64,000 nucleotides of DNA from Candidatus Competibacteraceae bacterium (GCA_014879445.1 JACSSC010000034.1:1-64000); one strand, 5' to 3'. Shown: positions 1 through 64,000, numbered from the stretch's first letter. Notes: a model not told the origin generated them from the letters alone. Made by a program: numbers and translations.

Positions 1-134
1 CTTGCTTTTTTGTTTATGAGAAACCATTTGAAGCTCATTACAACCCTTTTTATTCTCGAAAATCAAATGAATTTTCACAAAAATAAATCCCATTTTAATC
101 TCTTAAAATGGAAATATTTATCTATTTTTGAAAA

Positions 135-162
135 TCTAATAACAAAAATATAGGTTATTAGA
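135..162. repeat. 9-bp perfect inverted repeat upstream of the Fic cassette
   Basis: Arms TCTAATAAC (135-143) and GTTATTAGA (154-162) are exact reverse complements around a 10-base AT-rich spacer. The repeat lies just before the proposed cassette boundary at 172/173. It may be part of the attachment site of a neighbouring cassette or a small hairpin. Function is inferred from position only. Confidence 0.45.
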
Positions 163-255
163 CGAATTGACGTTATAAGCCATTTTAAAACGACAGAAAC
201 AAACGATTTGACCTAAATATTTTGTAAATTTGGAAAGCATTTAAGACTGAAAATT

Positions 256-477
256 ATGTTCAACACAATAGAAATAGACAGAAGCAATCTGACCATAATG
301 GGAGTTAAGTTTTCGGACTTGAAAACCTTAGAAAGCACTGCAAACGCCTTGGGGAGCAATATGTTTGAAGGATTTAAACCGACACCAAAAGGAATTGAAA
401 TCATTAGGGACTATGTGACAGGAAAAATATCACTAACAGAACTTGTGGCATTTGCCAAACAAAAAGCCTATGTCTAA
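256..477 (+). CDS. VbhA-type antitoxin of a Fic toxin
   Basis: A 73-residue protein that should bind and inhibit the Fic protein encoded directly downstream. Residues 34-39 read SNMFEG and match the inhibitory motif (S/T)xxxE(G/N) of class I Fic antitoxins, whose glutamate blocks productive ATP binding in the toxin (established for VbhA/VbhT). The following segment TPKGIEIIRDYVTGKIS matches the helical end of the antitoxin VbhA domain. Its stop overlaps the toxin start by 8 bp (ATGTCTAA), which suggests translational coupling. The ATG at 256 is the first in frame; a shorter form from Met15 would still keep the motif. No DNA-binding domain is visible, so autoregulation is not evident. Confidence 0.83.
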   Translation: MFNTIEIDRSNLTIMGVKFSDLKTLESTANALGSNMFEGFKPTPKGIEIIRDYVTGKISLTELVAFAKQKAYV

Positions 478-1078
478 TTCCTACAAATACATAGACCCTG
501 ACTTCACCTACACAGACCCGAAGACAGGACTTTTAAGAAATTTACAAGACATAACTGACCCCGATGTATTGCTCTTTGTTGAGAGTGGTGCGGTAACCAA
601 ACGACTTCAAGAACTTTACAAAAACCCTATAAAAATCAAGGGTATTGACAGCCTTTTTGAAATTCACAGACATTTATTTCAAGACATTTACGTTTGGGCA
701 GGTAAAAAGCGGACAGTTGAAATTAGCAAAGACGGCAAACAGTTCTTCCCTACTTCACACTTTGACAACGCTTTTAGATACATTGACCAAATAATTGCGG
801 AATTCAAGAAAATTCCGAAAGACAACAAAAAACTTTTAGCCGAGAAGTTGGCAGAAATTTTAGATAACGTCAACTATTTACACCCATTCAGAGAAGGAAA
901 CGGACGAACACAAAGAGAGTTTTTAAGACTGTTGGCATTAGAAAAAGGTTTGACACTTAATCTCAACCCGCCAGACAACAAAAGTGTTTACGAACGATAT
1001 ATGAAAGGTACAATTGAAAGTGACGTTACGACTTTGACAGAATTAATTTTTGAACTAATTGACACGAATGACAGATAG
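470..1078 (+). CDS. Fic family toxin (predicted AMP transferase)
   Basis: Fic enzymes transfer AMP, or another phosphate-containing group, from a nucleotide to a target protein hydroxyl. Counting from the ATG at 470 (202 residues), the active-site motif HPFREGNGRTQREF lies at about 138-151 with the catalytic His at 138. The flap that positions the target, SKDGKQFFPTSHF, lies near 86-98. Every hallmark residue of HxFx(D/E)GNGRxxR is present, so the enzyme looks intact. An upstream in-frame start at 443 would add nine unrelated residues inside the antitoxin gene. The ATG at 470 is preferred because it gives the usual 8-bp overlap and a normal Fic N-terminus. Class I Fic toxins of this size often modify DNA gyrase or topoisomerase IV; the target here is unknown. 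Confidence 0.9.
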   Translation: MSNSYKYIDPDFTYTDPKTGLLRNLQDITDPDVLLFVESGAVTKRLQELYKNPIKIKGIDSLFEIHRHLFQDIYVWAGKKRTVEISKDGKQFFPTSHFDNAFRYIDQIIAEFKKIPKDNKKLLAEKLAEILDNVNYLHPFREGNGRTQREFLRLLALEKGLTLNLNPPDNKSVYERYMKGTIESDVTTLTELIFELIDTNDR

Positions 1079-1084
1079 AAAAAC

Positions 1085-1213
1085 GGCTTATAACAGGCGT
1101 TTGGCTCAATGGCGGGTGACGTGGTTAATTGAACATCCTACCTCGCATCAAATTTTGTGGTGTATTGACAGTTTTGTGCTCCGAAATCCGCCACTGCGCC
1201 AAGCGCCAAAACG
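1085..1213 (+). repeat. attC-like imperfect inverted repeat after the Fic gene
   Basis: The left arm (1085-1116, starting GGCTTATAACAGGCG) and right arm (1188-1213, ending AGCGCCAAAACG) can pair: 17 of 20 positions match between 1096-1115 and the complement of 1188-1207, and one of the remaining three is a G-T wobble. About 70 bases lie between the arms. The design (R'' box ending in AAC, two inner boxes with an unpaired stretch, terminal AACG) is that of an integron attC recombination site. It lacks the T-run of a Rho-independent terminator. Bases 1214-1352 after it hold no gene that I can see and may be the start of a second, truncated cassette. Confidence 0.6.
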
Positions 1214-1352
1214 TAAGCAAGCCTATTAGACGACACAACAACCATCAACAAGAAGATAAAACCATCGACCATTGACATCCTGACCAGACTTTTCATACGA
1301 CCTTAATTCGGCAGACAATTTCGCTGTAACTCGACACAGACAAGCAGACCAA

Positions 1353-1562
1353 TGACTTGTCCTGAAATAGGTTGACAGAAATGTTAACTTAATTTCGCAC
1401 AAAATGAGTCAAAAAAGAAAAACAAAAGAGGAAATTGTTGCCGAATATTTGACAGGCAACTACACCTATCGTGAACTTGGCTTGAAATATGATATTCCAT
1501 TTCGCAGTATTTGCGATTGGGTTTTGGAATATTGACTTGTCCTGAAATAGGTTGACAGAAAT
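1353..1562 (+). mobile_element. IS3-like insertion sequence remnant bounded by 30-bp direct repeats
   Basis: An identical 30-base sequence beginning TGACTTGTCCTGAAATAGG occurs at 1353-1382 and again at 1533-1562 in the same orientation, exactly 180 bases apart. Between the copies is the start of an IS3/IS911-type transposase frame (1404-1535). Ends of this kind are normally inverted at the two termini of an IS; two direct copies suggest a left end plus 150 bases of one element joined to the left end of another, or a deletion. No transposase catalytic domain remains, so the element cannot move on its own. Confidence 0.6.
1404..1535 (+). pseudogene. Truncated IS3-type transposase OrfA, N-terminal HTH only
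   Basis: The frame encodes 43 residues, starting MSQKRKTKEEIVAEYLTG and continuing through a helix-turn-helix (YRELGLKYDIPFRSICDW), which is typical of the small OrfA protein of IS3-family elements. The intact OrfA is usually about 90-120 residues. Here it stops at a TGA formed by the first three bases of the second 30-bp repeat, so the truncation coincides exactly with the repeat junction. It may still encode a short DNA-binding peptide but is most likely dead. Confidence 0.6.
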
Positions 1563-1886
1563 TTTTCCTTTCCCCTCTTTTTTTATTTTTTCAGCAGACA
1601 ATCAACCTACTCCAGCAGATACCGACAGAGTCACTGCCACTAACCCGGGTTTTGAGTCGAACTGAATTTACTTCTTTTCATATTTACAGTTTAAAATTAA
1701 TACTTTTTTTCTACTTTTAAACCTTACTTATTGAGGGGGCGCTTACAACAACAAGCTTACTCAAATGGATAAAATATGACAAAAACCAGGCAAACGAGCA
1801 AATCCTAATAGCCGATTTTTTCACTAAATTGCATCCCTTTTAATGGTGTACGCATCTAGAACTCAATATAACAAAAATTTCTACTT
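1563..1886. other. Intergenic region without a recognisable gene
   Basis: This stretch separates the IS remnant from the first chromosomal gene. It is AT-rich with several T-runs and one 10-bp palindrome AACCCGGGTT near 1643. I find no credible ORF, tRNA or terminator. The promoter of the gene at 1887 should lie here, but no good TAnnTTTG box was found. Confidence 0.5.
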
Positions 1887-4568
1887 ATGAAAAAACCAAT
1901 CCGACTCTTAATTGCCCTATCCCTTTTAATTTCTCACCAATTTTCGTTTGCTCAAGTAACAGAGTGGGTACGTACGGAAGCGGCTGGGTTCGGTATTAGT
2001 CAATGTACCGACCAATTCAACTATGTTTATTCTGTTGGGCAATATGTAGGTTCTGTCCAAGTTGGATCGAATTCCTTTACTAGTGCTGGGCTTCAAGATA
2101 TCGCCGTTACTAAAATGGACCCAAATGGAACCATTTTGTGGGCGATAAGTATGGGTGGTTCCAATGGTGAGTTTTCAAAAGACATGGTTTATGATGGATT
2201 AGGAGGCGTTTGGGTTTGTGGGCAATTTTCAGGTACAATGCAGGCCGGAAATTTAACTATCAATTCAGCAGGTGGAATAGATGGGTTTTTAATAAAAATT
2301 GATGCCGCTACTGGACAGGTTGTTTTTGCTCAAAATCTTGGCTCAACCCAAGATGATGACGCACTTGCTTTAAAATCTGATCAATCTGGGCATATCTATC
2401 TAGCTGGTTTCTTTCGAAACGCAATTACGTTAGGCGGATACCCCTTGATTGGACAGGGCTCTATGGATACATATTTATACAAGTTGGATTTTTTAGGAAA
2501 TGTTCTCTGGGGAACCGGCGTCTATGGTACAGGAATTGAAACAATGTGGAGCTTAGCTATTGACAATTTGGGTAATAGTTATATAGCAGGTCATCACAAC
2601 TCCGCAACCTCTACATTTGGAACAACACAACATTCCATTCCCAACCCGAATAAGTATATCGTCAAATTTGATGCTTTGGGTAATTCTGTTTGGGTGGCAT
2701 CCGCCATTTTTAATGGCGAAATAGATGGTATTACTGTAGATGATTTCGGAAATGTGTATTATACTGGCAATTTTGACACACAAGCTGATATGGGCACCAT
2801 AACCTTAACAGGAAACGGATTGGACGATATATTAATTGGGAAAATAGGTCCGACCGGAAACCATCTATGGGCAAAAAATATTGGAGGTACTGGGAACGAT
2901 TCAGGTATAGACATTATTTGCAACGCTTTAGGAGATTTATTTGTCCTTTGTCATGCTAATGGCATATTCAATTTTGATGGTTTTGCTATTAATGCGGGGG
3001 CCTCTAATAAAATTGTAGTAGCAAAATTAGATGGATCCGGAACAGCGCAATGGGCAATACAATCTCAAGGGGCGTCCTTTCATTCCAGTTCTCAAATCAC
3101 ACAATCCATTACAGATGAAATATATGTTACGGGATACGGGTCAGGGGCTTTTAACATAGGAGGACAAAGCTCAACTTTAACTGGAACTTATATCGCCAAA
3201 ATATACGATAATGCCAACCACATAGAAGGAACCGTTTTCAACGATTTGAACAGTGATGGGATTTGGGACACCGGAGAGAATGGCCTGCCAAATGTCATTG
3301 TTGAGCTAAATAATCAATTTTTTGTTTGCCCTTCAAACGCCTTAGGACTGTACAATCTATATTGTGGCCCGGGCAACCAAACTGCTTCTATTCCGAATCC
3401 TCCATTATACTATACATTCTCTACCCCTTCTTCGCATACCGTAAATTTTACAGGAATGGGAAATACATCTTCTTCGAATAATTTTGGCTTGGTTGCTACT
3501 CCTAATATGAATGATTTATCCATTGACATTGTAGGTGTTTCTAATCCCAAAGTAGGGCATATCCTTGCTTATCAATTAACCTATAAAAACCAAGGCACTA
3601 CGACTCAAAATGCAACGGTTACGCTTAGCCATGACGGGCAAATCAATTTTGTTAGCTGCGCTCCTGCTTATAATGGATATACCGGAACAACATTAGAATG
3701 GAATTTAGGAACACTTAATCCTCAGCAAATGGGAACCATTACCGTTCATTTTTATATTCCTACTAGTTTAAATGTCGGAAATATCGTTTCATCCAGCTCC
3801 CTTATTTCACCCGTTGTTAATGACCAAACGAGTTATAATAATACTGCCACGATATCACAAACGATTGTAGGGCCATACGACCCCAATTATAAAATAGTAA
3901 ATATTGATACGATATTCGCATCATCCGGTGCAGAATGGTTGGATTATACTATACATTTCCAAAATATAGGATCGGATACCGCACATAACGTAATTATCGT
4001 TGACACCCTTTCACACTATTTGAATCCCGCATATTTCGAAATCATTTCACACAGTCACCCAAACCTCATTTTGAACATAAAAGATGGTTATGTTGTAGAA
4101 TTTAGATTTAATCAAATCATGCTTCCTGATAGTTCAACAGACCCTATCGGCTCCATGGGATTTGTGAAATATCGCATTCAACACATTCCCATATTACCCC
4201 TGTTCGCAACAATAGAAAATTTTGCTGATATCTATTTTGATTATGAAGAAGCCGTTAGAACAGATACAGCTACCACTTATCATGCACCCCTTGCAAGTGT
4301 TCAATCTTTGGGAAATAACAGCCCATTGTTGTTATATCCAAATCCGGCCAACCATAAAATTTATATTCAACTCCCTGAACTGATATGCAATCAAATCATC
4401 ATAAATATTTATTCTTTGAATGGCGGGCTGGTTTATAGTTGGGTAACTGGCAACAACGACGGCAAGAATATTATTGAAGTTGATATTAACCAACTTAATA
4501 ATGGCGCTTACTTTGTAGAGCTGGTAACTTCAGAAACTATCATTAGATCGAAATTGATAAAGTATTGA
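1887..4568 (+). CDS. T9SS-secreted beta-propeller (SBBP-like) repeat protein
   Basis: An 893-residue exported protein. A signal peptide covers residues 1-22 (cut after SFA). Residues about 50-440 consist of SBBP-like repeats, each with a core such as DGFLIKIDAATGQVV or DILIGKIGPTGNHLWAKNIGG, expected to fold as beta-propeller blades. A SdrD/Cna-B-like domain follows (GTVFNDLNSDGIWDTGE, about 447-463), then a DUF11/cleaved-adhesin-like beta domain (about 535-790). A type A sorting domain ends the protein (LLYPNPANHKIYIQ to RSKLIKY), which directs export through T9SS and surface attachment. No catalytic residues are apparent. A role in surface adhesion or display is inferred. It stands alone downstream of the accessory region. 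Confidence 0.82.
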   Translation: MKKPIRLLIALSLLISHQFSFAQVTEWVRTEAAGFGISQCTDQFNYVYSVGQYVGSVQVGSNSFTSAGLQDIAVTKMDPNGTILWAISMGGSNGEFSKDMVYDGLGGVWVCGQFSGTMQAGNLTINSAGGIDGFLIKIDAATGQVVFAQNLGSTQDDDALALKSDQSGHIYLAGFFRNAITLGGYPLIGQGSMDTYLYKLDFLGNVLWGTGVYGTGIETMWSLAIDNLGNSYIAGHHNSATSTFGTTQHSIPNPNKYIVKFDALGNSVWVASAIFNGEIDGITVDDFGNVYYTGNFDTQADMGTITLTGNGLDDILIGKIGPTGNHLWAKNIGGTGNDSGIDIICNALGDLFVLCHANGIFNFDGFAINAGASNKIVVAKLDGSGTAQWAIQSQGASFHSSSQITQSITDEIYVTGYGSGAFNIGGQSSTLTGTYIAKIYDNANHIEGTVFNDLNSDGIWDTGENGLPNVIVELNNQFFVCPSNALGLYNLYCGPGNQTASIPNPPLYYTFSTPSSHTVNFTGMGNTSSSNNFGLVATPNMNDLSIDIVGVSNPKVGHILAYQLTYKNQGTTTQNATVTLSHDGQINFVSCAPAYNGYTGTTLEWNLGTLNPQQMGTITVHFYIPTSLNVGNIVSSSSLISPVVNDQTSYNNTATISQTIVGPYDPNYKIVNIDTIFASSGAEWLDYTIHFQNIGSDTAHNVIIVDTLSHYLNPAYFEIISHSHPNLILNIKDGYVVEFRFNQIMLPDSSTDPIGSMGFVKYRIQHIPILPLFATIENFADIYFDYEEAVRTDTATTYHAPLASVQSLGNNSPLLLYPNPANHKIYIQLPELICNQIIINIYSLNGGLVYSWVTGNNDGKNIIEVDINQLNNGAYFVELVTSETIIRSKLIKY

Positions 4569-4742
4569 TTAATCAATTATTTCTATATAATCAGGGGCTG
4601 CTCAAACTTAAATAATTGTAGGTAGCATAGGGCTCACGTCATTCAAGACAAGCGTTTGATGCTCCATGTTTTCAGATACTATCATCCAATATTTTATTTC
4701 TTCTCAAATCATCAATTTGACACAGATAATCACTTTATGGTT

Positions 4743-5579
4743 TCATTTGCCATAGTCAAACCATTGCAACACATTTCCTTCTTGACTATATTCAACCCAA
4801 ATACCCTGCTGCTCGCCATTTATATAATTGCCTTCCATAAGTGTTTTCCCGTTTGAGTAATAATATCTGCAAACACCATGCAACACTCCATTCGTTATTT
4901 CAACGGTTCTCAATAAACTTCCGTTTTGCCTATACAAATTCAATACCCCGTTTCCATTTTTGAAATTTCCTTTTTTAAGCGCCTTCCCATCAATACTGTA
5001 TAGCCCTTTAACATTCCATAATAAATTGTTTTTATATTCCAATTCTGCCATCAGCCGTCCCTTATCCCAGGTTTTCCCAACATATTTGTCTGACTTAATA
5101 TCATAATAATGATAAACCGGGCCGGAAATATTTCCCTTTTCGATGATCATCCAAACATGTACATATCCGCTTGAGTAGTGTATTATATAATTACCCTGAT
5201 ACTTTCCTTTACTAATAAACCCTTCAAATACGGTACGATTTAAGCTGTCAATGCAATTGAATGTTGACATTTTTATTATATTACAAGGGGCTTCACCTGG
5301 CACAAATACTGTATTATAATCAACCATACAGTTGGTGCTGTCTTGTGCATTAACGCTATGTAAGATTTTGCAATTGCGCTTCGTTAGCGGATAAATGTTT
5401 TCTATGCTGTCAAACATCAATGATGTTCGTAAACTATCATGAATAATGACTGGTTCATGAAAAAGATAGGTTTGCGAGATAGCATCTTTGCACAATAAAC
5501 CCGAAACAATATTCGCCACGATAAAACCAAATATTGACGTACTAATTTTGTTATGAAGAAACGACAAACTCAAGTACAT
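4743..5579 (-). CDS. MORN-like (YwqK-type) repeat protein, exported
   Basis: A 278-residue protein with a hydrophobic N-terminal segment (about residues 12-35) that could be a signal peptide or anchor. The second half carries MORN-2-like repeats, for example GKALKKGNFKNGNGVLNLY, GVCRYYYSNGKTLMEGNYI and NGEQQGIWVEYSQEGNVL. Such repeats are widespread in Bacteroidota and are often annotated as YwqK-family antitoxins without experimental support; I would not infer an antitoxin role. It lies 10 bp after the hydrolase gene, so the two are probably cotranscribed. Substrate or partner is unknown. Confidence 0.7.
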   Translation of the reverse strand: MYLSLSFLHNKISTSIFGFIVANIVSGLLCKDAISQTYLFHEPVIIHDSLRTSLMFDSIENIYPLTKRNCKILHSVNAQDSTNCMVDYNTVFVPGEAPCNIIKMSTFNCIDSLNRTVFEGFISKGKYQGNYIIHYSSGYVHVWMIIEKGNISGPVYHYYDIKSDKYVGKTWDKGRLMAELEYKNNLLWNVKGLYSIDGKALKKGNFKNGNGVLNLYRQNGSLLRTVEITNGVLHGVCRYYYSNGKTLMEGNYINGEQQGIWVEYSQEGNVLQWFDYGK

Positions 5580-5589
5580 AAATGGCTAG

Positions 5590-6549
5590 TTATGGTTTGA
5601 TAATATTTACAATCTCTGAAATTAATCTAGACGAAATGGGTTTTTGAGGGTCGCCATATGTGCTAATGTTTTCACCCATGTTGACTTTATTGTCGAGCTC
5701 TTTGAGCACATGATTAAGGTTGGAGATAACCGACAGTTTGCTGTTGAGGTTGCAGAGTGATAAGCGCTCCCCATCCCAAACCTTGACCTGCAAATCAGCA
5801 TCGCCCTGAATAACCAAAACGGGTATATTGAGTCGCCGTATTTCTTCGCAAGGATCATAAGCAAACCAACTTATTAAATAGGGCTGAACGCTTGTTCTAA
5901 AGAGCGGATTGAGTATGGTGCTAATGGTTGTAACCTGTACGCCTTTGTCCAAACTATCAAGGATACGATATGCTTCATCACGAATAGTTTCGGGTTGTTG
6001 AGCTAGCTGCGTGCGCAACAAATTAGATGCCCTTTGTCCGGGTCCGGCCAACGATACAAATCCATCAGCTTGGCTCCGATGAGCGGCCAACATGCCTATC
6101 AACGAGCCCTCGCTATGCCCAATCACCCAAACACGGTTGTGTATTTTCTGTTTTTTCATCCATTTTAAACAGGCCTCTGCGTCCCATACCATTTGATCGA
6201 ATGTGAGTTTGCTTTCATCCGTGAGCATTTTGGCGCTTTTTCCTAATCCTCGTTTGTCAAATCTTAGTGTGGCAATTTTATGTTCAGCCAGTGCTACTGC
6301 CAGCATTTTTAGTGCGTTGTTTTCTCCTGCCAATATATTATTTCCATTGCGATCGGTAGGGCCGGATCCAGCAATAATTAATGCAATAGGCGTTTGTGAA
6401 ACTTGGCTCGGTAAGCAATAGCTTCCGTACAAATACCCTCCATTGGTTTTGATTCGAACCTCCTTTTCGGAAAAGCTTTGAGCAACTCCACCCGAATAGT
6501 GAGCCAATAGCACCCAAAGCAATAGCCATAAAAAACGTACAGAATTCAT
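5590..6549 (-). CDS. Secreted alpha/beta hydrolase (S33-like)
   Basis: A 319-residue alpha/beta hydrolase with a signal peptide ending near GGVAQ. The nucleophile elbow GHSEGS lies near residues 144-149 with Ser at 146. The oxyanion region GSGPTDRNGN lies near 62-71, a likely catalytic Asp is in QGDADLQV, and the His is in NLNHVLKEL. This arrangement matches the prolyl-oligopeptidase/serine aminopeptidase-like esterases common in Bacteroidota. The natural ester or amide substrate cannot be deduced. The start is placed at ATG 6549 rather than TTG 6558, because the upstream TTG is part of a TATTTTTG -7 promoter box. The MORN-like gene follows at 10 bp. Confidence 0.82.
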   Translation of the reverse strand: MNSVRFLWLLLWVLLAHYSGGVAQSFSEKEVRIKTNGGYLYGSYCLPSQVSQTPIALIIAGSGPTDRNGNNILAGENNALKMLAVALAEHKIATLRFDKRGLGKSAKMLTDESKLTFDQMVWDAEACLKWMKKQKIHNRVWVIGHSEGSLIGMLAAHRSQADGFVSLAGPGQRASNLLRTQLAQQPETIRDEAYRILDSLDKGVQVTTISTILNPLFRTSVQPYLISWFAYDPCEEIRRLNIPVLVIQGDADLQVKVWDGERLSLCNLNSKLSVISNLNHVLKELDNKVNMGENISTYGDPQKPISSRLISEIVNIIKP

Positions 6550-6555
6550 ATCTAA

Positions 6556-6563
6556 CAAAAATA
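6556..6563 (-). promoter_or_regulatory. -7 promoter box TATTTTTG of the hydrolase operon
   Basis: On the minus strand the sequence reads TATTTTTG-TTAGAT-ATG. It is an exact match to the Bacteroidota -7 consensus TAnnTTTG with only six bases before the start codon, so the transcript would begin at or next to the ATG. Confidence 0.6.
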
Positions 6564-6616
6564 CAAAAATCAGCTATAGCATTATTGATTTTTTTTACCT
6601 TGCTAAAAAAAATGTC

Positions 6617-7096
6617 ATGCGTTTTTTATTCATGCTTGTTTGTATAGGACTATCAGGAAGCTCGATAGCCCAGTCGCTCTCTCCTTTTGTTGTGGCCTCT
6701 GCAGGCATACATCAGCATGCTTCTGGCGTTAATCTTGCTTATACCATCGGGGAGCCGATTACCTTTACTTTTGCGCAGGCAGGTCCTAATCCATCATTGT
6801 CGCAGGGCTTTCATCAACCTGATAAAACATCAGGCATGTGGATTGATGAAGAAACCCCTATGACCATTCATGTATATCCAAACCCTACATTACATCATGT
6901 TTGGGTAGAATGGACAGACCATTCAGACGTTGAATTATGTCTCTTCGATATGCAAGGCAGACATATTTGGAAAGGAACAACAAGTGGCGTGAATTATATG
7001 CTCGATTTGAGTGGACTATCCTCCGGATTTTATCAACTTCAATTAACCATTTACGGAAAAGCAACAAAACACGTATTTACTTTATTGAAAAACTAA
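6617..7096 (+). CDS. Small T9SS sorting-domain protein
   Basis: A 159-residue exported protein: signal peptide (residues about 1-18, cut after SIA), a short N-terminal domain with SPFVVASAGIHQHA and LAYTIGEP, then a type A T9SS sorting domain from about residue 80 (IHVYPNPTLHHVWVEW to KHVFTLLKN). The IGEP-type N-terminal segment recurs in Bacteroidota surface proteins of unknown function. The gene is 4 bp before the next gene and is probably cotranscribed with it. No enzymatic motif is present. Confidence 0.8.
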   Translation: MRFLFMLVCIGLSGSSIAQSLSPFVVASAGIHQHASGVNLAYTIGEPITFTFAQAGPNPSLSQGFHQPDKTSGMWIDEETPMTIHVYPNPTLHHVWVEWTDHSDVELCLFDMQGRHIWKGTTSGVNYMLDLSGLSSGFYQLQLTIYGKATKHVFTLLKN

Positions 7097-7100
7097 GTGT

Positions 7101-8645
7101 ATGAAAAAACTATGTATCGTTTCATGGCTGCTGCTTGTAGGCACATGCGCCGTTGCACAGGCGCCACAAGGCATTAACTATCAAGCGGTAGTGCGTGACA
7201 ACCTAGGGGCACCACTTACCAACACAACTGTAGGTATGCGCATTCAAATTCGCCAGGGCTCCCCTACCGGCACAATCGTTTATGCCGAGTCATTCTCTCC
7301 GACGAGCTCTTCTGCCGGGTTGGTCAATTTTGTAATTGGGCAAGGCAATGTGCTTACGGGCACATTTACGTCCATTGCCTGGAACAACGGCATTTATTTT
7401 TGTGAGGTAGGCGTAGATGTTGCCGGGGGTACCAGTTATGTGAATATGGGAGCACAACAGTTTATGAGTGTGCCATATGCTCTGTATGCCGAAACCAGTG
7501 GGTCGGCATCGGGTGGAGGCGTAACCCTTGATGGTGCTTATGATTTTGGTGGACCCGGGGCCGGACGTATTGTAACTGTTGACAGCGGACCCATCATATT
7601 AAATGCGTCGGGCAGTAATACGGCCGGCATGGCCGTGCTTATGACGGGTACAGGAAACAGTATCCAAGTTGAAAATAACAACCCCTCTAACGGATATGCT
7701 GCGCTTCAAGCCCTTACAAATAGTTCAAACACCAACAATTCTGCTATTTATGGTCGCAGTTCGGGTGCTTCTCGTGCTATAACCGGCGAAATTCCCAGTA
7801 CAGCTACCGGCGATGCTGCTGTTCGGGGTCTTAATCAGCGCACAAACGGTGGCATGGGGGTAGAAGGTGTTGGCTACAACGGAGTAGCCGGGAGCAGCGC
7901 ATATAATCAAGGATATGGTATTTATGGCTCCAATTCAAGTAGCCCGAATATTGGTTCGGGATATAATGCTATTGGGGTTGCTGGTATTGGCGGTGTTGGT
8001 GTAGTGGGCCAAACTACCAACGGTCAGCTCACAGGGGTTATGGGACAAAATTTTAATACCGGTATGACATATAATAATATAGGGATTTACGGAGAATCCA
8101 CCACAGGCGTAGGAGTATGGGGGCAAGGCGTTTCTTTTTATGGAGTTTATGCCAATGGCGATTTTGGCGCATCCGGTATTAAGGCCTTTGTAATTGATCA
8201 CCCTTTCAACCCTTCACAACAATACTTAAGACACTTCTCAATCGAGTCAAACGAAGTGTTGAATATTTACAGGGGCTCTGTCGTACTAAACAGTCAGGGC
8301 GAAGCTACCATCACATTGCCAACCTATGTTGAAGCCATCAACACCGACTATTCTTATCATCTTACACCTGTCGGCGCTTTTGCCCCTTTGTATATCAGCC
8401 AAAAAATGCTGAACGGAAGTTTTGGCATTGCAGGAGGTATGGCAGGTATGGAGGTGTCGTGGCAACTTGTGGCTCAACGCAATGACCCCTATCTGCAACA
8501 TCATCCTGAAAAACGCGAAGTGGAGCCCATGAAGCGTTCGGGCGAACAAGGAAAATATCTGATGCCGGGATTGTATCAAATGCCAGACAGCTATCGCATT
8601 AATGCAATACAACAAATGCCTGTCGCGATTCCTGCACAGGATTAA
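7101..8645 (+). CDS. Surface protein with glycine-rich repeats, function unknown
   Basis: A 514-residue exported protein with a signal peptide (cut near VAQA). The N-terminal domain (about 21-135, APQGINYQAVVRDNLGAPL onward) is found in many Bacteroidota secreted proteins. Residues about 140-370 are glycine-, serine- and asparagine-rich with short repeats such as GGMGVEGVGYNGVAGSS and YGIYGSNSSSP, likely a beta-solenoid or fibre-like fold. A C-terminal domain contains KAFVIDHPFNPSQQYLRHFS, resembling phage tail-fibre-associated and peptidase-like tail domains. It lacks a T9SS sorting domain, unlike its upstream partner. Structural or adhesive function is inferred. Confidence 0.72.
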   Translation: MKKLCIVSWLLLVGTCAVAQAPQGINYQAVVRDNLGAPLTNTTVGMRIQIRQGSPTGTIVYAESFSPTSSSAGLVNFVIGQGNVLTGTFTSIAWNNGIYFCEVGVDVAGGTSYVNMGAQQFMSVPYALYAETSGSASGGGVTLDGAYDFGGPGAGRIVTVDSGPIILNASGSNTAGMAVLMTGTGNSIQVENNNPSNGYAALQALTNSSNTNNSAIYGRSSGASRAITGEIPSTATGDAAVRGLNQRTNGGMGVEGVGYNGVAGSSAYNQGYGIYGSNSSSPNIGSGYNAIGVAGIGGVGVVGQTTNGQLTGVMGQNFNTGMTYNNIGIYGESTTGVGVWGQGVSFYGVYANGDFGASGIKAFVIDHPFNPSQQYLRHFSIESNEVLNIYRGSVVLNSQGEATITLPTYVEAINTDYSYHLTPVGAFAPLYISQKMLNGSFGIAGGMAGMEVSWQLVAQRNDPYLQHHPEKREVEPMKRSGEQGKYLMPGLYQMPDSYRINAIQQMPVAIPAQD

Positions 8646-8873
8646 TTTTCTTCATTCCAACTTTTTCAGCCCTTATTTTAAGGCATTTTGTCTTTGAAAA
8701 ACAATCTTATAATAAGATAGTTGGCTCCTAAATTTAGCAAACATCAGGTAATAAATCCTACAGATAAACACTGATTTTTGTCTGAGGACTTTTGTATCTA
8801 TTCAATCCCTTTTTGAGTTTATTTGATAAAACAACGAAACAAAGGATAGTTTTTTCATAGTTGTTGGGGAGCG

Positions 8874-8901
8874 AAAAAGGCCGGTTTTGTCCGGTCTTTT
8901 T
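8874..8901 (-). terminator. Rho-independent terminator of metG
   Basis: An 11-base arm (8874-8884) and its partner (8891-8901) form a GC-centred stem, with one G-T wobble, around a six-base loop. It is flanked by A and T runs and lies 7 bases after the metG stop. The T-tract follows the stem on the minus strand, as a terminator of metG requires; the symmetric sequence could act in both directions. The rest of 8646-8908 holds no gene that I can see. Confidence 0.75.
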
Positions 8902-8908
8902 CATTTGG

Positions 8909-10999
8909 CTAAGCCACGTCAGAGCCAGGTCTAACGACCTGTTCGGGCGAAACAAAATAGAGTTTTCCTTGAGGATCTTTGGCCATGAGTATCATCCCCT
9001 GCGATTCAATATTGCGAAGTTTACGGGCTGCCAAATTGGCCAACAGCACCACTTGTTTGCCTATCACCTCTTCGGGAGAATAATGTTCGGCTATGCCCGA
9101 AACAACGGTTCTGATATCAATCCCCGTATCTATGGTCAATTGCAATAATTTATCTGCTTTGGGCACCCGAACGGCTTCTTTGATAGTGCCAATGCGCAAA
9201 TCCATCCTTGCAAATTCGTCGAAAGTAATTTCGGGTTTTAGAGGCGAAATGGCTAAAGAAGCATCCTCTGTCGATTGTGTGTTTTCTGTTTTGGCTTGTG
9301 CCAATTTTGCGATTTGCTTTTCTATCGCATCGTCTTCCATTTTTTCGAAAAGCAAAACAGGGTTGCGAATTACGTGCCCTTGGGGCAAAGAAATTTCTTC
9401 ATCCCAATCAATCTGCAACTTTTGAAAGTTAAGCATTTCAAAAATCCGAACAGCGGTATCCGGTAAAAATGGTTGCATTAATGCGCCTAAATGTGCAATC
9501 AACAGAAGGCAATCTGAGAGCGCTTGGGCTGTTTGTTCGGGATTGGTTGCGAATTTTTTCCAAGGTTCTTTTTCCGTGAGATATTTATTTCCAAATCTTG
9601 CCAAATCGATGACTTCGGTAAGCGCCTGCCTGAATTTATACTGCTCCATGTTCTGAGCCAACGCATCATAGGTTTGTGCAATCACCTCTTTTACACCCGA
9701 ATCCTGAAATTCGGCATACTGAACCACCCCATTGTAATATTTATGATAGAGCACCCAAACCCGATTCACAAAATTGCCAAGTATGGCAACTAATTCAGAA
9801 TTGATTCGTGTTTGATAATCTTTCCAGGTAAACTCACTATCCGCATTTTCGGGAGAAATAGATGTAAGCACATAACGCAATTCATCTTTGCGCATTGGCA
9901 AATCAAGCAAATATTCATGGAGCCAAACTGCATGATTGCGTGACGTCGAAATTTTGTCGCCTTCTAGGTTTAAAAACTCATTGGCGGGGATATTGTCTGG
10001 AAGAATATAATCGCCATGCGCCTGCAAAAGGATAGGGAAAATGATACAATGAAAAACGATATTATCTTTCCCAATAAAATGCACAAGCTGTGTATCGGGA
10101 TCTTGCCAATAAGGTTTCCAATCTTTGTTGTTGTTGGTGGCCCATTGCCGAGTGGCTGAAATATATCCGATAGGTGCATCCAACCATACATAAAGCACTT
10201 TGCCTTCAGTGTGAGGAAGCGGCACGGGCACACCCCAGTCAAGGTCGCGTGTCATGGCTCTGCTTTTCAATCCATCACGCAGCCAACTCATACATTGTCC
10301 GCGAACATGTTGTTTCCAAGCATTGGCATCATGAGGAACCACCGGATATTTCATGGAAGGATAGCGGCCTGTTTTAATCCACTCTTCTACCCATTCTTGA
10401 TGATGCTGCATAGGCAAATACCAGTGTCTTGTCTTTCTTTTAACGGGCGGTTTGCCACTCAGCGTTGAGATGGGTTGTATCAAATCGGTAGGATTTAAAG
10501 ATGACCCGCATTTTTCACACTGATCACCATAGGCACCTGATGATGAACATTTAGGACATGTGCCTGTAATGTACCTGTCGGCCAAAAATTGCGAAAATTC
10601 TTCATCATAATATTGTTCACTTTCCTCCACTTCGAACACACCATTTTTTTCAAGTTGAAGAAAAAACGACTGGGCGGTATCGTAATGAAGCGGGTCGGAT
10701 GTGCGATGATAGATGTCGAAAGAAATACCAAAATCGGCAAATGCTTGTTGGTTGAGTTCATGATATTTTTGAATAATTTGTTGGGGCGTCGTGCCCTCTT
10801 TTTTAGCCCGAAGTGTAATGGCTGCTCCATGTTCATCGCTCCCACAAATAAATACGACATCGCGCCGATGCAGGCGTAGGTATCTCACAAAAATATCAGC
10901 AGGCAAATAGGCCCCTGCCAAATGTCCGATGTGAAGAGGCCCATTGGCATATGGCAAAGCTGCCGTAACAGTATATCGTTTAGGTTTTCGTTGCTCCAT
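8909..10999 (-). CDS. metG: Methionyl-tRNA synthetase with C-terminal tRNA-binding domain
   Basis: Charges tRNA-Met in the cytoplasm. The 696-residue protein contains the class I HIGH motif (YANGPLHIGHLAGAYLPAD, about 17-35), a zinc knuckle (CPKC and CEKC, about 148-165), the KMSKS-loop variant KISTS (about 347-351; KxSTS is usual in this enzyme type), and an anticodon-binding helical domain. From about residue 590 there is a Trbp111/EMAP-II-like tRNA-binding domain (FDEFARMDLRIGTI) with the conserved VVLLANLAARKLRNIESQGM segment. Length and domain order are those of the long bacterial form. A TACCTTTG box lies five bases before the ATG. Confidence 0.97.
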   Translation of the reverse strand: MEQRKPKRYTVTAALPYANGPLHIGHLAGAYLPADIFVRYLRLHRRDVVFICGSDEHGAAITLRAKKEGTTPQQIIQKYHELNQQAFADFGISFDIYHRTSDPLHYDTAQSFFLQLEKNGVFEVEESEQYYDEEFSQFLADRYITGTCPKCSSSGAYGDQCEKCGSSLNPTDLIQPISTLSGKPPVKRKTRHWYLPMQHHQEWVEEWIKTGRYPSMKYPVVPHDANAWKQHVRGQCMSWLRDGLKSRAMTRDLDWGVPVPLPHTEGKVLYVWLDAPIGYISATRQWATNNNKDWKPYWQDPDTQLVHFIGKDNIVFHCIIFPILLQAHGDYILPDNIPANEFLNLEGDKISTSRNHAVWLHEYLLDLPMRKDELRYVLTSISPENADSEFTWKDYQTRINSELVAILGNFVNRVWVLYHKYYNGVVQYAEFQDSGVKEVIAQTYDALAQNMEQYKFRQALTEVIDLARFGNKYLTEKEPWKKFATNPEQTAQALSDCLLLIAHLGALMQPFLPDTAVRIFEMLNFQKLQIDWDEEISLPQGHVIRNPVLLFEKMEDDAIEKQIAKLAQAKTENTQSTEDASLAISPLKPEITFDEFARMDLRIGTIKEAVRVPKADKLLQLTIDTGIDIRTVVSGIAEHYSPEEVIGKQVVLLANLAARKLRNIESQGMILMAKDPQGKLYFVSPEQVVRPGSDVA

Positions 11000-11004
11000 A
11001 ATGG

Positions 11005-11012
11005 CAAAGGTA
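11005..11012 (-). promoter_or_regulatory. -7 promoter box TACCTTTG of metG
   Basis: Exact match to TAnnTTTG on the minus strand, followed by CCATT and the metG ATG. Transcription would start at or near the ATG, giving a leaderless or near-leaderless mRNA. The -33 element is weak. Confidence 0.55.
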
Positions 11013-11102
11013 TCTATTTCTTTAGATAGAAAAACGAACTAAGCAGATTCGTTTAACGAAAAAAACAAAGGCGTATATCTGCTAATAGAAAATATTTTAC
11101 TG

Positions 11103-11110
11103 TATTTTTG
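11103..11110 (+). promoter_or_regulatory. -7 promoter box TATTTTTG of pyrH
   Basis: Exact TAnnTTTG match in the metG-pyrH intergenic region, 66 bases before the pyrH start, so pyrH would have a conventional 5' leader. No clear -33 TTTG was seen. Confidence 0.5.
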
Positions 11111-11176
11111 GCAGGCCGGAACTGCTAAGGCAATTAGGCCATTATTATTCTTTATCTAAATAGATTAACAAAACAA

Positions 11177-11884
11177 ATGAAATACAAGCGTATCCTTCTA
11201 AAACTAAGTGGTGAGTCGTTGATGGGCAAACAACAATTTGGAATAGATTCAGAAATGTTATCGCATTATGCATATGAAATAAAAGCGATTGTTGATTTTG
11301 GTGTACAGGTAGCTATTGTGATAGGCGGGGGCAATATTTTCAGGGGGATCAATGCAGCCGGCGAAGTATATGATCGCGTACAGGCCGATTATATGGGCAT
11401 GCTAGCCACCGTTATGAATGGTATGGCATTGCAAAGTGCCCTTGAGCACAAAGGCGTTCACACACGACTTCAAACAGCCATTGAAATGAAAGAGATAGGA
11501 GAACCTTTTATTCGTCGTAGAGCAGTAAGGCATTTAGAAAAAGGGCGTGTGGTTATTTTTGGTGCCGGCACCGGCAATCCTTATTTCACAACAGATACCG
11601 CGGCTTCGTTGAGGGCCATCGAGATTGAAGCAGATGTTGTGTTGAAGGGCACCAGGGTGGATGGTATCTATACTGCCGACCCCGAAAAAGATAAGTCGGC
11701 ACGTCGCTACGAAACACTGTCGTTTAGTGAAGTGTATAGCAAAGGCCTAAACGTAATGGATATGACGGCATTTACCCTATGTAATGAAAACAAATTGCCC
11801 ATTATTGTGTTTGATATTAATACCAAAGGGAATCTTCTCCGCTTAGTGGAAGGTCAGAAAATTGGCACGTTGGTGGAGGGCTAA
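11177..11884 (+). CDS. pyrH: UMP kinase
   Basis: Phosphorylates UMP to UDP in pyrimidine nucleotide synthesis. The 235 residues are the usual length for bacterial PyrH (amino acid kinase fold, unrelated to eukaryotic UMP/CMP kinases). Visible hallmarks are the N-terminal [12 protein letters not shown], the glycine-rich [11 protein letters not shown] (about 49-59), [17 protein letters not shown] (about 130-146), [16 protein letters not shown] and [18 protein letters not shown]. It is transcribed divergently from metG. In many Bacteroidota pyrH is followed by frr, but here a ZIP transporter follows. Confidence 0.97.
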
Positions 11885-11973
11885 TAGTTGCGTTTTTATA
11901 TTAATTACTTGGAGTTGGAACAGTAAATTTCTATTTTTTTATAAAAATAATTAGATTTATCTAAATAATTGTA

Positions 11974-12798
11974 ATGGAACGCTTGATAGGTTATATGCAA
12001 GAAATAGGTCCGGTACGAGCGGCATTGCTTGCCACTCTATTTACCTGGATGCTTACAGCGGCGGGTGCATCTTTTGTATTTCTATTCAAAACCATGAATC
12101 GTAAAGCGTTGGATGTGATGCTAGGGTTTACAGGCGGGGTCATGGTGGCCGCCAGTTTTTGGTCACTTTTAAACCCGGCTATTGAAATGAGTGAAACGAT
12201 GTATCCGGGCATGAAGTGGATGCCGGCTGCCGTCGGCTTTTTGTTTGGGGCCTTGTTTATCTATATTTTAGACAAAACAATGCCGCACTTGCATATCAAT
12301 TTTGGTGATGATGAAAGCGAAGGGGTTAAAACAGCTTGGCATCGAACCACCCTACTCATTTTGGCCATTACACTACACAATATCCCCGAAGGCCTAGCTG
12401 TAGGCGTTTTATTTGGTGCTGCTGCGCTGGGTATGGATGGCGCCAGTTTTGCCGGAGCTATCGCATTGGCAATTGGTATTGGAATTCAAAATTTTCCGGA
12501 AGGCATCGCTGTGGCAATGCCCCTTCGTCGTCAAGGGGTAAGCCGGTTTAAATCATTTTGGTACGGCCAGCTGTCGGCAATTGTAGAGCCAGTTGCCGGA
12601 GTGCTGGGTGCTTTACTTGTGGTATTTATGCAGCCCATATTGCCCTTTGCCCTTTCGTTTGCTGCCGGGGCTATGATATATGTGGTGGTGGAAGAGGTAA
12701 TACCCGAAACCCAGCGCGACAAGTTTACGGATGTCGCCGTACTAGGTTTTATTGGTGGATTTCTAGTTATGATGATTCTAGATGTAGCATTGGGATAA
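11974..12798 (+). CDS. ZIP family divalent metal transporter
   Basis: A 274-residue inner-membrane protein of about eight transmembrane segments that should import zinc or another divalent metal. The two signature metal-binding helices are clear: HNIPEGLAVGVLFG (about 131-144) and QNFPEGIAVAMPLRR (about 172-186), with the conserved H/N-x-x-P-E-G metal ligands. The short hydrophilic loop HLHINFGDDESEG between them may bind metal. It resembles the GufA/ZupT branch. It converges with the GH3-like gene with only 6 bp between the stops. No Zur-type operator is evident. Confidence 0.9.
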   Translation: MERLIGYMQEIGPVRAALLATLFTWMLTAAGASFVFLFKTMNRKALDVMLGFTGGVMVAASFWSLLNPAIEMSETMYPGMKWMPAAVGFLFGALFIYILDKTMPHLHINFGDDESEGVKTAWHRTTLLILAITLHNIPEGLAVGVLFGAAALGMDGASFAGAIALAIGIGIQNFPEGIAVAMPLRRQGVSRFKSFWYGQLSAIVEPVAGVLGALLVVFMQPILPFALSFAAGAMIYVVVEEVIPETQRDKFTDVAVLGFIGGFLVMMILDVALG

Positions 12799-12804
12799 TT
12801 TTTT

Positions 12805-14310
12805 TTAGCTCTGCCGAATAAACGGGAATAAAGCATCCGCCATTTGCCTGTTGTCGGCCAATCTGGGTACTTTATTTTGTCCACCCAGCTTTCCTGCCAA
12901 TTTCATGTATTGCCTAAAACCATCTCGCTGAATAAGGGTGATTTTTAAGGGCTGTAATACCGATCCCGAAAGCAAATCGTTGTAATAAATATTTTTGCGC
13001 ATCAGTGATTGGTTGATGAGCATGGCAAATTGACTGATATCCGGCGGATATTGGTTAAATTCTACAAACCATTCATGATAAGGAAGAGACCCGTCGGCTG
13101 GTGAAACCTGTGGGGCAACATGATACTCGGTTACTTCGGCAGGCATCACCGCCAAAGCATCTTGCAAAGCACTGTCAACCTCTTCGGAAATAACATGCTC
13201 GCCAAAAGCCGAAATAAAATGTTTGGTGCGACCTGTAACAACTATTCGATAGGGATTAGTGGAAACAAACTTTACAGTGTCGCCGATTAAATAGCCCCAA
13301 AGTCCGGCATTGGTGTTTAATACAATTGCATAATTCACTCCTAGTTCTACCTCTTCGAGCGATATACGGTGCGGATTAGGCAAAAACACTTCTTGGGCAG
13401 GAATGAATTCGTAGAAAATGCCTGCATTGATTTGCAATAACAACCCCTCTTCTTGTTGCGAATCCTGAAAAGCAATAAACCCTTCGGATGCCGGATAGGT
13501 TTCAATGGTATGAACCTGACGTCCGAGGGTGTTTTCAAAACGCTGCCTGTAAGGTTCGTAATTTACGCCACCATATACATATAGTTGTAATTGAGGAAAA
13601 ATGTCACGGATGGTTGGTTTGCCTGTTTTTTCAAGCAGTTTGTCAAAATACATCTGTACCCATGATGGAATACCCCCAATCAATCGCATATCACTTCGAA
13701 TGGTTTCCTCTGCGATGGCCTCTACTTTCTCTTCCCAGTCATCAATGCAATTGGTTTTCCATGAAGGCAACTGATTTCGTTTGATATACCAAGGAATTTG
13801 ATGATTCACAATGCCTGATAAGCGACCGGTAAGGATAGATCCGATTTTTTCAAGCTCCGGGCTTCCTGAAAGAAAAATCATACCACCGTCAAAAAATGAA
13901 CTGTTGCCGGTTTCGGCAATATAGCAAAATACTGCATTGCGGGCTGAGTTTACATGATACGAAACCGAATCACGTGTTATGGGTATATATTTTGCCCCCG
14001 ACGTTGTTCCTGATGTTTTGGCAAAATAAATGGGTGCGCCGCGCCACAACACATCTTGTGCGCCATCCATGATTTGTTGTATATATGGCGACAACCCTTC
14101 ATATTCCACAACAGGCACCTGCTTTTTAAAATCATTATAACATCTCACATCCGCTAAGCCATGGTCGCGCCCAAAAAGCGTCTGGCAGCCCGTTTGTGTT
14201 AATGTTTCTAATATCTTATTTTGCCAATAATGCGGCTGCTTGCTTTGTTTGTGAATTTGTGCTGCTACATGGTGGGCAAATGGTTTTATGATTGCTGATT
14301 TGTATCCCAT
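12805..14310 (-). CDS. GH3-family adenylating enzyme (auxin-responsive GH3 homologue)
   Basis: A 501-residue member of the GH3 family within the ANL adenylating superfamily. Plant GH3 proteins activate an acyl acid with ATP and join it to an amino acid; bacterial members are largely uncharacterised. Visible motifs are the P-loop-like FAKTSGTTSGAKYIPIT (about 91-107), IETYPASEGFIAF (about 263-275) and the GYLIGDTVKFVSTNPYR segment (about 335-351) with the adenylate-binding Asp, followed by VTGRTKHFISAFGEHV. All three superfamily ATP/AMP motifs look intact. No partner enzyme adjoins it, so the substrate is unknown. Confidence 0.88.
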   Translation of the reverse strand: MGYKSAIIKPFAHHVAAQIHKQSKQPHYWQNKILETLTQTGCQTLFGRDHGLADVRCYNDFKKQVPVVEYEGLSPYIQQIMDGAQDVLWRGAPIYFAKTSGTTSGAKYIPITRDSVSYHVNSARNAVFCYIAETGNSSFFDGGMIFLSGSPELEKIGSILTGRLSGIVNHQIPWYIKRNQLPSWKTNCIDDWEEKVEAIAEETIRSDMRLIGGIPSWVQMYFDKLLEKTGKPTIRDIFPQLQLYVYGGVNYEPYRQRFENTLGRQVHTIETYPASEGFIAFQDSQQEEGLLLQINAGIFYEFIPAQEVFLPNPHRISLEEVELGVNYAIVLNTNAGLWGYLIGDTVKFVSTNPYRIVVTGRTKHFISAFGEHVISEEVDSALQDALAVMPAEVTEYHVAPQVSPADGSLPYHEWFVEFNQYPPDISQFAMLINQSLMRKNIYYNDLLSGSVLQPLKITLIQRDGFRQYMKLAGKLGGQNKVPRLADNRQMADALFPFIRQS

Positions 14311-14370
14311 ACTTGCTAATTCGTAAGAACAAAATAACGTAAATATTCAGGATTTTGTAATCTTGCAGGT

Positions 14371-16194
14371 ATGCTTTCATCTGGTTCTCGATTTTTTTCG
14401 TCAGATTCCCTCCGTTCCATATATGTTGGATCGGCTGTAGGTGTTTGGATTTACATTATACTTCGTGCCATTTTTGTTCCATTGGTTCATGATGAGGCCT
14501 CCACTTTTTTTCATTACATTCATAGAGAGGAGTTTTTGCCTTACAGATCACATTGGGACGCAAACAATCATATCTTAAATTCTGCTCTCGGTATTTTTTT
14601 CTATAAGTTGTTGGGTAGCGCCGAATGGGTTTTACGTTTGCCCAACCTCTTGTTTTTCCCGCTGTATGCGTTTTATACTTTTCGACTCAGTTCATTATTA
14701 TCATCCACATCAACAAAATACCTGTTTCGCTTTGTATTTCTGTTTGCTCATGGCGTGATTGAGTTTATGGCATTATCGCGTGGCTACGGCATGAGCATGG
14801 CATTACTGCTTGCAATGTGTTTCCATTTTATTTCTTTTCTGAAAAATTCCGAAACCCGAGATTTGTTGGCCGTTTTAGGGTTTGGCGTTTTGGCCTTGGT
14901 GGCTAATTTCAATCTGATGGTTAGTTTTTTGCTTTGCCTGATTTGGATAATGGTTGTGATTTGCACAGATGGTAAATCGAAAAAATTATGGCGCATTTCG
15001 CTGGTTCTGTTGGGTGGATTTATTCCTGTATTGATGGCCTCAGTGGTTGCCTTTGAATTAAAAAGGCAGGGATTGCTGTATTATGGTGCTGCGGATGGGT
15101 TTTGGGAAATCTCTGTATTGAGTATTTTCAAATTGCTTTTTGGCAAAACACATTGGACTTACGAAATATTCATTGTTTTGTTTTTTGTTTGGATTGTTGC
15201 AACTAGCTTTTTTCGCATATTCAAACAATCTGTGATAAAATCTCTACGCGACCCCGTATTAGTTTTCCCTGTTTTGCTATTGGCTGGGCTATCGGCTGTG
15301 TATATCCAAAACAAATGGATGGGCGTAAATTTGCCTGAAGACCGCACCGGGCTACATCTCTTTATTTATTTGTTAGCCGCATTGTTTTTTTTGAAACCTG
15401 TTTTATCAGGTCGTGCTTTCAGATGGTCATCCTGGATATTATTGCCATTGTTATGGTTTCCGGTTCATTTTATAAAACAGGCCAATTGGTCACACACTAC
15501 ATTGTGGAAAAATGAATGTATGCCCGAAAAGTTTTATGATGCCATTGCAACCGACGGTGGCGCCGGCGGGTATTATGCCTCTTTGGGCGGATATGGTATT
15601 CAACACATGATCTGGTATTATTACAATTATCGCAACAACGGACATGGCCCTATGATGAGTTATTACGACTATCCCGCCTGGCATTATGATTATCTGTTGC
15701 TCAACCCCCTTGAAAGATCACTTCAAAATGTTGAAAAATACACACTACTGCTTGAAAACCCTCATTCCGGTATCGGACTGTATGAACGCAAACACAGGGC
15801 TAAAAGAGAAACAGACACCATACTAACCATCAAAAACTTGCCCATAACTACACAAACCGAATATGTAGATTTCTTCAACAGTGCAGCACATTCATTCGGT
15901 GGCGATAGCATTGCTGTGGATATATACATGGAATTAACATCCCCTGCTAAACCCTTGATTGCCTCAGCGGTAGTGAGCTTCGATAAGCCCGATGGGTCTT
16001 TGTTATATTATCAGTATGTAAGTTTGCATTGGCTTCGCGATTCTTATACTGAACAAAATTCTGCTTTCCGTCATGTCTTTTTTATTCCGGCTTTGCCTTC
16101 AGATGTCGGGCGTTTAGCCATTGTATTATGGAATCAGAAAAAAGTGCCTATTCAAATCAGGTTGGCCAATGTAGTAATAAGTCGAATCAGGTAA
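14371..16194 (+). CDS. Multi-pass membrane protein, GT-C glycosyltransferase-like
   Basis: A 607-residue protein with roughly ten hydrophobic segments in the first 370 residues and a soluble C-terminal domain of about 230 residues. The first outside loop contains VHDEASTFFHYIH (about 37-49), resembling the acidic catalytic loop of GT-C glycosyltransferases (PMT/ArnT type), which use lipid-linked sugars. I infer a sugar-transfer role, but overall similarity cannot be tested here. A TAATCTTG box (one mismatch to TAnnTTTG) ends five bases before the ATG. It is divergent from the GH3 homologue and belongs to no evident operon. Confidence 0.6.
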   Translation: MLSSGSRFFSSDSLRSIYVGSAVGVWIYIILRAIFVPLVHDEASTFFHYIHREEFLPYRSHWDANNHILNSALGIFFYKLLGSAEWVLRLPNLLFFPLYAFYTFRLSSLLSSTSTKYLFRFVFLFAHGVIEFMALSRGYGMSMALLLAMCFHFISFLKNSETRDLLAVLGFGVLALVANFNLMVSFLLCLIWIMVVICTDGKSKKLWRISLVLLGGFIPVLMASVVAFELKRQGLLYYGAADGFWEISVLSIFKLLFGKTHWTYEIFIVLFFVWIVATSFFRIFKQSVIKSLRDPVLVFPVLLLAGLSAVYIQNKWMGVNLPEDRTGLHLFIYLLAALFFLKPVLSGRAFRWSSWILLPLLWFPVHFIKQANWSHTTLWKNECMPEKFYDAIATDGGAGGYYASLGGYGIQHMIWYYYNYRNNGHGPMMSYYDYPAWHYDYLLLNPLERSLQNVEKYTLLLENPHSGIGLYERKHRAKRETDTILTIKNLPITTQTEYVDFFNSAAHSFGGDSIAVDIYMELTSPAKPLIASAVVSFDKPDGSLLYYQYVSLHWLRDSYTEQNSAFRHVFFIPALPSDVGRLAIVLWNQKKVPIQIRLANVVISRIR

Positions 16195-16240
16195 AATGTC
16201 AGAAAAACAGTCAGAATTATTTTTATTCAACTATTTACCT

Positions 16241-16248
16241 TATCTTTG
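16241..16248 (+). promoter_or_regulatory. -7 promoter box TATCTTTG of the DEAD-box gene
   Basis: Exact match to TAnnTTTG, located 127 bases before the helicase start codon. It implies a transcribed leader of roughly 120 bases containing the foldable element described at 16287-16361. Confidence 0.55.
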
Positions 16249-16286
16249 CCCACTATTAATAAATTAACTGACCGCCAAAGCTCGAT

Positions 16287-16361
16287 GCTGCCTGTGGAAG
16301 GTAGCCACCCAAAGGTCCCCGGCAAAACATCCGACTTCTTTGTGTAAACGGGCCTTTGTGG
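16287..16361 (+). ncRNA. Candidate structured 5' leader of the DEAD-box helicase mRNA
   Basis: GCTGCC (16287-16292) can pair with GGTAGC (16300-16305). A longer stem joins CCAC, AAAGG and CCC (16305-16319) to GGG, CCTTT and GTGG (16350-16361) with two small bulges. Inside its loop CGG (16320-16322) can pair with CCG (16331-16333). The region is much more GC-rich than the surrounding leader and ends 14 bases before the start codon. DEAD-box genes are often regulated through cold-sensitive leaders; that role is inferred here. Confidence 0.4.
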
Positions 16362-16375
16362 TTAAAAAAATCATT

Positions 16376-18007
16376 ATGACAAAAGAAAAAAACGGGTTCC
16401 GTGAATTGGGCCTGAGTCAAGACATTGTGGATGCCGTTGCCCAAAAGGGCTTCACTGAACCCACCCCCATTCAATATGCTACTATACCACTCTTGCTTGG
16501 TAACACCGTTGACGTGGTTGGTCAAGCCCAAACCGGAACCGGAAAAACAGCCGCATTTGGCTTGCCTCTGCTCGACTTGTTGCAAGAAGGAGAAAAAAAA
16601 GTACAAGCGCTGGTGTTGGTTCCAACACGTGAATTGGCTCTGCAGGTTACCAACGAATTGATCTCTTATAAAGGCAACAAAAAGCTATTTATCACAACCG
16701 TGTATGGAGGACAAAATATTCAAACCCAAATTCGCGACTTGAAAAAAGGGGTGGATATAGTGGTGGGAACACCAGGACGCATCATGGACCACATGGAGCG
16801 TGGCACGCTACGCATTGATAACATTTCTCATCTCATACTCGATGAGGCCGACGAAATGTTGAATATGGGATTTGTGGACGACATAGAAACCATTTTGGCT
16901 CAAACCCCCGACAAAAAAAGGGTTTTGTTATTCTCAGCCACAATGCCCCCCCGTATTCTTAGTATTGCTAAAAAATATATGGGCGCATACGAGTTGATTA
17001 AAGTTACACCTCAAACACTTACCACGTCTCTTACCGAACAACGATATTACGCAGTTACTGCACGCGACAAGCGCGAAGCACTTTGTCGTATTATTGATTT
17101 TTCAAACGAATTTTACGGCCTCGTATTTTGTCAAACCAAAATCGAAACCGACGAAATTGCTCATTACTTAATTGAAAAAGGATATCCGGCAGAATCCATT
17201 CACGGCGATATTTCACAGGCACAACGCGAAAAAACATTAGCGCGATTTAAAAAGAAATTGGCTCGGGTATTAGTTGCTACCGATGTGGCAGCAAGAGGCA
17301 TTGATGTGAAAGACCTGACCCATGTTGTAAACTATTCACTTCCACAAGAAGCCGAAACATACGTGCATCGAATTGGCCGTACTGGGCGCGCAGGTAAGGC
17401 CGGGATGGCAGTATCGCTCGTTAGCCCTTCTGAAATGCGCAAATTCTCACTCATCAAAAAAATTGCTAATACCGAAATTAAAAAGTCAGAGCTACCAAGT
17501 GGAGAACAGGTGGTTTCTAAAAAAATGGAAAAATTAAAACATGATGTTTTTCAGCTGATTGGCGATGGCGAAACGGGTCCATTTCTACGCTTTGCTCAAG
17601 AATTGCTGGGCGGCATTGACCCCGAAGAGCTGGTTGCTGCATTGTTACGCATTCATTACCCCAACGATTTTTCTGCCAAAAAATATACTACCATTCAAGA
17701 ACAGGTTGCCCGGGATTATGATGACAACGATAATGCCAGACAAGGTGGCAAAAGACACAGATCAAACAAAAATGGGGTTAAGTTGTTTGTTGCATTAGGC
17801 AAAACCGACAACATGAGCCCACGCCGATTGGTGGACATGTTGGAACAGGAAACACGCGTGCCTCAAAGAAAAATTGATGATGTGCGAATTTTGGATAATT
17901 ATTCTTTTGTTACAGTAAGTCCATCTGACGCACGAATCATCATTGAGCATTATAAACGAAAATCTAAAAAAGGAAAACGTAACCTGGTTGAAGTTGCCAA
18001 AGAGTAA
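16376..18007 (+). CDS. DEAD-box RNA helicase with DbpA-like RNA-binding C-terminus
   Basis: An ATP-dependent RNA helicase likely acting in ribosome assembly or RNA decay. From ATG 16376 it is 543 residues. The Q motif (FTEPTPIQ) precedes motif I (AQTGTGKT, 51-58); PTRELA, VGTPGR, DEAD, SAT, VATDVAARGIDV and HRIGRTGRAG follow in the canonical order. Residues about 460-535 form a DbpA/CsdA-type RNA-recognition domain (KLFVALGKTDNMSPRRLVDM), and the tail is basic. The upstream TTG start at 16340 is rejected because it lies inside the structured leader. Domain order best matches the DeaD/CsdA or CshA group. Confidence 0.93.
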   Translation: MTKEKNGFRELGLSQDIVDAVAQKGFTEPTPIQYATIPLLLGNTVDVVGQAQTGTGKTAAFGLPLLDLLQEGEKKVQALVLVPTRELALQVTNELISYKGNKKLFITTVYGGQNIQTQIRDLKKGVDIVVGTPGRIMDHMERGTLRIDNISHLILDEADEMLNMGFVDDIETILAQTPDKKRVLLFSATMPPRILSIAKKYMGAYELIKVTPQTLTTSLTEQRYYAVTARDKREALCRIIDFSNEFYGLVFCQTKIETDEIAHYLIEKGYPAESIHGDISQAQREKTLARFKKKLARVLVATDVAARGIDVKDLTHVVNYSLPQEAETYVHRIGRTGRAGKAGMAVSLVSPSEMRKFSLIKKIANTEIKKSELPSGEQVVSKKMEKLKHDVFQLIGDGETGPFLRFAQELLGGIDPEELVAALLRIHYPNDFSAKKYTTIQEQVARDYDDNDNARQGGKRHRSNKNGVKLFVALGKTDNMSPRRLVDMLEQETRVPQRKIDDVRILDNYSFVTVSPSDARIIIEHYKRKSKKGKRNLVEVAKE

Positions 18008-18023
18008 TTAGTACGCTAAACAT

Positions 18024-18419
18024 ATGAAACACATTAACCCATTTATCATCATTCCATTCACAATCTTATTATTCTACTCATGCTCACATAAATTGGTGGG
18101 CACCTGGAACATCCATCAATATGAAACAGTTGTGCCAGGCGAAACAGGAACAACACTAACAAACATTGGCACAATTACATTTCATAAAAACGGCAATGGC
18201 GAAAAAAATATCAGCTATTCCGTGTTTGGCAAGTTGAAAACTGATAACAATATCTTTTCTTGGAAATCTGACCGCTCTTTTTTAACCATAGAAAGTCAAC
18301 AATCTGAACTCTCAAAAACCTGGATTGTAATCGTTAATAAAAATAAAATACAAAAATGGAAATCAACTGACGGCTCGTCAGAGGTTCAAATTATGGAATT
18401 GCATAAACTGGTTAAATAA
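18024..18419 (+). CDS. Small lipocalin-like lipoprotein
   Basis: A 131-residue predicted lipoprotein. The lipobox LFYSC ends at Cys20, and the mature part begins HKLVGTWNIHQYE, a pattern typical of the lipocalin-like (DUF4923/DUF5004-type) domains of Bacteroidota lipoproteins. The strand-rich sequence ends SSEVQIMELHKLVK. It lies 16 bp after the helicase gene and may be cotranscribed with it. Ligand and function are unknown. Confidence 0.7.
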   Translation: MKHINPFIIIPFTILLFYSCSHKLVGTWNIHQYETVVPGETGTTLTNIGTITFHKNGNGEKNISYSVFGKLKTDNNIFSWKSDRSFLTIESQQSELSKTWIVIVNKNKIQKWKSTDGSSEVQIMELHKLVK

Positions 18420-18567
18420 TTATTCCTACTTTTTATTATTAATACTCACTAATGGGTATTTTTTTACAAGAACAATTGTCTTTTTTTGTACAAACTAAAA
18501 CAATTGATAATTACACTTCAACACATTATTATTCAACCTCTTCATGTAAAAAAAATGCCTCATTCAA

Positions 18568-18771
18568 TTGATTCTGACTGGCCGAGAAAATAAAATTTTC
18601 TCATTGCTGATTACCCGTAAACGCAGTAAAGATATTGCTGAAATATTAGGCATTAGCAGTCACACCGTTGATACACCCAGTAGAAAGATTTTAAAAAAAA
18701 CAAATTGTTCAACTACACAATCTTTAATTTTCTTACACATTGATGAAAGGCGCAAAGGTCGCTGGGTTTAA
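18568..18771 (+). pseudogene. Decayed stand-alone LuxR-type HTH protein
   Basis: The frame encodes a LuxR/GerE-type helix-turn-helix closely related to the intact 75-residue protein at 51525-51752: both share TRKRSKDIAE/NRKRSKDIAE, LGIS-HTVDT and a KGRW tail. This copy has no ATG in frame: the homologous region begins just after a TAA at 18547-18549, the nearest possible start is a TTG, and an ATG at 18555 is out of frame and ends after 12 codons. The recognition-helix region also changes from THRRRIL to TPSRKIL, and a proline there would disrupt the helix. Decay is more likely than expression from TTG, but not proved. Confidence 0.55.
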
Positions 18772-18879
18772 TCTGCTATTCATGATTTTGCCAATATTTC
18801 CTTTATAACACCCGTGAACTAAACGGTAAAACCTTTGTTATATTTATCAAAATCGGGTATTAGCACTCGTAATAATGTG

Positions 18880-18887
18880 TATTTTTG
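18880..18887 (+). promoter_or_regulatory. -7 promoter box TATTTTTG of ahpC
   Basis: Exact TAnnTTTG match 29 bases before the peroxiredoxin start codon. No clear OxyR or PerR operator was identified nearby. Confidence 0.55.
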
Positions 18888-18916
18888 TTTCATAATCACT
18901 TAAAACGCCTATAAAT

Positions 18917-19546
18917 ATGACACTGGTTGGAAAAAAAGCCCCTTCATTTAATGCTAAAGCCGTTGTAAATGGCAATCAGTTTGCGGATGATTTTAGCTTA
19001 TCTCAATACATTGGGAAAAAATATGTATTGTTTTTCTTCTATCCCAAAGATTTTACATTTGTTTGCCCAACTGAGCTTTGGGCGTTTCAGGAAAAATTAG
19101 AAGCATTTAAAGAGCGCAATGTGGAGGTCGTTGCATGCTCAACCGACACAGAACAATCACATTGGGGCTGGTTGCAGCTTGATAAAAATCAGGGAGGCAT
19201 TAAAGGAATTACCTATCCGATTGTTGCCGATACCAACAAAACCATTTCTTATAATTTTGGTGTGCTTGCTGGCGATTATGACTGGAATGAGCATGGAGAA
19301 TTATCCGCTACCGCCGAATTGGTGGCATATCGCGGTTTGTTTTTGATTGATAAAAACGGCGTTGTTCAACACGAATTGGTAAACAACCTGGCCTTGGGTC
19401 GTAGCGTGGATGAGGCATTGAGAATTGTAGATGCATTGCTGTATTTTGAAGAAAATGGAGATGTTTGTCCTGCCAATTGGCAAAAAGGCAAAGAAGGAAT
19501 GAGTGCAACACACGAGGGCGTGGCCGATTATTTGGCAGCCCATTAA
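18917..19546 (+). CDS. ahpC: Alkyl hydroperoxide reductase/peroxiredoxin (AhpC, 2-Cys)
   Basis: A thiol peroxidase that reduces H2O2, organic peroxides or peroxynitrite in the cytoplasm. The 209 residues carry the peroxidatic cysteine Cys50 in DFTFVCPTELWAF and the resolving cysteine Cys184 in ENGDVCPANW, so it is a typical 2-Cys enzyme. The GxxxD segment STDTEQSHWGW (about 76-86) fits the AhpC subfamily. No ahpF follows; thioredoxin or another reductase would be needed. It has its own promoter box and is probably monocistronic. Confidence 0.94.
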   Translation: MTLVGKKAPSFNAKAVVNGNQFADDFSLSQYIGKKYVLFFFYPKDFTFVCPTELWAFQEKLEAFKERNVEVVACSTDTEQSHWGWLQLDKNQGGIKGITYPIVADTNKTISYNFGVLAGDYDWNEHGELSATAELVAYRGLFLIDKNGVVQHELVNNLALGRSVDEALRIVDALLYFEENGDVCPANWQKGKEGMSATHEGVADYLAAH

Positions 19547-19558
19547 GTAGTGCTCTAT

Positions 19559-19893
19559 TCAGAAATCAACATCATCGCCATCTTCTCCCAACTGATCTGG
19601 AGTAAAACCAAGTGTTTGAATGAAACGAAAATTGGTGAGTCGGGTATAAAGTTGCCATTCCCCCACGCCAAAACGCTTCCTTTTGACTGATGACATAATG
19701 CACACATACAGGCGACCTCATACGTTTCCTTTACAAGACCGTCAATCATGTGTCAGTCTCTAATAGGCATTTGACATAAATCACACCTTGCGTTGTTTTC
19801 GTGCCAATAACATTTTACCATATTGACTTTTTCCCAATCCTCTTTTTTTACAAGTTGTCTTTCTCTTGAATTGGTTGGTTCTATTGCTTTCAT
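19559..19893 (-). pseudogene. Broken small zinc-ribbon protein gene
   Basis: Read from ATG 19893 the frame gives MKAIEPTNSRERQLVK, then CDLCQMPIRD followed by an in-frame TGA (near 19753). The same frame continues HMIDGLVKETYEVACMCALCHQSKG. After that, the protein-like sequence switches frame and ends FGVGEWQLYTRLTNFRF to EDGDDVDF before a TGA at 19559-19561. Two CxxC pairs (CDLC and CALC) suggest a zinc ribbon, as in small CxxC-CxxCH proteins of plasmids and phages. One nonsense change plus at least one frameshift explain the pattern. If reads confirm the sequence, it is a pseudogene. Confidence 0.6.
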
Positions 19894-20042
19894 AATAATC
19901 ATATTTATCCGAAAGTTAACGAATAGTGCAACGAGAAATTCTTTTCATTAAAAAAATTGGTATTTGGAAATTACCACACGGTAGCTTGTAAGGGTCGGAT
20001 ATGCCACTTCAAGCCCAAATTATCAATAAAGAAGAAAGCCGA

Positions 20043-20981
20043 CTATTGCTTTAAATTTTTAATCATATCGGAGACCATGGCCTGCAACGAATATTCAGGG
20101 ACCCACCCCCAGTCGGCACGTGCTTGTTCATCATTTATATCCTGTGGCCAAGAGTCGGCAATTTGTTGACGAAAATCGGGCTCATAGCTCATCTGAAAAT
20201 CAGGTATATGTTGCCGAATTTCATGTGCAATTTCAGAAGGCGTGAAGCTAAATGAAGCAATGTTGTATGACGTGTGTATTGTGATATTTTGGGCAGGTGC
20301 CTGCATCAGCATTATGGTAGCACGAATGGCATCGGGCATATACATCATAGGCAAGCGTGTGCCTGCAGAGAGGAAGCTGGTATAAGCGTTTTGCGACAAG
20401 GCCTTATGAAAAATATCTACAGCATAATCGGTTGTTCCTCCACCGGGAGGTGCTGTATAACTAATTAAGCCAGGATATCGCAAACTCCGCACATCAACTC
20501 CATATTTTGCATGATACCAATTACACCAATGCTCGCCGGCCAACTTGCTGATACCATAAACAGTAGTGGGCTCTGTAATCGTATGTTGTGGTGTTTGATT
20601 ACGGGGTGTTGTTGGACCAAAAACGGCAATACTACTTGGCCAATACACTTTGTATATATGCTTTTCTTTTGCTAAATCAAGCACCTGTATCAAGCTGTTC
20701 ATATTCAGGCCCCACGCCCTATCCGGAAACTTTTCGCCTGTAGCCGACAGCATTGCCGCCAATAAGTATATCTGTGTAACATTATATTTGCGAACAACTG
20801 CCATTAACTGTGAATTATTAAGCACATCAAATACTTCAGATGGGCCATTGACTTCTTGTGACGGACGAATATCAGCTCCGATTACATGGTCATTTCCATA
20901 CATATTTCGCAATGCCGCCAATAGTTCAATACCAATCTGACCACCGCTCCCTATTACCAGTACAACTTCTTTGTTGTTCAT
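20043..20981 (-). CDS. NAD-dependent epimerase-fold L-threonine 3-dehydrogenase
   Basis: A 312-residue short-chain (SDR) enzyme. The NAD-binding motif IGSGGQIG (about 10-17) is near the N-terminus, the serine region is WPSSIAVFGP (about 114-123), and the catalytic pair is YGISK (about 142-146). Sequence blocks such as LRYPGLISYTAPPGGGTTDYAV and MMYMPDAIRATIMLM are characteristic of the SDR-type threonine dehydrogenase described in Flavobacterium, which oxidises L-threonine to 2-amino-3-ketobutyrate for cleavage to glycine. The partner ligase (kbl) is not in the window. A general nucleotide-sugar epimerase is less likely. Confidence 0.85.
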   Translation of the reverse strand: MNNKEVVLVIGSGGQIGIELLAALRNMYGNDHVIGADIRPSQEVNGPSEVFDVLNNSQLMAVVRKYNVTQIYLLAAMLSATGEKFPDRAWGLNMNSLIQVLDLAKEKHIYKVYWPSSIAVFGPTTPRNQTPQHTITEPTTVYGISKLAGEHWCNWYHAKYGVDVRSLRYPGLISYTAPPGGGTTDYAVDIFHKALSQNAYTSFLSAGTRLPMMYMPDAIRATIMLMQAPAQNITIHTSYNIASFSFTPSEIAHEIRQHIPDFQMSYEPDFRQQIADSWPQDINDEQARADWGWVPEYSLQAMVSDMIKNLKQ

Positions 20982-20990
20982 ATATTAATT

Positions 20991-21935
20991 TTATGATGCT
21001 ATTAATAATTGATGAAGGGCTTGATTGGTTTTTTCAAAAATACCATCCGAAGAAGTTTTTGCAAACTTTTGTCCTGTGAGCTTTTCGTAAAGATGAATAT
21101 ACCTCTCACTTACCATTTTTACAAAATCATCCGTCATTTCCGGAATAGGTTGTCCTTCTTTTCCCTGAAACCCGTTTTCAATCAGCCATTGTCTTACAAA
21201 TTCTTTTGAGAGTTGTTGTTGAGCTAATCCCTCTTGCTGATAAGCTTCATACGTATCGAGATAAAAATATCGCGATGAGTCGGGAGTGTGTACTTCATCC
21301 ATTAGTGTTACTTGCCCATCAATCAGGCCGAATTCATATTTAGTATCAACCAAAATCAATCCTTGTTTACGAGCATGTTCGGTGCCATAAGCAAAGAGTT
21401 GGTGTGTGTATTTTTCCATTATAGCATAGTCGTTTTCGGGCACAAGGCCTGAGCGAATAATCTCTTCACGTGATATGTCAAGATCATGGCCTTGATCGGC
21501 TTTGGTAGATGGTGTGATAATCGGGTTTTCAAAACGATCATTTTCTTTTAATCCATCGGGTAGTGAAACCCCGCACAAGATGCGTTTGCCGGATTGGTAT
21601 TCGCGCCAAGCATGGCCGGCTAAGTATCCGCGTATAACCATTTCAACCTTAAAAGGTGTAGCTCTTCTTCCGATGCTCACATTGGGATGGGGAGATTGTA
21701 CAAACCAGTTCGGAACAATATTTTGGGTTTGTTCGAGAAAATAGGTGGCTATTTGGTTCAGCACTTGACCTTTGTAGGGAATCTGTCGTGGAAGCACTAC
21801 GTCAAATGCCGATATGCGGTCGGAGGCAATCATCACCAACCAGTTTTCTCCGATGCTATACACGTCTCTAACCTTTCCCTGATACAAAGATTTCTGACCT
21901 TCAAAGTGGAAATTTGTTTGATTGATAGTATCCAT
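20991..21935 (-). CDS. purC: SAICAR synthase
   Basis: Joins aspartate to CAIR in purine synthesis. The 314-residue protein contains GKVRDVYSIGENWLVMIASD (about 20-39), SDRISAFDVVLP, VIRGYLAGHAWREY and LILVDTKYEFGL, the standard SAICAR synthetase signatures of the longer bacterial/yeast type. Its ATG overlaps the phoH stop by one base (TAATG), so it is translationally coupled to phoH. purQ lies about 7 kb away, so the purine genes are dispersed. Confidence 0.97.
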   Translation of the reverse strand: MDTINQTNFHFEGQKSLYQGKVRDVYSIGENWLVMIASDRISAFDVVLPRQIPYKGQVLNQIATYFLEQTQNIVPNWFVQSPHPNVSIGRRATPFKVEMVIRGYLAGHAWREYQSGKRILCGVSLPDGLKENDRFENPIITPSTKADQGHDLDISREEIIRSGLVPENDYAIMEKYTHQLFAYGTEHARKQGLILVDTKYEFGLIDGQVTLMDEVHTPDSSRYFYLDTYEAYQQEGLAQQQLSKEFVRQWLIENGFQGKEGQPIPEMTDDFVKMVSERYIHLYEKLTGQKFAKTSSDGIFEKTNQALHQLLIAS

Positions 21936-22888
21936 TATTTAATAATTTCAAATTTGTTATATGCGTTTAGAATTTTTCTTACCAAATCATGTCTCACAAC
22001 ATCCTTTTCTCCGAACTGAACAAACTGGATGCCTTTTATTTTTTCGAGAAGCTTCATGGATTCTGCTAATCCGGAACGCTGGTTTCTAGGTAGATCTATC
22101 TGTGTTATATCGCCGGTTACAACAAATTTCGCCGATTTCCCCATACGTGTTAAAAACATTTTCATTTGATTGGATGTGGCATTTTGGGCTTCATCTAGTA
22201 TTACAAATGCGTTGTCGAGCGTACGGCCTCGCATGTAAGCAAGCGGGGCAACCTGTATGATGCCGCTTTCGTTGTACATTTTTAATTTTTCAGCAGGTAT
22301 CATGTCGCGTAGTGCATCAAACAATGGCTGAAGATATGGCGCTAACTTTTCATTTAGGTCGCCGGGCAAAAAACCCAGATTTTCTCCGGCCTCAACAGCA
22401 GGACGAGTGAGAATGATGCGCCTGACTTCTTTGGCTTTCAGGGCTTTCACGGCCATCGCTACAGCAAGATACGTTTTCCCTGTTCCGGCTGGACCAATCG
22501 CAAAAACCAAGTCGTTGCCACCAATTGCTTCAACCAACTTAAGCTGGTTTTGAGTACGGGGCTTGATTATCAGGCCATCGTTGCCATACAGCACAATGCT
22601 TGTATCCAGATTCTTTTCTTTATCGAACGAAGAATTATTTTGGCCGCAAATAGCTTCAATGGCATCTTCGTTCATTTTTCCAAACTTCTCGAAATAATTA
22701 AGCATCTGCAAAAACTTCTCCTGAAAGGCATCAATCTCTTCGTAAGTACCAATCACCTTCAACTCATTACCCCGAGCTACAAGCTGCAGTTTGGGGAAAT
22801 ATTTTCTGATGGTTTTAAGGTGTTGGTTGTGGACCCCATAGAATCCAACCGCATCAAGCGACTCAATTATAATGATTTTTTCACTCAC
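21935..22888 (-). CDS. phoH: PhoH family ATPase
   Basis: A cytoplasmic P-loop protein of the PhoH/YbeZ type, linked to ribosome maturation and RNA handling (in other bacteria often beside ybeY). From GTG 22888 it has 317 residues. Walker A is GPAGTGKT (about 125-132), Walker B is VILDEAQNA, and ILTRPAVEAGENLGFLPGD is diagnostic of the family. The longer frame to 22930 is rejected because an exact TATTTTTG promoter box (22909-22916, minus strand) lies inside it; TTG near 22896 is an alternative start. purC overlaps its stop by one base. Confidence 0.93.
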   Translation of the reverse strand: MSEKIIIIESLDAVGFYGVHNQHLKTIRKYFPKLQLVARGNELKVIGTYEEIDAFQEKFLQMLNYFEKFGKMNEDAIEAICGQNNSSFDKEKNLDTSIVLYGNDGLIIKPRTQNQLKLVEAIGGNDLVFAIGPAGTGKTYLAVAMAVKALKAKEVRRIILTRPAVEAGENLGFLPGDLNEKLAPYLQPLFDALRDMIPAEKLKMYNESGIIQVAPLAYMRGRTLDNAFVILDEAQNATSNQMKMFLTRMGKSAKFVVTGDITQIDLPRNQRSGLAESMKLLEKIKGIQFVQFGEKDVVRHDLVRKILNAYNKFEIIK

Positions 22889-22908
22889 GTTATTCAATAT
22901 TGAATGCT

Positions 22909-22959
22909 CAAAAATAGCTGTAAAAACCAAAAAACAGCTTTGAAAATGGCTTATTTTTG
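22909..22959. promoter_or_regulatory. Divergent -7 boxes between phoH and the SAM-adenosyltransferase gene
   Basis: TATTTTTG occurs on the minus strand at 22909-22916 (toward phoH) and on the plus strand at 22952-22959 (toward the gene at 22964). The two are mirror images around a 35-bp spacer. The plus-strand box ends four bases before its ATG. Each matches TAnnTTTG exactly. Confidence 0.6.
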
Positions 22960-22963
22960 ACCC

Positions 22964-23764
22964 ATGCCGGCAGAAACGACATTTATTACGCTGATATCCG
23001 ACATGGGATATGCCGATTATTATACCGGCATAATCAAAGGATCGCTTTATAGTCAGCTCCCTAATGCCCGATTGATTGATTTAACCCATCGCATGACCTT
23101 ACACGACGGAATTGTTCCGGCAGCTTTTGTTCTGCGCAACAGTTATCACATGTTTCCTCCCAACACAATACACATGCTGGCCGTTGACACCAATTTGCAT
23201 TTTGATTGCCGACATGTTGTATTTAAGCACTTAGGCCATTATTTTATTGGAACAGACAATGGTGCTTTCTCAATAACATTTGATGATGAACCCAACGAAG
23301 TATATGACATTTCGCATCACCAAGGAGCCGATGGCACCTTTCCGGCCTTGGAGGTTTTTGTTCCCGCAATCATTCGGATTGCCAAGGGCGAAGCGCCTTC
23401 TGATATAGGATTGCCGTTGACTGATGGATTGACAAAGAAAGTAATGCCCCACCCAACGCTTGATCCTAATTATATCATAGGCGCCGTTATATACTCCGAC
23501 TATTACGGGAATGCAATTACTAATATTACTGAAGAGATGTTTAACCGTGTGTCGCAGGGTCGAAAACCTAACATAACCATTAGGCCAATGGGGTATCCGA
23601 TAAAGAAATTAGGCAAAAACTATCTTGATGTGGATACCGGTGATTTGGTGGCGCTCTTTAATCAAGCGGGATATCTCGAAATTGCCATGAACGGAGGAAG
23701 TTTACTTAAGTTCGTTAAGGCCGAAGTAGGCGTTCAAATTCGAATTGAATTCAAATCTATATAA
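22964..23764 (+). CDS. SAM hydroxide adenosyltransferase family protein (DUF62)
   Basis: A 266-residue member of the fluorinase/chlorinase/SAM hydrolase family. Most members split S-adenosylmethionine to adenosine and methionine using water. Visible blocks are the N-terminal TLISDMGYADYYTGIIKG (with the conserved Asp), DLTHRMTLHDG, the HMLAVDTNLH strand, GTDNGAFSI and YSDYYGNAITNI. No halogenase-specific signature is evident, so hydrolase activity is likeliest. The gene is divergent from phoH, and the monooxygenase-domain gene follows at 3 bp. The physiological purpose of SAM cleavage remains open. Confidence 0.88.
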   Translation: MPAETTFITLISDMGYADYYTGIIKGSLYSQLPNARLIDLTHRMTLHDGIVPAAFVLRNSYHMFPPNTIHMLAVDTNLHFDCRHVVFKHLGHYFIGTDNGAFSITFDDEPNEVYDISHHQGADGTFPALEVFVPAIIRIAKGEAPSDIGLPLTDGLTKKVMPHPTLDPNYIIGAVIYSDYYGNAITNITEEMFNRVSQGRKPNITIRPMGYPIKKLGKNYLDVDTGDLVALFNQAGYLEIAMNGGSLLKFVKAEVGVQIRIEFKSI

Positions 23765-23767
23765 ATC

Positions 23768-24082
23768 ATGCATTTGATTAGGGTTGTTATTATGAGTTTT
23801 CATCCGGATAAAACAGAAGCGTTTGAAAAAATTTTTTCTGAAAAATATCAGCTTATTCACTCTTTTGATGGCTGTGTTTCTGTTCGGCTGCTTCACGATG
23901 TTAGCCGGCCCGGAATTTATGTTACACTTAGTGAGTGGCTCTCTGAATCGCATTTAGAGGCATATCGCAAATCTACTCTTTTTGCCGAAACATGGACAAA
24001 AACAAAAGCCCTGTTTAATGCCCCTCCACAAGCATTTAGCTTAACGGCAAGTCATTTTTCCGACAAGCAAAAAAATAAGTAA
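23768..24082 (+). CDS. Antibiotic biosynthesis monooxygenase-domain protein (ABM fold)
   Basis: A 104-residue dimeric ferredoxin-like alpha/beta-barrel protein. The pattern LIRVVIMSFHPDKTEAFEKIF at the N-terminus (written here in part), GCVSVRLLHDV and TLSEWLSESHLEAYRKS is characteristic of ABM-domain proteins, which range from quinone monooxygenases to proteins of unknown role. It lies 3 bp after the SAM-adenosyltransferase-family gene, so the two are an operon. No specific substrate can be stated. Confidence 0.82.
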   Translation: MHLIRVVIMSFHPDKTEAFEKIFSEKYQLIHSFDGCVSVRLLHDVSRPGIYVTLSEWLSESHLEAYRKSTLFAETWTKTKALFNAPPQAFSLTASHFSDKQKNK

Positions 24083-24086
24083 AACC

Positions 24087-24113
24087 TTGAACCAAAAATT
24101 TGACTTACTTTTG
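24087..24113 (+). promoter_or_regulatory. Promoter of the gldFG operon
   Basis: The -7 box TACTTTTG (24106-24113) is an exact TAnnTTTG match. A TTG at 24087-24089 lies 16 bases upstream, close to the usual -33 spacing. The gldF GTG start is 29 bases downstream. Confidence 0.55.
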
Positions 24114-24142
24114 ATATCCGACAGGCATAAAACATATACATC

Positions 24143-24871
24143 GTGATAGCGCTTTTAAAAAAAGAAATTAATCTGTTTTTTAGTTCAGTAACCGGCTACT
24201 TAGTAGTTATTTTATTTCTGATTGTAAATAGCGTTTTTTTGTGGTTGATTCCTGGAGATAATTTTTTGGAGTGGGGATACGCCGATTTAACTAGAATGTT
24301 TGAAAATGCGCCTTATGTCTTTTTGTTACTGATTCCGGCCATTACCATGCGCTCATTCGCAGATGAAAAAAATACAGGAACCCTAGAAACACTTATTACA
24401 AAACCTATTTCAGAAACCCAGATTATTTTAGCCAAATATCTGGCAGCCCTGGCGCTGGTCATCTTTGCTTTATTCCCTACGTTAATATACTACTATACAC
24501 TATACCAACTAGGAAATCCGGTAGGAAATATTGATAGCGCTGCCGTTGCCGGCTCATATCTTGGGCTGGTATTGTTGGCGTCGGTTTATGTAGCTATTGG
24601 CGTTTTTGCCTCTTCGTTGGCCGAAAACCAAATTGTATCCATGCTCATTGCTTTTGCCCTCTGCTTGTTTGTAAGCGAAGGATTTCAAATGTTGGCCGGA
24701 TTGAAATTGTTTCAAAACATGAATCTACTAATAACCAATTTGGGCATTCGATCACACTACATTTCTATCAGTCGGGGCGTGATTGACACCCGAGATCTTG
24801 TTTATTTTATTTCGGCAAATGTTATCTTTTTGCTAGGCACCAAAACCATGCTACAAAAAAGAAACTGGTAA
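24143..24871 (+). CDS. gldF: Gliding-motility ABC transporter permease GldF
   Basis: A 242-residue inner-membrane permease with six predicted transmembrane segments (ABC-2 type). Sequence blocks such as FFSSVTGYLVVILFLIVNS, MRSFADEKNTGTLETLITKP and SLAENQIVSMLIAFALC are typical of GldF. With GldG and the ATPase GldA (here at 55149-56069) it forms an ABC transporter first found through gliding-defective Flavobacterium johnsoniae mutants; the transported substrate is not known. The start is GTG 24143 and gldG follows after 6 bp. Confidence 0.92.
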   Translation: MIALLKKEINLFFSSVTGYLVVILFLIVNSVFLWLIPGDNFLEWGYADLTRMFENAPYVFLLLIPAITMRSFADEKNTGTLETLITKPISETQIILAKYLAALALVIFALFPTLIYYYTLYQLGNPVGNIDSAAVAGSYLGLVLLASVYVAIGVFASSLAENQIVSMLIAFALCLFVSEGFQMLAGLKLFQNMNLLITNLGIRSHYISISRGVIDTRDLVYFISANVIFLLGTKTMLQKRNW

Positions 24872-24877
24872 GGAAAT

Positions 24878-26563
24878 ATGAGCAACCAAAGAAGAAATAA
24901 AGATTTGATACAGCTTGGCTTGGCTTTGCTTCTCTTGGCAGGGCTTAATATGCTTAACCAACGATACTTTAAACGCGTTGATTTAACCGCCGAAAAGCGA
25001 TATTCTCTAAGCGATTCAACGCGTGCTATGCTGCGCCGACTTGACGATGTGGCACTGATTACAGTTTATTTGGAAGGAAAGGATTTTCCGGTTGGATTCA
25101 AACGCTTACAAAACGCAACCCGCGAATTGCTAGATGAATTTAGATTTTATGCCGGCACAAACATTGAATACCGATTCGTGGACCCAATGGCTAATCCCGA
25201 CAAAAAAGTGCAAAGCGATATTTATTACGAATTGATTGACAAAGGGCTTATACCAACCGACCTTACTGTAAAAGACGAAAAGGGGAGAAGTTCGCGAAGT
25301 ATTTTCCCCGGTGCTGTTGTGGCCTACAACGGTAGAGAAGAAGCCGTGCAACTTCTGCAAAGCCAATTTAACCAAAATCCCGAATGGGTGCTTAATCAAA
25401 GTATTGAACGCCTCGAATACGAGTTTTCAAAAGCATTGTTCAAACTTATGCATTTTGAAAATAAAAAAACTGTCGCCTTTTCTCGTGGTCACGGAGAAAT
25501 GAACGAAGTATATCTAATGGATTTTATTATCGGCCTTCGTGATTTTTATGAGGTTGAAGGAGTAGAAATTTCAAATAACTTAGATGCGCTTTCCCAAAAT
25601 ACGGCATGCCTAATTATTGCCAAACCGGATTCTGCTTTTTCTGATGCTTCTAAGTTTATTATTGATCAGTACATTATGCGTGGAGGTACTGCCCTTTGGC
25701 TGCTCGATCATGTGCAATCTAATATGGATAGTTTAAGAACGGCCAATTATACACTGGGATTGCCATTCGATTTAAATCTTTACGACCAGCTGTTCCGCTA
25801 CGGTGTAAGGGTCAACCCTACTCTCATTCAGGATGCCCAATGTGCTCCCATTCCAATTCAAACAGGGAATTTTGGCAACCAAAATAAGCAAGAATTGCTG
25901 CCTTGGTATTATTATCCAGTTATTATTCCTAAAGAAAAGCATCCTGTGGTAAAAAATTTGAATGCTATTCGACTACAATTCGCCAATACCGTTGACACCA
26001 TTCAAACCCCCGGCGTGTCAAAAACAATTCTGCTTTCGACTTCCGAACTAACTAAGGTTCTTTATGCCCCTGTGCGTATTGCCCTTAATGTTGTAGAACA
26101 AGAACCCACTCCTGAAAGGTTCAATAAGCCACACCAACCTGTTGCCGTTCTGCTTGAGGGTACATTCCGATCTGTTTTCGAAAATAAAATTGTAGAGCTT
26201 TCTGACCGACTCGTTATCAAAGAGTCAAAACCCACCAAAATGATTGTTGTCGGAGATGGTGATATCGCTAAGAATTTATACAACCCAAAAGAAAACAATT
26301 ATGTGCCACTAGGCCTTGATCCACGAACCGGAATATATTACGGCGGCAACAAAAGCTTCTTGCTTAATGCTGTAAACTATCTTACCGGCGACGGATGGTT
26401 TATTCCACTCCGATCTAAAGAATTCAGAATTCGACTCCTTGATCGAAACCGGATTACAACTGAAAAAGAAAAATGGAAAATCATCAATACCGCATTACCG
26501 GTTGCCTGGGTATTGCTATTTGGCTTAGTTTATAATTATATTCGAAAAAGAAGATTTGCTTGA
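24878..26563 (+). CDS. gldG: Gliding-motility ABC transporter auxiliary protein GldG
   Basis: A 561-residue protein with one N-terminal (about 13-28) and one C-terminal (about 538-555) membrane segment and a large periplasmic domain. The N-terminal block RVDLTAEKRYSLSDSTR and the following TVYLEGKDFPVGFKRL match the GldG/ABC-type uncharacterised domain family. GPFF-like binding motifs are not recognisable, so its ligand is unknown. It is the second gene of the gldFG operon; the DUF4340 gene follows after a single base. Confidence 0.93.
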   Translation: MSNQRRNKDLIQLGLALLLLAGLNMLNQRYFKRVDLTAEKRYSLSDSTRAMLRRLDDVALITVYLEGKDFPVGFKRLQNATRELLDEFRFYAGTNIEYRFVDPMANPDKKVQSDIYYELIDKGLIPTDLTVKDEKGRSSRSIFPGAVVAYNGREEAVQLLQSQFNQNPEWVLNQSIERLEYEFSKALFKLMHFENKKTVAFSRGHGEMNEVYLMDFIIGLRDFYEVEGVEISNNLDALSQNTACLIIAKPDSAFSDASKFIIDQYIMRGGTALWLLDHVQSNMDSLRTANYTLGLPFDLNLYDQLFRYGVRVNPTLIQDAQCAPIPIQTGNFGNQNKQELLPWYYYPVIIPKEKHPVVKNLNAIRLQFANTVDTIQTPGVSKTILLSTSELTKVLYAPVRIALNVVEQEPTPERFNKPHQPVAVLLEGTFRSVFENKIVELSDRLVIKESKPTKMIVVGDGDIAKNLYNPKENNYVPLGLDPRTGIYYGGNKSFLLNAVNYLTGDGWFIPLRSKEFRIRLLDRNRITTEKEKWKIINTALPVAWVLLFGLVYNYIRKRRFA

Positions 26564-26564
26564 T

Positions 26565-27566
26565 ATGGTTCGTATAATTTCTTTCATATTATTATCCCCC
26601 CTTTTCCTGACGCTTTTATCTGTTAGCTCCTGCAAAGAAAAAACAAACAAAACAGGATTAAGTAATTTTAAAGTAGAGGATACTGCTTCTATTGATAAAA
26701 TTTTCATGGCTGATAAGAGCAATCGAAAGGTGCTGCTTACAAAAGAAAATAGAAAATGGTGGGTTGATAATGAATTTCAAGCAAGACCCGACCTGATTAC
26801 AGATTTGCTTATTCTGCTGAAGCGCATTGAAGTAAAGCAATATGTGCCTAAAAATGCAGTTGAGAATGTTATCAAAAGCATGTCTGTGTATTCTACCAAA
26901 GTTGAAATATATCAAAATGGCAAACTCCATAAAGTAATTTATGTTGGCGGCCCTACACAAGATCATCTCGGCACATATATGCTTTTAGAGGGATCTTCGC
27001 TTCCCTTTATTTGTTATGTGCCTGGGTTCAGAGGATATCTTTCGCCTTATTTTATGCCATTTCCTGAAGAGTGGCGCGATAAAACCATTTTTGCCTATCA
27101 TATTAACGAAATTCAAAAAGTAACGATTGAATTTGTTCGAACCCCCGAACTGTCTTATGAAATTACGCATTTAAATGGCAAATTCGGAATTAAAATGTTA
27201 CAACAAAATGTTCCCATCTCAAATTTTGATACCCTTGCCGTAAAAGATTATATGAAAAACTTTAAAGTCGTGGGATTTGAATCCTTCTTGGATGTAAATA
27301 AGGCAAGATTGGATTCTGTAACATCGCGATATGGATTGTATAAAGTAAGTGTGACACAAACGGATGGCCGCAAACGATCGGTTTCTTTATATCAAATTCC
27401 ACTTCCTCCCGGAACCGTTGATTTATATGGCCAAGAAATTAAAATGGATGTGGATAGAATGTATGGTATTATTGATGAAAAAACACTTGTGTTATGCCAA
27501 TATTTTACATTCGACCCCATTACTGTACCACCGGCATATTTTTTTCCGCAGCGATTACCTCATTAA
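26565..27566 (+). CDS. DUF4340-type lipoprotein cotranscribed with gldFG
   Basis: A 333-residue protein with a lipobox-like LLSVSSC, predicted to be anchored at the membrane. The body (TASIDKIFMADKSNRKVLLTKENRKWWVDNEFQA in several blocks) follows the DUF4340 pattern, in which repeated units of a lysine-rich ladder and tryptophan recur. DUF4340 proteins are often encoded beside GldG-like ABC transporters, so a role as an accessory component of that transporter is plausible. The ATG at 26565 directly follows the gldG stop (TGATATG). A TTG at 26556 would overlap gldG and is less likely. Confidence 0.75.
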   Translation: MVRIISFILLSPLFLTLLSVSSCKEKTNKTGLSNFKVEDTASIDKIFMADKSNRKVLLTKENRKWWVDNEFQARPDLITDLLILLKRIEVKQYVPKNAVENVIKSMSVYSTKVEIYQNGKLHKVIYVGGPTQDHLGTYMLLEGSSLPFICYVPGFRGYLSPYFMPFPEEWRDKTIFAYHINEIQKVTIEFVRTPELSYEITHLNGKFGIKMLQQNVPISNFDTLAVKDYMKNFKVVGFESFLDVNKARLDSVTSRYGLYKVSVTQTDGRKRSVSLYQIPLPPGTVDLYGQEIKMDVDRMYGIIDEKTLVLCQYFTFDPITVPPAYFFPQRLPH

Positions 27567-28540
27567 ATAAAAAACCAAAAAGAAAGAAAGGCAATTTGTA
27601 CCCAAAACAGTATCAGCCCAAGCAACAAGCCCTTGCGCCCAGATTGATATAATGTGATAAAGCGTACATTCAACCCGACTGCCGACATGGCTACTGTAAG
27701 CACAAACTTCCCAATATCGTCCGCCAATTTAATAATTAAAGAAGGTATGGGCACAACTGAAACAAAAATTGAAATCAGTATAAATCCCCATACATACCAA
27801 GGTAGTCGAAGTCGAAAACGTGTTTTGCTTTGATTGCCTGCGTTTTGATACAAAAAAGTTACCAATAATAACGCTGGCGATAACAATGCCACCCTGGCCA
27901 ACTTAACGGTAATGGCCGTCCGCCCAACCTCTTCGCCCATTTCAAATCCAGCACCGGCTACATTTCCCACCGAATGAAGCGACCCCCCAATTAGTAAGCC
28001 GCTTTCTTGCGAAGGTAAAGCGATAGCAACCAAAATTAAAGGAAAAAGCAACATTCCGAGTATGCCAAATAAATTGATAACAGCCATTGAAATACCTATT
28101 TCTTCTTTGTTTTTAGAAACAAAAGGCGCTAATGCTGCAATGGCTGCCGCCCCACAAATAACTGTACCAAAACTAATTAATAAACCCGAAGAACCAGGAC
28201 ATTTTAATTTTTTTGACAACCACATCCCTATGAATAAGGTGCCAAAAACCGCTAGCACTAATAACAAAAACATGCGCCATCCTAAATTTGAAATATGTGA
28301 AAAATTAATCCCAACAGCCAAAAGCAATATGGCTATTTCAAACATTTTTGATGACATAAATGAAGTGCCAGATTGAAACTCGTTAGGAATGCGAACTAAG
28401 TTGTTGAACAACACTCCTAATAACAATCCCATCAAAATCTCATTCATTGACGGAATAAATGGCGCCACCCCATATGCTACCAACCCGATTAATATTGACA
28501 AGGCAATACCCTTGAACATCTGACTAATCGGATTCGTCAT
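27563..28540 (-). CDS. YeiH family putative sulfate/sulfite exporter
   Basis: A 325-residue inner-membrane protein with about ten transmembrane segments, of the UPF0324/YeiH family. Diagnostic blocks are LLAVGINFSHISNLGWRM, SFGTVICGAAAIAALAP and GGSLHSVGNVAGAGFEMGE. Family members are annotated as sulfate exporters, mainly by association with sulfur metabolism; direct transport evidence is thin. The rhodanese gene lies 49 bp upstream on the same strand, which supports a sulfur-related role. Its stop overlaps the end of the convergent DUF4340 gene by a few bases. Confidence 0.87.
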   Translation of the reverse strand: MTNPISQMFKGIALSILIGLVAYGVAPFIPSMNEILMGLLLGVLFNNLVRIPNEFQSGTSFMSSKMFEIAILLLAVGINFSHISNLGWRMFLLLVLAVFGTLFIGMWLSKKLKCPGSSGLLISFGTVICGAAAIAALAPFVSKNKEEIGISMAVINLFGILGMLLFPLILVAIALPSQESGLLIGGSLHSVGNVAGAGFEMGEEVGRTAITVKLARVALLSPALLLVTFLYQNAGNQSKTRFRLRLPWYVWGFILISIFVSVVPIPSLIIKLADDIGKFVLTVAMSAVGLNVRFITLYQSGRKGLLLGLILFWVQIAFLSFWFFI

Positions 28541-28589
28541 TATAATAAAGTTTGTGTGTTGGATGAAAAAATAGAAAGACCCATTATGC

Positions 28590-29006
28590 TTATTTTGATA
28601 AAGCTCCCTTCCATTTTAATATTCCTCCTTCCAGGTTATATACTTTCACAAACCCCTTTTGTGTCATTTGATAGCCCGCCTGAGCACTACGAGCGCCACT
28701 CCTGCAATACACAATGTAGGTTTTAGATTTATCAAGCTGGCTTAATTGCTTTTCAAACGATTCAGAATTAAAATTAATAAAGTGTTTTGTTCCAGGAATA
28801 TATCCGGTGGATACCTCTGCCTGTGTTCGTACATCAATAATTTCGACGTCTTTCTCTTTCATCAACCTCTCAAACTCCGCTTGGTTGACATTTATCAATT
28901 CCGACGCGGTAATTGATTTGGAACTTCCTTGAGATGTTGAGTCAAAAACACATCCCGTTGAAAGTAAAAAAGTAGCTACTATTATCAATAATGAAATTCT
29001 TTTCAT
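28590..29006 (-). CDS. Rhodanese-domain lipoprotein
   Basis: A 138-residue exported protein: lipobox LLSTGC with Cys19 as the likely lipidation site, then a single rhodanese domain with the active-site loop CRSGARS (Cys about 101). IDVRTQAEVSTGYIPGTKH is the typical CH2A-side motif. Rhodanese domains carry sulfane sulfur as a persulfide on the loop cysteine. The envelope location and the YeiH gene immediately downstream suggest sulfur handling outside the cytoplasm, by inference. Confidence 0.88.
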   Translation of the reverse strand: MKRISLLIIVATFLLSTGCVFDSTSQGSSKSITASELINVNQAEFERLMKEKDVEIIDVRTQAEVSTGYIPGTKHFINFNSESFEKQLSQLDKSKTYIVYCRSGARSAQAGYQMTQKGFVKVYNLEGGILKWKGALSK

Positions 29007-29102
29007 GTTGTAAATTTTTAAATTTTATATAAGGCAAATTACTTACAATTTTGATGAAAAGAAAGTAACCTTAGTCACGATAAAGAAAAAGACCTGAATA
29101 TA

Positions 29103-29795
29103 TTAAACCAAAACGGTCTTTAAAATAGATTCAAACAGCTTCCGCCCATCTGAATTATGCAAGTTTGTATCCGCACATCGTTCAGGATGTGGCATCATGC
29201 CAAAAACATTGCGCTGAGCATTGCAAACGCCAGCAATATGGTTGATGGCGCCATTGGGATTGGCTTCGTTGGTAACCTGGCCACTGCCATCACAATACCT
29301 GAACAAAACCTGATCATTTTCCTCAATCATTTTAAGTGTTATTTCGTCAGCATAATATCTTCCCTCGCCATGTGCAATCGGAATCTTTAACACATCGCCC
29401 TTTGTTAATCCAGCGGTTATCAAACTTTGTGTAGTTTCTACACGAAGATAAACATTTTTACATAAAAACTGCTGGTGGTGGTTGTGAAGAAGCGAACCCG
29501 GCAAAAGTTGTGACTCGGTTAAAATCTGAAAACCATTGCAAATTCCCAACACATACCCACCCTTCTCGGCAAAACGTATAACCTCCTGCATAATCGGCGA
29601 AAAACGAGCAATAGCACCTGAGCGCAAATAATCACCATATGAAAACCCTCCCGGTAAAATAATGAATTCACATCCTTGCAAATCGTGATCTTTATGCCAC
29701 AAATTCACAACATCCGACTGCATGATGTGCTTAAGCACATAAATCATATCCTGATCGCAATTCGATCCAGGAAAAGTAATAACTCCAAATTTCAC
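29103..29795 (-). CDS. purQ: Phosphoribosylformylglycinamidine synthase subunit PurQ
   Basis: Glutaminase subunit supplying ammonia for FGAM formation in purine synthesis. From GTG 29795 it has 230 residues and begins with the family-typical KFGVITFPGSNCDQD. The catalytic triad is visible: Cys in LGICNGFQILTE (about 84-95), and His and Glu in MMPHPERCAD. The longer frame starting at 29822 is rejected because a TACTTTTG promoter box overlaps it. Small-subunit PurQ implies a separate PurL and PurS in this genome. Confidence 0.95.
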   Translation of the reverse strand: MKFGVITFPGSNCDQDMIYVLKHIMQSDVVNLWHKDHDLQGCEFIILPGGFSYGDYLRSGAIARFSPIMQEVIRFAEKGGYVLGICNGFQILTESQLLPGSLLHNHHQQFLCKNVYLRVETTQSLITAGLTKGDVLKIPIAHGEGRYYADEITLKMIEENDQVLFRYCDGSGQVTNEANPNGAINHIAGVCNAQRNVFGMMPHPERCADTNLHNSDGRKLFESILKTVLV

Positions 29796-29811
29796 AAAAC
29801 TATGTTTTGAA

Positions 29812-29819
29812 CAAAAGTA
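29812..29819 (-). promoter_or_regulatory. -7 promoter box TACTTTTG of purQ
   Basis: Exact TAnnTTTG match on the minus strand, 16 bases before GTG 29795. It supports the GTG start and shows that purQ can be transcribed independently of the membrane-protein gene upstream. No PurR-like operator is evident. Confidence 0.5.
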
Positions 29820-29844
29820 CAAAATAACGACCTACAAACAAGTG

Positions 29845-30828
29845 CTAAAAAACACTGAATTGCAAAACCAACAAACAAACAATGATGAGCAATGTCAATA
29901 AGTCAGATATCCATAGCTTTCGAAGATGCAGAAAAAAGGTGGAATAAAAAATGGATAGCGGATAGCCAACCACTACAATATGGCTGAATGGCAGAAAATT
30001 ATAAAAAAAAGCAGAAGCAATCAGTAAAACAAGCATAGCGCCCCATATTCGAAAAGTTCTTTTTTGCACAACTTTATAATAGTGTATAGTTTGGAGATAG
30101 CGATAAAAGCTGGCAATCAGCATGGCAAGGAGCCAGGCCAAAATAATATACTCCATAAGGCCTGTGTGCAATCGGTAGTCGGGTAACCCAAATGGAGATA
30201 TAAAAAAATCTTGCAAGAAAAAAGATACATTATCATTAATAAAATAAACCAACAACACGTAAAAGAACGGCAAAAGCCAACCTAGCATCGCAACTAAAAT
30301 ATGGCGAAACATCGGTGTAGAAAAAACAAACAAAGACCATAAAAACCATGGAAATAAGACCAAGGCAGGAGGATAAATTAACGCGGCCATAGAAAAACTA
30401 ATAGCTGTGAAAAAAATGAGGCGGGGATGGCTTTTGGTATGTGCAATTTGCCAAATACCAATAATACCCGGCAATAAAAATATATTTGCCAAAAGCGATG
30501 GCGACACAAAAAGATTCTGAGGAAAAAGCGAACAAATCAACACATAAAAAAAGCCCGGTAAATATGTGGGCTGGCCTAATAAATTGGTTGAGTGAATAAA
30601 ATAATTGAACCACAAGGCCTGCAATAATACCAGCGAAAAAGAAATCAATGCCGACAGCCATGAAATCTGAATCCAATCACCCAGCATAAATCTATACAAT
30701 GCCGGGTGCTGAATAATTTGCTCACTATAAAATGGGTGCAAAAAAGCATTGAGATATACCAATGACTGAAAAAGTAGCAGAAAAAACAGCCCTGTTATTT
30801 GATTTGTTTTAAAAAGTCGGATAATCAT
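29845..30828 (-). CDS. Multi-pass membrane protein, DUF6427-like
   Basis: A 327-residue protein with about nine to ten hydrophobic segments and almost no soluble loops. The opening MIIRLFKTNQITGLFFLLL and later blocks LIYPPALVLFPWFLW and FLQDFFISPFGLPDY recall a Bacteroidota-specific membrane family that I remember as DUF6427. I am moderately sure of the family and have no function to propose. It lies 49 bp upstream of purQ on the same strand, which may be chance. Confidence 0.6.
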   Translation of the reverse strand: MIIRLFKTNQITGLFFLLLFQSLVYLNAFLHPFYSEQIIQHPALYRFMLGDWIQISWLSALISFSLVLLQALWFNYFIHSTNLLGQPTYLPGFFYVLICSLFPQNLFVSPSLLANIFLLPGIIGIWQIAHTKSHPRLIFFTAISFSMAALIYPPALVLFPWFLWSLFVFSTPMFRHILVAMLGWLLPFFYVLLVYFINDNVSFFLQDFFISPFGLPDYRLHTGLMEYIILAWLLAMLIASFYRYLQTIHYYKVVQKRTFRIWGAMLVLLIASAFFYNFLPFSHIVVVGYPLSIFYSTFFLHLRKLWISDLLTLLIIVCLLVLQFSVF

Positions 30829-30968
30829 AGTATGATTGCAAAATGAATAAAAAATTCGAGAGGAGCGAAATTTCTTTTTATTGCCATTGATTTATTATGA
30901 CATTTTGGCAAACCCCTTACATTGGCAAGAGATTTGAAAACAAGACATAAAAGAATAGATAATCAGAA

Positions 30969-31526
30969 ATGGCAAAGGATCACATACGCGAAGAAACATC
31001 CGAACATGATGAATTGAACCCCATCGAACACCCCCACACAGAAGACCAGCAAAAAACGGCTGAATCTGTTGAAAAAACAGATGAATCGGCAGATGATTGG
31101 GAATCCAAATACAAAGAAACTTACGATAATTATTTGCGTTTGTTTTCGGAATTTGACAATTTCAGAAAACGCACGACAAGAGAACGGGCCGAGTTAATCA
31201 AAACAGCCGGCTCAGAAATATTGTCAGTAATTCTGCCTATTCTTGATGATTTTGACAGAGCCATTAAGGCCATGGATGACAGTTCCCACTCGGTTAAAAC
31301 GGGCGTGGAGTTGATTTATCACAAACTCAAACAAGCACTCCTTGAAAAGGGATTACAAGAGTATAATCCAATGGGCGAGATGTTTGATGCTGATTTACAT
31401 GAAGCCATTACGCATATTCCAACAACCGAAGGCCAGACAAAAGGAACCATCGTAGAGGTAATTGAAAAAGGATATAAGGTTCATGATAAAATCATCCGCT
31501 ACCCTAAAGTAATCGTAGCGCAATAA
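30969..31526 (+). CDS. grpE: Nucleotide exchange factor GrpE
   Basis: Co-chaperone that releases ADP from DnaK. The 185 residues comprise an acidic, disordered N-terminus (about 1-45), a long coiled coil ([20 protein letters not shown]), and the beta-domain with [10 protein letters not shown]-like and [19 protein letters not shown] segments. The ending [16 protein letters not shown] is typical. It sits 7 bp upstream of dnaJ and is cotranscribed with it; dnaK is not in the window. No CIRCE element or clear heat-shock operator is visible. Confidence 0.96.
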
Positions 31527-31533
31527 ATATACC

Positions 31534-32682
31534 ATGGCGAAAAGAGATTATTACGAAGTATTAGGCGTTACACGTAATGCCGGTGCCGACGAAATTAAAA
31601 AGGCCTATCGAAAATTAGCCGTTAAGTTCCATCCTGATAAAAATCCCGGTGACAAAGAGGCGGAGGAGAAGTTTAAAGAAGCTGCTGAAGCATATGAAAT
31701 TTTAAGCAATCCTGAAAAAAAGCAACGTTATGATCAATTTGGACATGCCGGCGTGGGAGGCGCATCGGGTCATGGCGGAAGCTATGCCGGGGGCATGAAT
31801 ATGGAAGATATCTTTGAACAGTTTGGAGATATTTTTGGTGGCGGATTTGGTGGATTTGGTCGCAGTCGTAGCCAATCCAGAAGACATGTAAATAAGGGTT
31901 CAAATATTCGTATAAAAGTAAAACTTACCCTTGAAGAAATTGTAGAAGGGGCTACCAAAAAAATCAAAGTAAATAAGTATGTACCATGTGATTCCTGTAG
32001 TGGTTCGGGGGCAAAAGGGGGTAGCAAGGCCTCTACTTGTAAAAATTGCCAAGGTAGCGGTCAGGTTGCTCAGGTTACCAATACTTTTTTGGGACGTATG
32101 CAAACCGTTACTACTTGCCCATCTTGTAATGGCGAAGGCACTCAAATAACAGACAAGTGTAATAAATGTTGGGGTGATGGAATTGTTAGAGGCGAAGAGG
32201 TTTTGGATATTAATATTCCTGCAGGGGTTGAAGAAGGCATGCAGCTTAGCATGAGTGGCAAGGGCAATTCCGGGCCAAGAAATGGTCCTCCGGGCGACTT
32301 ATTGATTCAAATCGAAGAAGAAGAGCACCCTCACTTATACAGAGAGGGAAATCATACTGTATATAATTTGTTTTTGAGTTTCGCTGACGCTGCTTTAGGT
32401 ACACAAATAGAAATCCCAACGATTGGCGGCAAGGCAAAAATTAAAATTGACCCAGGCACACTGCCAGGTAAGGTCTTGCGATTAAAAGGAAAAGGACTGC
32501 CATCAATCAACCAGTATGGTCGTGGAGACCAATTGGTTCGTATTAATGTTTGGACACCACAAAAACTAAATGCCGAAGAAAAATCCATCTTAGAAAAACT
32601 TCGCAATTCCCCTAATTTCCAACCTAATCCCGACAAAAAAGACCGTTCATTTTTTGATAAAATGAAAGATGTGTTTGGTTAA
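31534..32682 (+). CDS. dnaJ: Chaperone protein DnaJ
   Basis: Hsp40 co-chaperone that stimulates DnaK ATPase activity and binds unfolded substrates. The 382 residues contain the J domain with HPD ([10 protein letters not shown], about 33-42), a glycine/phenylalanine-rich linker ([13 protein letters not shown]), four CxxCxGxG zinc-finger repeats ([32 protein letters not shown], about 145-220), and the C-terminal substrate-binding domains. The last repeat has Trp instead of the more usual residue after CNKC but keeps both cysteines. It is complete and forms an operon with grpE. Confidence 0.97.
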
Positions 32683-32738
32683 TCTCGCTTTTTAACCCGT
32701 TTTTACAAGAATTCGACGAAATACATTATCCGTTTGCG

Positions 32739-32746
32739 TATTTTTG
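32739..32746 (+). promoter_or_regulatory. -7 promoter box TATTTTTG of the yifB gene
   Basis: Exact TAnnTTTG match 25 bases before the ATG at 32772, in the 89-base gap after dnaJ. It suggests that the gene is transcribed separately from grpE-dnaJ. Confidence 0.5.
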
Positions 32747-32771
32747 CCTTCCCAAGGCAACCTAAAACATC

Positions 32772-34307
32772 ATGATTAAAACTTATGGATCGGCTGTTCA
32801 TGGCGTAAACGCCATTCGCATAACCATAGAAACCAATATGGCCCCCGGATTGAACTTTTATATGGTGGGATTGCCCGACAACGCCGTAAAAGAAAGTCAG
32901 CGAAGAGTGGAGGCCGCCATTCGCAATAACGGATTTCGAATTCCTGGTAAAAAAATTACTATAAATCTGGCCCCAGCTGATATTAGAAAAGAAGGGTCAG
33001 CATACGACCTGCCAATCGCTATAGGTATAATTGCTGCCGGAGAACAAATGCAAGATACATTGTTGGCCGATTATATTTTGATGGGTGAATTATCGCTCGA
33101 CGGAGAAATTCGACCTATAAAAGGAGCTTTGCCCATCGCCATTCAAGCCAGGCAGGATAAAATGAAAGGCATCATCTTACCTAAGGAAAATGCCAATGAA
33201 GCTGCAATTGTTAGTGGTATCGAAGTGTTTGGTGTAAAAACATTGAAAGAAGTCGTGGAATTTTTAAACGGGGATTTGATATTAACACCCGAACAACATG
33301 ATACCCGCGAATCTTTCAAGTATCATAGTGGGATTTTCCCTTTTGATTTTAGCGAGGTGAAGGGACAAGAGAACATCAAAAGGGCACTCGAAATAGCAGC
33401 AGCCGGCGGCCATAATGCTATTTTGATTGGCCCGCCAGGCGCCGGCAAAACAATGCTGGCTAAACGGTTGCCGACTATACTTCCCCCTCTCTCCCTACAC
33501 GAAGCACTCGAAACCACTAAAATTCATTCGGTGGCTGGCAAATTAGGCAAACATAAGGGCTTGATTACAATGCGGCCTTTCAGATCTCCGCATCACACAA
33601 TCAGTGATGTGGCCCTCGTGGGCGGAGGAGTCAATCCTCAACCGGGCGAAATTTCATTGTCACATAATGGGGTTTTGTTTTTGGATGAATTACCCGAATT
33701 TAAACGATCTGTATTAGAAGTACTCAGACAACCTCTTGAAGACCGTGTTGTTTCTATTTCTAGAGCTAGATTTAGTGTTGAATATCCGGCCAGCTTTATG
33801 TTGATTGCTTCCATGAATCCATGCCCCTGCGGAAACTACAATCACCCCGATAAAGATTGCGTTTGCGCCCCAGGCACTGTGCAACGCTATCTGAACAAAA
33901 TCTCAGGCCCATTACTCGATCGCATTGACCTGCATGTTGAAGTTACCCCTGTGGCTTTTGACGAATTATCTCAAACCCGACCTGCCGAAAGCAGCGAATC
34001 TATTCGACAAAGAGTGGTTGACGCTCGTGAAATTCAAAAACAACGATTTGCTGGTCAAGATGGTATTTATGCCAATGCACAAATGTCAACTCGTCAACTC
34101 CGAGATGTTTGTAATATTAGCAACGCTTCGCAAACTTTACTAAAAACGGCAATGGAAAAACTAAAACTTTCGGCACGTGCATATGACCGAATTTTAAAAG
34201 TTGCTCGAACCATTGCAGATTTAGCCAAAAGCGAAGATATCAAACCCGAACATGTCGCCGAAGCTATTCAATATCGCAGCTTGGACAGAGAAAATTGGGC
34301 CGGATAA
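32772..34307 (+). CDS. YifB/ComM family Mg chelatase-like AAA ATPase
   Basis: A 511-residue ATPase. The N-terminal ChlI-like domain ([35 protein letters not shown]) precedes an AAA core with Walker [20 protein letters not shown] (about 220-238), Walker [10 protein letters not shown] and sensor [11 protein letters not shown]. The C-terminal domain is the usual Mg-chelatase extension. In Vibrio and Acinetobacter the ComM orthologue drives branch migration during natural transformation; the same activity is plausible here, but competence is not shown. The cysteine cluster CPCGN...CVCAPG is conserved in the family. Confidence 0.93.
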
Positions 34308-34385
34308 ATTATTCACTTCATTACCCATCCCATCAAACATGGCCATGACATGAAAACATAAATCACAATAGATTGATTTATGATA

Positions 34386-35399
34386 CTATTTGTTCTTTTC
34401 TACTAAATCAGGCGTGCCTGGCAACTCCAAACTCTCCATCATTATATCCATTATCGCCGAATAATATAACTCATTCTGTACAGGATATTCCCACATTACT
34501 TCATAATCAACTTTCATGTTACCTTCAACCCTCCTAAATATAAACTTTTTAAACGCCATTTCTCGTTTAACACCGGAAAACAATTCCATATCATATGTAC
34601 CACTATGCTGATAATATATTTCTCCGCTTTTCCCTTTCATTGATAGTGTTTTTATTTTAATAGCTGGATATTTCGACGTGTTTTTTTTCCATACATCACG
34701 TTCAGCATCTGTTTTTGATTTTAATGAAATGCTGTCATTAGCTAAAGCATGAGAGAAGTTAACAAAACAACGTCCATCATGAATTTGGGCAAAATTAGCT
34801 TCGCCTTGCATTTCCCCTGCACTCCAAAAATCAGGATATTCGATGCTCATTCGAAGGGGGGCGGCATGTTGATATTTTTTGTACCGAAAGGGCTTGTAGC
34901 GCAGCGAAGAAATCATGTTTTCTTGAATAGGAGCATATGAGGCCACGTTTCTTTCACCTATTTCAAAGAAAAAAAGCATACAATTGACAGATTGGTTTAC
35001 ATAAAAATATACTAGATAAATAGTGGAAATATATCTTTTATCATCTTGTGTCATAAATGAAAGCGAAAGCTTCTCTGCTCGGTGTTGGCCCATTGTTCCA
35101 CTACCCGACTCGCTTACTTGCAAGTTGCTTATGGATGGATCATCATATATTCGTAACATCAAATAGCGCAAACTGTCTGATGTAAATCTTGGTGATACCT
35201 TGTAAAGATTGATATTAAATTCAGTTCCCACGTTTTTATCGTACAACAGCCAAGATTTTTTTCCTGATTTTTCCATTACAAATTCATTGGGATAGTCAAA
35301 TTCGACTGGGAAATCAGGAAATGAAAAAGTGATTAACTGCTGTGCTTTTACACACAGCCCTAATAATAAAACTACAAACATTGATACTAAACCTCGCAT
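34386..35399 (-). CDS. Exported protein of unknown function
   Basis: A 337-residue protein with a signal peptide from ATG 35399 (MRGLVSMFVVLLLGLCVKA, cut near KAQQ). The mature part alternates predicted strands and short helices and has no cysteines or recognised catalytic motif. The segment FSFPDFPVEFDYPNEFVMEK and a second EYPDFWSAGEMQGEANFAQI suggest two related domains of about 150 residues, both with a phenylalanine/aspartate-proline pattern like PsbP/PrcB-type folds. The longer start at 35456 would add 19 residues overlapping the divergent transporter gene and is rejected. Function is unknown. Confidence 0.65.
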   Translation of the reverse strand: MRGLVSMFVVLLLGLCVKAQQLITFSFPDFPVEFDYPNEFVMEKSGKKSWLLYDKNVGTEFNINLYKVSPRFTSDSLRYLMLRIYDDPSISNLQVSESGSGTMGQHRAEKLSLSFMTQDDKRYISTIYLVYFYVNQSVNCMLFFFEIGERNVASYAPIQENMISSLRYKPFRYKKYQHAAPLRMSIEYPDFWSAGEMQGEANFAQIHDGRCFVNFSHALANDSISLKSKTDAERDVWKKNTSKYPAIKIKTLSMKGKSGEIYYQHSGTYDMELFSGVKREMAFKKFIFRRVEGNMKVDYEVMWEYPVQNELYYSAIMDIMMESLELPGTPDLVEKNK

Positions 35400-35527
35400 A
35401 AAACCAGCTTTAATCAATTTATTAAACAAAGATAAGGCCATAAATAATGCTGGCAAATATTCATACTAAATGTTTCATAATTCATTTGTATTGTTTCATC
35501 TTTGCATTGGTATTTATAACGCTTCGC

Positions 35528-36406
35528 TTGGCCGATTTATCACAAAAAAAATTGCAATACGCTACACTACTCATACTGGGATTAACTTGGGGTAGTAGTT
35601 TTATATTAATGAAACAGGGGCTTCAGTCCTTTAGTCCAATGGAGGTGGCGCTCATTCGTATATCGTCTAGCTTTCTGTTTTTATTGCCATGGATGATCCG
35701 GCTTTACAAAAAAATTCCTCGAAACAAGGTTCGATATCTTTTTATTTCTGGGTTGTTTGGAAATGGAATTCCTGCTTTACTTTTTGCTACTGCTCAAACA
35801 CAGATAGATAGTTCGCTTGCAGGAATATTAAATGCAACAACGCCTATTTTTACTTTAATTGTGGGCGGCCTGTTTTTTGGTCTGATGATTCAAAAACATG
35901 CTGTGATTGGCCTTATTATTGGCTTAATAGGCACGATATATCTCATTTATTTTTCAAAAGGAATTGGTTCTTCGCATAACTATTTTTACACCATAATGCC
36001 GGTTATTGCCGCACTTTGTTATGGCCTTTCTTCTAATATCATCAAGTCGCGACTACAGTCCTTATCGCCTATTATGGTAACCGGTGGCGCTTTGAGCTTT
36101 ATGGGACCCCCCTCCATCGCTATTCTTCTTTTATTTACCGATGTGCCAACACAAATTATTAGTCACAATCAACATTTACAAAACTTTGCGTGGTTGCTAT
36201 TATTAGGCATTGTAGGCACTTCGTTAGCCGTTTTGATATTTAACTATTTGATAAAACAAACTACCGTATTATTTGCCGCTTCTGTAACATATCTAATACC
36301 CATTTTTGCTATGGCATGGGGTCTAATACTGGGCGAAAGCATTACCATTCATTATTTCTTAGGAATAGTGATCATCTTAAGCGGTGTATATATTGCCAAT
36401 CGCTAA
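35528..36406 (+). CDS. EamA/DMT family membrane transporter
   Basis: A 292-residue inner-membrane protein with ten transmembrane segments in two EamA repeats, from the drug/metabolite transporter superfamily. Repeat 1 contains LGLTWGSSFILMKQGL and NATTPIFTLIVGG; repeat 2 contains YGLSSNIIKSRLQ and YLIPIFAMAWGLILGE. Substrate is unknown. The longer frame from 35447 adds 27 hydrophobic residues with no family counterpart; TTG 35528 gives the usual length and starts just after a CATCTTTG box (one mismatch to TAnnTTTG). The alternative start cannot be excluded. Confidence 0.82.
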   Translation: MADLSQKKLQYATLLILGLTWGSSFILMKQGLQSFSPMEVALIRISSSFLFLLPWMIRLYKKIPRNKVRYLFISGLFGNGIPALLFATAQTQIDSSLAGILNATTPIFTLIVGGLFFGLMIQKHAVIGLIIGLIGTIYLIYFSKGIGSSHNYFYTIMPVIAALCYGLSSNIIKSRLQSLSPIMVTGGALSFMGPPSIAILLLFTDVPTQIISHNQHLQNFAWLLLLGIVGTSLAVLIFNYLIKQTTVLFAASVTYLIPIFAMAWGLILGESITIHYFLGIVIILSGVYIANR

Positions 36407-36412
36407 AATTGA

Positions 36413-38734
36413 TTATTGAACAATAAGGCGCTTAGTAGTGCGTCCGGTTGAGGTGCTCACTTCAACCAAATAAACACCAGAAGGCAGCGCTACGGGCTGA
36501 ACAAAAGTGTTATTGCCCTGTTGAACAGCTTGCCGTCGGCTTAAAATTTCCCTTCCGGTCATATCAATCACACGGATGTTTGCTTGGTCGTTTGTCTGGC
36601 TATATACATTTATCGAAAATGCGTCAATCGTGGGATTAGGGTATAGTGTAAAATGCACACTTTGTTCGAATTGCTCAACAGAGGTTCCTCCTGATGTATT
36701 GCAAGGAAGTGTTGGATTGCTAATATAAGTCATTGTTTTAAAGTCAATATAACAAACCCAATCGGGATGGTCCACAAATGGATTCCTGTTTCCCTGCAAG
36801 CTGTCAAGATAATCGTTGCGTGCAATGTCAACTCGTGTTGGAGGATAGGCAAAATGCCAATCTTTTAACACTTGCTGATTCTGAGGATAGTTGATATTAT
36901 AGGAAACGCCTGCAGCACAAACCTCTCCTATCGGGGCATCTAGATTCCATGTGTTTCCATTTACGGTATTATAACACACCGTCATGTAAAACATGGCCCG
37001 AGCTGCGGCACCCTTATGTTCATCACGGGGCTCGTACACCCTGTTGCCGGCTGTATCTAAACCCATAACACCTTGTTGGTAAGAAATAATGGGTGAAACT
37101 ACCTCGCCAAGCGGATAATTACAGCGAGCTTCGTTTACGTTGCTTTGCAATGCTGGATACAGATGGTGCTGGTCGTTATACTCTGGTTTTTCTGGATTGT
37201 CGGCAGGAAAAGTGGGCATCCAGCTATGTGGAAAAGTATGTTCCCGGCTTGTTCCGGTAGCGCCAAAATCAAAGGGCTGATTAAATAAGATTGGAGCGCC
37301 GCTATAAGAGCAGTTAAACACCTTGTTGAACGTGTTGGCTCCTTGCACCACAAAGGTATCACGTGTTACAAAACCATCAATCATTGTGTTGCGGTAGTTG
37401 CTGTAAAATACAGAAGAGTGTGGGTTAATCACAGCGTGAAGCTGCGAGATAAAAGATGTTGAAAGGGGGTCAACCGTGCTGTATTCTGTAGGAGAAACCA
37501 TGGTTGGCGGAGACGTGACTGAGCCGGTAAGTAAGGAGGTTGTTTGATAAGAAACCGCACTACTTCCTCCGGCATTATATGGCACTACTGCAAAATGATA
37601 GGTTGTGTTGGCTAACACCCATCGTGGCCAAAAAGTAGTTGTGGATGCGCCACCCTTGCCATTATAAACCACTTTGGCATTGCCTATGGTTTGGCCCACT
37701 ATATAATTGGTTCCGTTGGAAGGTGTTGTGCTGACCGGTGCGCCTTCGCTACGCAATACCAAGTATCCGCCGTAATAGTCAACGGTTGTATTGGTAAAAG
37801 ACACAATCGTGCGATATGTTTTATTAACAGGGAAGGTTAAATTAGTTGCAGCTCCGGGTGCTGTTGCATAATTTCCTCCTACAGCATACAGGTTAACAAC
37901 ATAAATAGCATCTCCATAGGCGTCGTCCGATGTAATCGTAAGTTGGGCCGTTCGTGTTCCTGCCCCACCGGGTGTAAACTGTAATGTAAGTGCCTCATTA
38001 TTTTGTGACGAAATGATCAATGGAAATGAAGGAGAAACAATAGAAAAATCTGACGCATTCGTGCCACTAACAGAAATGTTAGCCACCGTGAGATTTGATA
38101 AGCTGGCATTTCGCATTACAAAATTCATAGGTGTAGAAACGGCAACGGGACTACTTACAGGCGATGAATAGCCCCCATTAATTATCACCAGCGAGTTTTC
38201 TTCAACTTTTATTTTAGGATTTGTTAGCAATGGCTCACGTACTTTGATATCATCAATGGCAATGTTGTACCCTGATGTTTTAGAGGAAAAGAAAAAACGA
38301 ACGTATCTGACATTGGGGTCTGTAACTAAAACACTATCATAATTACAAGCAGGAGATAATGGAATTTGTGACCCAGAATAGGTTTTCAGCGTATTCCAAG
38401 ACGACCCGTTTGTTGATTCTTGTACTGTAAATGTTCCCTGCCATGGGCTGCTTGTTCCTGTTCCAATTATGCTGTATGATACAGTGCCTGGTTGTGTTGA
38501 TGTGTTTACGACAATGCTTTCATTGGTAGCATCTAATCTGGCCGCTGCCGTACCCTCACACACTTGCTGAGAGCTAGTATAAAATTGTGATGTTCCACTA
38601 ATCTGCCAGTTATGCGTCCACCCAACTGGCGGTTGCCCGTCACAATTCCATGAGGTAGGAATCGGCGTTTGTGCCAATAAAGTAAATGCTGGAGCCAAGA
38701 GAAGCCCCAATAGAAGAGATTTTTTTTGTTTCAT
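36413..38734 (-). CDS. T9SS-secreted endonuclease I family nuclease
   Basis: A 773-residue secreted nuclease. From ATG 38734 the signal peptide is MKQKKSLLLGLLLAPAFTL and beyond. A beta domain (about 25-170) and HYDIN/ASPM-like Ig domains (about 185-300) precede an endonuclease I (NucM/EndA-type) domain from about 430 to 690. Its active-site block REHTFPHSWMPTF and NDQHHLYPALQSNVNEAR (the N-x-x-R and His general base region) and the terminal block DSLQGNRNPFVDHP are intact. A type A T9SS sorting domain ends the protein (HFTLYPNPTIDAFSIN onward). It should cut DNA outside the cell. It is the last gene of the four-gene operon 36413-43029. Confidence 0.9.
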   Translation of the reverse strand: MKQKKSLLLGLLLAPAFTLLAQTPIPTSWNCDGQPPVGWTHNWQISGTSQFYTSSQQVCEGTAAARLDATNESIVVNTSTQPGTVSYSIIGTGTSSPWQGTFTVQESTNGSSWNTLKTYSGSQIPLSPACNYDSVLVTDPNVRYVRFFFSSKTSGYNIAIDDIKVREPLLTNPKIKVEENSLVIINGGYSSPVSSPVAVSTPMNFVMRNASLSNLTVANISVSGTNASDFSIVSPSFPLIISSQNNEALTLQFTPGGAGTRTAQLTITSDDAYGDAIYVVNLYAVGGNYATAPGAATNLTFPVNKTYRTIVSFTNTTVDYYGGYLVLRSEGAPVSTTPSNGTNYIVGQTIGNAKVVYNGKGGASTTTFWPRWVLANTTYHFAVVPYNAGGSSAVSYQTTSLLTGSVTSPPTMVSPTEYSTVDPLSTSFISQLHAVINPHSSVFYSNYRNTMIDGFVTRDTFVVQGANTFNKVFNCSYSGAPILFNQPFDFGATGTSREHTFPHSWMPTFPADNPEKPEYNDQHHLYPALQSNVNEARCNYPLGEVVSPIISYQQGVMGLDTAGNRVYEPRDEHKGAAARAMFYMTVCYNTVNGNTWNLDAPIGEVCAAGVSYNINYPQNQQVLKDWHFAYPPTRVDIARNDYLDSLQGNRNPFVDHPDWVCYIDFKTMTYISNPTLPCNTSGGTSVEQFEQSVHFTLYPNPTIDAFSINVYSQTNDQANIRVIDMTGREILSRRQAVQQGNNTFVQPVALPSGVYLVEVSTSTGRTTKRLIVQ

Positions 38735-38753
38735 GATTTCAATATTCAAGTAA

Positions 38754-39182
38754 TTATAATCTATTTGCTTGGATTAAAAGGGAGTCGGCAAATCGTTCAA
38801 GCTGCAATTCCTGTTGATTGAGTGCTCGTATAAAAAATCGTTGTTGTTTAAAAACTTTGGTAAAGTTAGGAATATTTATGTTGGCGTCTATAAAAGCAAT
38901 CTCGTCATCTTTGATGGTAAAATTGAGTTTTGCCGAGTCGGGAGTTGTGGGATTTAAATCAAGATATTTAAACCATAGTTTACATGTGGCGGTATAGGCA
39001 TCTTCGCATGGCTGAAAAGAAAGAAACTGTGGAACTGAATCGGGTTGTATGATGGTGGTGTCGCCTTGATAAAATAGTATCTGCCACTCCCCTTTTAGCT
39101 TATCTACGTTTTGTTGTGATGGGTTACAAGCACAAAGCGCGAATAAAATTAAAAGAAACGGTATAATCTGTTTGAATTGCAT
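38754..39182 (-). CDS. Small lipoprotein in the nuclease/TonB operon
   Basis: A 142-residue lipoprotein with lipobox ALCAC (Cys19) and a mature domain beginning KLKGEWQILFYQGDT, a lipocalin-like pattern. The body has alternating strands and ends QLERFADSLLIQANRL. It lies between the TonB-dependent receptor (9 bp upstream) and the nuclease gene (about 19 bp downstream), so it is likely a partner of one of them, for example a surface or periplasmic ligand-binding component. No ligand can be named. Confidence 0.68.
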   Translation of the reverse strand: MQFKQIIPFLLILFALCACNPSQQNVDKLKGEWQILFYQGDTTIIQPDSVPQFLSFQPCEDAYTATCKLWFKYLDLNPTTPDSAKLNFTIKDDEIAFIDANINIPNFTKVFKQQRFFIRALNQQELQLERFADSLLIQANRL

Positions 39183-39191
39183 AATAGATTC

Positions 39192-41945
39192 TTAAAAAGT
39201 TATCTGTAGCGACCCCATATATCTGAATCCCAAACCAATATTAACTGCAGCACCTCCGGCGCTGAAAGTATTGGGTACAATACCCCCATCAAAAGCATCG
39301 GCAATGTAAAAATGATTGGTAAGATTCATGAAATGTGCTCGTATATCAAATTTGATTTTTTTCGCCTTGAAACCATATCCCATATTAAGATTCATTAAGT
39401 AGAAATCGGGAATACGCCATGGCTGTCTTCCGGCATGAGGGGCAAAACCGGTCTGCGGATTCACTTTATAGCTGGATGCATTATAGTTGGCATAAAAATG
39501 TGTAAAGAAAATAACCTCCGGTGCGATGTATAATCCTTTGATGGGCATTATACGAATTATTGCCGCATATTGATGCTGGGGCTGGTCGCCAACTTTCACA
39601 TCACGCAGGTCAATTTGGTATAATCCATTAGGAACTTGATTCCCCAACTCGTCAAGCGTTTGAGCTGCGCCAATACTGTTCCAGTGCCAGTCGCCAATCG
39701 AAATGCTTCCTTCTAGTGATAATTGCTTAATCGGCTTATATACAAAATCTAACTCAAGACCCATGTGCACAGCTTCCAGTCCATTTACGTTAACCGATAC
39801 AAAGTTGCCATTTTGGTCAGGAAGGGTTGTGCGTTCTGGTTTGTTCATCCACCACGTATAATATCCGTTCAGGTTCAATGCAAATTTTTTATATTGTATG
39901 GTGTATCCGAGCTCAAAGGATGCCAGATTCTCGTTTTGTGCATCGTTTACTCTATCGTTGGAATTAAGCACTAAGAAAGTCATGTAGGGTGCTCTAGAAA
40001 AATAGCCAACATTAAAAAACACATTATGGCTTTTATGTAGTTTGAAGTTCATCCCTCCTTTTACTGTATAGCCCATTCGACCAAAATATCCTGACTGATT
40101 ATATTCCAATTCTTTTGTGTCGCGTGTATATATATTTCCGTTGTGCGAAATAGTGTCGTAATATCCTATATTAAAAGTAGTATCTGCTAAATGCAGTTGT
40201 TTTTTTGCAAATAGATTGGTCTGGTTATATCCGGTTACCGCACCGCTCATGTTTACAAAACTACTGAATACCGGATGTTTGTATTCAAGCATAACAAATC
40301 CACCGCCCCATAAAATATCTCTTCTGAGATTTTGGCGAATACGATCTCCCTCTACTACATACCCTTTTGAGGCGATGTTGGGATCTGGGTTCTGCACAGA
40401 AAGGTCGCCCCCTAACAAATCATAAACGGTACTAAATACGCTCCCCCTAAAATACCTGAAATCAATACCGCCTGATAAATTCAAACGATTATTAATAGCA
40501 TAATCAAACGTGCTTAAAGCACCAATCCAGGTATGCTCATTGTGGTTTTTTCTAATGAAATTTGATGATTTTTGCACTGTATCGTTAGAGCCGGGCAAAA
40601 TATATATATTAAACGGACTATACGCATTTCCGTCATAAATGGCCTGCAGATTCAATTGTCCGGTACTATCTAGCGCCACCGACGAAGTATTGTCGAGTTG
40701 TGTGCCGCCTCCAATGCCCAAAGAAGCATACACAATGGCAGAAACATAGAATTTGTCAGAAACTTTTATAAAGTCCTTTAAGAAAAACAATGGTTTATGA
40801 TAATGATTTTGTGTACTGCTTAGCTTTTCAAGTGGGGCGTCAATTCCATTTTGATCAGGGCGGGTTCTTCTAACATATCCCCACCCTTGGTTATACCGCC
40901 AGTTGCGCTCTTTAACTGAGGCGTTGGTATCAACCCCCAATGATAGTGCATAGTTTTTATCATATGCCTCAATACTAAAATCATACAAATAAGAGCGCTG
41001 ATCGCTCCATTGTGGTGCCCCAAATACAGTAAAGCTGAGTGTATGGTTTTTGATTTGTTTATTTACCTTGAGATAATATGAAAACCATGTGGTGGTGGTT
41101 CCATCCACCCACCCTTCATTATATTTAAATGCCAACGCTCCTTGTATGTTCCAGTTGCCTTTTAGCTTTCCCGAAGATGCGCTGAATGTGGTTTGGGCAT
41201 TGTTTCTGTTTCCATAATCTTGTCGTATTGAAAAAACGCGATCCATATCAATGCCTTGGGTAATCACATTAATGGAGCCGCCAACTGACGGGATGGCTAG
41301 CTTAGACGCCCCTAGCCCACGCTGAACTTGCATTAATCGGGTATTAACTCCCAACCCTTGCCAGTTGCTCCAATATACCCGGCCATTGTGCATATCATTC
41401 ATGGGAACTCCATCTACCAAAACCAATACATTTTGTTGGCTGAATCCACGAATACGCACTTCTGCCTGGCCATCGGTGCCTTGTCGCTGACTTACATATG
41501 TTCCAGGTGTTACATTAAGTAACATCGGCAAATCTTGTGAACCAAGCCGTTCGCGTATTTGCTCCGCTGTTACATTCGAAAAAGCAACCGGGGTTTCGCG
41601 GGGTTTTGCTAAGTCTGACACAACCTCTATCTCGTTTAACATAGTAGGCGAAAGTGAAAAATCCCAAACCTGCTTATTGTTGTTGACAATTATTTTTTCG
41701 CTTTGTGATTGATAACTGACATAGGAAACGGATAAGGTATATTCGCCATTGGGCAGCTTAATTTCGTAATATCCATCAAAGTCAGTTGCCACTCCTTTGC
41801 CTTCAGCCCATACAACGGTTGCGCCCGGAAGGGGTTCTCGGGTGGTGGCATCTACAATTTTCCCTGATATTGTGCCTTGCTGAGCATATATACCTTGACA
41901 CAAAACACCAAGAAAACACAATAGCGAAACAATATGGTGGCGCAT
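39192..41945 (-). CDS. TonB-dependent receptor with carboxypeptidase-like N-terminal domain
   Basis: A 917-residue outer-membrane receptor. Signal peptide to about residue 21; a CarboxypepD-regulatory-like beta domain (GTISGKIVDATTREPLPGA, about 24-100); a plug domain with the TonB-box-proximal RIRGFSQQNVLVLVDGVPM (about 164-182) and GGSINVITQG; then a 22-strand barrel ending in the aromatic terminal strand GFRYMGSLQITF. The substrate is not encoded in the sequence. No SusD partner follows, unlike a polysaccharide utilisation locus. Context with a secreted DNase and a lamin-tail protein makes a nucleic-acid product a candidate ligand (inference). Confidence 0.9.
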   Translation of the reverse strand: MRHHIVSLLCFLGVLCQGIYAQQGTISGKIVDATTREPLPGATVVWAEGKGVATDFDGYYEIKLPNGEYTLSVSYVSYQSQSEKIIVNNNKQVWDFSLSPTMLNEIEVVSDLAKPRETPVAFSNVTAEQIRERLGSQDLPMLLNVTPGTYVSQRQGTDGQAEVRIRGFSQQNVLVLVDGVPMNDMHNGRVYWSNWQGLGVNTRLMQVQRGLGASKLAIPSVGGSINVITQGIDMDRVFSIRQDYGNRNNAQTTFSASSGKLKGNWNIQGALAFKYNEGWVDGTTTTWFSYYLKVNKQIKNHTLSFTVFGAPQWSDQRSYLYDFSIEAYDKNYALSLGVDTNASVKERNWRYNQGWGYVRRTRPDQNGIDAPLEKLSSTQNHYHKPLFFLKDFIKVSDKFYVSAIVYASLGIGGGTQLDNTSSVALDSTGQLNLQAIYDGNAYSPFNIYILPGSNDTVQKSSNFIRKNHNEHTWIGALSTFDYAINNRLNLSGGIDFRYFRGSVFSTVYDLLGGDLSVQNPDPNIASKGYVVEGDRIRQNLRRDILWGGGFVMLEYKHPVFSSFVNMSGAVTGYNQTNLFAKKQLHLADTTFNIGYYDTISHNGNIYTRDTKELEYNQSGYFGRMGYTVKGGMNFKLHKSHNVFFNVGYFSRAPYMTFLVLNSNDRVNDAQNENLASFELGYTIQYKKFALNLNGYYTWWMNKPERTTLPDQNGNFVSVNVNGLEAVHMGLELDFVYKPIKQLSLEGSISIGDWHWNSIGAAQTLDELGNQVPNGLYQIDLRDVKVGDQPQHQYAAIIRIMPIKGLYIAPEVIFFTHFYANYNASSYKVNPQTGFAPHAGRQPWRIPDFYLMNLNMGYGFKAKKIKFDIRAHFMNLTNHFYIADAFDGGIVPNTFSAGGAAVNIGLGFRYMGSLQITF

Positions 41946-41955
41946 GAAGGTCGGC

Positions 41956-43029
41956 TTATTTAATAACCAGTTTTCGGGTCTTTTTCAACCCGTTGTCAAA
42001 GATGGTTTGAACCATATAAATTCCCGTAGCCAATCCTGTAAGCGGAATTTGTATTTGAGTAGAAGGTGATGCCACATATTCCCAAACAACAGCGCCTGTA
42101 AGCGTTATCAAGTCAACTCGCTGCATTGGTAGAGTGGAAGACAACATTACCCAGTCGCTGGCAGGATTAGGATATAGCACATATTTGATTTGTGATATGG
42201 CCTCTTCTTCATTTGAAAATAAAAATGAACAATGACACGTATGCACGCCCAAACTGTCAAAAGTGTTTTTGGGTATAGAGTCCCATTCAACTGAAGGGTT
42301 GAAGCCGGAAGGCACAACAGGAGGGCCTAATTGACCTGAAATTGGGTTTGTCGTTATTCCTTTTAGCACCGTAGGTTTGCGAATCATGGTATGATCTTGT
42401 GTCCAATATTGTTTGAAGTAGGGCCCCTGAATCGTTGAATTATATGTTTCGGGCATGGCAAAAAATGGAGAAAGAGCCGTCCATCCGGCAGTAGGGTTAA
42501 ACGATCCTGAGCTGTTAAGTGGTTGTTCGCCAATACAGCCAAAAATATCAACCGATACCCAACCGCTACCGGTGTTTTTTTGAAGTTCTACGGCGTCGTC
42601 GCCGTTAAAGCAAACCGTACGCGGCTGAGGTGGCACCACACTTGGGCTACAATCTGTAGTAAAAAATGTGTCTATTCGGGCTAATAAATCGGGCCAAGTA
42701 TTATTATTAGGGTCGGGGTCTGTTTGAACATTAATTCCAATCACTACCACATCAAATGGCGCAACCGTAATAGACGCCGGAAAAACAGTTACTTTGGTAG
42801 GAAAAACATCCATCACATCTGTGGGTGGTATAGGTGGCACACTCCCATTATCCCAGCGTATCAAACGATAATTTTCCAAACTAATCGGGTAGGCCGTAGG
42901 GTTATAAATTTCAATGGCTTTGTTATGCCCCGAGCCCTCAACGTATTCTGAGATAAACAAATCTGAACAATCCTGAGCAAAAATGCCAATACTTGCTGTC
43001 AAAAAAAATATTACGAATAAAGCTCTCAT
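41956..43029 (-). CDS. Lamin-tail-domain protein with T9SS sorting domain
   Basis: A 357-residue secreted protein from ATG 43029 (signal peptide MRALFVIFFLTASIGIFA). The first 130 residues form a lamin tail domain (LFISEYVEGSGHNKAIEIYN), a fold that recurs in secreted bacterial nucleases and in surface proteins and may bind nucleic acid or protein. A central segment with GDDAVELQKNTGSGWVSVDI completes the domain. A type A T9SS domain starts at about 285 (VLYPNPASDWVMLS). No catalytic residues were seen. It is the first gene of the operon, with the TonB receptor 10 bp downstream. Confidence 0.8.
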   Translation of the reverse strand: MRALFVIFFLTASIGIFAQDCSDLFISEYVEGSGHNKAIEIYNPTAYPISLENYRLIRWDNGSVPPIPPTDVMDVFPTKVTVFPASITVAPFDVVVIGINVQTDPDPNNNTWPDLLARIDTFFTTDCSPSVVPPQPRTVCFNGDDAVELQKNTGSGWVSVDIFGCIGEQPLNSSGSFNPTAGWTALSPFFAMPETYNSTIQGPYFKQYWTQDHTMIRKPTVLKGITTNPISGQLGPPVVPSGFNPSVEWDSIPKNTFDSLGVHTCHCSFLFSNEEEAISQIKYVLYPNPASDWVMLSSTLPMQRVDLITLTGAVVWEYVASPSTQIQIPLTGLATGIYMVQTIFDNGLKKTRKLVIK

Positions 43030-43180
43030 AAGTCGTGATTTTAGAAGACAAATGTACAAAGTTGGATCTACCTTGTGTATAAATAGGTTTTAAATAATTA
43101 TTAACACCATTTAACCTCCATGCAAAAAGATATGCTTTTAATAGGTATTGCAATGGAAAATCGTGTTACTTTGCAGGGTT

Positions 43181-44164
43181 ATGGGTTTTGTTGAAACATA
43201 TAGTAGGTTCAAAAACCTGGTGGATGATGAATTGGGACGATTGCAATTCTCTCATCAATCTAATTCTGAAATATACCAACCACTTGATTATATGTTGGGT
43301 ATAGGCGGTAAGCGCTTGCGTCCAGTGATGACGTTGGCTGCTTGCGAAGCCTTTGGTGGTAATATTTCTGATGCCTTGCTTCCCGCTTTGGGGTTTGAGG
43401 TATTTCATAATTTTACCCTAATTCACGATGACATTATGGATAATGCACCCCTAAGACGGGGCAAGCCAACAGTGCATCATAAGTGGAACACCAATATGGG
43501 TATATTGAGTGGCGACATGATGCTTATTAAGGCATATGAGCTAATTGGCGCTGCCAGGCCTGAACACTTACCTGCCTTGTTGCACGTATTTAACCAAATT
43601 GCAACAGCTGTTTGTGAAGGCCAGCAATTGGATATGGAATTTGAAAAAGCTATACAAATATCAATGGATGATTATTTGCGTATGGTAAAATTCAAAACAG
43701 GGGTTCTGTTAGGGGGAGCTCTTCAAGCAGGGGCTATTATGGGTGGCGCTTCAAATGAAGATGCACTACGTATGTTTCGTTTTGGCTGTAAAATTGGAAC
43801 CGCTTTTCAAATTATGGATGACTGGCTTGATACGTTTGGCGATCCTGAAAAAACCGGAAAAAGGGCTGGCGGTGATATATTAGAGAGAAAGAAAACCTTT
43901 CTTATGGTGAAAGCAAATGAAATATCTGACAAAAATCAGCGCTTTGCCTTACAGGAGATATATGTAAACGGACACAGCAATGATGAAATCATTTCAATGA
44001 CTCTTTCACTTTTTGACACATTAAACATTAGCCAAATTACCCAAGCCGAAATTCAACAACAGTATTCACAGGCCATCGAAGAGCTAAAATTTTTGCCTGT
44101 TTCGTCTGCCATGCACCTGTTTTTTAATCAGTTTGCTGAATATCTGATTCGTCGCGAATCTTGA
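43181..44164 (+). CDS. Polyprenyl diphosphate synthase
   Basis: A 327-residue prenyltransferase that elongates isoprenoid diphosphates, for the quinone side chain or another polyprenol. The first aspartate-rich motif is in HDDIMDNAPLRRGKPTVHH and the second is MDDWLDTFGDPEKTGKRAGG. GKRLRPVMTLAACEAF near the N-terminus is the IPP-binding region. The residues before the first motif (EVFHNFTLI) suggest a medium or long product, but chain length cannot be fixed by eye. The ATG at 43181 is preferred over 43148, and a TACTTTG box lies seven bases before it. It is divergent from the LTD-TonB-nuclease operon. Confidence 0.93.
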   Translation: MGFVETYSRFKNLVDDELGRLQFSHQSNSEIYQPLDYMLGIGGKRLRPVMTLAACEAFGGNISDALLPALGFEVFHNFTLIHDDIMDNAPLRRGKPTVHHKWNTNMGILSGDMMLIKAYELIGAARPEHLPALLHVFNQIATAVCEGQQLDMEFEKAIQISMDDYLRMVKFKTGVLLGGALQAGAIMGGASNEDALRMFRFGCKIGTAFQIMDDWLDTFGDPEKTGKRAGGDILERKKTFLMVKANEISDKNQRFALQEIYVNGHSNDEIISMTLSLFDTLNISQITQAEIQQQYSQAIEELKFLPVSSAMHLFFNQFAEYLIRRES

Positions 44165-44173
44165 TTTTTAATT

Positions 44174-46126
44174 TTATTGCGCCCTGACCAATCTAAATGT
44201 GGTGCTGCTAACCGGCGTATCCCACTCCAGCAAATAAATTCCGGATGGCAATTCGTTAACCATAATCTCCGTTTGCCCTAATGAAAAATCTACTTGCTTG
44301 TGCCACAATATTTGCCCATGCAGGTTTCGCAATATAAGTTCACAGATTCCTTGGCCTGGCTGCCATGTCAAGCGTGCCACATTCTCTGATACAGGATTAG
44401 GATATAGAATTGCTGTTGTCGTTTCAGAATTTTCAAGCGCAGTAATAAAAATAAGTGACCCAACAATGTCGTAATTAGGATTAAACTTCATGGAGTCAAC
44501 TGATGCTGGTAGCGTTACCCAATACTCTTGCCCATTGCTGGTGTTTGAAAACCATATCAATGTATCTTGCCCACCGCACCAAAACTGTATGGGCACCGGT
44601 AGTTCAAAAAAACTAACGGATGGATGAGTTGGCATCTGATTAAGCTTTATATATACAGTATTTGATGGATATTGCGACCAGTTAATCCAATAAATAGGAT
44701 GCCCCTGTCCTGCATACCAGTCATCAAAAAAATAGGTTAAATCAACGCCACTGGTGGCTTCTACATGTGTTTTAAAATCTTCCGTTGATGCAAATCCAAA
44801 TCGAAGATTGGGGTCGTGCAAATAATTGTATGTGCCTTGAAAAAATGCGGTGTCACCGATTGTCATTCGCAACATATGAAGCAACATTGCTCCTTTCGAA
44901 TATGAAAGTCGTCCGTCAAAAATGCGCCATACATCAGTTGTGTCATCTACCTTCACAGATCCCCAGGGTACACTCATAATATAATTAACTTGATTTTTCT
45001 TCCAAATAGGCCAATACAAATGGGGATAATTGTGCTCATAAACCATACCGGTTAGATATGTTGCAAATCCTTCATTAATCCAAATATCTTCCCAGGTTTT
45101 ACAGGTAATGGTATTGCCAAACCACTGATGGGCTAATTCGTGGGCTATGATTTCATACCCAAAATGCCCCATCGAAGTCATTGTGGTATGTTCCATCCCT
45201 CCACCAAATTCACAATGCATATGTCCGTACTTTTCATTATAAAAAGGATAAAGGCCAAAGCGTTGATTAAACATGGGCATCATTTCTTGTATCCGTTGTG
45301 TTTCGAGTTGAACATTAACCAAATCTTCAGGATATACATAATTCAACACTTCGATAGAGTCGGTTGGAGAATAGAGAATATAATCGGAATATACAGCATA
45401 ATTACTAACAGCAAATGCAACAAGATAGGCCGGAATTTTATATTTATGCTCCCATTGATAATATGCCCACGGCCCCGATACATATTCGCTGGTAAGTATG
45501 CCGTTGGCTCCAGCTCGGTATTGTGAGGGTGTACGAATCAACATGTGAACGGAATCAATTTTGTCGTTTAGCGATTGTTTACAAGGCCACCAATGTTTAG
45601 CACCGTATGGCTCTGATAACGTCCAAGCCACAGGTACGCCATTATGTGATGAGGTGTCAAAACCTCCCAACGCTCCTGATGGTGGCGGCTCTCCTTGATA
45701 ATATACTATAACTTCATAATATTGGGATGGAGTAAGGGTGAACGGCAAATCAATTTCAACACCATCATTTGTTGTTTGATTAAATACCATCTGCTGATTC
45801 TGAAAAATGACTGAATCAACCGTAAGCTGGTATGACAAGTCGAAAACAATTTGGTTTACGCCGGATGTGATAGGTTTGAATCCCGACAATACACTTCCTT
45901 TGATATAGTAAACGCCCGGATCCACTTCAAGATATAATGAATGAAAAACCAAATCATAGTTAATGGGGACAACCGATGCCGCATCCAATGATGATGATAG
46001 TAGCTTTTTTGTTTCGGCACAACTAATATCTTCTAATGTTGATGGTAGATACACTTCTTGCTGTGCGTTTAATATAAATGATAAAAGGGTAAATGATAAA
46101 ATAAAAAAACCGCGCTTCTGTTTCAT
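44174..46126 (-). CDS. M1 family aminopeptidase with T9SS sorting domain
   Basis: A 650-residue secreted zinc metallopeptidase. Signal peptide to about residue 21; the N-terminal M1 beta domain; the zinc site HELAHQWFGN with the third ligand in WINEGFATY; and the substrate-side motif as GGGMEHTTMTS, a variant of GxMEN in which the terminal Asn is replaced by His-Thr. The N-terminal amine-binding Glu is retained. A type A T9SS sorting domain ends it (ILYPNPVSENVARL). It should remove N-terminal residues from extracellular peptides. dnaG is 2 bp upstream on the same strand; this is an odd pairing, but the spacing suggests cotranscription. Confidence 0.92.
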   Translation of the reverse strand: MKQKRGFFILSFTLLSFILNAQQEVYLPSTLEDISCAETKKLLSSSLDAASVVPINYDLVFHSLYLEVDPGVYYIKGSVLSGFKPITSGVNQIVFDLSYQLTVDSVIFQNQQMVFNQTTNDGVEIDLPFTLTPSQYYEVIVYYQGEPPPSGALGGFDTSSHNGVPVAWTLSEPYGAKHWWPCKQSLNDKIDSVHMLIRTPSQYRAGANGILTSEYVSGPWAYYQWEHKYKIPAYLVAFAVSNYAVYSDYILYSPTDSIEVLNYVYPEDLVNVQLETQRIQEMMPMFNQRFGLYPFYNEKYGHMHCEFGGGMEHTTMTSMGHFGYEIIAHELAHQWFGNTITCKTWEDIWINEGFATYLTGMVYEHNYPHLYWPIWKKNQVNYIMSVPWGSVKVDDTTDVWRIFDGRLSYSKGAMLLHMLRMTIGDTAFFQGTYNYLHDPNLRFGFASTEDFKTHVEATSGVDLTYFFDDWYAGQGHPIYWINWSQYPSNTVYIKLNQMPTHPSVSFFELPVPIQFWCGGQDTLIWFSNTSNGQEYWVTLPASVDSMKFNPNYDIVGSLIFITALENSETTTAILYPNPVSENVARLTWQPGQGICELILRNLHGQILWHKQVDFSLGQTEIMVNELPSGIYLLEWDTPVSSTTFRLVRAQ

Positions 46127-46128
46127 GT

Positions 46129-48087
46129 TTATTTGGGATAAATGACTGTTGTTAAATCGTCTAATATGGTTTTTTTGATTGACTCAAGATACTTAATGTT
46201 TTCAAGAATCTGTATTAATTCTTCCTCATTAACCGGTTCATTCAATTTGGATTTTTCCTTTTCAATAATTTGAATTAGCCGACGTGCTTTAAATTGATGA
46301 AGCGCTTCGAGTATTACATGATAAATAATATCTTTTTCCTTCGTGATATAAATTTTATACTTTTCTTCCCATTGAGGGCTTAACATATAGTGGGGGCTAA
46401 TTAAATCTATAGCCGTCGTTCTTACCTCGTCGTCAACATGTCGAATAAAATACTGGTGAATTTGCTCAAGCGTATATTGAGGCATTAACCTACGACACTC
46501 TTCAAAAATAATAGCATAAACCGGATGGTCCGGGAGAATTTCCTCTGTAATTAAGTCGGCACTTATGAAGTCAAAAACTGAATATGTAATCAACTCATCT
46601 TCCCCCTCGTCGTTTTCCTGATGAAATTCAAGCATGTCGTGCCCATAATTAAGCATCAGGCGCAGCAACTCTCTTTCCTGGTCATATGAATGAGTAACGA
46701 TAGGATATATCTGTTCTGAGGGTTTTGTTTGTGCAGGTGATTGATCATTTTCTATCAACATCTCCGCCTCCGAAAGATTCTTTTTCAGACGCTGTCTGCG
46801 CACTTTATTTAGTTCGTTGAACAAAACCGGCTCGTCCACCTGCATCAATTGTGCACATTGTTGTATATACAAGCTTCGCATAATCCCATCGGGCACTATA
46901 GAAATACTTTGAACCATGTCTTTGATTACCGCCCCCTTTTTAATGGGATCGTTGCCGGCATCCTTCATCAACACATCTGCTTTGAAGCGAATAAAATCTT
47001 TTTTTTCCTTCTCAAGAAATGAAAACAAATCTTCTTTGTTCGATTTACGAGCAAACGAATCGGGGTCTTCTCCATCAGGAAACAAAACCACCTGCACATG
47101 CATCCCCTCTTCCAATATCATATCAATACCCCTAAAGGATGCTTTAATGCCCGCTGCGTCACCATCAAACAAAACAGTAACCTGATTCGTATATCTCTTT
47201 ATCAGATTGATTTGGCCTGTCGTGAGCGAAGTGCCAGAAGATGATACAACATTTTCTATTCCTGCCTGATGAAGAGAAATTACATCCGTGTAGCCCTCAA
47301 CCAAAAAACAGTTGTTCTCTTTTACTATGCTGTTTCGGGCAAAGAAAAGGCCAAAAAGTGCCTGGCTTTTATTGTAAATTTCTGATTCAGGCGAGTTGAT
47401 GTATTTGGGAATGTTCTTGTCGGCTTTTAATGTGCGCCCGCCAAATCCAATAACGCGCCCGGTGATGCTGTGAATGGGAAATATGACTCGGCCTCTTAGC
47501 ACATCTACTTGTTTCTCACCAGACGACATTAATCCAGTGGCCTTGAGGTATTCTACTTTAAATCCGCGTTCGAGCGCCGATTGCGTAAAATGCGTCCATT
47601 CATCCTGTGCATAGCCCAATTGAAACTTGCGAATGATCTCGTCAGAAAATCCACGTTCATGAAAATATGATAATCCGATGGCCTGCCCCTTTGAATCATT
47701 CCATAAATTATCTAAAAAAAATTGAGCAGCATATGACATTACTGTATAGAGAACTTCCTTTTGACTTTGCTCTTCTAGATATTGAGGCGAAGGTGTCGAC
47801 TCTTCGATTTCAATATGATATTTCTTTGCTAAAAAACGCAGCGCTTCGGGATAGGTATAGTGTTCGTGTTCCATCACAAATTTAACGGAATCGCCCGATG
47901 CGCCACAGCCAAAGCACTTATAAAACCCTTTGGCCGGCGAAACTGTAAATGATGGTGTGCGCTCATTGTGAAATGGGCATAATCCCAGTAAATTTGCGCC
48001 CCTCTTTTTTAGATTTATAAATTCCCCAACTACCTCGTCAATGCGAGCAGCATCCCGAATGCGCTCAATAGTTTCATTGCTTATCAT
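46129..48087 (-). CDS. dnaG: DNA primase
   Basis: Makes RNA primers for replication. The 652-residue protein has the N-terminal zinc ribbon with ligands Cys37, His40, Cys58 and Cys61 (CPFHNERTPSF, CFGCGASGD), the RNA-polymerase core with GRVIFPIHSITGRVIGFGGR, and the TOPRIM segment VEGYTDVISLHQAG followed by LFDGDAAGIKASF. The C-terminal domain (from about 470) is the DnaB-binding region, with a long coiled-coil-rich tail that differs between phyla. No rpoD follows, unlike in the classic macromolecular-synthesis operon. Confidence 0.97.
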   Translation of the reverse strand: MISNETIERIRDAARIDEVVGEFINLKKRGANLLGLCPFHNERTPSFTVSPAKGFYKCFGCGASGDSVKFVMEHEHYTYPEALRFLAKKYHIEIEESTPSPQYLEEQSQKEVLYTVMSYAAQFFLDNLWNDSKGQAIGLSYFHERGFSDEIIRKFQLGYAQDEWTHFTQSALERGFKVEYLKATGLMSSGEKQVDVLRGRVIFPIHSITGRVIGFGGRTLKADKNIPKYINSPESEIYNKSQALFGLFFARNSIVKENNCFLVEGYTDVISLHQAGIENVVSSSGTSLTTGQINLIKRYTNQVTVLFDGDAAGIKASFRGIDMILEEGMHVQVVLFPDGEDPDSFARKSNKEDLFSFLEKEKKDFIRFKADVLMKDAGNDPIKKGAVIKDMVQSISIVPDGIMRSLYIQQCAQLMQVDEPVLFNELNKVRRQRLKKNLSEAEMLIENDQSPAQTKPSEQIYPIVTHSYDQERELLRLMLNYGHDMLEFHQENDEGEDELITYSVFDFISADLITEEILPDHPVYAIIFEECRRLMPQYTLEQIHQYFIRHVDDEVRTTAIDLISPHYMLSPQWEEKYKIYITKEKDIIYHVILEALHQFKARRLIQIIEKEKSKLNEPVNEEELIQILENIKYLESIKKTILDDLTTVIYPK

Positions 48088-48225
48088 ACCTTACAAATTT
48101 AATATGATTTTTTGATTGAGCCAACTTGTTTCGTTCTGTTTATAAGATTTGATTACCTTTGATAATTGTCGCAATAGCTAGATTATAATAAAAAGCGTTT
48201 TGAAAATTATTCAATATAAAATATC

Positions 48226-48567
48226 ATGTCGGAAGAAATGAAAGCGTGTCCGCAATGTGAATCCCCTTACGGATATGCAAAAAATAATGAGCTTTACACC
48301 TGCCCTGAATGTGGAAATGAATGGAATCCGAAAACCATTGAAGCGGATGATAACCATTGGGTAAAAGACGCCAATGGAAATATTCTTCAAAATGGTGACT
48401 CGGTGATTATTGTTAAAGATTTACCGGTAAAAGGGGCTGCTAAATCTATCAAATCGGGCACTAAGGTCAAAAATATTCGACTTACAGATGGTGATCATAA
48501 CATCGACTGTAAAATAGATGGTTTCGGGGCAATGGCCTTGAAATCTGAATTTGTTCGAAAGGCATAA
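48226..48567 (+). CDS. YjdM/PhnA family zinc-ribbon protein
   Basis: A 113-residue cytoplasmic protein with an N-terminal zinc ribbon (Cys8, Cys11, Cys26, Cys29 in CPQC and CPEC) and the C-terminal PhnA domain ([21 protein letters not shown]). The family was named from phosphonate gene clusters, but the function is not established and the name phosphonoacetate hydrolase is a misannotation for this domain. It is a single gene with no evident operon partner. Confidence 0.88.
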
Positions 48568-48622
48568 CGCAAATTTTAAATGTATTGATAAAACAATTAA
48601 AGCTTAGTGTGTGTTATACACT

Positions 48623-49549
48623 TTAAGTGATTTTGCAACTTGCGTTTTTTAATAGATCTGCAATGGCTGATTCAAGATGTGTATAAGAAAATTCAAACCC
48701 TGCTTGCTGTATTTTTTCTGCTGAAACCCCTGTGTCTGACAATACTAAATCGGCCTGATCGCCGAGCATCATGCGTATAATAAACGATGGCACCCCAACG
48801 GGTAGAAAAGGTTTTTTCATCTCTTTGGCAATGGTTTTCATCAGGTGTGCCTGCGTTGTTATCTCTGGAGAAACCAAATTGTATATTCCATGCATTTCTT
48901 TGCTTAAAACCGCCATTCCCATAGCACAACACAAATCAGTAATATGTATCCATGGCAATCTCTGTTTGCCACTCCCAATGGATGACCCAATCATATAGCG
49001 AACCGGTGTGATAAATTTTTCAAGCACTCCCCCGTCAGCCGACAAAACCATCCCTAACCTGAAAATTATCCAAGGCACAGGATTTACTTTTTGTGTTTCA
49101 TTTTCCCACCCTTGACATACTTCTGCCATAAAATCACTCCCCGGCCTATCCGTTTCGACATACAGCCCATCTTCTGGCCCGTCGCCGTAATAACCCACGC
49201 CTGATACGGCAATGAGCTTTTGTAATGATGTGCAACGGGCTTGTATTTGCTGAATAAGCAAACGCGTACCTCCCCACCGGCTTTCTTTAATTTCCTTTTT
49301 TCGGGCAAAAGTCCATGATCCTTTGCCCACATTGGCTCCAGCCAAGTGGATAATCATATCGGCTTGTTCCAATGCGCCTGGCTCAATACTTGATGATGAA
49401 ATGTCCCAAACATATTCTTGTACTCCTTTCAGTCCGTAACGTGTTCGGCCCAAATGACTGACCGGATATTTTTGAGAAATAAAATAATTTGTCAGCGCTG
49501 TGCCTATCAGTCCAGATGCTCCCGTTATGAGAATATGCGGTTTTGTCAT
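48623..49549 (-). CDS. TIGR01777-type NAD(P)-binding epimerase-like protein
   Basis: A 308-residue SDR-family protein. The Rossmann motif ITGASGLIG is at about 7-15. AGANVGKGSWTFARKKEI is the diagnostic block of the SDR39U1/YfcH (TIGR01777) group, and SGVGYYGDGPE and PWIHITDLCCAMGMAV complete the pattern. The catalytic Tyr-Lys pair of classical SDRs is altered in this group, and their substrate is unknown; a cell-division inhibitor annotation (SulA-like) is a historical error. It is divergent from the M20 peptidase gene. Confidence 0.85.
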   Translation of the reverse strand: MTKPHILITGASGLIGTALTNYFISQKYPVSHLGRTRYGLKGVQEYVWDISSSSIEPGALEQADMIIHLAGANVGKGSWTFARKKEIKESRWGGTRLLIQQIQARCTSLQKLIAVSGVGYYGDGPEDGLYVETDRPGSDFMAEVCQGWENETQKVNPVPWIIFRLGMVLSADGGVLEKFITPVRYMIGSSIGSGKQRLPWIHITDLCCAMGMAVLSKEMHGIYNLVSPEITTQAHLMKTIAKEMKKPFLPVGVPSFIIRMMLGDQADLVLSDTGVSAEKIQQAGFEFSYTHLESAIADLLKNASCKIT

Positions 49550-49683
49550 AATATGATCTTAACAAATATTTGGATACAAGGTTCGGCCTTGTATGAGTCA
49601 TTTGCAAAGTTATAAGACAATAATCTGATGATTTTTTCGGATACTTGTACCTTGTAAAGTTAAACAACAAATAGTTTAGGAAT

Positions 49684-51057
49684 ATGGAAAACACGCTAAG
49701 TTTTATTAATCAACACAAAGACCGATTTTTGGAAGAGTTGTTTGCATTGCTTCGCATCCCTTCTATCAGTGCCGATCCGGCCTATAAGCAGGATATGATA
49801 ACAACCGCCGAATATGTGAAGAAAAAACTTGAAGAAGCCGGCGCCGATAAGGTTGAAGTTTGCTCAACACCCGGCCATCCAATCGTGTATGGTGAAAAAA
49901 TATTAGATCCCAACTTGCCTACAGTTTTGGTTTATGGGCATTATGACGTGCAGCCCGTTGTTCCTTTAGAATTATGGACTACTCCTCCCTTCGAACCTAC
50001 TATACGAAATGAAAGGGTATATGCCAGAGGCGCTTGTGACGATAAAGGCCAGGTTTATATGCATATAAAAGCTTTTGAGGCCATGATGAAAACAAACTCG
50101 CTGCCCTGTAATGTGAAATTTATGATTGAAGGTGAAGAAGAGACCGGATCTTCCAACTTGGGCCCATTTTGTGTGGCCAACAAAGAAAAATTAAAGTCCG
50201 ATGTTATTCTCATTTCCGACACTTCTATGATTGCTAACGACACGCCGTCTATTGATGTTGGCTTGCGTGGTTTAAGTTATGTTGAGGTATCCGTTACAGG
50301 CCCCAACCGCGACCTGCATTCGGGCGTATATGGTGGAGCTGTTGCCAATCCAATCAACATATTGGCAAAAATGATTGCTTCAATGCACGACGAAAATAAT
50401 CACATTACCATTCCGGGTTTTTATGATGATGTGGTGGAATTGTCAACTGAAGAACGTGCAGAAATGGCAAAAGCTCCTTTTGATATTTCTGCTTATAAAA
50501 AAGATCTTGAAGTAGCTGATGTATGGGGAGAAAACGGATACAGCGTTATTGAAAGAACCGGCATTCGCCCTACACTTGATGTGAATGGAATTTGGGGCGG
50601 ATATACCGGCGAAGGTTCAAAAACCGTTTTGCCCTCTAAAAGCTTCGCTAAAATTTCAATGCGTTTGGTTCCTAATCAATCTTCTGAAAAAATTACCAAA
50701 CTCTTTACGGATTATTTTACAAGCATCGCTCCTCCAAGCGTAAGGGTTGAAGTTCATCCACACCATGGTGGCGATCCGGTAGTAACACCTACCGACTCAC
50801 TCGAATTTCAAGCTGCCAGCATGGCCATGGAAAAAACTTTTGGCAAAAAACCTATACCTACCCGAGGAGGTGGCAGCATCCCTATTGTAGCATTGTTCGA
50901 ACGAGAATTGGGCACTAAATCCGTTTTAATGGGCTTCGGTTTAGACGAGGATGGATTACATTCTCCAAACGAGAGTTATGGACTTTTTAATTTTTACAAA
51001 GGGATTGAAACCATCCCTTATTTCTTCCGATACTATACTGATCTGAAAAAGCAATAA
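49684..51057 (+). CDS. M20 family metallodipeptidase
   Basis: A 457-residue di-zinc peptidase. The metal-binding blocks are VYGHYDVQP (His and Asp, about 80-88), RGACDDKGQVYMHI (about 117-130), EGEEETGSSN (the catalytic Glu, about 151-160) and a late His in DEDGLHSPNESYGLFN. The dimerisation lid is in the middle (about 190-310). It most resembles the CNDP/PepV-like cytosolic dipeptidases. No signal peptide is present, so it acts on imported peptides. The LEA-like lipoprotein gene lies 3 bp downstream and is probably cotranscribed. Confidence 0.92.
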   Translation: MENTLSFINQHKDRFLEELFALLRIPSISADPAYKQDMITTAEYVKKKLEEAGADKVEVCSTPGHPIVYGEKILDPNLPTVLVYGHYDVQPVVPLELWTTPPFEPTIRNERVYARGACDDKGQVYMHIKAFEAMMKTNSLPCNVKFMIEGEEETGSSNLGPFCVANKEKLKSDVILISDTSMIANDTPSIDVGLRGLSYVEVSVTGPNRDLHSGVYGGAVANPINILAKMIASMHDENNHITIPGFYDDVVELSTEERAEMAKAPFDISAYKKDLEVADVWGENGYSVIERTGIRPTLDVNGIWGGYTGEGSKTVLPSKSFAKISMRLVPNQSSEKITKLFTDYFTSIAPPSVRVEVHPHHGGDPVVTPTDSLEFQAASMAMEKTFGKKPIPTRGGGSIPIVALFERELGTKSVLMGFGLDEDGLHSPNESYGLFNFYKGIETIPYFFRYYTDLKKQ

Positions 51058-51060
51058 CGC

Positions 51061-51528
51061 GTGAATAAAATTCGGCTTGCATTGATAATCTGTCTGCTTA
51101 GTTGGACCGGTTGCAAAATAGCTGCGCCAACATTTGATGGATTGAGAAATGCTCGTATGGTAACGGGCTCGAAAGGGGAATTGGGCGTTGAGGCAGAATT
51201 AAAAATTACAAATCCTAACAAATTTGGGTTTTCTCTGAAAAAAATAAATGCTGAAGTGTGGCTTAGTAATGCTCATTTGGGTCGAGTATGGCTTTATAAA
51301 AAAATTAAGATAAAACGCCAATCGTCCGATTTTCACCGTATTAGATTACTAACTGACGGAACAACTGCCGGAACAATAATGAACCAAATTACATCAATAT
51401 TTTCAGGAAGCCCCACCCTGCAAATCAAAGGTAATGCCGTTGCTCAAGTTTGTATTTTTAGAAAAAAATTTGCATTTGACCAAGCAGAAAAATTGCCGAG
51501 AAGTTCCTTCCAAATTCCAGGATTTTAA
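51061..51528 (+). CDS. LEA-14-like lipoprotein
   Basis: A 155-residue protein with GTG start at 51061, signal and lipobox LLSWTGC (Cys18). The mature part is a single LEA type 2 (water-stress/hypersensitive response) beta domain: NARMVTGSKGELGVEAELKI to INAEVWLSNAHLGRV. Such domains resemble fibronectin-type folds and occur in envelope lipoproteins of unknown role. It lies 3 bp after the M20 peptidase gene. Its 3' end overlaps the convergent LuxR-type gene by 4 bp. Confidence 0.72.
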   Translation: MNKIRLALIICLLSWTGCKIAAPTFDGLRNARMVTGSKGELGVEAELKITNPNKFGFSLKKINAEVWLSNAHLGRVWLYKKIKIKRQSSDFHRIRLLTDGTTAGTIMNQITSIFSGSPTLQIKGNAVAQVCIFRKKFAFDQAEKLPRSSFQIPGF

Positions 51529-51752
51529 GCCCAGCGACCTTTATCCTTTTCTTCAAGATATAATGCCAGCAATGCTGATGTGTTGCGACAATGGGTTTTT
51601 TTTAAAATGCGACGACGATGTGTATCTACGGTGTGCCTACTTATTCCTAGCATTTCAGCTATGTCTTTGCTTCGTTTACGATTCATAAGGTGCATAAAAA
51701 TTTCGTCTTCGCGCTGTGAGAGTGGCATTTGGAGGATTAGTTTTCTTTCCAT
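51525..51752 (-). CDS. Stand-alone LuxR-type HTH protein
   Basis: A 75-residue protein made only of a LuxR/GerE DNA-binding domain: LSQREDEIFMHLMNRKRSKD, then the helix-turn-helix IAEMLGISRHTVDTHRRRIL, then a C-terminal tail ending KGRWA. There is no receiver or ligand-binding domain, so it may dimerise with a larger regulator or act as a small regulator itself. A closely related but decayed copy lies at 18568-18771 with the same KGRW-type tail. Target genes are unknown. Confidence 0.8.
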   Translation of the reverse strand: MERKLILQMPLSQREDEIFMHLMNRKRSKDIAEMLGISRHTVDTHRRRILKKTHCRNTSALLALYLEEKDKGRWA

Positions 51753-52017
51753 TCTTTTTGATTATGTGGATGTTATTAGATATTGTGCGACGTGATTTGT
51801 CTTACAAGCGCTGATTCTGCTTAATAAACCAATCGCTTACAAAATAATATTATTATTTTTTTTTTTACAATACTCATTTTTTAAACAAATAACAACGCTA
51901 TTGAACTTGTTAAAGTATTCAACCATTTATTTAGCAACCTAATGAAGGGATGATAAAAAAAAGTAAATTTCTAAATCGGGCTTGCTTGTTTCATTTCAGC
52001 CATTTATCTTCGTTGCC

Positions 52018-53493
52018 ATGTCAAACGAACTGTATATATATAATTCACTAACCCGCGAAAAACAATTATTTAATCCGCTCAACCCTCCTTTTGTCGGCAT
52101 GTATGTTTGTGGCCCAACTGTTTATAATGAAGTACATCTCGGCAATCTTCGAACATTTATTTCTTTCGATTTGATTTATCGCTGGCTTACTGTCTTGGGT
52201 TACAAAGTACGATATGTGCGTAATATTACAGATGTTGGCCACTTGGAAAACGATGCGGATGAGGGCGAAGATAAGATCTCTCAACGAGCACGATTAGAAC
52301 AACTCGAACCTATGGAAATCGTACAAAAATATACAAATCGTTTTCATGAAGTATTGAATGTTTTTCGCTGTATTCCTCCATCTATTGAACCAACAGCTAC
52401 AGGGCACCTCATTGAACAAATCGATTTGATTCGAATTATCTTATCAAAAGGATTTGCATACGAAGTCAATGGGTCTGTATATTTTGACGTAAAAAAATAC
52501 GCCGAATATTATAATTATGGTGTTTTGTCTGGTCGAAATATCGAAGAATTGCTTAGTGGAACACGCGACCTAGATGGTCAAGAAGAAAAAAGAAATCCAC
52601 TAGACTTTGCCCTATGGAAAAAGGCGGGCGCAACTCATATCATGCGATGGCCTTCCCCTTGGGGCGAAGGATTTCCCGGATGGCATCTCGAGTGTTCTGC
52701 CATGAGCACCAAATATCTCGGCACTACTTTTGACATACACGGAGGCGGTATGGACCTGAAATTCCCTCATCATGAATGTGAAATTGCGCAACACTGTGCT
52801 GCTCACGAAAATGCGCCTGTTAATTATTGGATTCATGGCAATATGCTTACTCTCAATGGAAAAAAAATGAGTAAGTCAGATGGAAATTTTGTGCTTCCTT
52901 TCGACCTGACAAATGGCACTCCTCCATTAGTTGACAAACCCTATTCTCCCTTGTCCGTTCGTTTTTTTATGCTTCAAGCCCATTATGGAAGTACGCTTGA
53001 CTTATCAATGGAGGCCTTAAGTGCTTCCGATAAAGCTTTCAGGCGGCTTCAGCAAGCAATAAAGGATGTCGCAACAATCTCTCCAGGCGCAACCGCAAGT
53101 GATTTTGATGCACAGGAATGGGCCAACAACTGTAAATCGGCTATGAACGATGATTTTAATTCTCCTATTCTCATCGCTCACCTCTTTGATGCCGTTAAAA
53201 TAGTGAATGCTTGCAAAGACAAAAAACGTAGCCTCGACGCTCTTCAGTTAACTATACTCAAAGACAATCTAAACCTGTATTTTTATCAGGTCCTCGGATT
53301 AGATAACCCCGAATCCGCATCCTCACAAACGGAACTATTGGATGGCGTTATGAACTTAATTCTCGACCTGCGAAAAGCAGCAAGAGAACAGAAGGATTGG
53401 AACACTTCAGACAAAATTCGCAACACCCTCCAATCTTTAGATATTGTAATTAAAGACGGAAAAGACGGCAGCACATGGCAAATCAACAACTAA
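52018..53493 (+). CDS. cysS: Cysteinyl-tRNA synthetase
   Basis: Charges tRNA-Cys. From ATG 52018 it has 491 residues. The HIGH-motif equivalent is NEVHLGNLR with preceding zinc-binding Cys in [15 protein letters not shown]; the zinc-site His/Cys in [11 protein letters not shown]; and KMSKS in [12 protein letters not shown]. The DALR anticodon-binding domain follows. The start is set by the TATCTTCG box (one mismatch to TAnnTTTG) five bases upstream and by normal family length; the longer frame from 51982 adds 12 non-conserved residues. The M28 gene overlaps its 3' end by 19 bp. Confidence 0.96.
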
Positions 53494-54500
53494 AAATAAT
53501 TGTGGGCATAACGCTTGTGGCATACATAAGCGCATGTAATACCCCAACATCAAAACCGAAACAAAACAATCAAGATACGGTTGTAAATCTAATTGTTGAC
53601 ACCAATCATCAGGTTCATCTATCGCAATCGCTCTCATTTTCTGCCGATTCGGCATTTGCCATGATTGAAAAACAACTTTCATTTGGTCCACGCGTTCCCA
53701 ACTCTAAAGCACATCTGGCATGTGGAGATTTTCTTATTGAGCGGTTGAAACAATTTACGCCTGATGTCATTGTACAGCCCGCCACCGTTATGGCTTACAC
53801 AGGCGAATCTCTAAAAATTCGCAATATTATGGCTCGTTTTAACAAAGAGAAAACAAACCGTATCGTCTTCTTTGCACACTGGGATACTCGACCTTTTGCC
53901 GACCGCGATCCCGCTCACCCTAAAAAGCCGGTTTTAGGTGCTGATGATGGCGCCAGTGGTGTTGCCATTCTACTTGAACTGGCTCGCATTCTTGCTCTTA
54001 ACCCCCCCGAAATAGGTGTTGATCTCGTATTATTTGATGGAGAGGACTACGGAGATGCTGGCGGCAAGCCCGAAACGTATTGCCTGGGCTCTCAATATTG
54101 GGCTAAAAATATCCCTGTTCCCGGATACTATGCCAAATATGGCATTCTGCTCGATATGGTAGGCGCTCGTAACGCCCGATTCTGCAAAGAAGGATGGAGC
54201 ATGAAATTTGCCCCCACTATTGTTGATAAGGTATGGACAACCGCTCACACTTTAGGGTTTGGTCATTATTTTATCATGAAAAAAATTGACCCCATTACTG
54301 ACGACCATTACTTCGTAAATACGCTGGCAAAAATACCTACTATTGATATTATCAATCACGACCCCGACATACACCCTGCCGGGTTTGGCTCTCATTGGCA
54401 TACGCTTAACGACAACATTGATATTATTGACAAAAATACATTGCTTGCTGTGGGGCAAACACTAGTTCATATCATCTATTCTGAAAGCGCTAACATGTAA
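53475..54500 (+). CDS. M28 family peptidase, glutaminyl cyclase-like
   Basis: A 341-residue envelope protein with a lipobox-like ISAC near residue 21. The zinc-peptidase fold has FFAHWDTRPFAD (His ligand, about 137), GADDGASGVAILLE (Asp bridge, about 161-174), DGEDYGDAG (acidic ligand and base) and DPDIHPAGFGSHWHTLNDN (last His). The arrangement and the WD-rich motif resemble bacterial glutaminyl cyclases, which form pyroglutamate at protein N-termini, rather than aminopeptidases; the distinction needs structure comparison. Its start overlaps cysS by 19 bp. T9SS cargo often starts with Gln after signal cleavage, which makes a cyclase role attractive. Confidence 0.85.
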   Translation: MANQQLKIIVGITLVAYISACNTPTSKPKQNNQDTVVNLIVDTNHQVHLSQSLSFSADSAFAMIEKQLSFGPRVPNSKAHLACGDFLIERLKQFTPDVIVQPATVMAYTGESLKIRNIMARFNKEKTNRIVFFAHWDTRPFADRDPAHPKKPVLGADDGASGVAILLELARILALNPPEIGVDLVLFDGEDYGDAGGKPETYCLGSQYWAKNIPVPGYYAKYGILLDMVGARNARFCKEGWSMKFAPTIVDKVWTTAHTLGFGHYFIMKKIDPITDDHYFVNTLAKIPTIDIINHDPDIHPAGFGSHWHTLNDNIDIIDKNTLLAVGQTLVHIIYSESANM

Positions 54501-54513
54501 TTTTTATACCATT

Positions 54514-55056
54514 ATGAAACATCGTTTGTTTTTAATTGTCGCCCTCCTTTCATCTTCCATCATTTTTGGCCAAAACAACAAAGGATATGAGGAGGGATCC
54601 ATAGTACTTGCCTCTGGCGAAACCCTTAAGGGCTGGCTTAAATTCAAATCAGGCGAAGAAATTAAAAACCGGCTGACTATTAAACTAACCGAAGAGGATA
54701 AACGCACTTATAAACCTGCCGATATTACTTCTTTTTCTACAGAATCCGCCTCTTTTATCTCATACGAAATTGAGAAAGAGGGCGTGTTTATGAAAGTGCT
54801 CGCTGATGGTGCTATTCAACTTTATGAACTCCAATATACTTTCAGCCAAGGTGGCTCCGATTCTTATAAATATGAAATGTATATTCGAAAAAAGGGAGAA
54901 AAAGAGTTGGTTGCATTAAAGCAGGGCTCATGGAAAAAACAAGTGACAGAATACATTAACGACAACAACAGCATTGTTCAACAAATCGAAAAAGGAAAAC
55001 TCAAATTAGACGAACTCCCAGCTTTAATTATTCAATACAATGAACAGAAAGAATAA
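54514..55056 (+). CDS. Exported protein of unknown function
   Basis: A 180-residue protein with a clear signal peptide (cut after FGQ) and a mature part dominated by beta strands and charged loops: GSIVLASGETLKGWLKFKSGEE, then FSTESASFISYEIEKEGVFM. The pattern of short strand pairs resembles other small periplasmic Bacteroidota proteins, but no family is recognised. It lies 13 bp after the M28 gene and may be cotranscribed with it. Confidence 0.6.
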   Translation: MKHRLFLIVALLSSSIIFGQNNKGYEEGSIVLASGETLKGWLKFKSGEEIKNRLTIKLTEEDKRTYKPADITSFSTESASFISYEIEKEGVFMKVLADGAIQLYELQYTFSQGGSDSYKYEMYIRKKGEKELVALKQGSWKKQVTEYINDNNSIVQQIEKGKLKLDELPALIIQYNEQKE

Positions 55057-55148
55057 GATACTTTCCGATTCTTGTTCATATTACACGAACTAATTAACTG
55101 ACTGATTTGAATCTGCCAAATGTGGCTAGTACTCTTACAAAAAAGTAA

Positions 55149-56069
55149 CTACTTTTTTTGTGTTACAGTATGAAATACCTCTTCCAAAGATGCATGCCTT
55201 TTCTTTAAGGTTAAAACGCCAATGTTTTTTTCTACGGCCCATTGAAAAAGCGCCGGACGAATATCTGTCCCTTGATTTGCTTCAAGCAACCAGTTGTTGT
55301 TATGAAGTTTCTTTACAGTTTTCACGCCTTTAATCTGTAACAACTCATCTTCATGCGCTTCTGAATCAAATTCAACTTCGACTAATTCGTTATTGCTCAT
55401 CATGCGCTTCTGAACTTGCTCTACTTGATCGTCTGTTTTTATTTGGCCCTTATCTATGATGATAACTCTACTACACATCGCTTCCACTTCTTGCATGATA
55501 TGTGTGCTTAACATCACCGTCTTTTCTTTTCCTAACGAAATAATTAGATTGCGAATATCTGCTAACTGGTTTGGATCTAATCCACTGGTGGGCTCATCAA
55601 GGATTAGCACTTGTGGATTGTGTATTAATGCCTGAGCTAACCCAACCCTTTGCTTATATCCTTTAGACAGCATACGAATTTTTTTCTTGTGTTCAGCTCC
55701 TAATCCTGTTATCTCAATCATTTCGCCTACTCGCCGGCCTGCTTCCTGATCTTTTATACCATACATGCCGGCGACAAAACGCAAGTACTCAACAACATAC
55801 ATCTCGCCATACAAAGGGTTATGTTCTGGCAAATACCCAACACATTTTTTTACCTCCATGATTTGCGATCGGATGTCATAGCCACAAACTTTGGCACTGC
55901 CCTGTGTTGGTGGAATAAAACCGGTAAGAATTTTCATCATCGTTGACTTCCCTGCACCGTTTGGTCCTAAAAATCCAACAATTTGACCGGAAAGCACTTC
56001 AAAGGAAATGTTGTGAAGCGCCTTTTGTTCACCATAAACTTTAGTTATGTTGTGTACTTGTATTGACAT
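55149..56069 (-). CDS. gldA: Gliding-motility ABC transporter ATPase GldA
   Basis: A 306-residue ABC ATPase. Walker A is GPNGAGKST (about 36-44), the signature is LSKGYKQRVGLAQAL, Walker B is VLILDEPTSGLDP and the H-loop is MLSTHIMQEVEAM. Beyond the core there is a C-terminal extension with a regulatory-like domain (EVEFDSEAHEDELLQIKGVK), as in GldA of Flavobacterium johnsoniae. It should energise the GldFG permease complex, encoded 30 kb away at 24143-26563, a split arrangement also seen in F. johnsoniae. It is divergent from rarA. Confidence 0.92.
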   Translation of the reverse strand: MSIQVHNITKVYGEQKALHNISFEVLSGQIVGFLGPNGAGKSTMMKILTGFIPPTQGSAKVCGYDIRSQIMEVKKCVGYLPEHNPLYGEMYVVEYLRFVAGMYGIKDQEAGRRVGEMIEITGLGAEHKKKIRMLSKGYKQRVGLAQALIHNPQVLILDEPTSGLDPNQLADIRNLIISLGKEKTVMLSTHIMQEVEAMCSRVIIIDKGQIKTDDQVEQVQKRMMSNNELVEVEFDSEAHEDELLQIKGVKTVKKLHNNNWLLEANQGTDIRPALFQWAVEKNIGVLTLKKRHASLEEVFHTVTQKK

Positions 56070-56075
56070 CCTTCT

Positions 56076-56095
56076 GTTGTGATTTACAACACAAC
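56076..56095. repeat. 6-bp inverted repeat in the gldA 5' leader
   Basis: GTTGTG (56076-56081) and CACAAC (56090-56095) are exact reverse complements around an 8-base spacer. The repeat sits between the gldA ATG and its predicted -7 box, so it could be an operator or a leader hairpin. No protein can be assigned to it. Confidence 0.35.
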
Positions 56096-56118
56096 GAAGA
56101 TAATAAATTCTATCTTTG
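56095..56118. promoter_or_regulatory. Back-to-back promoter boxes of gldA and rarA
   Basis: On the minus strand TATCTTCG (56095-56102) faces gldA, one mismatch from TAnnTTTG. On the plus strand TATCTTTG (56111-56118) faces rarA, an exact match. They diverge from an 8-bp spacer, so polymerase binding at the two should compete for almost the same DNA. Confidence 0.5.
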
Positions 56119-56157
56119 ATTTAGGAATTATCTGCTTTTTTATCGGTATCCGATTTT

Positions 56158-57453
56158 ATGTACACATACTCCGAAACACCTCTTGCCGAACGGATGCGCC
56201 CCAGACATCTGTCTGAATTCGTTGGTCAAGATCACCTTACCGGCCCCGATGGTGCCATCTCCCGACTATTACAGTCGGGCGTATTGCCTTCAATGATTCT
56301 GTGGGGGCCTCCGGGTGTTGGAAAAACAACATTGGCTCGCCTCTTGGCTAATGAATTTGGACGAAATTTTTTTACACTCAATGCTATTCATTCTGGTGTT
56401 AAGGATGTAAGAGAAATTATTGATAAAAGTGCCCAAAGTGGCTTTATGGGAGAGTTTAAAAAACCGGTATTATTTATTGACGAAATTCACAGGTTTAATA
56501 AATCTCAACAAGATTCTCTACTCAACGCGGTAGAAAAAGGTATTGTATGCTTAATAGGCGCTACCACCGAAAATCCTTCATTTGAAATCATCCAAGCGCT
56601 CTTGTCTCGTTGTCAGGTATTTGTGTTGCGTTCTCTTGAAAAAGCTGATCTGATGAGGGTTTTGACTAATGCGTTCGAAAAGGATGAATGGTTGAAATCG
56701 CAACAACTTATTATTGAGGAATCCGACGCACTGATTGCGCTAAGTGGCGGCGATGCAAGGAAATTGCTCAATTATTTGGAGATCCTCGCCGGCTCTATAT
56801 CCAAAAGTCAACGACCGACAATCATCAACAACCAAACGGCTACCGATTGGCTTCAGCGTAGTTTTCCGGCCTATGACAAAGATGGTGAAATGCATTATGA
56901 TATCATTTCTGCCTTTATTAAATCTCTTCGTGGCAGCGACCCTAACGCCGCCATATATTGGATGGCCAGAATGTTGGAGGGGGGCGAAGACCCTAAGTTT
57001 ATTGCTCGAAGAATGCTTATTTTGGCTTCTGAAGACATTGGAAATGCCAATCCGAACGCTTTGGTTCTGGCTCAGGCATGCTTCTCTTCTGTATCCGTTA
57101 TCGGTATGCCTGAAGCACGTATTATTCTGAGTCAAACAGCTACATATTTAGCCAGCTCCCCTAAAAGCAATGCCTCTTACTTAGCTATTGACAAAGCCAT
57201 TCAACTGGTTAAAAATACAGGAAATCTGCCGGTGCCATTGCATTTGCGCAACGCCCCTACTGCTTTAATGAAATCCCTCAATTACGGCACAGGATATATC
57301 TATGACCATGACTGTGATGCACATTTTTCAGGTCAGGAATTCTTACCTGATACCATCTCCGGCACTTCTTTTTATCAACCTGGAAACAATCCAAGAGAAA
57401 ATGAATTGCGAGATTTTTTAGCAAATAGATGGAAAGAAAAATACGGCTTCTGA
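56158..57453 (+). CDS. rarA: Replication-associated recombination protein A (MgsA)
   Basis: A 431-residue AAA ATPase acting at stalled replication forks, homologous to eukaryotic WRNIP1. Walker A is WGPPGVGKTTLARLL (about 49-63), Walker B is LFIDEIHRFN and the sensor is GATTENPSFE. The C-terminal tetramerisation domain includes YHFPHDYP-like YIYDHDCDAHFSGQEFLPD. The length is normal for RarA. It is transcribed divergently from gldA with an exact TATCTTTG box 39 bases upstream of the ATG. Confidence 0.94.
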   Translation: MYTYSETPLAERMRPRHLSEFVGQDHLTGPDGAISRLLQSGVLPSMILWGPPGVGKTTLARLLANEFGRNFFTLNAIHSGVKDVREIIDKSAQSGFMGEFKKPVLFIDEIHRFNKSQQDSLLNAVEKGIVCLIGATTENPSFEIIQALLSRCQVFVLRSLEKADLMRVLTNAFEKDEWLKSQQLIIEESDALIALSGGDARKLLNYLEILAGSISKSQRPTIINNQTATDWLQRSFPAYDKDGEMHYDIISAFIKSLRGSDPNAAIYWMARMLEGGEDPKFIARRMLILASEDIGNANPNALVLAQACFSSVSVIGMPEARIILSQTATYLASSPKSNASYLAIDKAIQLVKNTGNLPVPLHLRNAPTALMKSLNYGTGYIYDHDCDAHFSGQEFLPDTISGTSFYQPGNNPRENELRDFLANRWKEKYGF

Positions 57454-57454
57454 A

Positions 57455-58495
57455 TTAAAACTCCAACTCCGACCACGGCACCACATAACTAAATACGCTA
57501 TTCCCCGCAACATTGATTACTTCAAACATGATGGTTTGTGCTCCCCAATCAATGGTAATCATCCCTGCATGCGGCTCTTTTACAGGTTCTCCTATTCGAT
57601 AAACATTGGGCCTATCGTTGTGTTCTATGTTCGTAATACCACTAGCAGTAAAATCATATATCGGATACAGCCCTGTGTAGTTTCTTTTTGATAACTCTGC
57701 ATAATGCACATCGCCACTTACAAAAATCAAATGCTCTGCTCCGGTTGATTGTATAACTTCTCTCATCATATTCATTTCATTAGGGTAATTATCCCATGTT
57801 TCCCACCCGTTATGTTGCGTGGCAAATTGTGTGCTGCTGCATACAATGCGAATTTGAGCGGGTTTTTGCAGCTCTTCTTCTAACCACATCCACTGCGCAT
57901 CCCCAAGCATTGAAGCACTATATGATTCGTCAGGAATATAATTCCCGTTTTCCTCTATTTGTAAGGATCTGAAAGAACGACAATCAAGCAAAATGATTTG
58001 CACACGATGAGTCAAATCGCCAAAATACAATGCGTGATAGATCCCTGCATGCTGATATCGAGAACTGGTGTCTGGCTCATTCCAAAATTCGAGAAATATT
58101 TGCTTAGATTCTTCTTTATAGGGATAAGATGCGCCTGCATCATTTTCTCCGTAATCATGATCATCCCATACTGCAATGGTATAAGTAGAGGTAATGAGAT
58201 TAACAAACTCTGACTTGCAACTTAGCTTGCGATATTCGCTTCGCATTTCGTCCATATTGTCAGTATCACAATACACGTTATCTCCCAAATAAATAAACAG
58301 GTCCAGATTCTTACTTGCCATGGTGTTTAATATGGGCTGAGATTCATTTTCGCTGCCACATGACCCTATGCCAATCTTAGTAACTGTTGGGGGCAAATCC
58401 TCTAGAAATGGGCGATTACAAAATTCGGTTTGATAATGACATGATATGCCACCTATAATGACAAACACAATAAAAAAAGACGCAAGCGCCCTCAT
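57455..58495 (-). CDS. PhoD-like alkaline phosphatase/phosphodiesterase lipoprotein
   Basis: A 346-residue predicted lipoprotein (lipobox GGISC, Cys19) with a PhoD-type metallophosphatase domain. The metal-binding blocks are IGIGSCG, YLGDNVYCDTDN, VWDDHDYGENDAG (typical of the family) and FVSGDVHYAELSKR. PhoD enzymes release phosphate from monoesters and diesters; this branch is common in Bacteroidota, and many members are annotated from fold only. It is the third gene of the operon that starts with the YhcH-RdgB fusion (4 bp after the preceding gene). A phosphate-scavenging role fits, by inference. Confidence 0.85.
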   Translation of the reverse strand: MRALASFFIVFVIIGGISCHYQTEFCNRPFLEDLPPTVTKIGIGSCGSENESQPILNTMASKNLDLFIYLGDNVYCDTDNMDEMRSEYRKLSCKSEFVNLITSTYTIAVWDDHDYGENDAGASYPYKEESKQIFLEFWNEPDTSSRYQHAGIYHALYFGDLTHRVQIILLDCRSFRSLQIEENGNYIPDESYSASMLGDAQWMWLEEELQKPAQIRIVCSSTQFATQHNGWETWDNYPNEMNMMREVIQSTGAEHLIFVSGDVHYAELSKRNYTGLYPIYDFTASGITNIEHNDRPNVYRIGEPVKEPHAGMITIDWGAQTIMFEVINVAGNSVFSYVVPWSELEF

Positions 58496-58499
58496 TGGA

Positions 58500-59000
58500 T
58501 TAATCTTTAATCTTAACTTGATATTTTTCTATAAATATCATCCTTTCTTTATCAAACTCTGATTTGACAATTTGTTCTCGACGATCAATGGAGTTTAATA
58601 TATCATCAAACTCTCTCAGTTCATTATCAGGCAAAACACCATAAGTGGCATGTGAAAGAATTACTACAAGACGAGCATAATCCTTTTCAAAAACGGTCTT
58701 ATAAAAAAACAACAAGTCGGCAGTAGCGTTTTTAAATGTTTGATTGTCGCGAAATGGCTCAAGGTCTTTAATTGCTTTATGAGAATTATTGATTTGTGAC
58801 AATATCACCTGGCGTGCGCTATCCGCTCTACGATGATCCATGTCCAACAAGGCGTGCGCCAATAATGTATCGTTACCTATGGCTTGCGTAATACGACCAA
58901 CAACATATTCATAATAAAACTGAGCTGTTTTGATTTGCGCTTCCGATTTAATAGAAATGGAAACTATAAAAAACAGAAAGACAATTAATCGCTTATTCAT
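58500..59000 (-). CDS. Exported helical protein of unknown function
   Basis: A 166-residue protein with a signal peptide (MNKRLIVFLFFIVSISIKSEA, shown in part; cut near SEAQ) followed by a helical, charged body (DMDHRRADSARQVILSQINN, FRDNQTFKNATADLLFFYKT) with no recognised domain. The pattern of LVIVLSHATYG and DDILNSIDRREQIVKSEFDK suggests a small alpha-helical bundle such as those of LIC11966/YbgF-type proteins, but I cannot name a family. The ATG at 59000 overlaps the fusion gene by 8 bp (ATGAATAA), so translation is coupled. Confidence 0.65.
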   Translation of the reverse strand: MNKRLIVFLFFIVSISIKSEAQIKTAQFYYEYVVGRITQAIGNDTLLAHALLDMDHRRADSARQVILSQINNSHKAIKDLEPFRDNQTFKNATADLLFFYKTVFEKDYARLVVILSHATYGVLPDNELREFDDILNSIDRREQIVKSEFDKERMIFIEKYQVKIKD

Positions 59001-60060
59001 AATGAGGTTCATTTTTTAAAAATTCTTCTTTCAAAAACAAGACCATTTTTTGAATGGCTCTGGAACGATGGCTAATGCTGCTTTTTTCAACTGGACTCAT
59101 CTCGGCAAATGTACGACTTTGTCCTTCGGGTATAAATACTGAATCATATCCAAAACCGCCCTCGCCACGAGGTGATTCGGCAATAACCCCCTCCACTTCT
59201 CCTTCAAAACGGTATTCTGCCGAATTTATAATAAGGCATATAACCGTACGAAATTTTGCTTTTCTATTCTCAATTCCATTCATTTCTTTCAGCAACTTCT
59301 CTATATTTTTTTGAGAGGTTGATTTTTCGCCTGCATATCTTGCAGAATATACCCCTGGCATTCCTTCAAGCGCCTCAACCTCTAAACCCGTATCATCTGC
59401 AAATGCATTGATTCCATGATACGTGAATAATTGATTGGTTTTTTGCCATGCATTGTATTCTAATGTTGTTCCCGTTTCTGATAGTGTATCATGCACACCA
59501 AGCTCCTGCATGGTTCGAATATCAATTCTACTATCTGCCAATGCTAATCTGATTTCTTCCAGCTTGTGCTTGTTGTTGGATGCAAAACATAATTGCATGG
59601 CCTGTTGTGGTTCTACTTTTACCTTAACAACAACTTTCAAAACCTGCTGTGGTTCTTTTGTAATTAAATTGGGTTTGTGAACATCTGATGGAAAAAAAAT
59701 AGTAAAAAATTTAGGTTTGATAGTAAATTCCTCGCCAAGCACTTCTAAAAGCATAAAATCGCTTTCTCTGTCATAGGGTTTCACAATTTTTGCATGATGC
59801 AAAGGCGCTACGCCCATATTTTCCTCTCCCGAAACCATATACTGGATATCAATATAAGTGCGATGAGCTTCCCATTGTCTCGCCTCAGCAGCTTCTGTTG
59901 TGTAACGATTCACTATGGCAAAAATCTTATCGTCATCAATAACATATTTGCCATTTTCCATATTATTGAAATCTGTGGATTTCAGATATTCAAAAGCCCT
60001 CTTGAATGATGGGTGCATCTCTTTATAAATTGCCGCATTGTGTATATGATCAAAAATCAT
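58993..60060 (-). CDS. Fusion of YhcH/YjgK/YiaL domain with RdgB/HAM1 dITP/XTP pyrophosphatase
   Basis: A 355-residue single reading frame with two unrelated domains. Residues 1-150 match the YhcH/YjgK/YiaL (DUF386) beta-sandwich family, linked to sialic-acid or L-sugar metabolism: EAHRTYIDIQYMVSGEENM and FFPSDVHKPNL. Residues 155-350 are an intact RdgB/HAM1 enzyme that removes dITP and XTP: ASNNKHKLEEI, FADDTGLEVEALEGMPGVYS, GEGGFGYDSVFIP and SSISHRSRAIQKM. The internal ATG at 59598 (Met155) is exactly where RdgB normally starts and could give a free enzyme. Both halves look functional, and nothing indicates a sequencing frameshift because the frame is open throughout. Confidence 0.88.
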   Translation of the reverse strand: MIFDHIHNAAIYKEMHPSFKRAFEYLKSTDFNNMENGKYVIDDDKIFAIVNRYTTEAAEARQWEAHRTYIDIQYMVSGEENMGVAPLHHAKIVKPYDRESDFMLLEVLGEEFTIKPKFFTIFFPSDVHKPNLITKEPQQVLKVVVKVKVEPQQAMQLCFASNNKHKLEEIRLALADSRIDIRTMQELGVHDTLSETGTTLEYNAWQKTNQLFTYHGINAFADDTGLEVEALEGMPGVYSARYAGEKSTSQKNIEKLLKEMNGIENRKAKFRTVICLIINSAEYRFEGEVEGVIAESPRGEGGFGYDSVFIPEGQSRTFAEMSPVEKSSISHRSRAIQKMVLFLKEEFLKNEPHYE

Positions 60061-60308
60061 AGAATAAATTATTGGGTGCTAAGTTACAATATAATTTGTA
60101 GCACAAATTGGCAAACTCATATACAGAGAATCATAAGCAACATGCAAAAACATGACTGACTGGCCAAAAAATAAAGCTCTTGGACTGACAATCCAACCTG
60201 CAAAGCATCTATTGACACCTAAATTCAAATTTTTTATTGACAATACGTTTCTCTCTCCTTAAAAAAACAAAAAAAATTGTAATTTTAAATTTCAAAAAAA
60301 CCATAAAT

Positions 60309-60752
60309 ATGACCACAATCAACTTCAACATAAAAAACCGGAATAACGACCGCATAAACGCAGTAAGGGCTGAGGCATTGCTTTCCCTTACTTTTGACAG
60401 CTTGTTCTTAGCCATTGTAGAGCCACTTGAACCAATCGGAAGTGGATTGCGTATGGGGCAGAACAATCAAGAACAGCAAGAAGTTTCAACTAAAGAAAGT
60501 TCTTTATCTATTTATCCAAATCCTTCTGATGGTGGTTTGGTAAACTTAGAAATTAAAGGAGATGAATTGTTAAATAACCCAACTCTTGAAATTTACAACA
60601 TTACAGGGCAGTTGGTTGCTTCGTATTCGTTTAGCGGAGAAAACAGGTTAGTTACTGTGAACACCAATAAATTGATACCCGGTGTTTATTTTGTAAAACT
60701 GTTCAGCAATACCCAACTTCTCGAAACTAAAAAACTTTTAATCAATAATTAA
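60309..60752 (+). CDS. Small T9SS-sorting-domain protein without a clear signal peptide
   Basis: From ATG 60309 the protein has 147 residues. A short N-terminal region (MTTINFNIKNRNNDRINA, then ALLSLTFDSLFLAIVEP) contains a hydrophobic stretch that is interrupted by acidic residues and does not look like a signal peptide. From about residue 70 the sequence is a type A T9SS sorting domain (SLSIYPNPSDGGLVNLEI to ETKKLLINN). T9SS cargo needs Sec export first, so a missing signal peptide is unexpected. An upstream start at 60237 adds a basic, hydrophobic stretch (RFSLLKKTKKIVILNFKK) that is also not typical. It may be a degraded gene or a non-standard cargo. Confidence 0.55.
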   Translation: MTTINFNIKNRNNDRINAVRAEALLSLTFDSLFLAIVEPLEPIGSGLRMGQNNQEQQEVSTKESSLSIYPNPSDGGLVNLEIKGDELLNNPTLEIYNITGQLVASYSFSGENRLVTVNTNKLIPGVYFVKLFSNTQLLETKKLLINN

Positions 60753-60758
60753 ATTCCA

Positions 60759-60791
60759 AATCCCTGTTCTGTTTTTAACAGAACAGGGATT
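60759..60791. terminator. Perfect 14-bp hairpin between two T9SS genes
   Basis: Arms 60759-60772 and 60778-60791 (AATCCCTGTTCTGT and its exact complement) enclose a five-base loop. The stem begins 7 bases after the stop of the upstream gene and ends 6 bases before the next ATG at 60798. It could be an intercistronic terminator or attenuator, but the T-run after it is short (ATTATTTCT). If transcription reads through, the stem would sequester the region just before the start codon. Confidence 0.55.
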
Positions 60792-60797
60792 ATTTCT

Positions 60798-62774
60798 ATG
60801 AAACGATTCGTTTTACATATCGCTTTGCTTCTTGGTTTGCTTTTTTGCAAAATCAACCTGCTGAAAGCCCAAAAACTTTTTCATCAGGATATTTTTTATG
60901 GGGGGGTAACGGCTGGAGGAGTTTCAACAGGAGTCGGAGGAATGTTGCCTGGAGATATAGTTTCTTTACCACTTTATATAGAACCTAGCAGTATTGTCAG
61001 AAAAGCTTATTTATTCACGTATGAAGTAGGGTATCCTCCTTTCTCTCAAACTATTTATATTAATGGTACAGGATTTACTTTTGACTCAAGCTCAAATAAG
61101 ATTATGACTTCAATACATGCTAACATCAATTTTACCCCAGTAAAACTATATTACAAAGACATTACAAATTATTTGAACAATAATTTAACAGATACATTTA
61201 ATATTTATTTTCCATACACCACAATACCCAATCCACCACCCAATAGCCTAGGGTGGGGTTGGTATACAGCTTTTTTATATATTGAATATGAGAATTCAAC
61301 TTTGCCAAAAGTTGCTTCTACCATTTGGTTAAATGATAAAGATTTTGATTATGTGTTGAGTAGCACCCCTTTTAATATGAACGGAATGAACCCTGTAGAT
61401 AATAATTACCCTGTCGGGCTTTCTCTTTTTACTGACCGAACAACCCATGCCAATAAAGTAAAAGTTGTTTTTAATGGCAACTTACTTGGAAAAATTTCTT
61501 ATTCTGATTCTATTAATTGGCAGTGGAATCACGCAGGTGTTAAGGGTCATTTTTACTATCAAAACAATACTCTTTACGGCTTAGATGACGATACAGCAAA
61601 TTCGACAATGAATAATTCTGATGGTTTGGCAGATGTTTCTAGTTTTTTACTGAATGGCTCAACTTCTTATTCCATTAAACTTGAACAAGAGTTTCTACCC
61701 CCTCATCCAAATGCTTCAAACGGGGGATACAAGAATGTAAACTTATTATTCCTCAACCCCTACACCACTCATTGCGATACCTTTTCTACAAGCATTATTT
61801 CAGATACAGTGATTTGTAAAGGTGACAGCATACAGCTTTATGCAAGTGGTGGCACTAATTATTACTGGCAGCCAATTACAGGTTTAAGCAATCCAAATGT
61901 TGCCAACCCTATTGCATCACCTTCAACATCAACCTTGTATGTGGTAAGAATAGAAACCGATTCAGGATGTTCCAAAACAGAAAAAGTATTAGTGAAAGTT
62001 AATGAACCTCCCAGTATTAATTCAGTAAATATTACTCCGTCTGTATGCGGAAATAATGACGGACAAATATCTATTGCTGCAAGCGGAATAAATCCTTTGC
62101 AATACTCTATTGGGAATGGCTTTCAAAATAGCAATACCTTTACAAATCTTACTTCAGGTAATTACAATATAACAGTTTTAGATAATAACGGGTGTACTTA
62201 TGATACTACTGTTTTTGTACCTCAAATTAACCCTATAAACTCTTTTTTTACAGCCAATCCACAGTCAGGTACAGAACCCTTGTTTGTGGCCTTAAATAAC
62301 CAATCTGCCGGAGCAAATAATTACTTGTGGTTTATTAACGATGATTTTCTTTCAACAAACTTCAACGAATCATATAATTTTGACAGTTCCGGTATTTATA
62401 CTGTTACATTAATAGTCTATAATAATTTACCACAATGTGCTGACACTTTTTCTTTGCAGATTATTGTTTATGATTCTTTAATGGTTCAGATTCCAAATGT
62501 TTTTACTCCAAATGATGATGGTATTAATGACCATTTGACCCTAAAAGTGGAGGGAGCAAAAAAATTAAAAGGCGTTTTCATCAATCGTTGGGGAAATACA
62601 ATGCATGAATTTAACATAGACATCATGACAAGTCCTGCAACATTAAACGTATGGGATGGCTACTCACAGACGGGACAAAAGGTTTCAGACGGTGTTTATT
62701 ATTATATTATAGAACTTACCGACATGCAAGGTGAAACAAAAAGTATAAATGGATTTTTACATATTTTTAAATGA
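60798..62774 (+). CDS. T9SS type B (CHU_C-like) sorting protein with PKD-type domains
   Basis: A 658-residue secreted protein. Signal peptide to about residue 24 (LLKAQ). A unique N-terminal domain of about 290 residues, with many aromatic and asparagine residues, precedes CxxD-type segments (TVICKGDSIQLYASGGTNYYW, shown in part), a SprB-like repeat (PLQYSIGNGFQNSNTFTNL), and a PKD domain (ANPQSGTEPLFVALNNQS). The C-terminal gliding-motility-associated type B sorting domain is clear: NVFTPNDDGINDHLTLK, FINRWGNTMHEF and DGVYYYIIELTD. It should be exported through T9SS and attached at the surface, likely as an adhesin. Confidence 0.8.
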   Translation: MKRFVLHIALLLGLLFCKINLLKAQKLFHQDIFYGGVTAGGVSTGVGGMLPGDIVSLPLYIEPSSIVRKAYLFTYEVGYPPFSQTIYINGTGFTFDSSSNKIMTSIHANINFTPVKLYYKDITNYLNNNLTDTFNIYFPYTTIPNPPPNSLGWGWYTAFLYIEYENSTLPKVASTIWLNDKDFDYVLSSTPFNMNGMNPVDNNYPVGLSLFTDRTTHANKVKVVFNGNLLGKISYSDSINWQWNHAGVKGHFYYQNNTLYGLDDDTANSTMNNSDGLADVSSFLLNGSTSYSIKLEQEFLPPHPNASNGGYKNVNLLFLNPYTTHCDTFSTSIISDTVICKGDSIQLYASGGTNYYWQPITGLSNPNVANPIASPSTSTLYVVRIETDSGCSKTEKVLVKVNEPPSINSVNITPSVCGNNDGQISIAASGINPLQYSIGNGFQNSNTFTNLTSGNYNITVLDNNGCTYDTTVFVPQINPINSFFTANPQSGTEPLFVALNNQSAGANNYLWFINDDFLSTNFNESYNFDSSGIYTVTLIVYNNLPQCADTFSLQIIVYDSLMVQIPNVFTPNDDGINDHLTLKVEGAKKLKGVFINRWGNTMHEFNIDIMTSPATLNVWDGYSQTGQKVSDGVYYYIIELTDMQGETKSINGFLHIFK

Positions 62775-62955
62775 AAAGGAGGGAGATATTGACTGCCACG
62801 GCGCTTGGTCGGTATATGAATATGAAAATGATGACACATTACATCATTTGTCCGACGAATCGCCTTTCTGCTTTGACAACTATTCTCATGAATTGCACAT
62901 GTTTGAAGCTATGAGGCACGCTTCTGCAAGAAAAGCATCTTTTGCCTTTCAATAA
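62749..62955 (+). CDS. Possible small overlapping ORF or gene remnant
   Basis: A 68-codon frame starts at an ATG 26 bases before the stop of the upstream gene and continues 181 bases beyond it. After residue 8 the sequence is strikingly acidic and His-rich (HGAWSVYEYENDDTLHHL, DNYSHELHMFEAMRH). It looks more protein-like than the competing ATG frame at 62771 (47 codons). No family is recognised. It may be a translated overlapping gene, or the 3' remnant of an older gene left between the T9SS pair and the minus-strand gene at 62978. Confidence 0.3.
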   Translation: MDFYIFLNEKEGDIDCHGAWSVYEYENDDTLHHLSDESPFCFDNYSHELHMFEAMRHASARKASFAFQ

Positions 62956-62977
62956 TTGATAAAAAACTTAAAGAAAA

Positions 62978-63697
62978 CTACAGATTGCCCGTCAAATCAT
63001 CGTTGTCGGCCTGAAAAAGAAATCCCATGCGCTTGCCTGTGCGTTGTTGCAAGCTTTCAGAATGGGCATAAATTTCCTGAACACTAACCTGTTTTACTTG
63101 ATCATAGCCAGGAGTTAACAAATCAAAATCCAAAGAATATAATACGGCTGATTCAATTATCCGAGTTAATGATGAGGTATCAATTGTTGCATTTGCAAAA
63201 TCATTATACAAAAACCCGAGCTGGCGCTTACCTTCAACAAAATAATGCTTCTCATGATTGATAAAAATTCGAGCTATTAGATAGCCAATATCTTGTTCGC
63301 GATTATACTTAAAAGAATCTGTAAGGAAGTTATAAATATTGATAACTCCACAATATGCTCTGTTTTCGTTTTCCTTAACATACGTTGTTTTCCATATGGC
63401 ATTGCTGCGATCAAAATTAAAGACATTGGTGTGCATATGAAAAATCAGGGTGTCGCCGGCAAATGCAAAAGCCACTTCAAAATCGCCTTTTTCCTGATAA
63501 TTAAAATGCAAGCGCACCCCTTCTTCTTGCGTTCGTTGCAATAAGTCATTATGTACTTCTAAAAGCGTCGTTTTCAGTTGTTTAAACACGTCTTTTGTTT
63601 TTGAAAAAACCTCCTGCTTATGTACTGATTTGTCGCGTAGCGTTTGTACAATTAGGTTTCGAGCATTATTAGGGTTTGTTATTTCTGATTTTTCCAT
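62978..63697 (-). CDS. Conserved-looking protein of unknown function
   Basis: A 239-residue cytoplasmic protein from ATG 63697. It has an N-terminal helical region (NARNLIVQTLRDKSVHKQEV) and an alpha/beta body (EKGDFEVAFAFAGDTLIFHM, YLIARIFINHEKHYFVEGKR), and no membrane segment. The longer frame to 63766 would begin with a cysteine-rich hydrophobic stretch overlapping the end of proS and is rejected. It lies 11 bp after proS on the same strand and is probably cotranscribed. I recognise no family and propose no function. Confidence 0.65.
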   Translation of the reverse strand: MEKSEITNPNNARNLIVQTLRDKSVHKQEVFSKTKDVFKQLKTTLLEVHNDLLQRTQEEGVRLHFNYQEKGDFEVAFAFAGDTLIFHMHTNVFNFDRSNAIWKTTYVKENENRAYCGVINIYNFLTDSFKYNREQDIGYLIARIFINHEKHYFVEGKRQLGFLYNDFANATIDTSSLTRIIESAVLYSLDFDLLTPGYDQVKQVSVQEIYAHSESLQQRTGKRMGFLFQADNDDLTGNL

Positions 63698-63708
63698 AAT
63701 CATAAAGA

Positions 63709-64000
63709 TTAATATGCAACAGCAAATAAAACGCGTTGAGAGGATGGATTGCCTGTTAAAACACAACTTCCCGTTTCTTGTGGATTGTCAAGCGGAATAC
63801 AACGAATGGTTGCTTTGGTTAATTCCTTGATACGTGTTTCTGTTTCAGGCGTGCCATCCCAGTGGGCATAAGCCATACCCCCTTTCTCCATTACCTCTGT
63901 AAATGAACTCCAGTCATCAATGCGATATATATTATCGTCTCTAAATTTTTGGGCTTTTGTATAAAGATTTGTTTGAATTTCGTCCAAAAGGTTTAAAACC
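63709..64000 (-). CDS. proS: Prolyl-tRNA synthetase, C-terminal part
   Basis: The last 96 or so residues of ProS; the gene continues beyond the right edge of the window. The visible end carries WDGTPETETRIKELTKATIR, CIPLD and TGNPSSQRVLFAVAY, the C-terminal zinc-binding-domain signature of the archaeal/eukaryotic-type prolyl-tRNA synthetase that is usual in Bacteroidota. Only part of the zinc-site cysteines can be checked here. The true start is outside the window. Confidence 0.9.
   Translation of the reverse strand, partial: VLNLLDEIQTNLYTKAQKFRDDNIYRIDDWSSFTEVMEKGGMAYAHWDGTPETETRIKELTKATIRCIPLDNPQETGSCVLTGNPSSQRVLFAVAY

Follow-up and report, generated by a model that had tools for sequence, protein, structure and literature searches.

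A lamin-tail protein, TonB-dependent receptor and secreted nuclease module in Bacteroidota as a candidate route for extracellular DNA

Introduction

How does extracellular DNA cross the outer membrane of Bacteroidota? To our knowledge, the route is not known for members of the phylum that have no competence pili. The main genetic lead that we found was one transposon screen in Riemerella anatipestifer, in which RA0C_RS04915, a TonB-dependent receptor (TBDR)-like outer-membrane protein, and RA0C_RS04920, a DUF5689 protein, were essential for natural transformation (PMC8459023). Both genes lie near comEC (RS04895) and recA (RS04870), and a YifB mutant of the same species transforms poorly (PMC8459023). 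The tonBA and tonBB mutants also transform poorly, and iron acquisition is impaired as well only in tonBB (PMC8383284).

The window, a 64,000-nucleotide stretch of DNA, contains a group of four genes that raises the same question. A first-pass annotation read it as an operon for the acquisition of extracellular DNA, encoding a lamin-tail domain (LTD) protein, a TBDR, a lipoprotein and a secreted endonuclease I. Our literature searches found no paper tying lamin-tail proteins, TonB receptors and endonuclease I together, and "DUF5689" was mentioned in a single paper. Here, the operon, its conservation and the relationships of its receptor were examined.

Results

The operon and its products

The window belongs to a Bacteroidota-type genome of 2.69 Mb that is 100% complete. 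The four genes lie on the minus strand from 43029 to 36413, where the first-pass annotation had placed them, and are separated by gaps of 10, 9 and 19 bp; the last becomes 4 bp if a TTG start at 38749 is used. Beginning with the LTD gene, which is the operon's first, they are:

41956..43029, minus strand: LTD protein, 357 aa; Lamin Tail Domain (PF00932, E 5e-11) and Por_Secre_tail (PF18962, E 2e-8)
39192..41945, minus strand: TBDR, 917 aa, clade A; CarbopepD_reg_2 (PF13715), TonB plug (PF07715) and beta barrel
38754..39182, minus strand: small predicted lipoprotein, 142 aa; lipobox-like N-terminus LFALCAC
36413..38734, minus strand: endonuclease I, 773 aa; Endonuclease_1 (PF04231, E 8e-30) and Por_Secre_tail (PF18962, E 5e-13)

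The LTD protein and endonuclease I had been described as T9SS cargo, and both scored above cut-off with PF18962 and TIGR04183. The AlphaFold model of the LTD protein (mean pLDDT 82) contains a T9SS tail, which matched T9SS CTDs in structure, and a weakly matching lamin-like domain. Domain scans detected no recognisable nuclease domain of its own in this protein, and we propose it as a surface component with a putative DNA-holding role.

The endonuclease I is the sole member of its family in the genome. Its Endonuclease_1 domain scored 107.9 bits against a cut-off of 25 and covers about residues 496-657 of 773, with accessory domains N-terminal to it, where weak Cep192_D4/choice-of-anchor D matches were found, and the T9SS tail at the C-terminus. 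The enzyme has kept its catalytic-type motifs (SREHTFPHSW near residue 496 and DQHHLYPALQSNVNEARCN near 520), and DQHHLYPALQSNVNEARCN aligned with the solved nuclease 1oup. An initial, strict motif pattern for endonuclease I proved too narrow, matching only 26/52, and the sequences themselves were then read for the motifs.

A plug and beta-barrel fold was supported for the TBDR by PF07715 and by Foldseek matches to PqqU, YncD, FhuA and others (E down to 1e-31), and its AlphaFold model (mean pLDDT 81) has the canonical, generic TBDR fold. We propose that DNA, or fragments of it, cross the outer membrane through this receptor. Two possible clues to its ligand were discarded. The closest solved TBDR structures matched by sequence in the N-terminal and plug region only and by structure in the generic fold, and the charge of the receptor, considered as a sign of DNA transport, was not distinctive. 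Pfam and NCBIfam scans gave no match for the predicted lipoprotein, whose lipobox was read off the sequence. Past a polyprenyl synthetase-like gene upstream of the operon, a Peptidase M1 family protein (44174-46126, minus strand) carries a T9SS-like sorting tail just under the Pfam cut-off.

The LTD-TBDR-nuclease order is conserved

A match to the window TBDR was found in 21 of the 40 relatives searched, mostly as a single copy per genome, and its neighbours were usually the same LTD and endonuclease genes. The receptor was absent from one congener (99% complete). The lipoprotein, listed by the first-pass annotation as a component of the operon, falls outside the conserved core and is an accessory confined to the window's family and some lineages close to it.

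The sample was then 80 public loci with a clade A receptor (A loci), taken from GTDB genomes and scored with local profiles that were partly built from the same loci. The TBDR had the LTD gene as its immediate upstream neighbour in 75/77 testable loci, and a gene for a T9SS protein of a nuclease superfamily stood no more than three genes downstream in 58/67. The downstream enzyme was endonuclease I in 42 of these 58 and PLD-type in 16, the latter being assigned by family, as are the EEP-family proteins described below, so that not all need be DNases. In three further loci the nuclease-superfamily gene was upstream instead. The order recurs at 35-50% TBDR identity and in many families, which is more than chance. 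The co-conservation on which the first-pass annotation had staked its reading was therefore observed. Carriers are mostly uncultured Flavobacteriales, Bacteroidales, Marinilabiliales and Saprospiraceae, with Brumimicrobium oceani (locus L164), a cultured species, among the named ones.

Endonuclease I has two domain arrangements in A loci; in the Bacteroidales form, the nuclease domain is N-terminal and is followed by a weak OB-fold match. All three PLD-type proteins that were scanned carry DUF5689. Glycosyltransferase, amidohydrolase and MORN repeat genes recur as neighbours in Bacteroidales and were set aside as lineage context with no evident link. An apparent LTD-TBDR fusion (L134:1967-5923, a 1318-aa frame) was also rejected, as a second signal peptide lies mid-frame and a frameshift in the metagenome assembly is probable.

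The receptor is sister to a clade linked to transformation

One public locus (L114) has the order RecA, ComEC, carboxyl transferase, exported EEP-family protein, TBDR with PF13620, and a DUF5689+DUF5017 protein. This agrees with the order implied by the Riemerella locus tags, and on synteny and domain make-up we identify it as the probable RA0C_RS04915 locus. Its receptor clade is called B. Clade B receptors adjoin a DUF5689 gene in 21/22 loci and have an EEP-family gene nearby in 19/22, and they were present in 55/60 and 56/60 genomes of two families.

Full-length profile alignment joined the window TBDR to clade B over 836 columns (E 2e-100), at an A-B identity of 20-26%. In pairwise comparison it matched clade B along its full length, whereas the genome's other receptors matched mainly in the N-terminal part. 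A tree of 67 sequences gave support of 98 for A, 100 for B and 99 for A+B+C; these are SH-aLRT values from a quick search, with the window genome's other receptors entered as shortened sequences. The window receptor falls outside the closed clade B (100) and within clade A (98). Clade A is thus, by sequence, the sister of the clade that contains RA0C_RS04915. Group C receptors (L050, L054, L062, L063 and L065) are related to both, often share a genome with B and are without LTD and nuclease neighbours. Our comparisons turned up no orthologue of the receptor for which a siderophore or glycan is the established ligand; the first-pass annotation had named such an orthologue as contrary to its reading. 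The ligands of TBDRs change readily.

The A and B modules do not share a genome

Among 149 genomes of the class, A was found in 43, B in 27 and both in none, with 7.8 overlaps expected; the corresponding P of 3e-5 assumes independent genomes, which these are not. Group C does co-occur with B. Three families hold A and B in different members (f1, which is the window's, f3 and f20). Such a distribution is typical of one function in two versions, and the A module seems to replace, rather than accompany, the B module of TBDR, DUF5689 protein and, usually, exported EEP-family protein.

A genome from the window's own family (G008) provides a direct bridge between the two layouts. At L058, 5786-14547, a B receptor and DUF5689 gene are divergent from an EEP-family gene, which stands with a T9SS endonuclease I and a T9SS Calx-beta/OB-fold/DUF5689 protein.

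Discussion

The operon is best explained as a surface DNA-acquisition module in which the TBDR imports DNA or its fragments, a reading to which we give a probability of roughly two in three. It is strengthened by the constancy of the LTD gene (75/77) and of the nuclease (58/67), by the transformation locus in the sister clade and by the exclusion between A and B. The sister clade with RA0C_RS04915 (PMC8459023) provides independent support for the DNA import that the first-pass annotation had suggested. We also count in its favor the poor transformation of the Riemerella TonB mutants and the presence of both ComEC and DprA in the window genome. Across A and B loci the receptor stays constant while the fold of the enzyme changes (endonuclease I, PLD-type, EEP in B), as one would expect of modules whose common substrate is nucleic acid. 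Several observations count against a DNA module: the A-B identity is only 20-26%, DUF5689 is absent from the window genome, ComEC is much commoner than A plus B and is not near A loci, and a congener does without this TBDR. A 22-strand-type TBDR with a plug would also need to open widely for DNA, and nothing special was seen in the model. Finally, the PLD-type and EEP-family partners need not be DNases.

Under DNA acquisition, T9SS would place both of its cargo proteins on the cell surface, where the DNase would cut environmental DNA into ends or fragments and the LTD protein would hold it. With energy from TonB and the proton motive force, the TBDR would pull DNA or oligonucleotides across the outer membrane. 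DNA in the periplasm could then pass to ComEC and DprA as transforming DNA or be degraded for phosphorus and nucleosides, and both fates, transformation and nutrition, may apply.

The nutritional fate could be the only one, with the DNase releasing oligonucleotides or nucleotides that the TBDR imports as a source of phosphorus, carbon or nucleosides and with no role in transformation. This is itself one version of DNA acquisition, so its likelihood overlaps with that of the main reading; taken alone, it is plausible but short of an even chance. Five A loci (L158, L164, L169, L188 and L056) carry a split 5'-nucleotidase (5_nucleotid_C + Metallophos) downstream of the nuclease, in the same orientation and at spacings of -1 to 15 bp; the gene is divergent in a sixth A locus and is found near one B locus. 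The window operon and most A loci lack such genes, however. Phosphate depletion induces the Flavobacterium johnsoniae enzymes EndA1 and EndA2, which combine fn3, LTD and endonuclease I (PMC8115612), but they are orphans with no receptor alongside. Bacteroidota have also been implicated in the degradation of DNA in sediments (PMC8289736), whereas the experimental tie of the sister receptor clade is to transformation and not nutrition (PMC8459023).

Another possible explanation is that DNA is cleared without being imported: the DNase and LTD protein would degrade DNA of biofilm matrix, traps, phage or competitors, and the TBDR would import a metal, haem, vitamin or the like, or would only signal. 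TBDRs of such a fold are for the most part transporters of iron complexes, vitamin B12 or comparable ligands, and shared transcription is no proof of a shared substrate. However, even over large distances the receptor retains partners from nuclease superfamilies, with several unrelated folds among them, and the sister clade keeps another such partner in 19/22 loci and includes a locus needed for DNA uptake (PMC8459023). We consider clearing unlikely. Least probable by far is a variant polysaccharide utilisation locus, in which the secreted proteins would capture a glycan for the TBDR to import. The general layout is similar, and a CarboxypepD_reg-like domain also occurs in SusC-type receptors. 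The first-pass annotation had noted this resemblance together with the lack of SusD and glycosidases, and our domain scans of the four proteins indeed found neither, leaving a likeness of layout only, while the co-conserved partners are nuclease-superfamily genes.

Among the known systems closest to the operon is the Riemerella locus. The two share full-length homologous receptors of sister clades, exported partner proteins and a nuclease-superfamily gene close by (of the EEP family in Riemerella), and DUF5689 domains occur in A-locus nucleases of other species. They differ in gene order and in the partners, since the window has an LTD protein and a T9SS endonuclease I in place of the DUF5689 and EEP-family proteins; DUF5689, found in one of the two essential Riemerella genes, had no match in the window genome. 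The operon appears to be a new variant, sister to a receptor locus that is itself of a little-known kind. EndA1 and EndA2 are likewise exported Bacteroidota proteins with endonuclease I and lamin-tail domains (PMC8115612), but there both domains are in one orphan protein, whereas here separate genes surround a TBDR. In the DNA-degradation loci of Candidatus Izemoplasma, nuclease, lamin-tail and transporter genes are also grouped for the use of extracellular DNA (PMC8289736). These bacteria differ in phylum and cell envelope, with ABC transporters in place of an outer-membrane TBDR, and the loci are analogous without being homologous as a whole. SusCD-type PUL/PUS loci also group a TBDR with a lipoprotein and a degradative enzyme that is secreted; the window differs in having no SusD, glycosidase or phosphatase, and the conserved partner is a nuclease.

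A second, sister receptor with a fixed association to a surface DNase and an LTD protein turns the Riemerella lead into a general, testable hypothesis, and it would name a likely receptor for the turnover of extracellular DNA by Bacteroidota. A more specific proposal, which we put forward tentatively and rate below an even chance, is that the A module works in many uncultured Bacteroidota as an uptake machine that brings DNA across the outer membrane for natural transformation without a pilus. It would be built from a TBDR and T9SS surface proteins, with the nuclease as a DNA-entry nuclease and with A and B as interchangeable versions. ComEC was found in 141/149 genomes, far more often than A plus B, so A and B cannot be its sole outer-membrane partners, and no ComEC gene was seen adjacent to A loci. 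A gene for a YifB/ComM-type Mg-chelatase-like AAA ATPase lies two genes from the operon (window 32772-34307, plus strand). It was dropped as a hint of competence, as among the loci read its adjacency to the operon is confined to the window's genus.
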